A stretch of DNA of 64,000 nt from Tubulanus polymorphus (Eukaryota; Nemertea; Palaeonemertea; Tubulaniformes; Tubulanidae): contig NC_134027.1 of assembly GCF_964204645.1 (NCBI RefSeq), positions 9,350,485 through 9,414,484 of the forward strand. The letters are read 5' to 3'. Below the pieces are notes generated by a model. It was not told the DNA's origin. It saw nothing but the letters and a program-made list of their open reading frames with translations, and did not search any database. Below are positions 1-64,000 of the stretch, in pieces; positions within the stretch are counted from its first letter, which is position 1, and each line of letters opens with the position of its first letter. A program made the translations under genes and the position numbers.

Positions 1-685
1 ATAAAGTAAATCTATGGTCATATGATACTCTTAAACTGCAACTGCATGTCACACTTAGTATTCGCCAGTTATCTGTGAAGGCTGAAAGCTATCCTTATTG
101 TCTACGTATTAGGCAACATATATCGTTAATACATATCTAATCAAAAATTGACAATCAAAACGTGTATTGTACGTGATAATTCTAACGCCGAATGTGTTTC
201 ATAAGCAGTTTTCATTTGAGTTAGAGCTGAAAAAAAATCATTAAAATTCTTTTTCGTGTTTCACTTTTTTACATCTACTGTGTGGCATTGACAGGATTAA
301 TGAAAGCGTTACAGAAATGTAGAGTTGATACATGTTGAAGCAACCCACCAAGTTCGACAAGTTTCCACAAAAATATCTAGGGGAACTACACTAAAAGATT
401 GATCCCTAAATGGTTAAATGGGAATCCCTATGGATCCATTACCTACCATTATCGTGATTTCGGAACTTATTCCGGTACGAATTATAATGATGATACTTAA
501 CGACAAAAGGCACCAGGGAACACATTTTGGGATCACATTTTAAAGTCGTTTCAAAATGTAACGCATTAACTATTTTGAAGCTAATGCACGATTTGAATGT
601 AGTATTTTGGAATGCAGAATATCGAAGAATTTTTTCAACCGAAACGTGGAAACTTGAAGACACAAGCAGATTGAGGAAAATTCAC
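1..685. other. left edge, no gene recognised
   Basis: AT-rich sequence downstream (on the minus strand) of the last visible exon of the SH3/proline-rich gene. It should be intron of that gene, because a splice donor (AAG|GTGAAT) ends the exon at 686. The small open frames here are not convincing. Confidence 0.5.
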
Positions 686-1489
686 CTTGTTGCCATTCAT
701 CAAAGCTTATCATAACTGGAACTTGAAAGCAGGGATCATCCGCATTGGGGCCATGGTGATTGTACCGGTCATCCGGAACAGGACTATAGCTCTTTCGCGG
801 GCTCAAAGGAGGGATAGGACTGTGGCCTATTCTTGGGCTTTGAGGTGCCGGGCTATTTCTTGGGCTCGGCTGAGGTGCAGAACTCTGACCAATTCTTAGA
901 CTCAAAGGAGGGAGAGGACTGTGGGTTCTCGGGCTCATAGGAGGGACAGGACTGGAGATATTTCTCGGGCTAAATGAAGGGACAGGACTGTAGTTTCTCG
1001 GGCTCAAAGGAGGGACAGGACTGGAGATATTTCTCGGGCTCGAAGGAGGGCTGGCTGTATTGGGAAAGAATTCCTGTCCTATCAGGCACAGACCTGGAGA
1101 CCCGACGGGGCTGATCGGGGGCGACATTCCAAAATGATGCTTTGACGGGAGCATTATATTTCTCACAGGAGGACTGCACGGCGGAGTACGAAATTCATTT
1201 TTCGGTAAATTACGCGGACTGGACGGTGGAGGAGAGCCGTATTGGTAAAAGTCCCTACTACTACCGCAAGAGACAGCCAGCGGGCTTTGAGGCGGGGTTC
1301 GAGGAATCGGAGAATGAGGGCTATGTAGAGGTGAGGATCGCGAGGTTGGAGACCGTGGACTCATCGGAGGCGAGCGAGCGGGAATCGGAGCAAGGGGAAA
1401 TTTAGGACGGTGTGATGGACTCGAAGGAGGTGAAGATAAGTCGACAACATGCTGCTGCTGCTGCTGCTGCCGCTGTTGGTGAGAATGAG
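686..1489 (-). CDS. Ser/Pro-rich repeat exon (SPVPPLSPRN-type)
   Basis: An open reading frame of 268 codons flanked by a pyrimidine-rich acceptor (TTTTTTTCCAG at 1490) and a donor (AAG|GTGAAT at 686/685). It opens AHSHQQR and six Gln, then reads DLSSPPSSP and many copies of a decamer close to SPVPPLSPRN. These are potential proline-directed kinase sites and PxxP SH3 ligands. The frame then leaves the repeat (FQVPVMISFDEWQQ) before the donor. The DNA between about 770 and 1080 is visibly repetitive in 30-60 bp units. Linkage to the SH3 exon rests on phase and orientation only. Confidence 0.6.
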
Positions 1490-4400
1490 CTGGAAAAAAA
1501 CACCGCATAACAAAATATACATTACTCAATCGTAAAATATAAGGATAATTCATAAGGCAAAGATGTGAAGTTGATCTCTTCAATAAAACATGCCTTCCCA
1601 TTGTATTGATATCATACACCCCTAAAACCTGCCTAATTCGGGAAAAATGATAAAAATCTAAATCTTCCACATTCAATGGTGCTATAGTAGAACTCGCTTA
1701 ATTCGGATTATGACTTATTCGGATGAAATATCTGGTCCACTTAACCTGGAACCATGTTAACTATTATTCATAATTCAGATCTCACTTGATTAATCTTAAT
1801 TTGAAGAAATCTGGGCAGTCACTAGTCATCCGCATTACTGTATGATAATAACAGAAACATTTGAATGAAGTTGGGTTCAAGGTTAACCATTTCCGTAAGA
1901 TTTAGCTTAACCCGACCAAGCTAATATAATAATAATAAGCCAAGACAATTTTGGGGATTAGCGATGGTTTGATAAAATGAGAGAATCATAAATCAAAACA
2001 AGGCAGATATAAAAGTCTAGAAAAAATGAAAATCAATACGTTTGAAAGCTAATTGTCGATACACGCAGAATTGGGATGGAGACAGCTTGATCTGTTATAT
2101 ACAATACGCAGTACACAGTGGACGTGTGATCGATGAAATCAAAACAACAACATTTTTTATTAACAAAACAGCGACGTTGCTGCCAGATCGATTCATTTAC
2201 CTCCTGGAAGATTCGCTTGCATACGATGCATCGCTTCTAATTTTCTCAAGTGCGCTTCTCTTTCGCTCTGAAATGATAAAGATAAACGGGGTCTTCAGCT
2301 TAGATTAGTCGATGTTTCGTTCGCCGTGTAGTTGAATTGAAGATTTACCCGCAACCAACACTTAAGGCATTTCACTATTGCGATATTCAGGGATCTTAGG
2401 GGTTTCCCCAATTACATTTTTTCATAAATTTTTCCTACCCCTAAAAATTTCATATTGATACATAGAATGTATCATTCGTGTATACTTGGTTCGGCTGGGC
2501 AAACTAGACCGGCTTCCAGGTCAGAGTACATCCCCTGCCCCAGATACACAAATCTCTGTTAGAGAACCAGATGCAACTTCTCTTGATTCACCCTGAAACC
2601 CAAACAACGATCTAAGGCCAAGGCCAACCAAGAACAGGCAACGTAGGCCCATTCAAAGTTAAGAAGTGTCAATCATCAATAGCATCGACAAAATGTTTTC
2701 ATAATGTTTATATAACGTGTAGAGAGACATTTAGGCATGTAACCTAAAATTTCAAATTCCAAGGAAAATCTTATTCTGAGACAATTTTTCTGATTTTCCA
2801 TACTTTTTCCATAGCCATAGAAAAAAACAAACAAAGTTTCCATAGCTTTTCCATGGCCTGGAAACAAATTCACATTTTCAAAAAACCTGTAAGAACCCTG
2901 GTTATTCATTCTAGAATTTGAAGAATATCCAGTCAAAATTCTAACTCACTGATGAAGGTGGTGTACATGGAGTGGGGATTTGATAATTACAGGTCTATGA
3001 GTCCTTGGTTGATTGGGCCAGGAAAGATGTTTTGCCTCACACCAATATGAACGAATATGAACAAACGGATACCCAGCGGTTAACTACAAAACAACTGGAA
3101 GGCTATTCGCATTTGTTGAATATCTAACCTTTCTGATAATTCATTTAAAAAAACTTTTTGATCACCATCAATATGTTTATGCTGAAACCTAACTCAGCTC
3201 AGTTGTCGACGAGCTATTCCCGTTCATTGTAGTGTTGAGCCCGTAAGGCGTTTAACTAGATTCCCTTGTGGGACTATTCCACAAATACAATATAGTGATA
3301 TCAAAAATAAACAAACAAAAAATGAAGAATTTATCGAAACTGTAGCATCATGAAATAAACAAGTTCACACCCAAAACTTGCTAAAAAGATTGATTGGTTC
3401 AGACCACATTTTCCTGGTTTAGCCTATTCCTCTCAGGCCAAGTCGGCCTGACTAGACGGTATATGATGAGTAGCCTGGCAAAGTCCGCAAATTTTCAATA
3501 GAAAAAAATGTATCTTTTGTCCATCTTGATTTTGAATTTAGTAAACTTGTAAAATCACATGATTTGGAAAAAGGTTTGAATAAAAACTATCACAATTTTC
3601 ACTCTTATGTTTTTCTGTAGTCCTTCCAAGGTTTTACCTGGAAAATGCTCAAATAGTAAATGAATTCAAATTTTTTTTCCTGTTCCATTTTAAAACGCCT
3701 TTTTGAAAAAAATTGTCTTTCTCAATTTCTACTTTTTTCACTTTGCCCTTCCGCTTGTTTCTTGAAAAAATCTGTCTCCAAGTAATTAAAAAAAGGCCTA
3801 AATAGCGTGCACTGAAGAACTGGGTCCTAAGATCTACCACAAGAAACAAACTACTATAATACAAGTCAACACATCTGTCAGAATACTTCAGTAAAAAAAG
3901 CTGTTACAGGTAGCACTATAAAAGCAACATTCAGACAACAGATGGTGACTCATAATGACACAACGCTGTGAACACCAGCAAACGGGAAGCTGTCTGTCTG
4001 TGTATCAGCAGTGTCTGTCTGCCTATCAGCAGTCGCCATTATCCTATATCGCGTTTTCATCATCTGAATCATCTACTGCTGAGATAGATTCGGCCGACAG
4101 TTAACGAGGTGTTAGATTATCTTCTAATCAAATAATTCATAATTTATACACTCGCGAGTATCTCTAACATGTGCTGCACTAGTGACATCCACAATTTCAT
4201 TCGGAAAAACATAGCTTTGTAGGAGTAAGCAAGAAAGAAACAGGATTAGGCCCAAAATACAGTAATATGAAGATTCCAGCCTCTATTCAGCGTTGGAATA
4301 CTGTAAATATTTTCGAGTGGGGGTTACTGTTTTGAGAAATTAATCCGAACCTGTCTGACAATATTAGTGAAAAGGCTGGTATTGAGTTTAGTTTTTAACC

Positions 4401-7400
4401 AGCCATTAAACATTGCCTCCAATTTACATGTCACTAAATCATGTTTCACATCGAGTACCTAAGTAGTCAATAGTTTTAGAAAGCTTTATCTGCATTTTTA
4501 TGGGTTTTTTAAAATCGCATGAATAATTTATCATCAAGTAGAAATGTGATGCCTAATACATGATCAGGCCCATGCTGAGTGGGGGTTCAGGGAGAGCCAA
4601 CGGATGCCTGAATTTTCCCCTCTAAAAGTCAGTGTGAAAAAATTTGGGTCAAGATTTTTCGAAATTTGGATACAATTTTCATGTTTTTTTTTTGCTTTAC
4701 GAAAAGTAATCCATTCTCCAGTGATTTATCCAGGTACTCAAAAAATGATGTTTAAGATTTGTCCTTCGTCAATAGGAAAGTGATCCTTTTTACGGTGAAA
4801 AATCAGTTCCACAAATGAGTAGATTTGATTACTTATTGAGAAAGCAGCTTCAAAAAATGGCTACTTCTGGTGCACGACTATTGTTTCAGTATCGGTAAAA
4901 GTAGTTAGAATAGAATCACCACGAGTGCAAAGAGTTCTGTTTCAGACTGGAGGCAGCGCTATTATTTTATACATCGATCGTGCGTTATCAATATTTCATC
5001 GAAAAAAAAAACCCTCCAGTGATACTTTTTTCAGCATGACACTAATCGCTGACAGTTCTTTGAAACGACTTCCATAGAAATAGCTCAATACCGAGGCAGC
5101 ATGGACAATAAATTCTCTAATCTATATCTTACCATTCCTAATTCTGAAAGGACTTTTCCAGAATGTGAATCGAAATAGCCTAGGACTAATATCTTTTTAG
5201 TGGGACACTAATTGCTGACAGTTGTTTGATTGAAACCACTTCCACGGATATACTAGCTCAATACGGAGGCAGCATGGACAAAAAATACACTGATCTATTT
5301 TTTACCATTCCTAGTTCTGAAAGCATTATTCCGTGTGAATAGAATGGAGGGACGGGTTCTCACGATTCCTACTTCCTATGAAAAGGGCATAAGACTCATT
5401 GGTCGAATAATCTAAAGTATCCAGCGGACACACTCGTACTACAAATTACTAGAATCAAAGATTTACTTACTTTGAAATTTTCTGGCAACAATTTCCCGAC
5501 TTTTCTCTCTTCGAACTGAAATGTAGACGATGATAGAAATATCACTCGAATGCAGGCTTATATATCGCGATACAACTGAGGCGAGTTGTACGTAACCAAA
5601 CAGGATATGAAACGATGTAAAATTTCATTCAACTGAATTTGCATGAAATACTGCTATTTCACAGATATGACGGCTATGTGATCATAGTCTGAATACATGT
5701 ATGCCCTTATATAGTTATAAAACACAGGCCATTATCAAATCCATAGTATATTTAGTGCTGTTTTCCTGCAATAATACCCTTTGTGACCTGATAGATAACC
5801 ATTTTCCGATGTAAAAATAATTGCCAATCGATCGTGCGTTCTTTTTTCTTGTTGAAAACCCAGTCCGTTTCAGAGAATTTACACATGTATTTGCAGTAAG
5901 CCTTGTTCCAGTATGATACAAGAAGTCCACTCGAATAATGGCTTTTCATTTTGAGACAAAATCCTATATATTTACACCAGTTATATTACAGAAATTATAT
6001 AACAGGACAGTTACATGCATAAAAATGGGCATTCTAAGACAGTCTCAGTAAGATTAATGACAAGCGTCGGACTGCAAAACTTACAAATTACAAATTTACT
6101 ATTCAATCAAACCATGATCATATAGGCCTAAGTTATCATTCTCCAAAGCTGCTCATTTCTAAAGCCGCGATTGAACGGACACGATTTGGCCCTGGCCAAA
6201 TTGGCACATTGGCCCGGGCCAAAAATGCTCGTTTGATCGCAGCTTAAATCAATAGTGTCTACTACAAACCATCTCATACTGCTAGCATATATCATTTCAC
6301 TGATATTTATTGATACAATGATTACTGATAGATTATTGCGAAACTATAGGCCTACTGTAAACCCTCTTTTCATATCACCGGTTTATTTTCGAAAAAAACC
6401 TACGTTACCGATGACTTGAAAAGTAGGGAAAGGGTTAAGTATCATTATTAAATGAGATAAAAGGTCCACAGATGTACCAGGCACTTTTAGCTTTTAACTA
6501 TTGGACAAAATTCTATTGATCCGACTACGCATTAGCAATGTTTCAACAACACTTAACGTCTGGAGGAGTCATGTATTATTAGTTTCTGGCCTACCATATT
6601 AACCAGTAGCCATTAAAGATTTGAAATTTGTTTCAGTCCTGTGAACCATAGAATAATACCTTAAAGTTATCTAGGCTAATGGATTTATGGAACAGAAAAG
6701 AAGGCCTATAACTGTAACTATTGTAACCTGACATATCTAAAAACATGTTTTGATCGACGGTACTTATACTACATGGTACTTATACTACACGCATAGGGGA
6801 CACAACGCAGATGCCATTAGCAAAAAATTCCTGTTTGGCTTCAAAAAAGTATAAGCTAATACCAAAAGCTTGCCTATTTCCGGTTGTTGACATAAAAAAC
6901 CTCCAGATTAAGGTGCTTAAAAACGATTAACAATTTACTTGTCTGGTATTTGCAACAAAAGCTACTTTACAGGCTAAATCTATCGTTCCATGGTATGAAT
7001 TTTGAGGCGAAAAACTTTCATCCTAATGTACTTGATACCAAAATACATTCGTTGATATCCATATGGAGGCTGCCTGTGGGAGGGCCTGTCAGAATCAGTC
7101 TAAAATCATGGGCAGAGCTAGGAAGTACGCTAAAATATGATCAGTTCCCCAATTGGCATAATGCGGACTTCCCAGTTAACAATGCAGTAAATCAAGCAGA
7201 TTCTGGTCTTAAATGACAGTGGTTTACAAAACTGCAGTCAGTGCCTGTGGTCTGTAGTATCATAACGGTAGTAAAAGTGAGTTGATGGTCCATTTCTGCA
7301 TATACATTTATGGCACTGCTCTGTTAATGGTCAATTATACACTAGGCTTCACTGAAGTCTGAACTCAATTCATTCCTGATCACCAACCTCAGTAGTTCAG

Positions 7401-8292
7401 TGAGATGAGGTGTGATGCTGTTGCATCCACTAGTGACTGAGTGACAAAGTGACAAGTGGATTCAAGTCCTGCTGGCTGTTTACAATGTGCATGCAGCCAA
7501 CACTTCAAAGGCCTTCCCATCGCGAGGTTAAATGAATAATCCAATAGGGTAAGTATTGGAAAACCAAGATCCAACCGTAAAGCCAAAGAAACAAACAAAC
7601 AAACCAGTGGCAGCAGAAACATACCAGCATGTGTTATAAATGGAAAACTTAAAGCCAGGATTTCAAATCAACTAGGCCTAAATCTAAGCACATAGTCTCC
7701 CTGGGTTGCATTTTCCTAATCTGACCGGACCTACTTTATGTAAATCGGTATGACTGCAGTTTAGGTGTCCCTAATGGTATGTACCTAACCTTACCATAAC
7801 ACTATTCTTTAATAACACTAGCGCCACCCAGTGGATAGGTGACCCAAACTGCAGTTAGACCAATATCTAAAAATGCACAAATGCCAAATATTCAACCGGT
7901 ATGGCAGTAGGTCTAGTAAGTGTGGAAACTGTTGTAGTGACTAATTCATGAAATCTTACCCGGTCATCTTTATTACCAAGATGACCAATTTTATCATCGA
8001 TTTTGCTGGCAAGATGATAAGAAGATAAGATGACCTGAAAATGATAAAAAAGAGCATTTTTGTCGGCAATTTATCCTACCTTTAAATATTTGACAGGTAC
8101 ATATCCTACGGCGTTATCTTTGAGCGCACGAGCTCCCCACCATACTTTATTCTCTTGTTCGAGCACTTCAAATTTGTCTCCTTTGGAAAAGCTGAGCGCA
8201 TTTGCACAGCCACCACCAGCACTGGCAGGTCCATTTTTCGACGACGACGACGGCGCTTTGAAAGACGACACCGCTTTGTAAACTTCCATCAT
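686..8292 (-). CDS. SH3-domain protein, SPIN90/NCKIPSD-like N-terminus with Ser/Pro-rich repeats (partial)
   Basis: Proposed minus-strand chain: exon 1 8292-8080, exon 2 5515-5471, exon 3 2267-2201, exon 4 1489-686; the rest lies beyond the left edge. Exon 1 starts at one of two adjacent ATGs (8292 or 8289) and encodes an SH3 domain with NALSFSKGDKFEVLE, a WW pair and GYVPVKYLK. This spacing matches SPIN90/NCKIPSD, an Nck- and Arp2/3-linked actin regulator. A Ser/Gly-rich insert sits inside the SH3 start. Exon 3 encodes a charged helix (EREAHLRKLEAMHRMQ). Exon 4 begins with His/Gln (six Gln from a CAG run) and continues as about 20 Ser-Pro units. All junctions have GT-AG signals and compatible phases (0, 0, 1). 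The SH3 exon is solid. Exons 2 and 3 are short, further exons may be missing, and the conserved helical region that follows SH3 in SPIN90 was not found. Confidence 0.5.
1680..1760 (+). repeat. dispersed repeat, copy 1 (CTTAATTCGGATT type)
   Basis: The stretch around 1686-1750 (TAGAACTCGCTTAATTCGGA, later TCTGGTCCA and TTAACCTGG) reappears inverted at about 57006-57092. It looks like one end of a decayed pogo/Tigger-type MITE. Confidence 0.5.
2640..2910 (+). repeat. dispersed repeat, copy 1 (pair at 33595-33915)
   Basis: Blocks such as CCCATTCAAAGTTAAGAAGT, TTCCATAGCTTTTCCATGG and CTGTAAGAACCCTGG recur in related or inverse-complement form at 33595-33915. The 86-codon minus-strand frame here is a by-product of the repeat. 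Confidence 0.5.
4610..4815 (+). repeat. dispersed repeat, copy 1 (pair at 34165-34420)
   Basis: A diverged copy with shared blocks TTTTTCGAAATTT, AATCCATTCT, CAGGTACT, AATAGGA and ACGGTGAAAAA in the same order as at 34165-34420. No coding potential. Confidence 0.5.
5020..5345 (+). repeat. two-copy tandem duplication, about 175-bp unit
   Basis: Two neighbouring copies (about 5020-5180 and 5195-5345) share GACACTAAT, GCTGACAGTT, AGCTCAATAC, GAGGCAGCATGGACAA, TTACCATTCCTA and TTCTGAAAG in the same order. No open frame is conserved between them. It lies in an intron of the SH3 gene. Confidence 0.7.
6162..6244. mobile_element. short TIR element, family with GGCCCGGGCC core (copy 1)
   Basis: An 83-bp unit with inverted ends AGCCGCGATTGAACG and AGCTGCGATCAAACG (the second read on the other strand). 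The interior holds TTGGCCC/GGGCCAA motifs. Immediate flanks are TAA on both sides, consistent with a 3-bp target duplication as in PIF/Harbinger elements. Longer relatives sit at 13601-13871 and 17083-17269. Confidence 0.6.
7395..7606 (+). mobile_element. tRNA-derived SINE with (AAAC)n tail
   Basis: A Pol III B-box-like sequence (GATTCAAGTCC at about 7459) sits about 65 bp into the unit. The right end is an AAACAAACAAAC tail near 7588-7605. This is the classic SINE layout; there is no protein-coding signal. Confidence 0.55.
8080..8292 (-). CDS. SH3-domain first coding exon
   Basis: The 71-codon first exon ends at a good donor (AAG|GTAGGA at 8080/8079). Landmarks in order are the ALSFSKGD strand, FEVLEQ, the WWGARA ligand-groove tryptophans and the closing GYVPVKYL. 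An insert of about 18 residues rich in Ser, Gly and Ala separates the first strand (VYKAVSSF) from the RT loop. The start lies 690 bp from the divergent transporter start. Confidence 0.8.
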
Positions 8293-8982
8293 TAAAATAT
8301 GTCTTCAATTTTCTTCCGTTTGTTAAAAACGACGGTAAACCGCAGTTCCCTCCACTCGATTACCGGGATGTATTTCAGTTAGACATCTTAAACATTGCAG
8401 CAATACTTTACCATACTTTAACCAGGAAGTGAAAGAGTGAAATCTGATCAAAATGATAAAGTAGATGGCAGCATGTATCGGCCATTTTAGAAAGGGTGGC
8501 TCCTAGAATATCCAATTTGAGGCATCCATATGGTTCACCCAGCACTGGCAGGGGTTGTCTCCACCAGCGATCTCCGTCGCTCTATGATCCTAGGGTACAT
8601 CAGACACTAAGATTCTTGGTGAACCATATGGCAGCCTATATGTTGAGTTTCCAAGATTTTCCCACGCGTCCTGATATGCTCATTTGTAGCATTGATTGAT
8701 AAGATTTGGTCACAATAAAAAATACATCGCTTTAAGAGCTCAGTTAAGAAACATTTTGGCTGATGCAATCGCACCAACCATTGCGTGCGTAGTAACGTAG
8801 TAAATAGTAATTCACGAATGAATGGCTACCGCGAGGAGTTCATTCATAAAAACCTCGACCAATGAAATCGTGGCAATTTGGGTGGGTCATCAAACGACTG
8901 TATCGATTGGCTGAATGCCGATCTACGTCATCGTCAGTTGTAAATAGATGCACGCGCCATTGAGGGAATCGTCCACATCAAA
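8293..8982. promoter_or_regulatory. shared divergent promoter region
   Basis: The 690 bp between the SH3 gene ATG (minus, 8292) and the transporter ATG (plus, 8983) must contain both transcription starts unless non-coding first exons lie elsewhere. It holds a perfect 14-bp inverted repeat, CCATATGGTTCACC at 8526-8539 and its complement at 8618-8631. No TATA box was obvious. Confidence 0.45.
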
Positions 8983-11900
8983 ATGGCGAGCGACGCAGTG
9001 GAGAAGCGGCGTGATTCGAAAAAATCAGCTACCGATTCTGCGGTTCACGACGGAAACGCCGTGCGATTAAAACCGAAAATCACCCTGGTCAATGGAGTAG
9101 CTTTGGTCGTCGGTACAATCATCGGATCCGGGATTTTCTTGACGCCGAAAGGAGTTCTTGATGGAGCCGGTAGTGTAAGTGTTCAAACAAACCAAAGTAC
9201 AATTCAATTAAGGATATTTGAGTTGATTATATAATAATTACAATAATTTTGAAAAATTCAGTTGATAGGAGATCTAAATAGTCCCTATAGCCTACTTTAC
9301 AAATAAGCCAGCATTATTCAAAGTTTCCACGCAACATTTATTTTTGGCATACAATAATAGATAAGATAGCTGGGACATACTCCGCGCGTAGGCGTAGTGA
9401 CCGGTATTTTATAATTCCCCATGATCAGTGTTTGTGTTAATTACAACAAATTGTTCTACGCAAATTTGCTTTAATGTTAAGAATGGGCCTATTCTTATTC
9501 TCATTCTCTATACCAGGAGGAATAAAGGATAGGCAAAGGTCAAACAGAGCCTAACAAACCATATAAAAGATACCAGCTTTGAAGTCAATCGATCCTTGTT
9601 ACAAGAGCTTGTTACACATTAGCATGATGCAATCACCTCTCTAGCTTCAGCAGTACAGTAGAAGGGAATCGAATATTATTGGAGATAATCAATCTTGCTT
9701 TGTGGTTTAAAAGTTACTTAATTTGAGGCCACACCAAAATTGTTCATTTTCTCAGCAGTAAGGATGAATATTTAAAAGTTTTCTTTTAATTGTGCTAGTT
9801 AGTTTGGGCAAAGTTCCTTAAGTTTTCCAAGCATCAATGGTCGATGCAAAAACGGTCAAGTCAGCAATCGACGGACAAAACCAATTCTATTAGGCCTACA
9901 AATATATTTCAATAACAAAGAATGTAGGCCGATTAGAATTGGATATTGGCTCCCAAGAGCTTACTTCTCGACCAACTTCAGTAGACTAATTTAATATAGA
10001 CCCCACAAACCTTTTAATAATGATAATTAATGTTTTATACAGCGCATAATCCAGCATTTAAAAACTGATCACAGGGCTTCACATGATAAAAGCCTAAAGA
10101 GCAATTTTAAAAGTTGGCCCCGAAGATCTCCAGAGATGTTTTAGACTAGAGCTCTCTGGGAAGCAGCTGATTCCACAGGCCTTTGATGGAAAAGCTTCAG
10201 GACCAAAATACTTTTTTCTGTCGTTTCAGGTTGGATTTTCGTTGATAATTTGGGCAGTATGCGGCGCGCTGTCCCTTCTCGGGGCTCTGTGTTACGCCGA
10301 ATTAGGTACAACGATTACGACTTCCGGTGGAGATTACATTTACATCATGGAAGCATTCGGCGGTTTGCCAGCATTTTTACAACTTTGGGTAAGTTGTTAT
10401 TTGATTCTTTCATTCATTTATTATTTCATCCTTTTATCGAGTCAGTATCCTTTTCTGTTAACGTCACGTAGGTTTGATTTTCTAAAACATTTTATCGCTT
10501 TTCTTAAGAAAGTTAATTTCAAATTGAACTTATCATTCGATTTATCTTTTGTCCAGGTGAATTTGATCGTTATAAGACCAACAGCTCAAGCGATTGTCGC
10601 CCTCGTGTTCGCCAACTACGCGTTAGTGCCATTTTTCCCTGGATGTGATCCTCCAGACATAGCTGCCCGCTTACTAGCTGCAATGTGTATATGTAAGTTT
10701 TAGGCATTGACAATAGAAGATTTAGTTGAACAAAAGCTCAGATCTTAGATGTTGTACACTTTAAGGCCCTACAATGTGACTAATTTATAATAAGCATGAA
10801 CAGGTCTAAGCCTATTTGTCTCTATGTGTTATTTATCTGCTAGTGTAGAGCATTAGGAGACGAATGTATGGTCAAGAGCTTCTACTTGGTAATAGTCAAT
10901 TGATTAACTGATTAGTTAAATTTGAAAAAAAACTTTAGTTAAAAGAGTTTATGATCCATGGTCTGGTCGATCTATTATGCGGGAGATAGTGAATGGCATG
11001 TAATGTTGGAGTAGGCCTAATGAATGAATAGCTCAAACAGACATTCAGACTGTAAGAACTAAAACCTTTGTTTGAACTTAATATAGCAGGCAATTTTTCC
11101 ATTGTAGCATTTCCTAACTATTGTCCCTTTATCACATCCCACTTATTAACTCTTACACTGTAACAAAAACATTTCTAGGGCCCCTATTATGAGATTTACT
11201 ATATAGACAAAAGCAAAACAAAAAAAATCTCAATAGGCTTATGTTGTGTTGATATGATTATACATAAATAAATTGTTTATTATCTTGCCTGACTTATGAA
11301 TTGAAATATCACGAAAGTAATTCAATCAATTTTCAAAAAGCTTTCACCAGTTTATGGGCATTAGTGGACCAAAATAATCTATATTTTTTAATGAGCCTTT
11401 TAAAAATCACAAGACTAAAAGATCAATCGCTAAGTTTAAGCACAGTGTACCTAGATTCCTTTGATAACCTCATGGACTTGGCACTGAATTTGTCAACTTT
11501 AGTTCCGTTTACCTTTTTAAAAGATACTTATCGTTAAAGAAATATTTACTCATGGACTATCGTTGATAATTGTACGTTTTAACAATCTGTTAAAATCTTG
11601 GTCGAACAATTGGTAGATTATTTTCTTAAATCTGCTTTATCTCAAGGAAACAATCTCTGAATTTGCTCTGTGAGTAACAATTGATTTCTTGAATTGAGCC
11701 TTCTCAATATCAATACTATCATGATCAATAAAATCAATAAACATTCATTCAGGTACCCAGTAACCAGGAAGCAACATTTCTGTGGACAACCATTCTTAAT
11801 TACTCCTTGCGATTATTACTCTAGATTCGGATACCGCGATACTTATGAAATGTCGAGCCTACAACAAAAATCTGTACATAGATATATGGGTTTTCCTTCC

Positions 11901-14900
11901 AAAATCATTGAAATCATTACGGCTTAGTTTTACAAACATCAGTGATATCGTTGTTCAAATTTAAGTAGTTTTGTCATGTTTCCTCAGTTTGGTTGTTAAA
12001 TATCCGGGTTTGATAAAATCTCAAAGTGGTTCGTTCTGTAGTGATTACTGTATTGACAAGATATGCAAAATGACACGGTAATCGTAGCATTGATGTGTTC
12101 TTTCTTATAGACAAATTTTCTTCCTTTGATAGTAGGAACTGTCGAATTAACTGCGAAAACCATATGAGGACCTTTGTATTTCATTCCTTTCGACAAAAAT
12201 CTTAGCTTCAAATTCAATAGCTTATGAGGAGCCATATGCCGAGGCTGATTTTCTGATATGTCATGTAAACCAATCAGGTCTGGACCATTGGATATTGGCA
12301 TTTGATGCGATCACTGTTGTGGCCTCAATTTCTATGCTAATTACTTGGCGTATGTGTTGATCTATCTGGTATTGACACCTACTACTCGGTTTTCTCTGGG
12401 TTGCCTGCTGTAAACGTGTCTTGTCTTCAGGGGTTCGGATTTTGCATTTACCAAAGCTTGCTATCATGAAGTTGGCGAAACCTCTTTGTTGTTCTCTTAA
12501 TCACATATTCTTACGTACATTCATGAAACATTTGAAATATAAATATGAATGATGAAATCAGTTTCTACAACGATACCAAATTTCGAATTTATCGCAGTTG
12601 TTTCATGAAGTCATGATTAAAGTAGATATTTTGATATCAGGGCAGATGGTTCTTCAAAGTCCATGTATACTTATTACAGATGTACTTGATAAAGAGGGTA
12701 TATCTGTCCCTTGCACTGGCTAACCAGACAGGCCATTGTTATCAAACTAAATTTGTCTAAATGCCTCTTCAAGTCGAGATGGGTCGATTTGCTTACCGTT
12801 AAATGATAATTGTAAGGCTTGATAAAATGACAGATTTTTTTCTGATATGCTAGGTCTGTTCGTGTGCATATTCCACCACCTGATACCTGAGCTATGAAAT
12901 ATGAACTAATTCGGTGTCATTTGGTGCGCCCCGATTGATAATAGAGTCATAGGGAGGTCATTAAGATTTATCAAATTGAATGCTCAGACTGATCATATGG
13001 AAGGATTACGTAGACATAAATGAAAAAAACTACCGCATATGAATAGCTTCAAGTGCTATATATATAATATATGTAAAAAGATCACTTAGCCAGACATCAA
13101 TTAAAAAGTAGGATGTGTGTTATGTTTGATACTAAAGCTGAGATGCAATAGTTGTAAGCATCAGAGTCGCCTCCCTTGTTTCGTGATTTATGTGGGCACT
13201 GGTAATAGCTGAATTTTAATCCTATTAAAGACATTTGGTAGTACAAAAAAGTAATGGCCTATTCAGTATCGAGCTAGGCCCATTTTGTCCCAGTCTGATA
13301 TTTAATACCATTTTTAACTACAACTACACGCTTTCTCATGACAAAAATTTAGTGAAGATGCTTTGAGAACATGCAAAGTTACCCTCGAACAACTTGAATA
13401 GCGGTACATTTATTTATAGAATAACCTCTTGAACCTGAAATTCAACCCATTCTCTATTAGAACACCACAAGACATATATCCATCAAATAGTTGTCGGAAT
13501 GTTTATTTCAGAATTACTTGAAGAATATAATAAGATGTTGTATATAGAGGTTCACGAGTCATCCAGAGTTCGAATATCTTTCTGCAAATAAGAAAACAAT
13601 ATCCGCAATCATATAGAGTTGATTTGGTCCAGCCCAAATTGGCCCGTATCAGGCCTAATAAGAGGGCACGTTCACTTGATACTAAACAATGCCGTGACAA
13701 AGCAAAGTTAATCAGCAAAGTTAATCGCAACTTTTTGACCCGTGCTGAAATTTGGTTCTGGCCTGTTTTTAAAAAATTTTTTTGGGTCGGGACTAATTTG
13801 GCGCAGGCTAAACAGGCACAGGCCCATTTGACACCTGTATGAATGGCCAAATGGCGTGTGTGATTGCGGCTATAGGATCCATTGCTAGAATTAGCTACCC
13901 CTCATGAAATGTTTAAGATTTTTAAAAAGGAAAATGCCTTGTAGCGAAGTGACGCTCATTTATTTTGTATGATACGGATTAATATAGCGTTGGAGTTTTT
14001 TTAGGTTTTTTATGGCAGTTTGAATTTATCCTGTGGCACTGTTCTTAAAGTTCCCTGGTTGAGATTTCTTCATATCATTAACAGGTATCCTAACGGCTAT
14101 AAATGCGATGAACGTGCGATGGGCGACACGAATTCAGGATCTGTTCACGGCTGCTAAATTACTAGCATTGGTAATACTTATAGGAACTGGGCTTGTAATG
14201 ATATGTATGGGTAAGTAATGGTGTTGGAGAAAGTTTGAATTCTGAGACGATGCCAAATTCTTTTGACAAATTTAATATGTGATAAACTGAAACATTTTGC
14301 TTGAAAATATGGGAAAAAAATCCACTGAATGAGAACATATGAAGGAAAAGTTTCCTCTAAGGAACTAGACGTATTGGCCCCACTCCGCGCGGTGGCGCCA
14401 CCCCGCGGGATTTAGGCGAAGCAGCAGAACACAAACACGGCCACTCTCTCAATTTTCAATGATAGAAATCGTGTGTGCATTTCAATTATTTCGGCTGTTA
14501 GGGTTTTAAGGCACAATATAAGTTGATGATGTGATATGGCAAAAACACTGAAATGTGCGTAGTTGCGTAACTATTTGCAGTGAATTGCAGACGGAACATG
14601 AAGCCTGAACGGCCGTTTAAAAAAAATTATACCAATCGCAATTGTAAAATAAAAATGAGATAGAACCTAAGTTAAAATTCTGGCCATTTCTAAAATGTTA
14701 TTAATTATTATTACTAATTTTTAGTCAGTGCGGAACGTTTAGTTTTCCAACAATAATGAGGGGTGGTAGGTAGTCATGCAATTCAAGTCATCATTTATTA
14801 CACGTTACTACCGTGTTGTTGAAAATCTCGCGAGTCCTGGACCAAACCCCAATGAACAATGTGATCTGTGTGCTGGCCACAAGTGTGCTGGCCACAAATG

Positions 14901-17900
14901 CACACAGATCACACTACACTACCCATTACACACTCCAGTACCCACAGCTTTCATATATCCATCCAAATATTAAGTGGCTTTCTTCCTGGGTTATACGTGT
15001 ATATGGACAACCAGAGTGGGTGGACAGATCTTATATTGCACAATGAGCCACCAACTGAAATTTTAACTGACCACCTTAGTTTTTGTAGATCTGTCTAGAC
15101 CGTGAAATATTCCACAAAGGGCAAATTTGCTCAGCTTAGTTTTATGGCAAGTGCAGTTCAGTAGACCGTTTTATCCATTCTGAATAAGATCTCCATTATT
15201 CAGACTATAGTCTAGTACCAAATGGCAAAAAAACGGACTGAAAAATTGGCCAATATGTTAGCTTTACATGAGATTGCAATGATTTCTGCAAAGGTTGGCT
15301 CTAATTTGGATGATGCAAAGCCACTGACTAAATCGTCAAAACCTCAAGTCAAAAGGGGCAGCTCCTATTTGATTTGTTCCTTTAAACTAAATGTTGTCCT
15401 GATGATTTTGTAGGACATACCCACTACTTTGAAAATGCTTTTGAGGGTACTACAACTGATGTTAAAAAGGCATCGCTGGCCCTCTACTCAGGATTATTTG
15501 CTTATGCTGGATGGTAAGTAGAGCTATTATTTGTACAATTAGTCTTCGCTGTAGCTTGAAATTTGATTATTGTTTTTTAACGTGTGGCTTTGTTGCTTTA
15601 ACGACATCATTTGGAACAATTGATGTAGCCGAATTTTAGCTGCGGCTACTCTGCTATTACTATACTACATTGTAAAACATGTGCTATAAATCTAATGAAC
15701 ATATTCAACCGCAGTTCTTCATCCTTACTGTGGATGACACTTCACACTTCTGAGACAACCAGACAAACAGAAGAAAGCATGTTCAAACTTTATTCAGCAT
15801 AGTAGACTGAAGACTACCTTATGTGGAATGACAAACCTAAGTTAAATTGTCATGCTTTCATACATTATTCCAGTCACAATAGGTTATTGCCGATTGTTAA
15901 AATAGTTCAGCTTTTTCCGTTATTCGTTAAACCCTCCAAAAGGCCAAATAAGTGCATTTCTTTATTCGAGAGTGTGTCCAACAAATGCTTGCATTTTTGG
16001 CCCATGCCATATTAGGCCAGGAACACCTGTTCACACCTGTGCCAAATCGTCTCTGCCGGTTTTTGACCATGAACGAACAAGTCAATACATATCAATCCTG
16101 TCTTCGACACTTACTTTGGTTGAATTTGCGAAAGTGAGTCTGGCAAGGAAATCAAACGGCGAAGAAAAACAATTCAACTTGTTGACCCTTAGTTCTTATC
16201 TGGCTATCCCTTAAACGGTTCGATCAGTGATCGCCACCAGACTAACGTGCAAACCTTTTAGGAGCTATAGCCTATGTATAAAAAGCTTTTTGAAATACAT
16301 TTTCATTTATACGACGGTACTCTGAAAGCTGAGGGTAAGAAAAAATTAGGGTGATAATATTTAAAGCCACATCAAAGCCCTTAAAGCCCTTAGGGCTTCT
16401 TGTTTTATGATATCTCATGTAATATAGAAAATGTTTAACCACTTAAGTGAATTGTTGTGGAAGTGATATGAATGACGAATTGCCTTCATTTGCTGAAGTA
16501 TGGTAAAGTAGGCTGTTGTGGAAGATTTTCTGAAAATTTCGTCTCAAGGTTGTTGGTTTATGTTTCATTTCAATGCGGTTAGGTTTCACAATATTCTGCG
16601 TAATCTTTCTCGCAACATGTCTAGAAAGCTACGCAAATTCTTGTTTAGACACTTAAAACTTTTTTGAAGGAAAGATTAATGATTGTTTTCCGATTGATAA
16701 GATGTATTGCACCTCTCCTGGTTAACGTGCCCATCATGAGCTAGTGAATTGCCAATTGAACCTGGCATTTTAAAAGTTTCTCAAATTCTGAGGAACTCTC
16801 TCTCTTTCGTTAACCAACTGCCATCAACAGAATCTATGTGTATGGTCATTGTAGTCTAGTAGTCTGATGTAATACATATATGACATTGTTGAATTTCAAA
16901 GATATACAGTTTATTTCAATATAATGAATGCCAGCTGGTGCTAAGTGTGTAGGTGATATTTAATATCCAAGGTGATATGTAAGCTGGTGCGAAACGTGAC
17001 TTCGTGACGCAATCTGATTGAACTACGTTACAGGATAAGACTTTGTTGATTTATTCATTTCATATTTTAGAACTCAGATGATAGCCGCAATCACACGAGC
17101 ATTTTTGGCCGAAAATATGACTTACTTCACTTAGTTTAAGCATTGTTGTTTAGTATGGAGTGAGTGGTTTACGTGTGAACAAGCTCTCTAAATGGGCCAA
17201 ATTTGACTCGGACCTGATCCGTGCCAATTTGGCCCGGGCCAAATCATCACCATATGGTTGATCACGGCTAGTATGAACTCTAGTCTCTCGTAGTGGGATT
17301 GATTTCCATATTAACTCATTTGAATCGTTGTTGATATGAAAATCGTCATGTGCTATAAAATACATCGACCTATCTTGCACACATTTTTGTATGCTTGACT
17401 TGAACACAGTCACACCGCAAAAACTGATTTATCTCTATAATCTTGTCATCTATTAGGAATCACATGACTGGCGATTATAAAAACTATGTTCGGCTTCGCG
17501 GGGAAGGCCATCAACGTTAATTGTGCTTTTTTTTTTAAATGACAAATGGAATCGTGAAATTTATGCGTTTTTGATCATAATCGCGAATGCCTCCGTAATT
17601 GGGGCGATTCATGTATCAATTTAGCGCTGCGCCGCAGGAGGAATTAGATAAATCAGTCTAGTGTTGGTTTTGATAATAAATTGTCGAGAGTAATTTGATC
17701 CAAAAGTTTACAGTAGTACATTTTCATATCTCGTGTTGTCTCAAGTTTATCTTCAAATTCACGTCAATGATAATTATTTCTGAATGATTAAGGTCGTCTC
17801 GTATCTTATCGTTAACTCAAAAACTTGTTGAGATAAAATCGTCACATTTGCATGTCAGGTGGTTTCGCGTGGCATGAAGATGAATTCGATGAATGCATTC

Positions 17901-20900
17901 GAGATGGCTGAGTAGTCACCGTGGCTATATATTCTTGGAATCTTAGAAAAATGTACATTTTACTCTGTAACTGGATTTTTGTTTATGTAGGGTATTCATA
18001 TATTACGTATAGGTAGTATTCATGTATCAATAGTCAATATACCATCCAAGATGGCTATGTGGTGGCCATCTTTGATTAAAAAAATGTTGGCCTGTAACAT
18101 TGAATTTATTTCATAAGCAATGATTTCTCCAATGAATTGATTCATTTTTTGTGAATAACTGATGAAAAACCAAAGCAATTAAAAAAGAAACCAATGTTAT
18201 TGCTTGGTTTTTATTGGGATGTCCGGGAATGTGCTTGCGCTTGCAAGGCAGTTTCTGATTCGATTTCTGACCACTAATGTTAAGAAAGCCATCTTAATTA
18301 TGTCTGATAATTATTCCTGATGGATAAGCTTGCTTTATCATGTCTAAGACACGCACAAGTTCGTGCAAAAAGCATTATAATCTGTTTGTGGATAGAGAAA
18401 AAAGGTATGTAACTATTCAGGATGCGCAGAAATAAGATTGGATAACAACCAAATGGGTTGGATCTGCCTGAAAGCTTGAATGCAATAAGGTCTATCAATA
18501 ACACTATGAAGTGTGTTATCAAGATACAACATATTTATTCTTATGTGATGACGATATATTTTTCCTTTGATAGAAATCGTACAAAATCTTTAGTTTTGAG
18601 TAGGTTTAAATTGTATCTACAGTTTTCTATTTGTGGAAATTGCCCCTAAACTGCTCTGTTCAAAAATCAAAATTAACTGAACTGGTATTCAGGTTTTGAT
18701 GGATGGTTTTGGAAAGGTTGAGGATTTTCATGCCATTACACCTATTTCTCATCCATGAGTGGGGAACACTGGTGTTCCTGCAATTTAACCTAAAAAAGGC
18801 ATCCAATACGCGGCTTGTATCAAATGTTAAATCGTTATACACTATTATCAAATGAATTGATAAGAATAGCTTCATAACAGGACAGTAACATGTGGACAGA
18901 TGTATGCATATGATTTTGTATACCGCTATAGCCAATCTACAGCTGTTATGTACTACAAACACGTGTTGGCGCCATTTTTGTGCATTTTCACAGCTTTTCT
19001 AAAAATGATGTCGCCATAAATTTCTGTCCGTTAGTGCTCATCGACAGAAAAAAGTATCTAAAAGATAGACGCAAATTGGGAATCCTCCCAATTTTCAAAT
19101 AGCTTGTGAACGAAAAGGCTACAAAAAAAAGAATTGCATTCATTCCTTATGGTATCTTTTCAGGAATTTCCTCAACTTTGTTACCGAAGAATTAAAAGAT
19201 CCATTTGTAAATCTACCGCGAGCTATTTATATCAGTATACCGATCGTGACGTCAATCTACTGTCTAGCAAATGTAGCCTACTTCAGCGTATTGTCCAAAT
19301 ATGACATCATGGAATCAACAGCAGTGGCAGTTGTTAGTATAAAATACTATTGAATTTATTCTAAAAATATCAGAACCCACTATTCTGCAGATATATATCA
19401 GTATCTATTATTTTGATTATGATTAACGTATATGCCTTAAAATTTACAGTCGTTTGGTGGTAAAGTGTTCTCATTCATGGCATGGATAATACCAGTTTTT
19501 GTATCGCTATCCTGTTTCGGAAGTGTGAACGGTCTGCTGTTTACCTCAGGAAGGTATGTACCGGTAATTCGATGACTCGTGTGTGTGCAAGTGTCAATAT
19601 TTACATGTTGATACCAAGTAAGGAGGTAGTTTACTGAAGGTTTCATTTCAGGCCCGGTTAAATGAGGCAATTTGTATCAAAAATTCCACCCTAGTGTGTT
19701 GAACAACAGGAATACCACTATAGTGCGCCTACACTGCGGCGCTGTGTATCGTTAGTTACAAGTATTTCACTATGTTTGACACGTGCTGCCATTTTTCAAG
19801 AGAGATAATTACTAATTACATCAATACACCGCAGTGCGGTGTACTAGCAAAATCTATCACTGATTTATTCACCGCACTGCGGTGTAGACGCACTGAAAGG
19901 GTTAAACTGAAAAAACTCTAAAAAAGAGTTACAATACTAACTATACCTACATGTCGAGCAGTCTATACCAACTGTAAAATATCATAATAATTCTCTATGT
20001 GCTTGTTCGTGGAATTATTTCAGGCTATTTTTCGTCGGTGGACGCGAAGGTCATCTGCCTGGATTCTTGTCAATGATTCACCTACGGCGTTATACTCCGA
20101 TGCCGGCTCTGCTGTTTACTGTAAGTGTCAACTAATGAACGATTTCATCGAACATATTTCAGGTTATTCTTCGTCGGAGCTAGAGAGGGCCATTTGCCGG
20201 CCGCGTTGGCCATGATCCACGTGCGTCGTTGCACGCCGATGGCCGCCTTACTGTTCACTGTAAGTCATTCGGATTCAGGAGTGAGGACTTGAGCTGCCGG
20301 CTTGCTTAACGTGCAGCATCACTCGCCTTGGGTCCTGTAATGATCATTGCTGCATGAATTTCTAACGGATAGTACAGTATTGTCATAGATTGCATGCAGA
20401 ACCCTATGCCTGAAATTTGCATTTGATAGTTTCGTGCCGTTTTCAACTAGGAGAACAAACTTGTACTAGCATGAAACCGAAGACCCTATGGGCATACTTA
20501 ACGACCGTGATTACCATTCAGAATGACTGTTTTGATGATATTCAGTGTAATGACTGTGACAGATTTTCACATGATATTCACTACGCGTTAATTATGCTTG
20601 CATTTTGTGTATGAATTCCATCCTTTGGGATGCATGATTAATCAAAAATGTTTTGAAACCATGAATGTATCATATTCCTTAGTATCCATGTATTGGTAAT
20701 AGAGGGAGTTAGTGCTGCTACTGCTATGAATACTGGTTATTAGCCTAGTTAGTTCCAAAAACCTAGCATCCTACTGGGTTAAGCTAGATTTCATGGATTT
20801 GACCCTCCTATATGAAATATGGTATAGCATTGATCCATGCAACCACTTAACAACCAGTGTGATAATTCACCCTTATGTCCAAAAACCGACTTTACTTTTT

Positions 20901-21548
20901 CCTTTTTTAGGGTTTGATGTCTCTTATCATGTTGACATCGGGTGAAATATTTGCGCTATTAAACTATATGAGTTTTGCGCAGTGGCTGTCAGTCGGAGCG
21001 TCGATCGCTGGTATGGTATATTTAAGATACAAACGTCCAGAAATGAAACGGCCAATTAAGGTAATTACTGTAACATTAAATCCAGCTTAATTATCACGAG
21101 AGACTCGTCATTTGAATTGTCTGTAGGTTTCTAATGTTGATTACTTTTTCGTTGCAGTACCCGCTTATCATACCGATTTTGTTCCTGTTAGCCGTACTGT
21201 TCTTGCTGATAGTTCCATTATTTGCTGCTCCACGCGATACTGGAATTGGCCTACTAATAATATGCTCTGGTATCCCTGTTTACTGGCTAGGTGTCAGTTG
21301 GAAACGAAAACCGAAAGCCTTCACTAGATTTGTCGGTAAGTTTGTTATACAATATCGAAAATTCAAATGTACATGATATATTGAGAATAAGTGAGAATTG
21401 TTGTTTCTCCCTTGAAGAATTTGCCAGAAGACTGCATTCCATAGCATGGATAATTTGCTGAACCGAGAATGTTATTTTTTGTGAACTTTCAGATAAAGCG
21501 ACAAAAAGATTACAGCAATTGTTACTGGTAGTTCCTCAAGAAGATTAG
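8983..21548 (+). CDS. SLC7A8-like: LAT-type large neutral amino-acid transporter light chain (SLC7A5/SLC7A8 family)
   Basis: Exons: 8983-9174, 10230-10388, 10557-10692, 14085-14210, 15414-15513, 19164-19332, 19450-19553, then either 20024-20120 (8a) or 20163-20259 (8b), 20911-21060, 21158-21335, 21493-21548. All have GT-AG borders and closing phases; total 488 aa, close to the family length. It is the 12-helix light chain of a heteromeric exchanger at the plasma membrane. TM1 carries the substrate-binding [10 protein letters not shown]. The extracellular loop between TM3 and TM4 has PFFPGC, whose Cys147 matches the residue that disulphide-bonds the SLC3A2 (4F2hc) heavy chain. Also present are [15 protein letters not shown], the LSCFGSVNG of TM8 and a C-terminus LLLVVPQED like LAT1. 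[13 protein letters not shown] is especially close to LAT2. The start is supported by a short hydrophilic N-terminus before KITLVNGV. Vertebrate LAT1 and LAT2 are probably co-orthologues. Confidence 0.93.
10693..14084 (+). other. transporter intron 3
   Basis: A 3.4-kb intron from ATAT|GTAAGT to AACAG|GTATCC. It contains the TIR element at 13601-13871 and low-complexity AT stretches. Open frames of up to 101 codons near 11996-12467 (minus) show no recognisable domain or splice context. Confidence 0.7.
13601..13871. mobile_element. TIR element, GGCCCGGGCC-type family (copy 2)
   Basis: About 271 bp with inverted ends ATCCGCAATCATA and AGCCGCAATCACA. Inside are several GGCCC/GGGCC-containing blocks such as CAGCCCAAATTGGCCCG. 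Open frames of 72 and 115 codons overlap on opposite strands and reflect the repeat rather than a gene. It lies in a transporter intron. Confidence 0.55.
15264..15357 (+). repeat. 94-bp repeated coding-like block, copy 1
   Basis: It matches 25678-25771 at 92 of 94 positions. The frame starting at ATG 15222 ([19 protein letters not shown]) reads [20 protein letters not shown] across the block. Both differences between copies are synonymous in this frame. It lies in transporter intron 4 but is not part of the transporter. The family is not recognised; it may be part of a mobile-element ORF. Confidence 0.6.
15514..19163 (+). other. transporter intron 5
   Basis: A 3.65-kb intron between GGATG|GTAAGT and TTTTCAG|GAATTTC. 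It contains the TIR element at 17083-17269 and otherwise unremarkable AT-rich sequence. I see no exon or RNA gene in it. Confidence 0.65.
17083..17269. mobile_element. TIR element, GGCCCGGGCC-type family (copy 3)
   Basis: Left end AGCCGCAATCACACGAGCA; right end the complement of AGCCGTGATCAACCA. The interior contains GCCAATTTGGCCCGGGCC, shared with the copy at 6162-6244. Confidence 0.55.
19718..19905. mobile_element. MITE with CACCGCAGTGCGGTG ends, in transporter intron 7
   Basis: Left end AGTGCGCCTACACTGCGGCG (about 19720). The right end at about 19896, read on the other strand, is AGTGCGTCTACACCGCAGTG. An internal ACACCGCAGTGCGGTGTA palindrome lies near 19829. It sits about 120 bp upstream of exon 8a. 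Confidence 0.6.
20024..20120 (+). CDS. transporter alternative exon 8a
   Basis: A 97-nt exon with acceptor TTATTTCAG and donor ACT|GTAAGT. With the split Arg codon from exon 7 it encodes residues 329-361: the cytoplasmic end of TM8, the intracellular loop and the start of TM9 ([13 protein letters not shown], then [18 protein letters not shown]). GREGHLP and LSMIH resemble LAT1. Copy 8b follows after 42 bases. Confidence 0.9.
20163..20259 (+). CDS. transporter alternative exon 8b
   Basis: A second 97-nt exon with acceptor ATATTTCAG and donor ACT|GTAAGT, in the same phase as 8a. It encodes [13 protein letters not shown] then [18 protein letters not shown], identical to 8a at 25 of 32 full codons. 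The GAREGHLP and LAMIHV+RCTP pattern is that of vertebrate LAT2. The substitutions are conservative and the frame is intact, so it does not look like a dead copy. Confidence 0.9.
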
Positions 21549-22743
21549 AGACCGGTATATCATCATAAGCACCATCTCAACATACAACCTAGACGTAAAG
21601 AATGTGCAATGCAAAATGTCAGTTGAAATTCGGATCTGTCTTCTCCCATAATGGAAAAAAGGCATCAATTTTTATAAGACCTACTGATGTCAACATTCAG
21701 GATTATGATATGTCAAGGTGCCTTTATCAACTACTGATTCCGTGCTCAGGATTTCGGGCTAAAGAGCTTTTTTCATCGATGCTTTGTATGTCTTGTTTCC
21801 AAACTTTGCATATACATGTACCTTGTCCGCGGAGCATTACGTGATTGAAATGATGCATTTAAAATCTATAGGTGAAGATTTTTTCGAAGAAAATGCATGT
21901 GGCAGTCTATTTCATATGTTTGTAAAAGATTCTCATCTTGCATAATATAGCAGTAACTGACACATACAAGATTTGTTAGTAGGAATTATATTTGGTTTCG
22001 AATCATTCATCTGTAGTATAGAGTTCAACGAACCGGGTGATTATCAATGATAATGAAACAAAGGAATCTCATTCATTCACATCTTATTTTTTCTGGAAGA
22101 GCACCTTTTCCGTCGCTATTTTGAGTTTCAAGTCAAAGCTCTAAAAAGTTACCCAATAAGCCTGCCATGTATGTTGATATATACTTTAAGAAATAATTGC
22201 GAGTGACAACGATATTCATTTTCAAATATTTATGCCAAGATCAATTTTACCTAGGTTAACTTATGTGAGGGTTATGCGAATGTATTATGCCAGGGGAATG
22301 AGCCAACATATTGTAATAAATGGAATGTTTATATGATCGTGTGTATTTATGTGATAATCATATTTTTGAATGAGTTGATAATTTTTTTAAAGAAGATTAT
22401 TGCACCGAGCGAACTTTCATACTACAGGTATTTATAAGTATGATAGCGTGCTAGATTATTGGTGATAGGATTTCTAGCTATGCTTCGATCCTGCTGTGGA
22501 ACTTCACAAATTGAACTAGTTCCATTCGATAAATGTTTCTGCTGTGCCTTGAATCAAGATATAGCTTTTGAGATATAGGAATTTTCTTTGAGCTAAAATT
22601 CAAAGATTTCATTTTAGACTCTTATCAATCAATGCCAACTTTGTAAGAATAACCTGGTCACAAAGTTGTTACGCTGATAGTATAAGTGTGTTATGATGAT
22701 AATATATGTGTTAAGTTAATAAATGTTAAAGACATATGCCTAT

Positions 22744-23048
22744 GCAGGGGCGGGCCGATGATTTTGCCGATGATTATATTTTTGAAAATGTACTTGTGAT
22801 CAACTATGAAACAACTGCGTCTACAACATTATAATCCGTAACATTTGTAAATGAAGTGTCTCGATCGACCTGAATCATGATACTGGAAAATTATCAGTCT
22901 CAAATAGCCCCAGAGCCTTCAAAATCCAACCATTTAAAAAAGATTTCTGCGAGGAAGACCCTTGAGCCCCTTGAAAAAAATTGGCATGAATCTTTCTCGT
23001 AGTTAACGCCTTGTGGCGTCAGTCGACTTGCTTCCACCGGCCCCTGCT
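22744..23048. mobile_element. hAT-like MITE
   Basis: About 305 bp with a left end GCAGGGGCGGGCCGAT. The right end, read on the other strand, is GCAGGGGCCGGTGGAAG. The flanking octamers (TGCCTATG and CTGCGATG) look like a decayed 8-bp target duplication. No transposase. Confidence 0.5.
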
Positions 23049-25392
23049 GCGATGATATTTATTGCAATAAATTTATATGGATCATTACCTCGCTTAAATT
23101 ATAGTCGGCACTATCCTAAAACTACCTTAAGGGATTTTCTGCAACCTTGACCTTTCAAAACTGCGCCTTGTCTTTAAAATTTTGAACTCCTTTAATTATG
23201 TTAGTTGATCAAAAGAAGTGTAGCGTACTTATAATAAATAGTTGATGTGATCAATGATAATGATGCTGAATCGGTATCAGGTCTTTCTGAATAAAAAGAA
23301 TTGACGTTTCTTAAGGTTAAGTAATCTTTCGAAGATAAATTCAAGCAATTTACAATTACTTTCAAAAATTTACTGATGCTGCTTATGTTTTTGTCAGTTA
23401 GTATAATAATAAATGGCTTACAAAATGTCAGGTGTGTCTATGACTGTACCTAGCATTAATATGTTATAGTATTCTTCTTTCTTATAAGATTGTTTTACAT
23501 GCATGTATCTCCTCATTTATGTTGTATCTGTACCATGGGGTTTCAAGGTTGTCTCATCTAAACAACGGAATTATGATTGTGAAATTGTTTTGACAAATTA
23601 TTGTAGTAGATTACCAAACTGTGGTTACTTCATCGTGGTCAGTTATTTTAGATTTTAAAGCAATATCAGTGTATGAAAGCCAATAATTTACTATTTTACA
23701 AATAAAAATGTTTCCTGTCAATCTCACATATTTACAATGGAAAAGAAATATTGTCTTTTCTAGTACAGTTTACATGGTATATATTGCCTAAATCAACTAT
23801 GGGACAATGTTTTAATGGTACGTATATATTCTTAGCTTCAAATAACTAAAAGGTATAGATTTGTATTTTATATGAAGTAAATTTTATTTGAGTACATTTT
23901 GTTTTTTCTTGTTTCAAGTCCAGTCTATCAAATTCTTCAAATTTACCATTCTTGTTTTGCTATTTTGATTAGATTGTATGTAAATCTGTCTTCCAATTTC
24001 AAACACTCAGAAATTGAATGTAGTTGGTAAATGTCTTTAGGTTGTGGTTTTAGGATTCAAACTATAGTAAAAATGGGCTTAAATCTAGGATAAGTCTCAA
24101 ACATGGTACATTAAAAGTCTAAAAATGAATGATATATTAAGTGAATGCATTTTTCTGTAATATTTCAAAGCTGCTTTTTCCTTGCTATCTGGAGGCTCTA
24201 CATGTTGAGTCTTACTTAGTTGGATTTTGGATTGCAAGAAAACTACGCCGGGCTAAAATTCTGCCAAGGTAACCATGACTGAGCACTCATGTCATTTGAC
24301 CGATGCAGGGCCATTGTATGAGAACCATGTTGGACCTGCAGAATTTATCTTATGATGTATTCCTTTAAGATGCGTTTATGTAAAAATGTCATATAAGTAC
24401 AACAACAGTGTTACACCCAATAACAGGATGTTTACCTTGCCTGTTAAAGTACCACTTGCTATTAGTACGTACTGTAGTTACCAGTATACCAAGTAAGCTT
24501 CACTAGTCTCAACTGAAACACGGTTACTGGAAAACTGAAATATTTCTGATTGCTCCATTGTGAATATAATAGCCTTGGGTTGATAATGATATGTACGAAT
24601 GATCTCTATCTGACCAGGGTAAAGAATGCTCGCCATAAAAACTTTTTTAAAAAAATGTGTTACAAGTTCATACTCGAGTGTATGTGGTATGGACAAAATG
24701 CATGTACTGATGAAACTGATATTTGTATGCTAAGAAGTTCTATGTACCGTGATCAGAAATATCTAAAGTGAAAATTATATGATATTGATATTAGAGTACA
24801 GATCTCCTCTGGATTTTATCCAACTTTGAGTGTCGCGTTAAGCTAAGTCTCGACGCCATCAGGCTCGAATACCTACTGAGGGTGGATGCGTATGGTTGGG
24901 GACTGAGTTAACATCTTTGCTTGCTTCATCGACCAAAACTTAAGTTCAACATGGAAGCACCCTAGTGTCTATGTACGGTAATGATGGTTATTGTGTGTTA
25001 TAATATCATGCGAGGTCCTTTGCCACTCATATGATCCATTTGTTCAATGACAAATTCATCGATGTTTTCATCATATTCTATTGGGTTTCTTCTCGGTACA
25101 GGACGAGTTATTTCTTACTTAGCTGCCTACGCATACTCGACTGCATGTGTATAATTTGAATGTAGCTTTTAATGTTCTTTGTTTGCCATAATTAAGATAA
25201 TTGAAATGTGTGTACCGTTACTTTGTGATGTATGATTTAATGTACAGTAGTTCTATTAATGTGATATATTCATTGTACATCGACATCGTGGATAATAAAA
25301 CATTAGTATATATATCATACATGATGTACTATTTGTCGTTTTTCTTCGCATCTGGTCATGGAGAAAAGAAGATATCATGGAAATTATGCAGT

Positions 25393-25640
25393 TGAACAGG
25401 GTGGCCACTTATCTGGAAATCAGGGAAATTTCTTTTCTTGAAAAAAATTCAGAGAATTTTGTAAAAAAGCGAAGTCAGAGAAATTTTTGTTGAGATTGCG
25501 CATAAAAAATCAGTTACCATCTCTTATGTCTTACATATTTGACTGTTAATTCATTGGATTCTTGGCAGTCTGTCAAGGAAAACTAAACGCATGTCAGGAA
25601 AAAGGCAAGTTAAATGAGAGTGGCCATGCTGTGGAACTAC
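25393..25640. repeat. dispersed repeat starting GAACAGGGTGGCCAC (copy 1)
   Basis: It begins GAACAGGGTGGCCACTT and continues with AT-rich sequence containing CAGGGAAATTT. A relative starts GAACAGGGTGGCCACCTT at 51002. No coding content. Confidence 0.5.
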
Positions 25641-25677
25641 ACATTTTCATCGCTCTGATGGTTTGTTACCATGTCAG

Positions 25678-25771
25678 TTACATGAGATTGCAATGATTTC
25701 TGCTAAGGTTGGCTCAAATTTGGATGATGCAAAGCCACTGACTAAATCGTCAAAACCTCAAGTCAAAAGGG
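25678..25771 (+). repeat. 94-bp repeated coding-like block, copy 2
   Basis: It differs from 15264-15357 at two positions (GCA to GCT and TCT to TCA), both third-codon and synonymous in the shared frame. The flanking DNA differs immediately on both sides, so the unit is a discrete segment. Confidence 0.6.
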
Positions 25772-28560
25772 AAACCAGCAGCTACTACTTGCTGTTGCGG
25801 CACCTTCCCGCTCATTCATTGGTCTTGTATTGAATATCCTAAAATTTCCATTTCAGAAAGAAGAACTATCAGATGTAGCATTTAGACAAAAGAAAACTGT
25901 ACAAAACCATATCTGACTAACAAACACATGCTTTTATTTTGCCTTCATACATTTGATAAATAGTGGACAGAGCATGGACGGGGATACGGGTGGGATGGTG
26001 CTTGGACGGGGCTGGGTGATAGCTGTATTCAACCAGTTACAGGTTGCATATTTTACACATTGCAGGCAAATAATACTAAGTCATCCAAAGCAATCAACTT
26101 CAACAGATAAAAACAGCACAGGTTTGGCAATCAGCAGATACTGTGTATGTACTCCTGATACATAACTGAAAGAGGAATTCAAGCTAAAAACTGAAGTCAA
26201 AATGCTCAAATCAAACCCAACGACTCAAAGCATTTTTATATAACATTTTTTGTTTATAACCACATTTCTACAACATGTAACCAATCATGATATACCTATC
26301 ACCTTTAGCTTGTAGTTAACCTTTTAAGGTCAAGAGCATAGGCTTCCACAAGGCAACATTATGTTAAACCATGGACATGCGTACATGGATAAACTAATCA
26401 TTTGTAGCTCAAGATCAAAGCTCTATGTATGGACATTTCATTGAAAGACGGGCAGAATAGACACCCCCAATATATCTAATTTTCTACATTTCTCACATCA
26501 AATTACATACCAGGTACGTTAAATACAACTGACTGAAACAGGCCTGCTGTCAGTTGGTGCATGCAAGAAAACACATAATTCATTCATCATATTCGAAAAT
26601 TACATCGAGAAAGAAATAAAGAAACCGCATTAATCAACTTCAACCGAAACACTTCACTATTGTTTCCGGCATCTAATTGGATGGAATGGTTGATGTTGCA
26701 GACGGGAAATATGGTTGAAATTCGTACGAAATTTGAATCGCCCAATGGAATGTTTTTGGTGAGTAGTACTGAATTGTGTTAATTATCTAATTTTGACAAG
26801 CATCGGTAGGTACACCTAACAAGCATAACATTATGATCGATGATGTAAAACAAACATTCAATACATACCTGACTACCTAATATCTCAAAATGTAGTTTGT
26901 GTGTTTCAAAGAAAAGATTACAGTATTTTGACTCCAAACAAAGTAGTTTCATTGAAAATGAACTAGAAATTATTTTGAGAGTATTTTGATATTTTTTAGA
27001 GTATTTGGGCTCTCAAAAAGAGTATAGACTACTCTTAACTTGTAGTCGTAGTCAGGTTTGTTCAATGCAAAAAATAACCTCTATATCACTTGCATTTTAG
27101 AACAGGATAAGCTGTCAACCCTGGGTTGAAATTGCATACAATTCTAGGTATTATGAATGCCTTATGCGATTAAGATCATTAAACTGCCAAATACTAGTTG
27201 CACAACAAACGTGTTAAAAATTTGATTAATGCCACGCTTAAGATAACTTAAAGCCAAATGCATGTTTGGCAACTTAGGGGCAATAAATCAAAACATACTG
27301 ATTATTAATTACCTGGGATACATAATACTTTTGACAAATAATTCCATAAATGCTAAAATTCTTTGGAAGATTTTGACGTAAATTTTCTATTTTGCATCAT
27401 ATAACGTAGTCACGACATGTAAGTGTTAAGAGAATACCAGTAGGTACCGTAGTATGCTAATACTATTCATTATTGTCGGAAAATAATCATTACAAAGCTC
27501 TTATTTCATTGAAAATTGCACACAGTCACTAGACAGATTATCAGAACAACCGCCTCTAATCTTAAGAAAATTAGTTGCAGTATACAGCGACTCAAACATG
27601 CATGTTTGGCACATTTTTGACAAGACATCAGGCCACAACCGAGATAAACGCTACTGGCTAACGTCATTTCTGTGTGTTTAGGATTGGAAGCAAAATTCAT
27701 AAACACTAATCCCTCCTTGTACAGAAGAAGTACGAGCCATATGAAACAACCAAAATCATTTGAGCCAATGAAGCATAAAAGCATGAATTCACATGCTTAA
27801 AGCAAGTTGATATTACATTTGTTTTCTTAATCGAAATAAGTTCAACTGATAGTATCCCTAGTAAGACCAGTCAATAATCAAATAAAATTTGTGACAGACT
27901 AGATATCATTTACGTGACAAAATGTTTAAGTGGATGTAGATTCAGTGAATGTTTGTGACTCCATGATGAATAAGGCCGCCGCCGCTGCTGCTGCTCTTTT
28001 TCAGCCTTAAAGCAATAAACATATTTTATGTTAGCACAAAACCTAAACCGTTCACAATAGAACATACATATTGTGTATATGAACATATCTGGTAAATGAG
28101 CACAATATCTTATGCGTAGGTCCCTCTCAGAAATGAACCAATTGCTTTAGTTATAAATATCAGGTAGCATTGAGCTTACGCGTAGAAAATAAGCTACCAG
28201 TATACTCAAAGTTTATTTACAAGAATACGAAATACAATTTTGTAAATATATTCCACTCCGAATATCATAGCCCGACACATCTTGAGAGTCCAGTTTTTCA
28301 ATGGTCAAAAGTGACGAGAAAACATTTAATCTTTGATGAATTAAGCCAACAGTTAATCATTGTGAAAAGGTAAATGTGACGATGGATGGTACATCGATAA
28401 CACTGTCCGAGTCATTCGTTGTAAACACTGCTGAAATTTCAAGAACTACAAGACTTGACGAAATTTATAGCCCCGGTTGGCAGACAACTTTCAGAACTAA
28501 TAGGTAAAGTACATCACTACAATTTATGTTCTGTTTTCAGCGTTTCAGATGTTCGAAGCA

Positions 28561-31500
28561 CTACAAATGCACGTCTGCCGATGTATCTTTCTCATATTCC
28601 GGTATGCCTTTATAAAAGTCCTTCCGTCGGAATATCCACGAAAGTCTCTTGAGCGATCGTGTGCTCTTCGTGCTGACCAAACTACCAGTCGGCGTCGCCA
28701 TCGGCAACCGAACCGGCGATCGGTGCAATGTCTCGATTTCCTGGCTACGTTGTTCCAGATAGTTTTCCAAAGGCGTCACTAATTTTAAAACGAGCAGCTC
28801 TCCACAATCTTTGATCATCGCCACAACCTCTTCGTGCGAACTCCATTTCGTATCTGTATCCCCAATGGCAACTATGAAATCTCCAACCCTCATTGAAGCT
28901 TTCTGTAAATGAGACATGAAAGGCTTTGCAAAATGTATCAAAAGTGAACGAAATTTTTCAGAAATTTTCATCAACAGAGTAGCCAACCAGTAGGCATTTT
29001 TACACAGTAACTTTAACCCTAAAGCCTAACTCGATTATCGGATTGTTAAGGAATTGGGACCAGTCACAGATTTTTCAGTCGGATTTTTCAATCTTTGTGA
29101 TGTGAATGTACTTAAGATCATTAAGCCTGTTCCCGGACTGAAGCCACAATCGTAAGGATCGGACATGTTCTATTTCTTACGATCAAAATTCATGATACAA
29201 ATTTGCAACTTTTCTTTTCTCATACATCATATATCAGGCCCACACTTACCTGCGCTATACTTCCTGTCTCGACCTCCGCTACGATAGCCGGCGCTCCGCC
29301 TCTCACGCTGAAACCATAATCCTGGGTATCCTGGGATTCTTGCGGTTTCATCAGGGAAATCATTCGCGGTGCCGACCAGTTCTGATTGGCATTGAAAATA
29401 CTCACAGGACCCTGAAAATCGCAGATACAATAAGCAACCCGAGAGAAATGAGGCAAATTAAATGCTGACGATTAAAAATAATATACGTACCAGGTCACGA
29501 AACAAATCTTGCACTTTATACTTCACTAGATCTATGCTTATTGGCTCTATTTTTTGTTGTGATTTTCCTGTAGGCAATAAAATGTAAATGTATATACCGG
29601 TAATAATTATAGCAAAAATATACACACTGCTACCATTACAGCTATAGAATACTCAACTACCTTGTATAGCGGGAACCTTGAGCAAATCAGAGAAGTCGTC
29701 CTCTTCTTCTAATTCAGAAAATTTGCTTAGAGATCTGAAGATAGAAATTAGGTAGGATTGGTCTCCCATAGGGTAAAATCAAGCACAGATTATCATCTAT
29801 CGGCTACCGGCCAGCTCCTATTGTGACACCAACAGCTAATTGAAACAGGGAAAATGTAGGGAAAAGTGATCAGAGAACTGTGGACCAAGAAACTCCTTGG
29901 CATGATTAGGAATATGGGATATTGACAAATTGAAGTTCTGGAATTTCTCGTTTGATGGCGCTAGTCAGAACTGGGAAATAGAACCTTTAACTGATAATTG
30001 ATAACCGTTCGTTTCTCTAGGATATCTAGGAGATTAAAGCTATTTGATTGGTCTAAAATAACACTTACCTATCGTGAGCGTATCGAAGCACCTCTTGGAA
30101 TGTATCGATTTTACGAAGCTGTTTACACAGGCCGTGTATTCGCAGCGCGTCTTCATGCTGCACGAGCGCCTCGCTGAGGTGGCCTTTGCCTGAAACGAGG
30201 TGCGTGATGGGATCTGAAAGAATCCGCATCGGTCGTCGGGAAAAAGAAGAGAGAGAGAGAGACAAGCGGTTAGTTAAAAAACATGCAGCAAACGCGGTAT
30301 TGCAAGCGATAAAAGCATGGGTCGATCATAGCTTCCGATACAGGATTCTATGCTATGAATTAATTCCATTATAAACCATTAATGGCATATAGACCCCCGA
30401 GATAATATGGTAAATGCAGATAAGAACTTCAAATCAAATATACCTATGTCACTATTGAGGCTATTGCAAGACGACTCAAATAAATATCTGCGGCATTTTA
30501 ACATGCAACGTTCTATGTTGGAGAGTGTATAATATATTGCAACATTAAATACAGATGAAGTTTATGATTCTCAATATTACAGCATAAATTTGATTACCCA
30601 ACTATAGGTAGATTGGGAATAATAGATCGATATTGTTATTCAATAGTGCACACAAGCATTCTGTAGATATTTGATGCAAAATCACATGGATTGTAATGTA
30701 TATTTAATTTAATAATCCTCTTGATTGAAAGAACTTCATGCATTGCAAATTCACTCGAGCATTCTAATGCCATATAGAATATTTCATGCTTCTTGCATCG
30801 AAAATATTTCAGTATATAACTTTAGAATTTGTATCAAAACTTTTCCATTATTTAATTCAACTTCGGTATTCAATCATACCTAATGCAGTTTTGTCCTCTT
30901 CAAACAGTTGCTTACTAGGATCCACCTGCCTGTAAAAAAATCCACGAATCAACACAAGCAGATGGATAAAATCTCCGTAGTTTTTTAAACGAGCTGATAT
31001 ATGCTGCATCAATTCCTACACAAAATGCGTTTTAAGTTTAGGTTTGTAACGTAAGTAATTCTTACTTATGTGAATCAGTGGTAGAATTGACATAAAGGCT
31101 ATGTGATGCCTTTCTTAGTTCATCTTCGTCATCAGAATCTACAAAATAACATGAAATGTTCATCGATACTATACACCATTCGTGTACATAAAGAGTAAAT
31201 CGAAGAGAAGGGAAAATCCAAATATAATACAAACCCTTTTTTTGAAGAATACCAATCGCTGTATAGTAATGCGACAACGCTCCGTAATGAAGAGCCTTGA
31301 CATGAACCATCGAAATCCAAGAAAAAGGCAGATATTCCTTCAATCTCGACTCGCTCATCAGTTCATATGTGTAATGGTACGCATGTGAAACCTGATAAAA
31401 AACGATCGGGTGTGAAATTAATTGACAAAGGAGACCAGAATCGCACACACACACACCGATAAGTACGATCGAGTACTTACAGCTGCGGCCTCTTGAGCAA

Positions 31501-34500
31501 CTTCGATTGAGTTTCTGACACCGGGCTGTACACCACCCAACATACGTTTCTCATATACGCACTCTTGAGCCTGCGCCTAGAAAAATGGATCATAATTTCA
31601 TAAAATAAACCCGATCTAGGGATAACCACTTCTAGATTTTGATGGGATCCTTACACGGTTGAACCTCTTTAAGACGAAACCTGTTTATCACAATGATGTT
31701 CCAGCATGTCCCAGCTGAGATAATCATATCAGTCAAGATTTGGATAATACGAAACCCGTTTAATACAACAATTTCAATTTTGCCCACATGATTTGTATTA
31801 ACGCGGTTCCACTCTATGAGGGCCTCCAGAGTGACCTATCCAATAAAAACTCATACAATGTTCCCCGCAGAAGCCTGGTAATACCAATCCCTTTCTTGAT
31901 CTGCCCCACTATTCCTGGATACTAAACCAATCCAAAAAATTGTTGCAATGAATAAATATTTTGAAAATCTACTGTTATTTTAACGCTCAAATGTGTTCAA
32001 TCACTCAGGCGCACGACACAGTAACACAGTTAATATAACGCACAGTACTGTGTTAACACCCATCTGCTGGCAACTTCAGGAATCTACTTGGAATTTGAGG
32101 CACTAAATTACGGTGATATTAAACCCCGAAAATTCATCAAAAATACTATTTGACTTACTAGCATCAACTGAATCAACATCTCTAATGTTTTCGACTGCAT
32201 ATCCATACTCGGCGCGTGACTGAAATTCTCGCGTAAATACTTCATGACGCCAGCAGCTCTCTCGAAGTTGACGATCGCCGCGTTCAAGCCATCGGTTTTC
32301 AAGCGATCTTGTTTCGAGGCAATTTGCGAGTAGAGCGCGCCGATGTTGAAGAGTACGCTACCTTTCTCGAAGCCAACCGAACGCTGCGAGCTGGGTACTC
32401 CCGTTAAACTATCATACCTAAAACAATTCAATAATCAGCTCGTTTTTATCAAAGCACATCTGATAATACTAGTACATTGTAATAAAAAAGGGTATCAAAA
32501 CATATTGAGTAAAGCTATTAAGTGACCCTTGCTTAACTCCACATATCTTCATTTATCTATTACCTGAAAACAAAAATTAAACAGTCTACCAAGGATTGAT
32601 CTTAAAGCAGGGATAACCCTGTTATTTATTCAATTGGTAGATTTCGTTTGATTAGTTTTGATTTGTTATCCCTCACAGACCCACCACACCTGCCCGGAAC
32701 GAAACAGGGGGTTCGATACAATCATCACACAGTGATAACAATAGATAGTCAACTATATTAGCAAACAGCAATTAAAATATCTTGAATTCCAAGTCCATGA
32801 GCATCGAGTGCTAAAGCAAGATAGGCAAGCCTATATGAAAGCTTACATACATTTTTCTCATTGATTTATCGGGAGCAATCTCTATTGTGAAGTACTGCTT
32901 CACGTCGATAACAACTAGAGTTAAACGGGTTATTATTAAAAGCCAATCTTATATTGCTTCCGCCGATAGAACAGTTTACTTAAGACGATTGTTCGTGACT
33001 GAAAATTCATCGGAAAAAATGTTGACACAGTTGTCGAAGAAGGTAAATAAACCAATAATGACAACCACACGAGGATATCAGCGACAAAGTTCAATTCTCA
33101 TGGTTAAGTGCCTTCATCATTTCGTGGTTTAGTTCCATTCAGTTTAAATCAACATTTACGCATTTTTGTCAAACTAACAACTGGAATCCGCATTCAATTT
33201 TGTTCGGAAAGCGTTATCAAGACAAGTAGGGCTCCTTAGAGAAAATGTTAGCATTGATAAGCACCCGGGGACAAAATCCCCTTAACAATGATCAAGAAAT
33301 TACACCTAGTAAATGGACACATTGGTGGGGCTTCTATTTAGTCATCATCTGGGACAAAGTCATTACATACCATTGGAAGAATATTCCGTGACTTCGATTT
33401 TGCGTGAAAAATCGTTTGTCGATGAAGTAAAGATGGTTGTAGTATTCGAACAGTAACTGTATGCCGGATTCATTTCTCTGCGGCGTGCGCATTGCCTAAA
33501 AACGAATGACAAGATTAAAATCCCCGATGCGAGGACATGTGCAGCAAAGTCGAAAAATGGTCAACGATAATCATTCAGTTGGTAGAAAGAACAATCACAG
33601 GGAACTTTTTCCCAGGCTTTGAAAAGCTATGGAAATTTTGTTGTTTCTTTCACTATGACTATGGAAAAGGTATAGTATGGAAATTTCAAAAAAAAGAATT
33701 TTCTTTCTATTTTTTATGCCTCAATGTCTTACTACACATATGATTACAAACTTGATAACAATACACTTGGATTTTCTCATCGATGGCACTTCTTAACTTT
33801 GAATGGGCCTGCATTGCCTGTTCTTGAGGATATGGAACTTAGGGGTATGGAAAATCTATAATTCGGGTAGGCCTATGGAAAATGAAACTGGGAAACCTGT
33901 AAGAACCCTGCTGAATTAGAATAATGTACCATGCGCAGATCTCTGAATTCACGAAGCGCGTCTTCATAATTCTCGCTGTCTTCGCTATAATGTTCCAATA
34001 TGAAGTCCTAAAATGACAAGAGAAATAAGATTAAATCGAAGCAGAAATTGTTTTATACGTTGAGATATCATCAGGTAGAAGTATTGCTCGCTATGAGTCT
34101 CCGCTCAAAGTTTTGCTTCAGAAAACAGGTACCTGCCTGGAAACGGGGCTTTGGGGTAGCTTTGTGCCCTTTAAAAAGTCATTGTAAATAAATTTGGGGT
34201 CAATATTTTTCGAAATTTAATCATAATTTTCATTTTTCTTTTTTTTGAAAATAAAAAGTAGGCCTAATCCATTCTAAAGTGTCAGGTACTACTCAGGTTT
34301 AATGTCATTAAATTCATAAATGGAGACGTAGTTTAAGTTAAGGTTATATCGAAAAAATAATATTTAAGATCTGTCCCTTTTCAATAGGACACTGCCCCTT
34401 TTCACGGTGAAAAAATGCCCTTTTTCTTGAAATAGAACTGCCCCTCAAAAAAGCACAGCACGGGCAGGGAAAATGTTATATTTCAGAAAGTCCAATCATT

Positions 34501-37500
34501 AATCCGGGGGTTTTATTTTTTAATGAGGGTTTTTTCTGTGAGACTTCGTAAAAATCAATCATAACTAAATAAAAATAACCATATAAATCACCAGAGAACA
34601 AAAAGGTTTAACGATTCATATATTCGAAATAAAATTGACTCGTCGCATATTTTTCCGAGGAAATTGCGCGCCGGATAAAACAGTGCACTTTTTCTATCAA
34701 ATTAAACGTCAAGTCAACTGCGCACATGGCGTAAGGTGATAAATAATATGACGCACAGGTGCTCGAAAATATATATATTCATATACAATCACATTCGCAC
34801 ATGCTTTGTCTATTACATCAAGCCCTGGGAGATAAATGAAGCATTCCCATGTACGATAGAGACAGCTCTTATTTCAAGTAACAAAAATTTCCTCTCCAAC
34901 GGAAAAATTGTATACAATATATGTACGTGCTGTATTGCTAATTATGCTCTTAATAAAGGGCTATTCAAACTGAGGGATCATCACTATTACTATCAATAAA
35001 CAAGGAGTACATACTTATAGCTCTATAGCATTTGTTTTTGTATACGGTATGTCATCAGGAGGAATAAACTTCATTATACATGTACATCCAACCTATGAGC
35101 AATCATCTCAGCTCATAGGTCCGACCCAGCCACCTCAACTCCAATACCACATAAAAGACCAATGGTCTAGTAATTCACATGACCATGTTCAAGTGACCAT
35201 TAACGGGTATAGATCGATATTTGCATTGCCTTGCAAGCCTTCAAAAGGCGCAATCGAAATCAAACCACAACTAAAATACGGTTGCAAAGCAGCGATAACA
35301 GGTTTTCTGCCTTGCTTACTATGAAGTAAACAAAACTGATACTGAATTGAGTTTTTAAGGTTTATACCACCTAGTGGAAATAATATGAACTAACTATATA
35401 GAGCGTTGTAAGTCATTCAATATCCGGTGTGCATGTATCAATTTTCATCAAAATCCCTTTATCTGGTGATTAACTACTTACCTGATAGGCCTAGATAAAA
35501 TTGTAATTTTTCATGCCTGGTAGACTGATATAAATCTCAGTATTCAGAGTTCATTAGCAAAACACACAGTTGATGACTTAACAATTCATTCAATCTGACA
35601 TTTACTAAATCGTCAATTAATAGTTATTGATTATTAATGATTATTAAGTCATCAACTATGGGTTTTGCCCATAAGCAATTTTCTAATGTTTTTTGTAGGT
35701 GGCATTACTGGAGAATCTTGAGTTACCCTGTCAACAAAACACCATTACAAGCGTAAGGGCTTCCAAACACAAAAGCAAACTCTATACTTTATGGTAATGA
35801 GCTGAGAGAATAAATCTTGTAAAAAAGCTGGAGGTACCCATATTTGACCTCCTACAGCCAGAACAGAATATTGTAAAAATGCACGCAATAAAGTTCGGAT
35901 CATAGGAAACAACTTTAGCGCTCAGGCCATGCTCAAAGATCTAACAGAGAACGTTTTCTAGCTAACTTCTTATACTTAGCGCTTAAACTGAATTTTGAAA
36001 GTTCAATGCCTCTTTGCTCTTAGAGCATAAACTAAGATGCTAATCATGATAACTGAGTAACATAGGTAGACTAAATGTAGGTAATCTATAGTGGTAAATT
36101 AAGTATGTATATTTAAGAAAGAAATATACTTTCATTAGATAGAGTGTTAATTTGTATGTTACTGCAAATACATGGAAAGGAGGAAAAACTTAACAATAAC
36201 CATATATATACCGAAACAAGTGAAATATTGTTTGCATAATTTTCATAGATCTTTACCTTGGATGAATTTGGATTCATACAGAACTTTCAGATAATAAATT
36301 GACATTACATTACACCTCCGTTCAAAAAATCAAATCCAAGGACCTTATCAATAAAAAGCGTGCCATCCATTTACTAATAACATTATTGTCTATAGGCAAA
36401 TGTATTGAAAGAGTGACCTCATCTCTACAGGTTTGCTAATACAATTGATCAGCAAAGTTAAAACCTTTTTCGTTCAGAGAAAGCTTCAGTTGCGTGCCAA
36501 CATCAGCGTATAGTGACAAATTGAATTATCAACCTGGCCGGGAGCACCTTTTTAGGAATGAACATCGCGTATGAAGGTGGTCAGGAAATCCGAAGGAACT
36601 TATCAGAGGCAGGTGATGGGTAGTGCGCCATCACACACTCAGGTTCGATTAGCTTCCTTCAGCGGTCTGGGCTTTAATAAAAGGACTAATACAGACAGAA
36701 TCCGATAGATAAAAATACAGAAGCCACGAATACGATTTATTTCAGAATTCTTCTTCGAAATCAATCCCCACTCGTTCTACAATAATTTGGCAAATTTTGA
36801 TATACAGCTCGGTAAAAAATGGATTTCATCACCAACATCAAACACATGCGCGAATGGCCTCAAAGCCAAGTAACAATAATGTCTCATCAATTTTCAAATA
36901 GTTTCCTGTGATACACCCAAAACACACTGACATTTCAATCGGTGAGTTATAGATTGATAAACAACGAATATGTATCAAAATTCTCACGCGAAAAACAACA
37001 CAAAAATTCCAATAATCACCTGAAAGGGAAACTCCCAACGTGAGTATTTTCAACCCATTTTTTTAAAAGTTCCTATTCATGGATTTATAAGTAAGCGGAT
37101 ACGAAGATAATGAGGGGAGCAACCAGGGGCGGATCTAGAAAATTTGAAATGGGTGGGAGGGGGCACTTGCATAGTGGCTTATTAGCTGAAAACAGTTTCC
37201 CCGGAAAATTTTGAAAAATTGATGGTATAAGATCCTTTCCTGCATCTAAAATCATAATTTCAAAAAATGAATTCTAAAATCATTCCTGCGATACTTTCCT
37301 CATGTTTGCTGACAATACTCGAGAAAGATGGAATGTGTGCACCCCTTTAAATCCGCCACTACATACTCAATTCTTTATTTGAACAGGCCTATCAAATACA
37401 GCTATGCTTCGATAATAATGTAGGCTATAAAACAGGTAAGTTCTAGCTGGGGTTTTCTTGAAATAGAAGTACTGACTTTCTGATCATACTTAGTTCCATT

Positions 37501-40020
37501 GATTCAGTTCACTTCCTACTTCTGACATATGACGTATTAAAAACAACATTACAACTATCTGAGACCAAAAATGCTTTGAATATAGGCCTATTCATATTTT
37601 CCTAGTCTTACGCCTCATAAACGTTAAGCGCTTGGGTAGTAGGCACCAAAAATGAAAATCTGGAAGTATCTGGTATTTATGAGCGCGTCTTTATCACGCA
37701 AAGATAATCACTTTTTTACCACCGGGTTTTTATTGTAGCATATACGCAATTTTACGCTGGAACTATCTCGAAGCCGCCGGAATAGGTCGAAGGTTCTTTT
37801 CACAACTGAAAAATGTTATCAGTCGCACACGTGGTGGTGTTGTTGCAATACAACTGATCGACCGACGTACTACACAACAGTCGAGTCTGATTCTTTCCGC
37901 CATCGATAAATCAATAGGAGAAAATCGTATCGATCTCGTCCGGAGAATTGACGTGTTCTCATTTTGCCGCATAAAAGAGGAGTGTTAAAGATTAAAACGT
38001 CACAGCGAATCTCCGATGAGGAACTAATAAAAAATTATTACCAGATAGAAGACAAACAGGCCCGTAAAGAGTGTGGTTGTTTTGATGTAGAGTACAGAAC
38101 TTTTTGAAACAGCTCTCTAGGGAAAAAGTGAAATGAATGCCATGAATTTCTTTGATCTACAGCGCATTTCTCTTAAAATATGCAACAAGTTCCTTACAAT
38201 TAAACGTCCCGCCTCAACTGTCTTTGTTCGTATCAACCGCTTCTACTAGAATTACTAAACGTAACAGGTCTGTGGAGCATCAATTTTTCATATCGTGCGA
38301 AATTAATCGGGGGCCGATTCATTATTGATGCAGCTATTGAGCAACATCTAATCAAAGATATACCATATACGGAATATTAACTACACATATCGCTATATGA
38401 AAACCGGAGTTGAACTCTGCGTACGAGGAAGATTAGTCCTATACCCCCTATGTGACCCGGCCACGCTATGAAGCTCACCGAACTACTTGACCGTCACACT
38501 AACATACAGACATGAACACACGTGTGTATGTCATGTAACAGAAGTGTACTAAAATATGTGTCTGCCGAGAACACTATCGAGATAAATTACACAGATTGCG
38601 CACCCGATTAAATCATAGTCAATCTAATCAGATATCTCGCAAATTTTCTATATAACGTCCCAATATTTAAAATAATATGCTCTAGCATCAAGTTAGGCAT
38701 CAATGTGTAATTTGACTCTAACAAACAAGTTCAAGGCCTGTGACATTGTTATTTGTACACTGGGATGGGCTGAAAAAATATTGCGTTAGTCTCAGTCTTT
38801 TGAACATACGAAGATTGTCAGTAGAAATCTAAACAAACAGTGAAGGTTAACACTTTTATGAGGGTACACGTACTTATCAATTTGACAAACAATTGCTGAT
38901 CCATAGACAAACCAAGTGAAAGGCTAAAATGGCTACGAGCATAATCCGTATTGAAAAAATCGTACTAACCTTGAACTGAGTAGACACCTCAACGTCCTTG
39001 GTCTCTTTCAGCCCTAATGGTATCATCGGTACAGACTGGGCCGTCCTGAAATGTATTCATCTTTATTCACAAGACAATCTTTGACAGGATAACGGCCTCC
39101 GTCGCCGACATGAATACTGATTACTTACTCTCCATTTTGGTAAATTTCCACTGAACTGTTCAATTCAGCTAGCTCCTCCTTGAGAAGTTGTAAGTTTGAG
39201 TTGGTGAAAGTTAACTCAAGTGATATTGTGTCGCGAAGTTTTTTGCTTTCAGTGGCCCTAAAAATTAGTGTAGTGATTTTTACTTTTCAAAGTAATTAAC
39301 AAAAATTTATAAAATCAAACATATACTAAAATTAGAAATGCAAATACCCGGTAGATGAAACACCCGTGGCCTCTAAGTAGGTCTTGGAAAGAGTTTAAAA
39401 ACCCTGGGCCCGGTCTCATAGATTGAATACCAAAGTTACCCCTTGGGGTAAATCCTCAATGTGGGTGACAACAACCATATAGTAACAGAAACCATGGTTT
39501 ATATTCGACAAAATGACAGGGAGTGAACCGCAACCAAACAGCATTTCAGAGACCGATGAGAAAATTATCGAGCTGTCCCAGGGATTAGTTTGTTTTCACA
39601 TCTTTGAAACCCAGCTCTGGTAGAAAACAGACAGGTCCAGTCATTAATAGATTTCATATCTTCCTAATTCCTCATCTAATACCAGGTCATTACGTAAGGC
39701 TAATCGGAGGTTTAAAATTGAATAAGAATCTATGAAGTAAACAATCGACGATTTTCCCTGAAGTACAGGTTTTTCTGCGCAGTTGGCCTTTATTTAAAGA
39801 ATCAATTCATAATCGACGCAAATGTCAACAATGTTAATGATGAGCACCATATGTTTGTGTGTGAGTGTGCACGTATTTGTATGCGCAACAAAATTCAATA
39901 AAACAACGCCCACCATATCTATTTCATTATTTCTAGATGGCGAAATATTATCATTTATGAATTTGATATGCCGAGTAAGAACATTAGATCATAAATCCAT
40001 ACCAGTACATAGGCCGTAAT

Positions 40021-40095
<75 letters not shown>

Positions 40096-41950
40096 TATAT
40101 TAAAGAGAGGAATAAGTCCACCACACCTATCTTCATGAGTTACTTAAAAGTCAATATAACAAATCTTCTTATAAGCCCTAACAAAATCCCTGTTACGCAT
40201 ATAATAAAATGCTTGTCAGTCTTAAATGAAGGATTCTACATTAAATTTCAATTGGGTATTACCATTAATATTTGCAAGGAGGACACTTTTTTAACTGCAC
40301 CTCCTTCCCTTATGGCCCTGTCCAGAAATAGCCTAGACAAAATATTTGCACCATTGCTGATAAGTCTAATTAAAAAAACTGAATCAGATGAACCCCTACT
40401 ATGAATTGTGCTCAAATTGGATGAATAAATCATTTCCATAGCAAACCCATATCTAGAGCCATTATAAATGATGTAGGCAAGGAATTCTTCTATTGTTTAC
40501 AAAGACTGCAGTCCACAAAGAACTATATCACGCCTACAAGAATTCATGTCAACAGCCACTTTAACTCAAGAGCGCTGGTATTTTTTTGCTTTTTAAGGAC
40601 ATATAAGCCTAGGGTAAAACTTGATTTCGTGTAGATCATCTAAGAAAGACGTAATGTTGTGATATTTTTACGCAATCGAATTCAAAGAACTACATGACAG
40701 CAATCTCAAGTCATTCTAAATTCTGAATCACTGTTAATGAGGAAAAAGCATGTAAAACTATTGTCTTGTGTCACTAGAAATTTATTCCAAGAACAGTCAT
40801 AACTTAGTCGTTCATCAGTCACAGATAGCCTAAATGTCTAGTTACCCAGACATGCTATCGCTTAATCAAATTATCTAAAACTTGATTAAAAAGATTTGTC
40901 AAATGCTCATTACATGCATACTTCAAGCCGGTTTAGTCATCAATCTTAGAAGCATCAAGTCTTTCAATTCAGCTTAGTGTCTTGAATGAATAATTTACTA
41001 AGCTGTTAAAATCTCAAATAAACTTTCACTTGTGAAAATCTGTTGAAAGCTGTTAGGCTATACCACCCAGGGGTGGATTTAGGCAAGGTTGGTATTGGGG
41101 TCCTGACCCCTGCCTGAGCTTGCCCTTTTCATCAGGCAAAGATCATTAAAATGATGCAAATTAACATTCATCCTTTCGGAAATTGTATATATATTGCTTA
41201 AAAAATATCGAACACCAAAAGGAGGTACCCCGATAGTAGTAAGCCTATATGACATGGCTGTTTTAATCTAAAAACCTTTTCTTTACTTCTGGGCCCTGGC
41301 CACCCTTCCCAACATACAGAGGACTAGCTCTTACTTGAATAGGTTCTCAGCACCTGCTCTCATACGCAATTCTCTGTTGATTTGGTCATTCAGTTTTGAC
41401 CTCTGTTTCTGAAGACGTCCGCGAGCAGTTGCCAGAATTGGATCCGAGCCCTGAAAATAGCGCAATCAAAGCAAGCGAAATCAGACTGGAATTTGCCAAA
41501 AATTATGAACCCCTTCATTAAACTGGACAGTGGTTTAGTTACAAGATTGGATATTTTTCAATAAAAGCTATTGTAATAATAAAGCAATTAGGGCAATGTA
41601 GCCAATATTCTTAGTTAGAACGCTAATAAAAGGCAAATCTTTTTTAGGCCAATCATTTATTCGTAGTTCAACCTATAATAATTCAAAGGCTAGGCCTATT
41701 ATAGCTTGCCTTTAAGGACTTTATTACAACAATATCCCAGCAAAAGCTAGCCACAAAAGATTTCCAGCGGGGAGTCCATAAATGGTTAAGCTTTAACGGT
41801 AACAGCTGTTAAACTATGTAAACATTCAACAACCTGACGTATGTTCAATAAAGTTTCATTGATTTTAGTATCATTCTCAAAATCTCGTACCTTTCTCCTC
41901 ATTTCCGACTGCAATAACGTTAATTCTTTAGTCCTCGGAAGAGTCGTCAT
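28561..41950 (-). CDS. RHPN2: rhophilin (HR1-Bro1-PDZ Rho-binding scaffold)
   Basis: Sixteen minus-strand exons: 41950-41891, 41450-41335, 39257-39129, 39045-38970, 34007-33930, 33495-33371, 32417-32159, 31576-31481, 31391-31235, 31138-31066, 30929-30880, 30213-30069, 29734-29661, 29567-29491, 29411-29250, 28902-28561. All phases close; 672 aa against 686 in human RHPN2. Order: HR1 coiled coil at about residues 20-105 (RSKLNDQINRELRMRAGAEN), Bro1 domain at about 125-455 (DFILEHYSED, FNIGALYSQIA, RAAGVMKYLRENFSHAPS), acidic linker, and PDZ at about 517-603 (ligand loop DYGFSVRGG, MRVGDFIVAIG). The tail is basic and Ser-rich. Rhophilins bind GTP-RhoA through HR1 and act on actin and membrane traffic; this role comes from the family. 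RHPN1 and RHPN2 probably descend from one such gene. It is divergent with RAB5IF. Introns of up to 5 kb carry repeats. Confidence 0.95.
33595..33915 (-). repeat. dispersed repeat, copy 2 (pair of 2640-2910)
   Basis: Inverse-complement blocks of 2640-2910 (ACTTCTTAACTTTGAATGGG, GAAAAGCTATGGAAA) plus the same-strand block CTGTAAGAACCCTG. It lies in rhophilin intron 5. Confidence 0.5.
34165..34420 (+). repeat. dispersed repeat, copy 2 (pair of 4610-4815)
   Basis: Shares the ordered blocks TTTTTCGAAATTT, AATCCATTCT, CAGGTACT and CACGGTGAAAAA with 4610-4815. Confidence 0.5.
36590..36665 (+). mobile_element. possible tRNA-derived SINE fragment
   Basis: GATGGGTAGTGCG (A-box-like) is followed about 25 bases later by CAGGTTCGATTAG (B-box-like). 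There is no clear tail and no intact tRNA cloverleaf. Confidence 0.35.
37127..37364. mobile_element. hAT-like MITE, GGGGCGGAT ends
   Basis: The left end CAGGGGCGGATCTAG and the right end AAATCCGCCACTAC are imperfect inverted repeats of the CAGGGGCGGATYYAG type seen in many non-autonomous hAT elements. Solo ends of the same type occur near 41070 and 58215. No transposase frame. Confidence 0.5.
37738..37987. other. GC-richer open island, unassigned
   Basis: Long open frames occur on both strands. Plus reads GRRFFSQLKNVISRTRGG onward to a stop. Minus reads KNQTRLLCSTSVDQLYCNN and CATDNIFQL, then a TGA, then KEPSTYSGGFEIVPA. The composition differs from the surrounding intron. It could be a decayed gene or transposon fragment; I do not recognise it. 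Confidence 0.3.
38398..38466 (-). mobile_element. tRNA-like sequence, probably SINE head
   Basis: Read on the minus strand it begins GGCCGGGTCACATAGGGGG and contains GAGTTCAACTCC, a B-box-like element. The A-box is poor and the stem complementarity incomplete, so this is not called as a tRNA gene. Confidence 0.3.
40022..40091. repeat. (TA)n microsatellite
   Basis: About 70 bp of uninterrupted alternating TA in rhophilin intron 2. Confidence 0.95.
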
Positions 41951-42589
41951 CTCGATTAATCCCACGAAAATGCGTTAGTATCGAAAAAGAGTTCCCGCAA
42001 CACGAATCACGACATTATTCCATAGTTTTAGGCGTGTTCGTCTACCCACCACACGTCGATGACTCGACTGACAGTTATAGCAGTGTTGACATCGATCGTT
42101 TCGGGGACGATTTCACAAAATAAATTTTCGCGAAACCTAGGCCTACTGATCAGTACAGTGATGTAAATTCCAACGCGGAAAATTTGTTTACTACAATGGT
42201 ATGATGCAACAGAACAATTTTGGTGATGAAAGATTTTGTAACAATGACGCATTTCAATACGACTGAATTAAAGCGCCCTTCCAAGTTTAGCAGTAGAAGA
42301 CGGTCCCTCGATTAACCAATTATCGAAAACCTATAGAATAAACTGAAATTCAGGCTAGTGATTGTTATAGGCTACAATTTGATTAATTGATCAGAACCGG
42401 TTCTAAGTTAAAACGTCGAATATTCCCAACTTCTTTTTGAACTGGGCCAAATAGCCAAAATAAAATAAAATTGAATTGGTCTTAGATTCAAGAAGTGTTC
42501 GTGTAACACGGTGCATTTTGCCAAGTACACGTCGGTCTGCCGGTCGCAGAAAATCTAAAATTTATTTGTGATTTCTGTATATTTTAATC
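41951..42589. promoter_or_regulatory. bidirectional promoter region of rhophilin and RAB5IF
   Basis: Only 639 bp separate the two ATGs, which point away from each other. Both 5' UTRs and core promoters should lie here. The small minus-strand frame 42252-42028 is not a gene candidate. No TATA element stands out. Confidence 0.5.
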
Positions 42590-44128
42590 ATGACCTCGGT
42601 TCACAAACGAAACGAAAAAGATACGAATGTATCGTACTCATCAGTCGATATCAGAGCAACGCTTAATAAAGCGCTGACCGCTGAATCGGATTGGTCAGAT
42701 AAGGTAAACCGTATCATCAATCAAGCAGTTTAACAAACTTAAATTGAATTAAATTTTATTGAAATGAATTCTAGACCTGTTTCACATGTTTCAAGTTATT
42801 AGTCATCCAACCAAGATGGAGATATGATATCAGAACCAGCAGTCATACCAATTTACATAGTCAGATACGGCAAATCATAAAAGCATCATATTGTCTGAAA
42901 CTTAATATATCTGTGGCATTGGGAAGCAATTTTTGATTGCTGCGGCCAATGGCAATTGCCCAATTTTGACAGGTTCCAATGCGGCAAATTTACTTCAAAA
43001 AACATAGCATAAAAAGAAAAAAAAACGTCATTTGGTATATCGTCGCTACAATCATTACAGTTCCAACACCACTGCTTGCCTACAAAAATAAGAAGATAAA
43101 GATATACCATTTTCATAAGATAAAGAAAATTTACAGAACGGAACTGACCTGGCTGCTGGATTTCATTTTGTGCGAATTGATTTTACCGAATTTTTTCATC
43201 GATTTTAATGGCCTGGCCTGTCATGAGATAATAGCTAAAATATCGGTAGGTCAATATCTTTCTGATTTATATTGTAGGATGAACTGTTGGATGTAATTTA
43301 TTGGATGAGACAGATTATAGGTGTTATCATTGGTTTAGTATGGGGTATATTGCCGATGAAAGGTGTTTTAGCCATTATTTTGTAAGTAATACATTCCGAT
43401 TCATCTGTGATATTGTGTCTAAGTCTTAAGGAGCCTTGTTGATCATAAAAATCTGTAATTATACGGTATAATTATGATCCAGTATCTCCCCACTTGGTTG
43501 TGTGGTATATACCTCCACTCACAATGAAGTTGGCTTACTTGTAGTTGGCTTATCCATCCAGGCACTAATATTGTGCTATGTAATTAGTATTTAAATAAAC
43601 TATGAGACCAGTCTGCTCTGATGAATACTCGAATTATTTGTCATTTTGTTCATTTTCTCGAATGTTTTTTTTTTCCAGATTTTTCCTTATCAATGCAGCC
43701 ATAGTTTATTTCTACTTCAACTCATTTCAAAAACTCGACGAAGAAGAATACGGCGGAATATTAGAAATATTAAAAGAAGGATTGATGACATCGTTTGCGT
43801 CATTTATAGTAAGAATCGCAGTTAACTGAGACCAGTATTTGATATGTTCCTACAATGGATCCACTGTTGGGAGCCAGGACCATTTGGAATATGATAAAAT
43901 ATATGTTGAAAGTCTAAATAAACTGAACTGATAATAAATGATTGTTAATAACTAGAAGTTCAACTAGAGCAATGATCTGTTTTTAAGAACGCTTCCATGT
44001 AAAACAAAGCTGACTTATGTTTCGGTTTGCTGTTTAGTTCAAACAACTTTTTGATGTTGTCTTGTAACAGTTGTTTTCCATATTTTCAGGTCACTTGGAT
44101 CATTCTTTATTCGGCGTTGCATGCGTAG
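42590..44128 (+). CDS. RAB5IF: RAB5-interacting factor / respirasome assembly factor
   Basis: Exons 42590-42703, 43278-43381, 43679-43808 and 44090-44128; 128 aa, matching the roughly 130 aa of the family. The conserved core is obvious: DELLDVIYWMRQIIGVIIGL, WGILPMKG, FLINAAIVYFYF, LDEEEYGG, LKEGLMTSFASF and the end VTWIILYSALHA. Three hydrophobic segments make it a small membrane protein. The human protein (C20orf24, RCAF1, OPTI) is described as a factor in respiratory supercomplex assembly and in an ER multipass translocon (PAT complex). The N-terminus up to DWSDK is divergent, as usual. AATAAA at 44726-44731 is the likely polyadenylation signal. Confidence 0.95.
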
Positions 44129-45828
44129 CACGGCAGGTTCAATCTCGTATCTGATGCTAAAATATTACTGACTTTCCTGACTAGATACACTGATCAGTGA
44201 ATAATTGTAATTTTGGAAGAAGAGCCTGTGAGAGGGGTTCCAGATGAAAGTGCAGTCGTTGCATGGTAAAACCCTGCGAGTATTAAGGACCCATAGCACG
44301 TCAAGCGGATTTGTGTATTTGTTGCATACCCTGGACCTTCTTGTGTGTTTTATGGGAACTACTAAACAAGAGAAAAACCAATCAAATGATGGCCGACTCC
44401 ATATTTTTGTGCAGTTACCGGTACCTTATCATTCGATTGTTGATTTGACTAATGTAAGAAATGAAATAGAAAATTATAGGATTTCAATTACTTAAGAAAT
44501 CTTCTGGAATTGTAAATTTAAGTGCGACCATTTCTAAATCTTATGTTGATTATGCTTTCTTTGTGAATTTATGGATCTTTGTGAATTATTAATGAGCCAT
44601 CTTCTACGATCATTACTCTTCATCTACAATGTGTATTTGCCAAATTGTAAATCAAAAAGCAAAAAATATTTTACCGAAGTTTGAGAATGTCTCCTTGATT
44701 GTATTAAGCATTTAATGAAAAATGTAATAAAGGATCCAGCTGTGGGTTTATTCGGCGGGGTTCAGATTAAGTTTAGTTTTGAATATAAATTCATAATGCT
44801 AGAAATTTGCTAAAAATTAACACATATTCTCATTCACACTACCTTTCTCGATATCATTCTGTACTTATTATGTATGAAATCACTTCTTGGCCTACTTAGC
44901 ACTTTAGTCTGATCGGGATATTGCATTGCATTCACTTTCTTTCATTCATCATCCGCCCAAAAATCGAAAACAGTTATTGGACATTTTGAAGACAGTTAGA
45001 TGGATTTTCTACACTTTCTACTTTAAACGTGTATCTACCTTTGACACATCTGCATCCTTGAATCAATTCAAGATGGCTGATTGGCAGCCATTGCTCAATG
45101 AAATCTGTTATTGGTTTCTGTATATGTTGACCATTAGGTTTTGAATATTGGAATTATCAGATGGTCAAGCATTTCACCTAGTGGGAATTATGTCCTGGAC
45201 TCCTAGTTTAATCTACTACCTTGTATAAGCCCATCGTAAAATGTTGTCAATGACCATTCTTCCTAACCTACGCTATTTCATGAGCTAGTAGTCGGATAAC
45301 AACAATCAAAACTGAACACCAGTCAATTTTACTTTTTAGCATGTCTGGTCACATAAAGGCTGGTGTAATCAAAATCCACAGGGATTGAAGTGAACTAAGT
45401 CAAATAAGCAAAACCAAAAACTAAGACCTAAAAACCTAAGACTTGAGGAATTTTGATTCATTAAGAACGTAGGATTTTGACAGGAAGGTCCTACTTATTG
45501 CTTGCGTATGTACTTTATGAACAGTCCCTTACACTGGACATCAGTATCGTTTGAAGATCTAGCATAGGAACCAGTACAGGAATATTTACCTTTATGATAG
45601 GATCCGGTATACATGATTCTCGAAGACACTGTCAAGGGTATACTTAGTTGCCATATTAATTATTGTAATATTATAATATATATGTAAATGACGATGTTTG
45701 ATAAATAATAAATGGTTTCAATATATATTTTTTCACTTCAAATTCCTTTTTTGTCCGAAGCTTCAGTTGAACTTAGTATATGAGATGGTAAGCAGCAATC
45801 CTAAATCTCACTCACTTGTGTTATATAC

Positions 45829-45877
45829 CTAGTACCATAGAACTCAAATCAATTTGATTTGAGTTCTATGCTAGTAC
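45829..45877. repeat. 35-bp near-perfect palindrome between 7-bp direct repeats
   Basis: CTAGTAC (45829-45835) and CTAGTAC (45871-45877) exactly bracket a palindrome with 17-bp perfect arms and a single central base (arm CATAGAACTCAAATCAA). Confidence 0.9.
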
Positions 45878-45887
45878 CTAGCAGAAA

Positions 45888-46035
45888 GGGATCATTCATT
45901 TATTACGTATGCATAAAATTTGACATTTTCAACCTCTCTACGCAAAATCGGCCATTTTTTCATATACATAAAGCATTGCATTAAGCAATTGCACTGACCC
46001 CTCCCCTAATGCGTACGTAATAAATGAATGACCCC
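45888..46035. mobile_element. MITE with TCATTCATTTATTACGTA ends
   Basis: About 148 bp. The left end reads GGGATCATTCATTTATTACG, and the right end read on the other strand GGGGTCATTCATTTATTACG. The inverted repeat is over 25 bp with two or three mismatches. No coding capacity. Confidence 0.75.
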
Positions 46036-47715
46036 CAAAGAATCCAGCTTTAAGCAAATTACAGTGTAAGGGTAGTTCATTTTCAATGATTTAATTCCCA
46101 GCTAAAATTGTAACAACTGCCAAACCCTGAAATTGTAGTTCAATGAAAATGAACTAGAATTCATTATGATTTTGATAATAATAATACTAATGTTTATTTG
46201 TCACGTGTATATATAAGTGTAATTACAAAATATGATATCTTGGTATGTCTTCATGAGTATATACATGACCGGATATACTGGAAGCCAAATGTGGCTGAAA
46301 CCCTAAAATAGGGCAGTGTACCCGTAAAAAAAATGGTGTGGATGATATAACGAATGAGGTGATAGATGATGAAATGAAGCTTACACTTATGCTGAATGAT
46401 AGCATGTCTGCGTACATGGCCAAAATGACAGAAATTAACATAAAATAATGTGCTATTAATAATCATAGAGATGTATTTGAGAGCTTTTTTGGTAATAATC
46501 GAGCTAGAATAGCAGTGGTAGTCGGGTCTGACTGTGGAACTGCGTCCTGGTAGCTATTTTTATATACATGTTTGTAATTCAAAATTAAACTTGACACCTA
46601 CTATTAAGGGTGTGGCCATCATGAAGCATGCGCCTGCAGTAACACAATACCAAAGTTTTCGAGCGAGCCCTCTTGCCTGTTATGTCATGTGTGAATCTTT
46701 CCGTAACTCAACTAAAAATCTTTAGTGTAATGATATTGCGATAATATTTCATTCTATTCTTGAAGCATTAAAAAGGTCCTTATCTTTGATAAGGCTTTCT
46801 GCTGTTGATGTTCAGTGCTTTCCATTAAACAGATTAAGTAAATAAAATTGAAATATTTGATTTCAGTAACTCATTTCCTTACCGATATTTCTACAGAAGC
46901 GATGCATGCTTCTGCGACAGACCATTTATGAAAGGGAACGAAGATTTGTGAATTTCATGTGAACAGTATTTGAATTTATTCATCTTCAAACATTGAGTAT
47001 TAAAAAATGCTTGACAATACAATATGTATATTCATATGGTATCTACATAATTATCATCAACTGAACTACTACCAGTAGTAGTGATCAAGTAAAGATGCTA
47101 AAAACCAGACTGAATTGAAAACTGGTAAATTCAACTGGATCGCCAAAAGTTGTTCATTCCGGATTACTCCTATAATTTTACCAGTAACTCAAACATTCAA
47201 TTTCCAACCCTGGAATTTAGGTAAAAATTTGACAATAGTATTTTTTAGAAACCCAAATTAATGTAGGGTCTTATACAGTACACAGTACAAAGGATTTCTG
47301 TATCAAGTCTTCTTCATAATGGACTGAATCGCCTTTAAGGGCTTTCTCACAGCTAGAATACTGAATTTGGAAATAAATGAATGTAGACTATGTCATTCAA
47401 ATATAAAACTGATTTTATGGTACAAACATTTGAATGCACTTAAAATGTATTAGGTCCATATTTGATTGATAATGGCGACTAACATAACTTCAGTTACAAC
47501 ATTATAAAATATACAGTACAAACAAATGCATGAATACTTTCTACGAACGTGTTCAAATAAAGGGCCCTGGAAACATTTTCACCCATCTTGGGAGGGAGCA
47601 CCAAGCTACAATAACTAAGCAAATGATTCCCTATCGTACATTAGCTTTTAACTAATTAAAACATAACACAAGAGAAGAGAAAAACTATGGTAATCAGCTT
47701 AACTACAGAATCCTT

Positions 47716-48903
47716 TTAAGTTTCAGATATCACAGGAACGTGTAATCCGTTTTGCCGGATTATGACGCTCCCAACAATCGGTGGTGCTCCCGTTGTGCTC
47801 AGTGTCAGGGTCACACTGGTGACAATATTGTTAACGCTATTGGATTTCGGCCTCTTGAATATCTGCCTCATGGAGTTGCGAAAATCGCGATTAATTATTA
47901 CAAATATAAGAGGATTTGCGATGCTGTTCGCGAACGCCAGGAATGTGATTGCAAAGTCTAATCCGTACGAAGGCCATGGACAACCGGCGACCGTGCAAAT
48001 CATCTGCACGATGAAAGGGGTCCAACAAAACAGGAAACAAATCATGATCGTAAATATCGTTCGCAGGCCCTTCGTATTTTGAAACGTACGCCGCACGCGA
48101 CATTTCATACGTTCGAGTATAGACGGCGCGGAGCTGCGATGCGGCACGCGCGTCGCGTCGGTGAATACACCGCTGTCCGGGCGACTGACGTTCGACGCTT
48201 GCGAAATCGCGTCCGGCTCGAGACACGTCGGGTGCAGGTTGTTGCGACACGTTTCAATGGCGGCGACACGCTTCGACTGTCGGCGAACGACGCGGAATAT
48301 CCGCATGTAACAGAACACGATCATCACGCACGACGGGATGATGATCACGGACAGCAGTATGATCGTGTAGATCGAATTCTGGACGAAATTCAACGTGCAA
48401 ATCGGCAAGTTGAACGGTCGGAAGCTGTACTCGCCGAAACCGCGCAGCGGTAAACACGAAAGCATAAGCGACTGCACCCACGTGTAGCACGTGACGGCAA
48501 TCACTTTGCCGCGGGTGACGAATTCCTGATACTTGAACGGATGGCAAATGCAAACGTAACGATCGACGGCTATAATGGCGAGCGTAGACATCGATTCTTG
48601 AAACAGCAAAAACGTCAGCAGTCCGGTCGCCGTGCACAGCGCTTCCTCGAACACTAACGTCTGATAGACGACACAAACCGCCCACGCCGGTAATACAACT
48701 AAAGCTACGCATAGATCGGTCGTGGCCAAATTGACGACCATCATATTACTGACGATTTGAAGGCTCTTCACACGCCCGATCGTCGACACGAGAACCAGAT
48801 TGCCGAAAACGGCGAACAAACCTAGCATCAAAATCGCTACCACCTGCACGGAGATCCAACCGTTCCAGTCACTGTTAGAACCGTCCGGAAGAGTTTCATT
48901 CAT
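47716..48903 (-). CDS. intronless orphan class A GPCR (GPR161-like)
   Basis: A single-exon 395-aa receptor. Landmarks: N-glycosylation site NET at residue 2, GN at 34-35 (TM1), D63 in NLATTDL (TM2), Cys90 and Cys169 for the TM3-loop disulphide, DRY at 114-116, CWTP at 293-296 (TM6) and NPLIF at 330-334 in place of NPxxY (TM7). The 3.32 position in TM3 is Thr rather than Asp, so a biogenic-amine ligand is unlikely. The CLPLRGFGEYSF segment after TM4 resembles GPR161. The third loop is about 70 residues and basic. The ATG at 48903 gives a short extracellular tail and is the first in frame. Ligand and coupling are unknown. GC content is clearly above the flanks. Minus-strand AATAAA at 46980-46975 is a possible 3' end. 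Confidence 0.9.
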   Translation of the reverse strand: MNETLPDGSNSDWNGWISVQVVAILMLGLFAVFGNLVLVSTIGRVKSLQIVSNMMVVNLATTDLCVALVVLPAWAVCVVYQTLVFEEALCTATGLLTFLLFQESMSTLAIIAVDRYVCICHPFKYQEFVTRGKVIAVTCYTWVQSLMLSCLPLRGFGEYSFRPFNLPICTLNFVQNSIYTIILLSVIIIPSCVMIVFCYMRIFRVVRRQSKRVAAIETCRNNLHPTCLEPDAISQASNVSRPDSGVFTDATRVPHRSSAPSILERMKCRVRRTFQNTKGLRTIFTIMICFLFCWTPFIVQMICTVAGCPWPSYGLDFAITFLAFANSIANPLIFVIINRDFRNSMRQIFKRPKSNSVNNIVTSVTLTLSTTGAPPIVGSVIIRQNGLHVPVISET

Positions 48904-50580
48904 GTTGATAAACTTTTATGTTTTCAGTCAATGAATTTTATCAATTCACTCAATTCTACCAGTCGATCGACACAAAAATTCGGAGCCAATAATAAGAGTT
49001 AAAATCGGTTATCGGTTGCTGATCATGAATAGGCTAAACGTGCAGGTTTTCTGCGACATCGTGATACGGAGTCTTTTGATTCAACGCTTATAGACTTCAT
49101 ACATCGCGACGGCATGCATACAATGTCAAGTTAATTAAAATATGACGCTGTGTATGTCGGCTAAGCAGATAAGCTGTATTCAGAGGAGACTTAAGTTATA
49201 GAAGGGCGGATGTCTTGTCGGTGATTTGCGTCATATCAGTATCTATTATACTATCACAATGTCCCATATATCTAATTCGGATTTAACCTGAAAGGAAAAA
49301 AAAAACACTTAATCAATAGTTGGACAAAATAGAAGGCATCTATGACTTCATATAAAGAAGAGAGAAAACATATCGTGTGATTAATTTTAAATGAAGAACC
49401 CTGAATCCGATTGAGGCGACTTTTGTTTCGCCAATGGGTTCAGAAAATATATCTAATATCTGAAGGGAGTGGTCCGGGCAGCCTATTGATACCAGCATAA
49501 ACAGTCATTCGTTTTGCTATTTTGCCTAATAAAACTAATAAATAAATCTAGCATATTCTTCCTGCTAATCAATTATCCATTTATCTACCTGCTCATGTGG
49601 CTTACAATGCAACTGACTAAGTTTTTTTTCTAAGAAAAGCATCATCTGCTTGCTATTCCTTGGGCCTTCTTACGGCGGTAAGAATATTGTGGCTTATCGC
49701 GCAGCTGACAAAGTTTCTTTTTAAACAAAAAGCATCATTATCGTTGCCAGGTAACCGAATGCAAAGCCGCCGGAGAGTTGTTAGAGCATCAAAATCATCA
49801 AACATCAGCGAGTCAGGAGTGTCATGCTTATCCTCAAGATGACCTAGGGGCAGTGTGCTAGCATCATTATTATCCTAAAGTAACAAGGCAACGAAGGTCG
49901 ACTACCCACTTAGGATTGATACATTTTATGCGCTGTCGAGACTTGTGATAATTTGAATACATGGCGTTGAAATTTGCGGGCTACAACATCCAGGCGTTAT
50001 ATTGAATAACTCCTCAATTTAAAGACCAAAAGAACATTTCCCTTAAGAAGTCAATTAGAAAAGTTACATCAACATGGACAGTCAAAGCATGCTCTCAAAA
50101 ACAACAAGAACAAAAATCAAAATAATCCTTAGAATTATTTACCATGGCTTATAAATCATACAAAATCTTTTGTTAAATACATATGTATGCAGCTGCAAAA
50201 GCTGATTATTGCAAAAAAAGAAAGCTTACCATTCATTATAAAATATTCATCACCCTCACAATGAAACCAATCTTTCACGGTGCAGCGTGTCTTCCAGTGT
50301 TGTAATTACTTCGTTATATGACAGTGTAATCTCATCAATCGCTGAAGCTGAGATAATGAGAAAAAACAGACAAATATAGCTGCAAAGCAAATATGGCACA
50401 AAATATCTCTACTTTTTCTTCCAAAAAATGAAAAATTGTATGTAATTTGCCTGAAGTATTACATTTTCACCACTAAATATCTGTTCTAAGACAAAATACC
50501 TGTCCCTTCTTTTTAAGTATATTACTTCATGCTTTACTAACTTACTCAGAAATTTACCCAATGAACTTATTCTTCCCTGG

Positions 50581-50754
50581 CAGTGGAACCTCGTTAGAAC
50601 GAACTCGGATATAACGATTCATCGGATATAACAAATATAGAATTTCGTCGCAAGTAAGAAAATTCAATTAATTTCATACTGGATATAACGAACTATCGGT
50701 TATAACGAACATATTTTCTGGTCCCGTGAAGTTCGTTGTAACGAGGTTCCACTG
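50581..50754. mobile_element. pogo/Tigger-like MITE
   Basis: 174 bp with 24-bp inverted ends differing at one base (left CAGTGGAACCTCGTTAGAAC, then GAAC). The CAGTGGAACCTCG terminus is typical of pogo/Tigger-class elements. The interior repeats GGATATAACGA motifs. TA follows the right end, but the left flank is not TA. Confidence 0.75.
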
Positions 50755-51001
50755 TATGCCTCTTGTTTCTAGTAATTCCCTCAAACCTGACGATGATCTC
50801 TAGTGAGTGTCCGAAACGTTGTTCATTTTGATTGCAATTCTTGATGCCGGCAAATAAAATTCGTTTCTAATCTTTTAAATTCTGTATATAGTGGGTTTTG
50901 AACTTATTATCTGTTCAGTGAATTAACGAATGTGTACAATTTTCCGGTATAAGCGATTAGTCATAAAATCAGTCCTATCCCAAAACTGTTGATGGTTCCT
51001 T

Positions 51002-51260
51002 GAACAGGGTGGCCACCTTCCGCCAATTCACAAATTCCCTGAGCTTCCCTGATTTTTCCATGTTAAAAAAAAAACAAAATTCCCTGAATAAATCCAAGGA
51101 ATTTCTTGGTTTAAATTGTTACAATCTAAACATTTCTTTATGATCACGTAGTGATAAAGAAACGTGTGATCAATAACACACCCATATTCCCCAGTTTTCC
51201 AGGTTTTTTTAAACAAAATTCCCTGAGTTTTTCGCTGATCAACCCGTTTGATGACCACAC
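51002..51260. repeat. dispersed repeat starting GAACAGGGTGGCCAC (copy 2)
   Basis: Shares its first 17 bases with 25393 and repeatedly contains TTCCCTGA motifs. Frames on both strands are incidental. Confidence 0.45.
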
Positions 51261-51484
51261 AATAGTAAAATGTTTAAGTTGTAGCTGGACCCTTTATCTA
51301 TATCTAAGATGGTTACCAACGCGCACGTATTTCAAGTTACCATGAACTCATGAATTCATAGGCTAATTAACTATATCACTGTGACTAAGCAATTAATATC
51401 TTAATATCACTTAAGTGTTATCACAACGAATTATGACTTACATAATTTTTGAAATTGGACTCAAAGACTGCCTTCCTTATTTTG

Positions 51485-51537
51485 TCATCAGCATCATCGC
51501 ATCATCATCATCACATCATCATCAGCATCATCGCATC
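51485..51537. repeat. CAT/CATCG microsatellite
   Basis: Imperfect repetition of CATCAT with interspersed CATCGCATC. Confidence 0.85.
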
Positions 51538-52560
51538 GCGTTTCATGGTAGACGCACGCAGCAATAAACCGATGATGATAACAACGGCAGTTTTGATTAA
51601 ATATCGCAGCCGAAAATGACGCGCGCAACATAAGCTCTAAGTCTACATGCTGTTAACATATACACGACAACTTGTTGTAACTAAGGTTTAGGCTGATCGT
51701 ACGTATAATGAAACATGGAATCATCTATATTCAGGGCTGCCAAACACTGAAAAGTGCTATCGGTAGCAAATTGATTTTTGTTCAGTAACATTTTATTGAA
51801 ATGTGAAAGAAAATGTTCAAATTAATCAGTAATCGACAGTAAGACCCTCAGTAACATCTTTTATATTTCTGTATGCATCAAACAAATCAAATCCCTATTT
51901 CTTGTTATAAAATAGTAACAAATACAGGAACAGTTGGCAGCTCTGCACATTGGAAAACCAATAAAAAATCAAGCCAACTTATAACTATCAAACTTGATGT
52001 TGGTTCAATCTTACTAAATGCATTCAATGGTAGATAGACAAATGATTAAGTCTTACAATAGATTAAGAAGGACAGACTGTCAAAATAATAACAAAGAAAT
52101 TTTCTGGTGATTTTGAAAGAAATATTTGCTTTCTTAAATGAAAATGTTTTTTCAATATGAACCTCGTTAATACACACGTATATCATATCATAATACATCA
52201 GGCACGATTTGCTAAAATGTGAAAACAGAATTTAACTTGAATACGAAGAACTTGGAGATCACTCAGAAGATACCATAATGAAAACTGACAGATTTTTACT
52301 AACAAAATTGCTTCTCTACAACAGCACAGGCCATACAAAAAATAAGTTGAAGTTAGTCTGAAATAATTATTCTGTTTTTTCGTTCTAAAAAAGTCTATTC
52401 ATAATAATTATGATTAATTCAATTTCAATTTGAATAAACCAGTAAATAAAACATATTATCCATGGTGATTGAGAAAATAGATAAGGAAGAGATTATCAAT
52501 TTGTAAAGAAGATCAATCAGCGTAATAATAGGAGTTTCAGTAATTACGCCACCAGTATCA

Positions 52561-55500
52561 TCATATCTCAAGATCTCGAACGAGAAGAGTCTTCTGGTTC
52601 ATCTTTCCGTAAGTAGGTCTCCGAACAAAATCTGTCAACAGGTTTGTCGATTCACGCAACGTAACCATGGTAATGTAATCAAAGCGACGAGAATAAAAAC
52701 GGCTTATTTTCTCGTCGTGATTTAATGATCAACAAGCTTAGAAAACCTACAGTCATCTCAGATTAAAAGGTCAGAATAAAATATAGATTTCTATCATAGA
52801 GTAGACTCCAATTGAGTCGGATAGCCGTTCAACTCAGAAGATGTTTGTTGAAGTATTTTTATCACAAGAACATAATATCCAACTCTGATATCGCTCATCA
52901 AGTTGGACACATGTTTTATAACCATCATCCTTTTTTGAGGTGGTTGACGGACAATTAAGAACGTAGAAATCTTAACATGCCATGCGTGTATAGAAGAGAG
53001 CACAATAATGGCAATTTTGAGAAATTAATATGACATTTTGTTGCCGTCAGTATAAAAATATATCAAAGCCTACTGGTATTTACGATACAGCATCGGAAAA
53101 AGCTGTCGCTTGCCGTTGTAAAATTGGAACCCTGACTTTATAGGTTTTCGGTGTGCTCTTTGACAACCGACCATCTGGGAAAGGTCTTTGTGCGTTTAAC
53201 ATTCAATTAAATGTTTAATTAATAGTTACTCCACTGTAACAAGAGATGCTAGTTAAGGCAGCAACACTCAAGCAATGAAAAGTATGCACGATCGATAGTT
53301 GCACTCATGTTTTTCAATCAAATCATCACACAATCAAACCAGAACACAAATATTAGAACTATCGCAATAGAGTTTCTAATTTATTAGTCACGTAGGAGTC
53401 CGCCGTATATTTTGTTTGTTATTATACAATGACATACAGAGCACTCATCATTAAAATTCACGTAGTAGCCAATAGGGGCAACATACTATGATTTTTCATA
53501 CTCGTTCATATAGAATATACCTAACTTAGGTTGATAATTAAAACAAACAGACCTCGATGCAATATTCTAAATTTGAAGATTTAAGATTTAAAACAATCAC
53601 AAAGCGCCATCTTTTTGATTGATCAAAATGACATTGTAATCGTCAGGAAAAAGAAAAGATTTGGAATGTCAGGTACTTACCCAAAATATCCCCTTCTGGA
53701 TCGCAGAAATCTTTCGCCTGACTAATTCTTTGATTTATTTGGTCGTATTTGGTGCGGATGGTGGCAACATTGTTATGTACCTGAATCAACGAATAAGTGT
53801 TATATTTTCATACTCTACATTAAACTGTGCTTTTTTTCCCATGAAAATAATCTCGAAAATACCTGTTTGAAATCGGACAATTTTCCGTGGACTCGTTTCA
53901 ACGACGGGCCGAGTTGCCCGAACTCCGGACGAACGTGAGTGCACCATTGGCGAACGTCTGCCTCGAAACGGTATGAAAAAGCAGCCATCACTTGTTCCAA
54001 TTCGGACGACACGACTTTCAACTGCTTGATAACCTTTTCTTTCGCTTGATCGTCGCGTTTCGGGTAGAAAAACTTCCAACGATAGAAGGGAAAAAAATCA
54101 ACCATCAAAAAGTAAAAAATCCACCGAAATATTCTAGGATTTGATGGTGGAGCCAACGGAGAATTGAAATTTTGATATCCGGGTAAAATTTCTTTAAAGC
54201 TATATTTCAAATACAGTAGACTTTGCCCAAGTCGGATTCAATAATTTTTATACCTGTTCAACTCACATGTTTTTAAATATTTTGTTGTAACACTGATATG
54301 GTATCAGGACAATTGCCCCCCCAAATCAAATCTTTTTCATTTTTTTTTTTCTAACGCCTCAACCTGCTAAGCGCCACACAGGGCATTATAAGCAGGTTCG
54401 ATGTTTCTTTTTCCCAATCGGGGAGAGACCAGAGAAGAACCTTCGACCAAGAAACTCTGTCGCCACCAGGGTTTGAACCCATTAACCCTTGATTGACGAG
54501 ACCAGTCTCAGAAATCTTTTTAATCTTAAAGTAACACAGATATTTACTTCAAATCAATTAGACAAAGTGAACTAATTCTAGCTAATTACTCTAGGACTGC
54601 TTTAAAGTTTTTGATTGGCTGAAGTAACACTAAAACTAATTCCAATAAATTAGCCAACGTGAAATAATGGACTAATAAGTGGACTTATTAAGTTTTCTTT
54701 AATTTGGTAAGTGAATTATAATTACACAAGGACTGATTTTAAGTTTTTGATCTGCACACAACATCAGTAATTCTATATCTTATAAATCTATATTCAATAA
54801 TATACAAATGAATTTCTAAGTAAAGTATATAGGTGGTGTTAATCCAAATCAAAAAGTATTTTATTCGGGGGGGGGGGGGAATTGTCCTAGAATCCACTGA
54901 TATACATAGTATCCAAATTTGATATCACTTGAGCAAAGTCTTCTGTAGTTAAATGTAATCTTGACTACTGTAGTTAAATGTAATCTTATACCTGTTTTCT
55001 AATTTCTTCTAATACTTCCCGCTGTTTTTCATAATTTTCTTGCAGCTGTTTCGCTTCTTTGATGAGCTCTTCGAATTTCGGCACAGCGGGTATTTCCTTC
55101 TTACTATAGCCCTGCTCTTTCCACGCTTTTTCAACCTTCAGCTGGCGATTCTTCGGCAAAACATCGCTAGTTCGCGGAAATAAATCTTGAGAAGGCACCA
55201 TCGGAGCGACCAGGTCCATATAGTAACAATCGCGGTGATATTGCTCTTCAAGAGACATCCCCGAACTAAAGAACAGTAGGTCATTCAACATATCAATATG
55301 TAACTAATTTCTTGGTGAAATAAATATTATTATCATTATCATTATTACTATAATCATCACTATTATATGCTGAATAATTCTTGAATTAGATTACTTTTTA
55401 AGAAATCTAATCTTAAAGAGTATTTATTTATCAAAATCAATAAATACACCTGAATGATTAAACATGCAAATGAAAGTTTGCATTTTGGCAGGTTTGTAAT

Positions 55501-56731
55501 AAAGAAATGTGTGATCTTTTTAATACATCAATTACCTGACAATTCCAGGTTCTTGGTTCAATCCTTCGGCTGCATTTTGAGAAGTTACAATGATATTCAA
55601 CAGGCTGTCCCAGTAATTGGCCTGTTTCGATGGAACAGCAGCCCCCTAAAACCGCAGAAAATAAGTGATCATCCTCTATAGACAAACTTACGATCCAGGC
55701 CCCTTCATCTTTTTTACTTTTGTAATTAATTTGAAAACTCACCCTCACAAGTTCTATATCATTCGAATGGCAAAAACCTAATGTTGATGAAATGGCAAGA
55801 ATACCTAAATAGAAAATTCAACAGTTAAATCAACAACGATTAAAGTTGAACCATGTACCAAACTTATAGTTGGATAGATGAAAATCTATTTCTAAATAAC
55901 AATTGATTTGTTTCATAGAAAAACAGAAAAAAAGTCAGAAGCTAACGCTAGTAGAAGACTACTGGATGGATACTTACGTTTAACAATTGTCTCATTATCT
56001 AAATGTCTTGTATGTACAGGATCAATGAGACGACCGATTTCAGAACTGTACCTATAAAGCAGAGTATAAGCTTATAAGAGAAATTGTTCAATGGTTTTTG
56101 CTACATAAAATCGAAATTAGTAGTACTGAATTTTTGGAATGAAAGTTCTGAATAAGACACAGGTGCGTGGGAAGCAATTTTCTATTGCTGCGGCAAAATG
56201 CTGATTTTTGACAGGTCCTCATTTGTTGCCGCGGCGAATTTACATAAATTTCGTCAAAAAAATGGTATACAAACACAAAAATGTCATTCATTAAATAATT
56301 GCCATTCGGCCGCTGAACTTCCAATCCATCCAAACGCCACTGTTGAGAAATAGTCAACACATACTTTCCTAGAAGCCACTGTAGAATTCTTAAACGTGCT
56401 TGCCCGGGCTGATAGAGTATCTCTGCAACGCACATTTCATCGAGATCATCGGTATACGGACATCCGAGCACCTTTAAAGAAATTGATTGTAGTATAAATA
56501 AAAATGGATTGGATTGAATTTGATTTTTTTATTTGAAGATGAAACCTCCGCGAATTTCGTTTCACGAACATTTAAATTTGGGAATGGAACTGTCACACTA
56601 GCTTATATCATCGTTTTACTTATATCATGGGTGAGCATCAATAAACTAACCCCGAGTCGGTGTTTAAATGAGTTTGAAAGGTGTTCAAACGCTGTGGAAG
56701 TGCTCTTATCCATTTTTGAATCGGACGCCAT
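52561..56731 (-). CDS. HAUS7: HAUS augmin-like complex subunit 7
   Basis: Nine minus-strand exons: 56731-56651, 56471-56365, 56051-55978, 55804-55743, 55645-55536, 55265-54992, 54072-53863, 53780-53681, 52631-52561. Phases close to 362 aa against 368 in human. Recognition rests on the N-terminal HRLGVLGCPYTDD, which aligns with the RLRDLNCPF region of HAUS7, then ILYQPGQARLRILQWLL and FCHSNDIELVR. Later come a coiled coil (KFEELIKEAKQLQENYEKQR) and helical segments to the end. Augmin binds spindle microtubules and recruits gamma-tubulin for branching nucleation. The acceptor of exon 7 (GTTGGAAG) is weak, and the last exon is chosen by phase and its CCTGTTGACAG acceptor. An alternative end reads through the exon 8 donor to a stop at about 53637. 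The family is fast evolving, which explains the modest similarity. Confidence 0.82.
54350..54515 (-). mobile_element. tRNA-derived SINE
   Basis: On the minus strand, GGGTTCAAACCCTGG (about 54483-54469) is a near-perfect Pol III B-box in a tRNA-like context, with AATGGGTT before it. It lies in HAUS7 intron 6. Confidence 0.5.
54869..54879. repeat. poly-G run
   Basis: About eleven consecutive G in HAUS7 intron 6. The length is a sequencing risk. Confidence 0.8.
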
Positions 56732-57005
56732 GTTGTTAGGCACTAAATGCAATGTAGCAGAAGAAGCTGAGCAAAGTGGCTCGAATACCCAATATTGGGT
56801 AGAAGTGGGTGCAAGCGATTGGATTTCGATAATATTCGAAATTGTGAAACGAATCAATATTGCTTTTGCAGCATCTTTAAGTTGGGTTTCAGGTTGCGGA
56901 ATTTACCGGAAAATAATGCGGAAAAAAATTTGAACTGTCAGATTTTTTCCAATTTAGTAAAATCTGAATATGAATAATAATAAATAATTCTCAGTGCAAG
57001 ATTCC

Positions 57006-57092
57006 AGGTTAAAATGGACCAATATTTTATCCGAATCAAGTGAAGATCCAGATAAAAAAATCCGAATTCAGCGAATTCTACTGAATGTAAGA
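57006..57092 (-). repeat. dispersed repeat, copy 2 (pair of 1680-1760)
   Basis: The reverse complement reads TAGAATTCGCTGAATTCGGA, later TTGGTCCATTTTAACCTGG, in the same order as 1686-1750. Confidence 0.55.
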
Positions 57093-57198
57093 AATAAACT
57101 CCTGAACTATCTATGGAGGATAGATAAAAGACAACAATTCTTTTTTCTGATGAAATTCCATTTGATTTAATATTCAATGAAATTCTGAACTATCATCT

Positions 57199-57199
57199 G

Positions 57200-57232
<33 letters not shown>
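57199..57232. repeat. (TAA)n microsatellite
   Basis: About 11 uninterrupted TAA units. Confidence 0.95.
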
Positions 57233-59784
57233 TTGCAAGTAGAAGGTAGATCAATGTATCATGGTATATTATCATTGAATATTTTCTAAATGACGAATAT
57301 TTTGATCACATAAATGCCACAACTCTGGAATAAAGCTAATAAGCACCTATCATATCGATGAATTTCAAGCACTTTGAGACCAGATTTCAGTTCCGAACGA
57401 TATAACATCAACACATCTTCTATACTACACTTTAATAATAATGAATAGTTCAACTGTGATATCGATTTGTTGAAAACGTAATACGATATAGAAATTAAAT
57501 CAATTGAAGTCTGAAAAGTTATTCGTTTACTGAACGAGCCCTGAAAAAAACGTCTCCCTTTTAGTATTCCTATTAACTTTTATGTGAATGCATAAGTCGT
57601 ATGTCCAACATTTAAAGCCTAGCATACATCGACAAACTAACTGGAGATAGATAACAAGTTGCAAGTATACAAACTGAACAGCAGTTTTCGGTGTACAAAC
57701 TGAACTGGCTGACTATTGAGCAGCTGGTTGTACTAACTTACGGTGATATCCGCCAATGTGCGCGTTCCATAATCAACAACGCATGACGCAACTGACTAAA
57801 CCAAAGCAATTTGACACGTGACTTGGGATGCCCTGAAGAGTATATGCTAGATCGCAGTAGCTGTTGATGTGGATCTATGCTGTGGATCTAGAGACTAGCA
57901 TGAGCCATGCGGGGTACTCGCTCACTAGCAACTGGATTCGATCATCACTTGCTATATCGATGTAAGCTAGGCTGTCTTACAACTCTGTTCCTCTATAGTT
58001 CGTTCCTAGGCGCTATACACGCTTTCTTACTCACAAAAATCCGACACTTAAATACTGGCACAAACAAGAAAGAACTTCCGAAGGCGAGGAAGACAAGTTG
58101 TAAACCAAAGAGAAAATTTGGTAATAACAGAACCGGTATAGATTATGCTTAGATAAGGACTCAGTTCCGTAGACTATAGAACTATGATAATTCTTGGTTA
58201 TGATTTTTACTCTCGGGGGTGGATCCAGGGGTGGATTTTTTAATAACTAAGATTTTGAACTGACCAATACACCGCACAGTTTGCCAGAGTTAGTCACATA
58301 CTTAACAAAAACGAACCGTACCATTTGATATCATAATGATGATAACAACAATATAAGTACAAATACAATAAAGAACAAGATGTATGAAAAGAATGTATAA
58401 AAAATTATGCCTAACAAATGTAAAATGCCATTCACAGGATACACCAAAACAATAACTATTCATAAATACATAATACATAAAATGTACACACATAATAATA
58501 ATACATCCGAGTCAGTCCTGAAAAGTAACTACCAAATAGTGAAATTTCTTCTTACTAAGAGATCCTAGTAAGTTAATAAATTTTCTAAATTGAATATTAG
58601 TATTTGAATTGAAAAATATATCATAATATACATTACGTAAAGTGAAATATACAGCCTGTGATGCCTGAGTTTTTAACCAACCAAGTTAAATACCGATTCA
58701 GGAAGAATAAATAACAATGACCGCCTCCGCAATCGAGGGGTCATCCTTTAACTCTCAATAGTGGAACTCGATCCTGGTATACAGTTTCACGCCAGCGATT
58801 TTTACTCTAGACCACTTTGATGAATTTACGCGTAAAATATGATTTATACGCGGAGGAACCTAGCAATTCTAAGTATCTACAATATTGATTGAACTCGAAA
58901 TTATCGTTTTTCTTTTAACATTCCTTCATATCTCTAATTAATATATAAATAACTCCTTAATGGACAAAAAGAGCATGAACATGCATTAATACATTCAGAC
59001 TGATGAGAAAACCAAATTATCAGTAGCGTTTATCCTGGTGGTTGTGTAAATAGAAAGATATTAGGCCCTCATATGTTATTGCTATAGACTTAAGCTTCAT
59101 ACTAAACGTGACACAAAGATAAGACATTTTTACATACGGTCGACTTTACACCGAGTCAGAATACCGGTATATGAAAAACTCGTGTTCTTCTAGGTAGGCT
59201 ATGTCACCACCAGTCATCTTAACATAATGTTTAGGTGAAAAGATTTACATCAAAGGCTTAGTTGCTCCAAAAGAGGGATAAATCGATTGATATCGTGACC
59301 TTTGAAGAGTCCGTTTTCAAGAATTTTAGAGATAAAATGTTTACATACACTGATATTCAAACGAAATGTTGTTTACACGTAGAGAGTACATGATAATATT
59401 CATTATGATATTGAAACGCATTACATCAATCAGTTTCAAAACACAGGTCATTCATTTTTTCGTATTCACGAAATACAAGCAGCTCTCTAATTACTCGTTT
59501 TAAGATCAATCTTTTTTAACTGGCATTACATATTTATGCATACACGGCACCATTCACAGTCTTACCTATATAATTTTACATCACAACAGATTTTTCAGCA
59601 AGTTATAATGTTATTATAATACATATATAAATATTATTATACAACGAATAAGATATGAACATCGAAATATTCTCATATTTCTGACTGTGAGCGAAAAAAC
59701 TTCAGAATACGCAGATAAAGAGTCGATATGCTCGCCGCCCGCGTTCAAAGCCGCCACGGAGGCATTTTTTGCAGCGAGCAGTAA

Positions 59785-62700
59785 CTATGCCAGTAAACCG
59801 AGCCGCTGCAGTTTAGCCGACAGAAATGTGTGAATGATAAATACCAACGGTTTAGGGCAACTGTGCATGTCCAGTTCCTGAAAGATCGAAAACAAGATTT
59901 GATTACAAAAGTGTACCTTCAATAAATTCCAGAGTGTCGAGCGGTGGTGAGATTCAGAAAAAGGCTATAGTGGACACAATGCCACTTGAGTACAGGTAAT
60001 TTGTACGACATGCTTCCATATACATTCATGGGAATAAAAGACTGGGTTAAATCCTGTTCAACGAAGATGCGTGGTCCAGTAAAATTTAGATATTCTAAAC
60101 GATGCCCAAAGAAATTCAACAACTGAGCAAAGTTGCAAACAAGGCCTTATTCGTTCAACCAAGAGCCTAATCACAGATTATCGTACTCACCTGTTCACCT
60201 TCTTCACCAAAATCTAGCCAGAGCAATCGATGGCTATCATCGGCTGACATTCGCAATTTTTCATACGGATAATGCCATAAAATGTGAGACTTTCGACCGT
60301 CGTCAACGCGTACATCGGTCAGCGTAAATCCTGAATCGTAATTCACTGTTAGACGAGCTTCCTGCGCTTGCCACGATACAGCTGCAATTAACAATGATTT
60401 ACAGCTGTAGTACAAGTTATAAATTGAATCTACCCTGGGTATTTCATAGATCAGCTCCACGACTATACTCCTGTCAGGTCAACTTTGTTCATCTAGTCAA
60501 AATCTTTAATTGCGTTCATTTTCAAAATCTAACAATGATGCTCAAGATCTTTTAAAGTTTGTGGACCAATGCTTTTGAATGTTTTACCCGATATTTCGAA
60601 AAGTATTGCAAACTTTGACCACTTTACATCATCAGCTCTTAAAACCTATCTTTTTATTTATGCTTATGGCTAGCTACACTTTAATCATATCCCAGTAGCA
60701 TAGCTATGTGTGAGTGCCATGCAGCAGGATCTTACTGAACTGAATAAGGCACCAAATATGCTAAATGATAATAACAATACAGTATAAAATAATTTTCATA
60801 TTCAACAAAAGTACAAACCTTACTACAATTTCATGATCTAAAATTTGGATAGAATATTTCAATCTTATATATATATTCTCTCAAATGACTGATACTGGTG
60901 TTGAATCAACATTTAGAATTAACACCGACCCGGGTTAATGTTTACCGTAAACTAGGCCTACTCTATAATACCAGGCTCTGAAGAAGTGTAATTTGTAACT
61001 TACGACAACTTATTTCTTTGGTCAACAGAGCAGCTGTATGAGAGCCTTGGACTAGTACCCGACACCAGGTAGACAGATCACGTTGCGACTCCACACGGAA
61101 GCTATGCGCCTCAATCCCCTGTTTAGAACCAGTTCGCGTGCCGAACGTGAGTATCTCATTTCCACTGAGTGGTGTGATATGCTTGCCAGAATGTACTAGC
61201 CTTTGAAAGAACAAAAATACAAGGGAAAGCATTAAAGATGATAGAAATGTCTACCGGTAATAGAAAAACACAAATTAGACTTATTTACCGTATTTCATTT
61301 AAAAAACAAACATTGCCCAAGTATGCGCATTGTTCCTAACTTATCTTATCAATCATGCAACTCAAAAAGAATTCTTAACAGCGTACCTTGTAGCTATCAT
61401 CGGATGAGTCTGAAATGGTGTTGCCCATTCCTCTATATTCCATGGGGCCGTATCATAGAGAAGCATATCTTTTTCTGTAACCGCAACAAAAACTGGCTTC
61501 CAGGTCGGATTGCCTTGTTCGCTATGTATCTGAATTCATAGGATAAATAAATGCTTTCATCATCTGTGTGTAACAATTCAGTGCAAGAGGAAAACTATCA
61601 TTCATAAGAACGGATTTTTACCTGTTCAGCTAACCAACCCATATGCGACACCTCTTGACTGCGTGGGCCTTGACTGAGAATACGATTAGCTTCGCCGATC
61701 GCTTGTTGAAGCAACATATTCACATTCGAGTGAATCGCGTTGAACCACGATGTCGCCAGGCCCGCCTCGGGACAACGCAAAATGCACGAACTTTTGCCGT
61801 CCGGCGAATGCAGTTCGATTGTTCGATTTTCCGGATCGGGCATACTTAAATTGCGACACAGGTAACACAGTTTTAAAGGTATCGTTTTCTGTTCCGACCA
61901 CGTCGATTTGTCCTTCGACGGCGACTCGCTGCCCCAACCGAGATCGTTGAGCGCTGTAGTCTTACGAAAGTAAGGCGTAACCTCTCGGAGGTACTTCACT
62001 GAAAATAGGAATGTTTCCATTTATCAATTTGCATTTCAATTTTCAGTTTGAATCTTTTATCATTTGGAACCTCCTTATGCTAAAAGGGCCTAGTATCTTC
62101 CCAAAAATGCCCTAATTTTGTCATCCTTGGATGAGTTTTAAAAGCCAGATTTTCCAGCATTTTTAGCACTGGAAATTAATTAAGGAGGTTGATATTTTGC
62201 CAATATGGCATTATTCTTGTAAAACTATTTATGCCTATAGTTCATTCAGATTGGTAACTGGCATACTCAACCAGTTGTGCTAGGCCTATGATAGGCCTAG
62301 CACATACTCGGTTGCTCGGGACCTAGATAGAAAATCCAATAAATGAAGAATTAAGATTTGGACCTACCACCTACTGACCAGTTTACAACACTACCATCAG
62401 TTCTAGCTGCTAGAACTAATAGGTAAGCCTATATACTGCAACCTAACCCTTATCTTAAACCTTAACCAAACCTTAACTCTAATCCTAAAATCTTACTTGA
62501 CCCTTTTTCTAACCTTAATTGTAACGAATCAGAACTTTTTTATGTAAGAGCAAAATATTGTCTACTACAAAAATACTAATACTACGAAAAGCAAAATACA
62601 CTGTATTTATTTCCATCGATGGTTTAACTTTCTGAAAATGGTTCCCTCAACAATACTTGAAAGGGCTGTAAACAGGGCTGAGATAAGCTACCTTCCAGAT

Positions 62701-63265
62701 CGACGACTTTGCCCGCACGTTTCAGAGCGCGGACAGCTTCATCGTGCGTCGCGTCTCGCAAATCTTCCGCATTCACCGACAGAATGGCGTCGCCAACGTA
62801 TAACTTCTCCGTCTTATCGGCGGCCATTCCCTTGAAAATCTTACTGATCAAAATCGGCATTTTGTTTTCACGTCCGCCTTTGATGCTTATTCCGAGACCG
62901 TTTTGCTCTTCTTTGATGACGCGTACATGGCGACGCTGTCCAGCTATGCTGTCCGGTAGATCGTTGGTACCCGCCGCAGCTGTGCCTCCCGTCGGCCCAG
63001 AAGCGTTAGAAGAGTTATTTGTAGTCGATACGGGGGATGAGGAATTAGCATCTTGATGATGATGGTTGATTCCGTTGGCGTTATTGTGATGGTTATAGAT
63101 CTCGTCACGGCCGTGCGATGAACCATTCGACCACGATCCGTTGATATCGGGATGCTCGTCCAAACTGAGCGTCAGGCAGTCTTCGTTCAGCGTAACGTAC
63201 ACCCTGCACCACTGCTGGCGCACGAAAACCTCCAGCATCCCAGAACGAGCAACTCCCGACGCCAT
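59785..63265 (-). CDS. SNTB1: beta-type syntrophin (dystrophin-associated adaptor)
   Basis: Six minus-strand exons: 63265-62692, 61998-61622, 61529-61387, 61200-61004, 60381-60191, 59877-59785; phases close to 524 aa (human SNTB1 538). Syntrophin order is complete. The first half of PH1 is at about 8-38. A Ser/Asn/Gly/His-rich insert follows. PDZ is at about 112-194 ([47 protein letters not shown]). The second half of PH1 ends [11 protein letters not shown]2 contains [18 protein letters not shown] and [20 protein letters not shown]. The C-terminal SU domain ends [20 protein letters not shown]. In the family the SU and PH2 regions bind dystrophin, and PDZ binds channels and nNOS under the membrane. 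The start is taken at 63265 ([15 protein letters not shown]), matching vertebrate N-termini; an in-frame ATG at 63355 would add 30 residues from a repeat-like stretch. Beta-1 versus beta-2 cannot be resolved. Confidence 0.95.
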
Positions 63266-64000
63266 CTTGTCATCGTACTGTGTCCGTTTCGTAGTCCGTA
63301 GACACTTCGGCAAGGTTGGGTTCGAATCCATTCCATTTATTGGTTCGAACCCCATAAAATATATTATTATTCATCGAGCTCGTGGGTTCGAATCATTTAT
63401 TTCTTAAGGGATTATGGAGATTCATCAATGCCTATTTATCAATTTTTGGGTATTCATAATTAGGAACAGAAAATAATTTTCTGACTGCAAATCTAACTTT
63501 TGACGTTTAGTAGATGATTTTCCCACAGGACTCAGCGTCCGAAATAAGAGCAACAATGTATAGATGATACACAAAAAAAGAAAGTTGTTCATACAAGAGT
63601 GAATATCTTTATTTTCTTACCGTAATTCTTATATTTGTCTAAGCCTACGTGACAATTTTCAAGCCCAAAGACTGAAAATTATGAAGATACAAATGTAAAT
63701 AAGCTTAAATAAGCAAAGCATCTGACAATTTCTAACTATAAGATCTGGGGATTATAAAGCTTTAGTTCCTAGAATGAACAATAATTGAAAACAAATACAT
63801 TTATACGTTTATAATTCACAACAATGTTGGCCTTCTTGGAAAAATAAAAATATCACTTTACAGACCCAAGTAGCCAAAGAACTTATCACAGAAAATGCTC
63901 AATCAATAAAAACTGATATTGTTCAAAGATTGTCTCCAACAATAAACAAAAATAATAAATGATCCAATGTTGTTTTACGGAGCAAATCAATAGCATTGGA
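63266..64000. promoter_or_regulatory. upstream region of syntrophin
   Basis: Probable 5' UTR and promoter. Three copies of a GGTTCGAA motif (about 63319, 63343 and 63385), on both strands, lie within 75 bp just upstream of the start. Beyond 63420 the sequence is AT-rich and I see nothing. Confidence 0.4.

Follow-up and report, generated by a model that had tools for sequence, protein, structure and literature searches.

A tandem pair of probably mutually exclusive exons in a LAT-type amino-acid transporter gene of the nemertean Tubulanus polymorphus

In a transporter gene of Tubulanus polymorphus, two adjacent and closely similar exons encode alternative versions of the same protein segment, and only a very short stretch of DNA lies between them. 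This arrangement raises the question of whether the gene supplies two proteins through a choice between the copies, or whether only one copy counts. We studied the locus in a window of 64,000 nucleotides (contig NC_134027.1, forward-strand positions 9,350,485 to 9,414,484); positions given without a contig are those of the window. In this report, we argue that the two exons, here termed 8a and 8b, are very likely spliced in a mutually exclusive manner, where their use in transcripts is what we infer from the DNA. By this means, a single LAT-type SLC7 light-chain gene would quite probably yield two full-length proteins. The support for the pair comes from the sequence of one genome. The features on which the argument draws are as follows.

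8983..21548, plus strand: complete LAT-type SLC7 light-chain gene with 11 coding exons, an open GT-AG exon chain, with tblastn matches to LAT1 and LAT2
19450..19553, plus strand: constitutive exon 7, the upstream partner, with a phase-2 end within a conserved Arg (AG/G)
20024..20120, plus strand: exon 8a, encoding 32 complete residues and scoring nearer to LAT1 than to LAT2
20121..20162, plus strand: spacer of 42 nt between 8a and 8b, below intron size in this genome
20131..20140, plus strand: putative branch point of exon 8b, ACTAATGAAC, recognized by sequence match only
20163..20259, plus strand: exon 8b, encoding 32 complete residues and scoring nearer to LAT2 than to LAT1
20911..21060, plus strand: constitutive exon 9, the downstream partner, with phase-0 entry

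The identity of the gene is readily assigned. Whichever copy is included, the reading frame that opens with the ATG at 8983 and closes with a TAG whose last base is 21548 gives an unbroken product of 488 amino acids. When exon 8 is masked, LAT1 is the highest-scoring natural protein of solved structure (about 520 bits), followed by LAT2 (491), y+LAT2 (489), y+LAT1 (463), xCT (462), Asc-1 (437) and b0,+AT (431-433); under the same masking, a consensus construct engineered from xCT reaches 544 bits. The match to LAT1 is far above that to CAT-1 (32 bits), which places the product in the LAT subfamily. A Cys is present in the segment aligned to LFPTCPVPEE of LAT1, and we take this residue to be the one that bridges LAT1 to its SLC3 heavy chain. 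A gene for an SLC3A2-type partner also exists in the genome (SLC3A2_N match, E 2.2e-30). By sequence, then, the predicted product is a LAT-type light chain. Searches with the exon region and with a CAT-1 segment recovered the matching solved entries.

Exons 8a and 8b are adjacent homologs of equal length and phase: each is 97 nt long, enters in phase 2 and leaves in phase 0, and the two have in common a TTTCAG acceptor and an ACT/GTAAGT donor. A preliminary description of this DNA had given the coordinates, lengths, phases, donors and 42-nt gap of the pair, its place at residues 329-361, and ACTAATGAAC at 20131, and all of these proved exact on re-reading. It had also given 25 of 32 codons as common to both copies. 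This figure holds for amino acids (25/32), but identical codons number only 11 of 32; at the nucleotide level, the copies match at 66 of 97 positions.

The distribution of these differences is informative. Comparison of 8a with 8b yields a dN of 0.13-0.16 with saturated dS, and 19 of the 31 nucleotide differences lie at third positions (p = 0.0013 against the one third expected). When 31 random changes were placed in either copy in 50,000 trials of a neutral simulation, none retained 25 of 32 residues (the mean kept was 14/32), and a stop codon arose in about half of the trials. A neutral pseudo-exon is ruled out by this result. None of the seven replacements falls in a column that is invariant across the family (R1, T25 and P26) or nearly so (G10, L12 and P13). 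The low dN at saturated dS, taken together with the simulations, indicates that both copies have been under selection; from their sequences, 8a and 8b are judged to have been maintained as protein-coding exons over a long time.

These data bear directly on the most serious alternative, namely that only one exon is used today and that the other is a long-functional relic, recently abandoned. The use of both copies is, after all, a prediction from the DNA, and at a position that is Pro in most relatives (MPALLF), 8b has Ala (MAALLF). However, frames, acceptors and donors are intact in both copies, each is a good match to human LATs (73% and 78% to LAT2), and neutral decay is excluded across the time taken for silent sites to saturate. 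We thus consider a relic to be unlikely, and favor the continued use of both exons.

If both exons are used, could they be used together? The reading frame argues otherwise: joining 8a to 8b shifts the frame and brings a stop at codon 7 of 8b, skipping both brings one at the second codon beyond the junction, and retention of the spacer brings one at the spacer's fifth codon. The spacer itself is also remarkably short. Among 70 other introns in the CCT, myosin and SLC7 genes of this genome, the shortest measured about 71-80 nt, with an estimated minimum of 71 nt; most of the lengths from these three gene families are estimates, good to about +/-10 nt, and on exact inspection the best-scoring resolved short introns were mostly 77-92 nt. 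The remaining introns of the transporter gene are all at least 97 nt. Further, the best branch-point candidate in the spacer, CTAAT, has its A at 20135, which is spacer base 15 and lies 27 nt before the 8b acceptor. Splicing is sterically hindered when a 5' splice site and a branch point are less than ~50 nt apart (PMC7969005; PMC5740500), and every branch point within a 42-nt spacer must violate that threshold. The pair therefore fits the steric-hindrance class on both counts, the donor-to-branch-point distance and a spacer below the intron floor of the genome. Splicing out the spacer looks implausible in this genome, judging from these lengths, and the earlier suggestion that a spliceosome should not fit there is supported by the same comparisons. 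The broader claim of a steric, mutually exclusive exon pair in a LAT-type gene likewise gains support: both copies show selection, the reading frame tolerates only one of them, and the spacer lies below the intron floor.

A second alternative is that the spacer is in fact spliced, and that the joined form is a frameshifting poison product that cuts gene output instead of contributing to two proteins. Good GT and AG signals do stand at the two ends of the spacer, and the joined form does stop early in 8b, at its seventh codon. The spacer, however, is about half the length of the shortest intron seen in the genome, and a pure poison exon has no need of the conserved protein sequence found in both copies. 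We regard this explanation as very improbable and retain mutually exclusive use as the preferred one.

The sequence suggests how such exclusivity may be enforced. With the donor of 8a and the branch point of 8b on the same spacer, U1 and U2 would be too close for both to engage, and joining of 8a to 8b would be sterically blocked; rare joins that did form could be removed by nonsense-mediated decay. U1 bound at the 8a donor would mask the branch point of 8b, such that 8a might serve as the default exon, and a factor that hides 8a could admit 8b. We found little to implicate RNA structure: the region folds only slightly better than shuffled sequences (z -1.5; 2 of 20 shuffles were as good). Intron hairpins were considered as docking structures and rejected, given that the palindromes at 19825-19886 are part of a dispersed repeat and that folding is near that of shuffles; there is thus no case for control of this kind. 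The repeat deserves description in its own right. Perfect palindromes (TACACCGCASTGCGGTGTA) occur in intron 7 at 19729-19886 of the window, and 1,535 exact palindrome copies are present genome-wide, often as pairs whose offsets are constant, at about 43 and 102 nt.

The pair is unique in its surroundings and in the genome (268 Mb in 77 contigs), where it occupies a single place on a chromosome-scale contig. Among 252 pairs of AG-97 nt-GT segments at comparable spacing on the plus strand of the window, the next-best pair matches at 37/97 positions versus 66/97 for 8a and 8b. Chance or assembly error is ruled out by these facts, and an assembly or allele artefact, for which no favorable point was found, is extremely improbable, as a nucleotide divergence of 32% cannot reflect two alleles of one exon. 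The sole long direct repeat in the region, 111 nt at a spacing of 139, is the 8a/8b pair, which suggests that it arose by a short tandem duplication that included too little of the intron for splicing. This configuration suggests that the exons may have been exclusive from birth. Rfam and tRNA scans of the window gave no matches.

Of 16 other LAT-type paralogs in the same genome, none has a duplicated exon 8; all are single-copy, and the duplication is confined, in this genome, to this LAT gene. Fifteen of the 16 retain the phase-2 acceptor at the conserved arginine and the phase-0 donor after the segment, which identifies exon 8, on sequence grounds, as an old unit. The remaining one (C2:26289446-26289694), which is the paralog closest in the segment, has lost both introns that flank exon 8.

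What does this unit encode? Fold positions were taken from alignment to solved relatives. Exon 8 aligns without gaps to LAT1 348-380, LAT2 339-371 and y+LAT1 333-365, and its counterpart in the fold, by homology, is late TM8, the inner loop and early TM9. Two lysinuric protein intolerance changes of y+LAT1, L334R and G338D, fall inside the aligned segment; they have been placed in exon 8 of human SLC7A7 (PMC6399926; PMC7303845).

The same part of the fold is subject to alternative splicing elsewhere in SLC7. In the CATs, the stretch subject to alternative splicing comprises the second half of TM8 and continues through the first half of TM9 (PMC7584565), and in the arginine transporter CAT-2 it gives a ten-fold difference in affinity that has been traced in part to Arg369, the equivalent of Arg334 in GkApcT (PMC5803215). 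In ungapped alignments of a CAT-1 segment, GkApcT position 334 lies opposite Arg346 of LAT2, inside exon 8. The alternative exons of SLC7A2 (CAT-2A/CAT-2B) and of teleost slc7a1a (6a/6b) resemble 8a and 8b in swapping late TM8, the loop and early TM9, but those genes are of the CAT branch, whereas the present one is of the LAT branch. Another distinction concerns the switch residue, which differs between the CAT-2 isoforms; at the site aligned to Arg369 of CAT-2A, 8a and 8b do not differ, having Arg in both, and it is the preceding residue that varies (Gly/Ala). We therefore do not class the pair as a CAT-type switch, and the analogy is one of segment, not of residue. The segment concerned is the same as in the CATs, and the mechanism is plausibly similar.

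The CAT genes of this genome have no duplicated segment, and their exon limits in this region are different or absent. These facts favor convergence over shared inheritance, and from the sequences the switchable segments of LAT and CAT are apparently convergent, with independent origins. There are about seven CAT-type SLC7 genes, all on contig C7, and several have the TM8-TM9 segment in one long exon.

A second comparison sets the pair against the vertebrate LATs. Over 116 amino acids around the exon, aligned without gaps, the 8a version scores 142 bits with LAT1 versus 136 with LAT2, and the 8b version 144 bits with LAT2 versus 138 with LAT1. At four of the seven differing sites, 8b is identical to LAT2 (Ala, Ala, Val and Cys); the residues that tell the copies apart include S/A, L/V and Y/C. 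In vertebrates, LAT1 (SLC7A5) and LAT2 (SLC7A8) are encoded by separate genes; here, both versions are in one gene. This hints that splicing may supply in this worm what two genes supply in vertebrates, with 32 residues too few to separate ancestry from convergence. We offer only tentatively, as a rather doubtful proposal, the combined reading that TM8-loop-TM9 was made splice-switchable independently in CAT and LAT and that one gene supplies LAT1-like and LAT2-like inner gates.

Functionally, the exon swap would alter the cytoplasmic gate, in the TM8-loop-TM9 segment described above. Such a change could shift the apparent affinity, the asymmetry of exchange or the range of substrates, in the way that the CAT-2A/2B swap acts on the homologous segment. 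Arguing by this analogy, we consider that an effect of the swap on affinity or selectivity has about an even chance of being real.

Exclusion by proximity has precedents. In alpha-tropomyosin and in exons 4a/4b of OGDH, the branch point of the second exon is too near the donor of the first, and forms with both exons in are not made (PMC7969005). The crowding of branch point and upstream donor is as in 8a and 8b, but in those genes the intron is longer and the branch point unusually far from its own acceptor; here, the spacer is 42 nt and the branch point lies at a normal 27 nt. The exon arrays of invertebrate muscle myosin heavy chain genes also consist of tandem alternative exons, and the same genome has an example. 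Unlike 8a and 8b, the copies in this example are hundreds of bases apart, such that spacing alone would not make them exclusive. In the example, a muscle-type gene (C4:4125126-4126944, minus strand), one motor-domain exon (NLEDQIIxANPVLEAYGNAKTxRNNNSSRF) is present in four tandem copies, each with a GTAAGTAA donor and about 550-590 nt apart; they likely form an alternative-exon array, judging from their sequences.

In the open-access literature, we found no report of an exon pair of this kind in a LAT gene. The preliminary description had known of no described LAT isoform of this kind, and open-access papers are consistent with this; the novelty is qualified by the CAT branch, in which alternative exons are known to exchange the homologous segment (SLC7A2 and teleost slc7a1a). 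Steric mutually exclusive splicing is thus a known kind of control, and its use in a LAT gene appears, within that literature, to be new. If our reading is correct, splice tuning of SLC7 transporters has evolved twice at the same thirty-odd residues, and the inner-gate segment would constitute a modular control of affinity or selectivity. The two natural variants, which differ at only seven residues, would then allow a test of how affinity and exchange asymmetry are set in LAT transporters, a family targeted by drugs and in cancer, and the 42-nt spacing makes this locus a very clean natural case of steric exclusion.

Searches of the genome brought some additional observations. Relatives of the gene were not found in viral contigs. 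The LAT-type light-chain family is expanded, with tandem clusters at C2:20567285-20592433, C5:9852121-9859635 and C3:4212599-4218143. Finally, a small contig contains an intronless, single-frame GroEL-like reading frame of 575 amino acids (C31:7097-8704), which is possibly bacterial DNA within the assembly.
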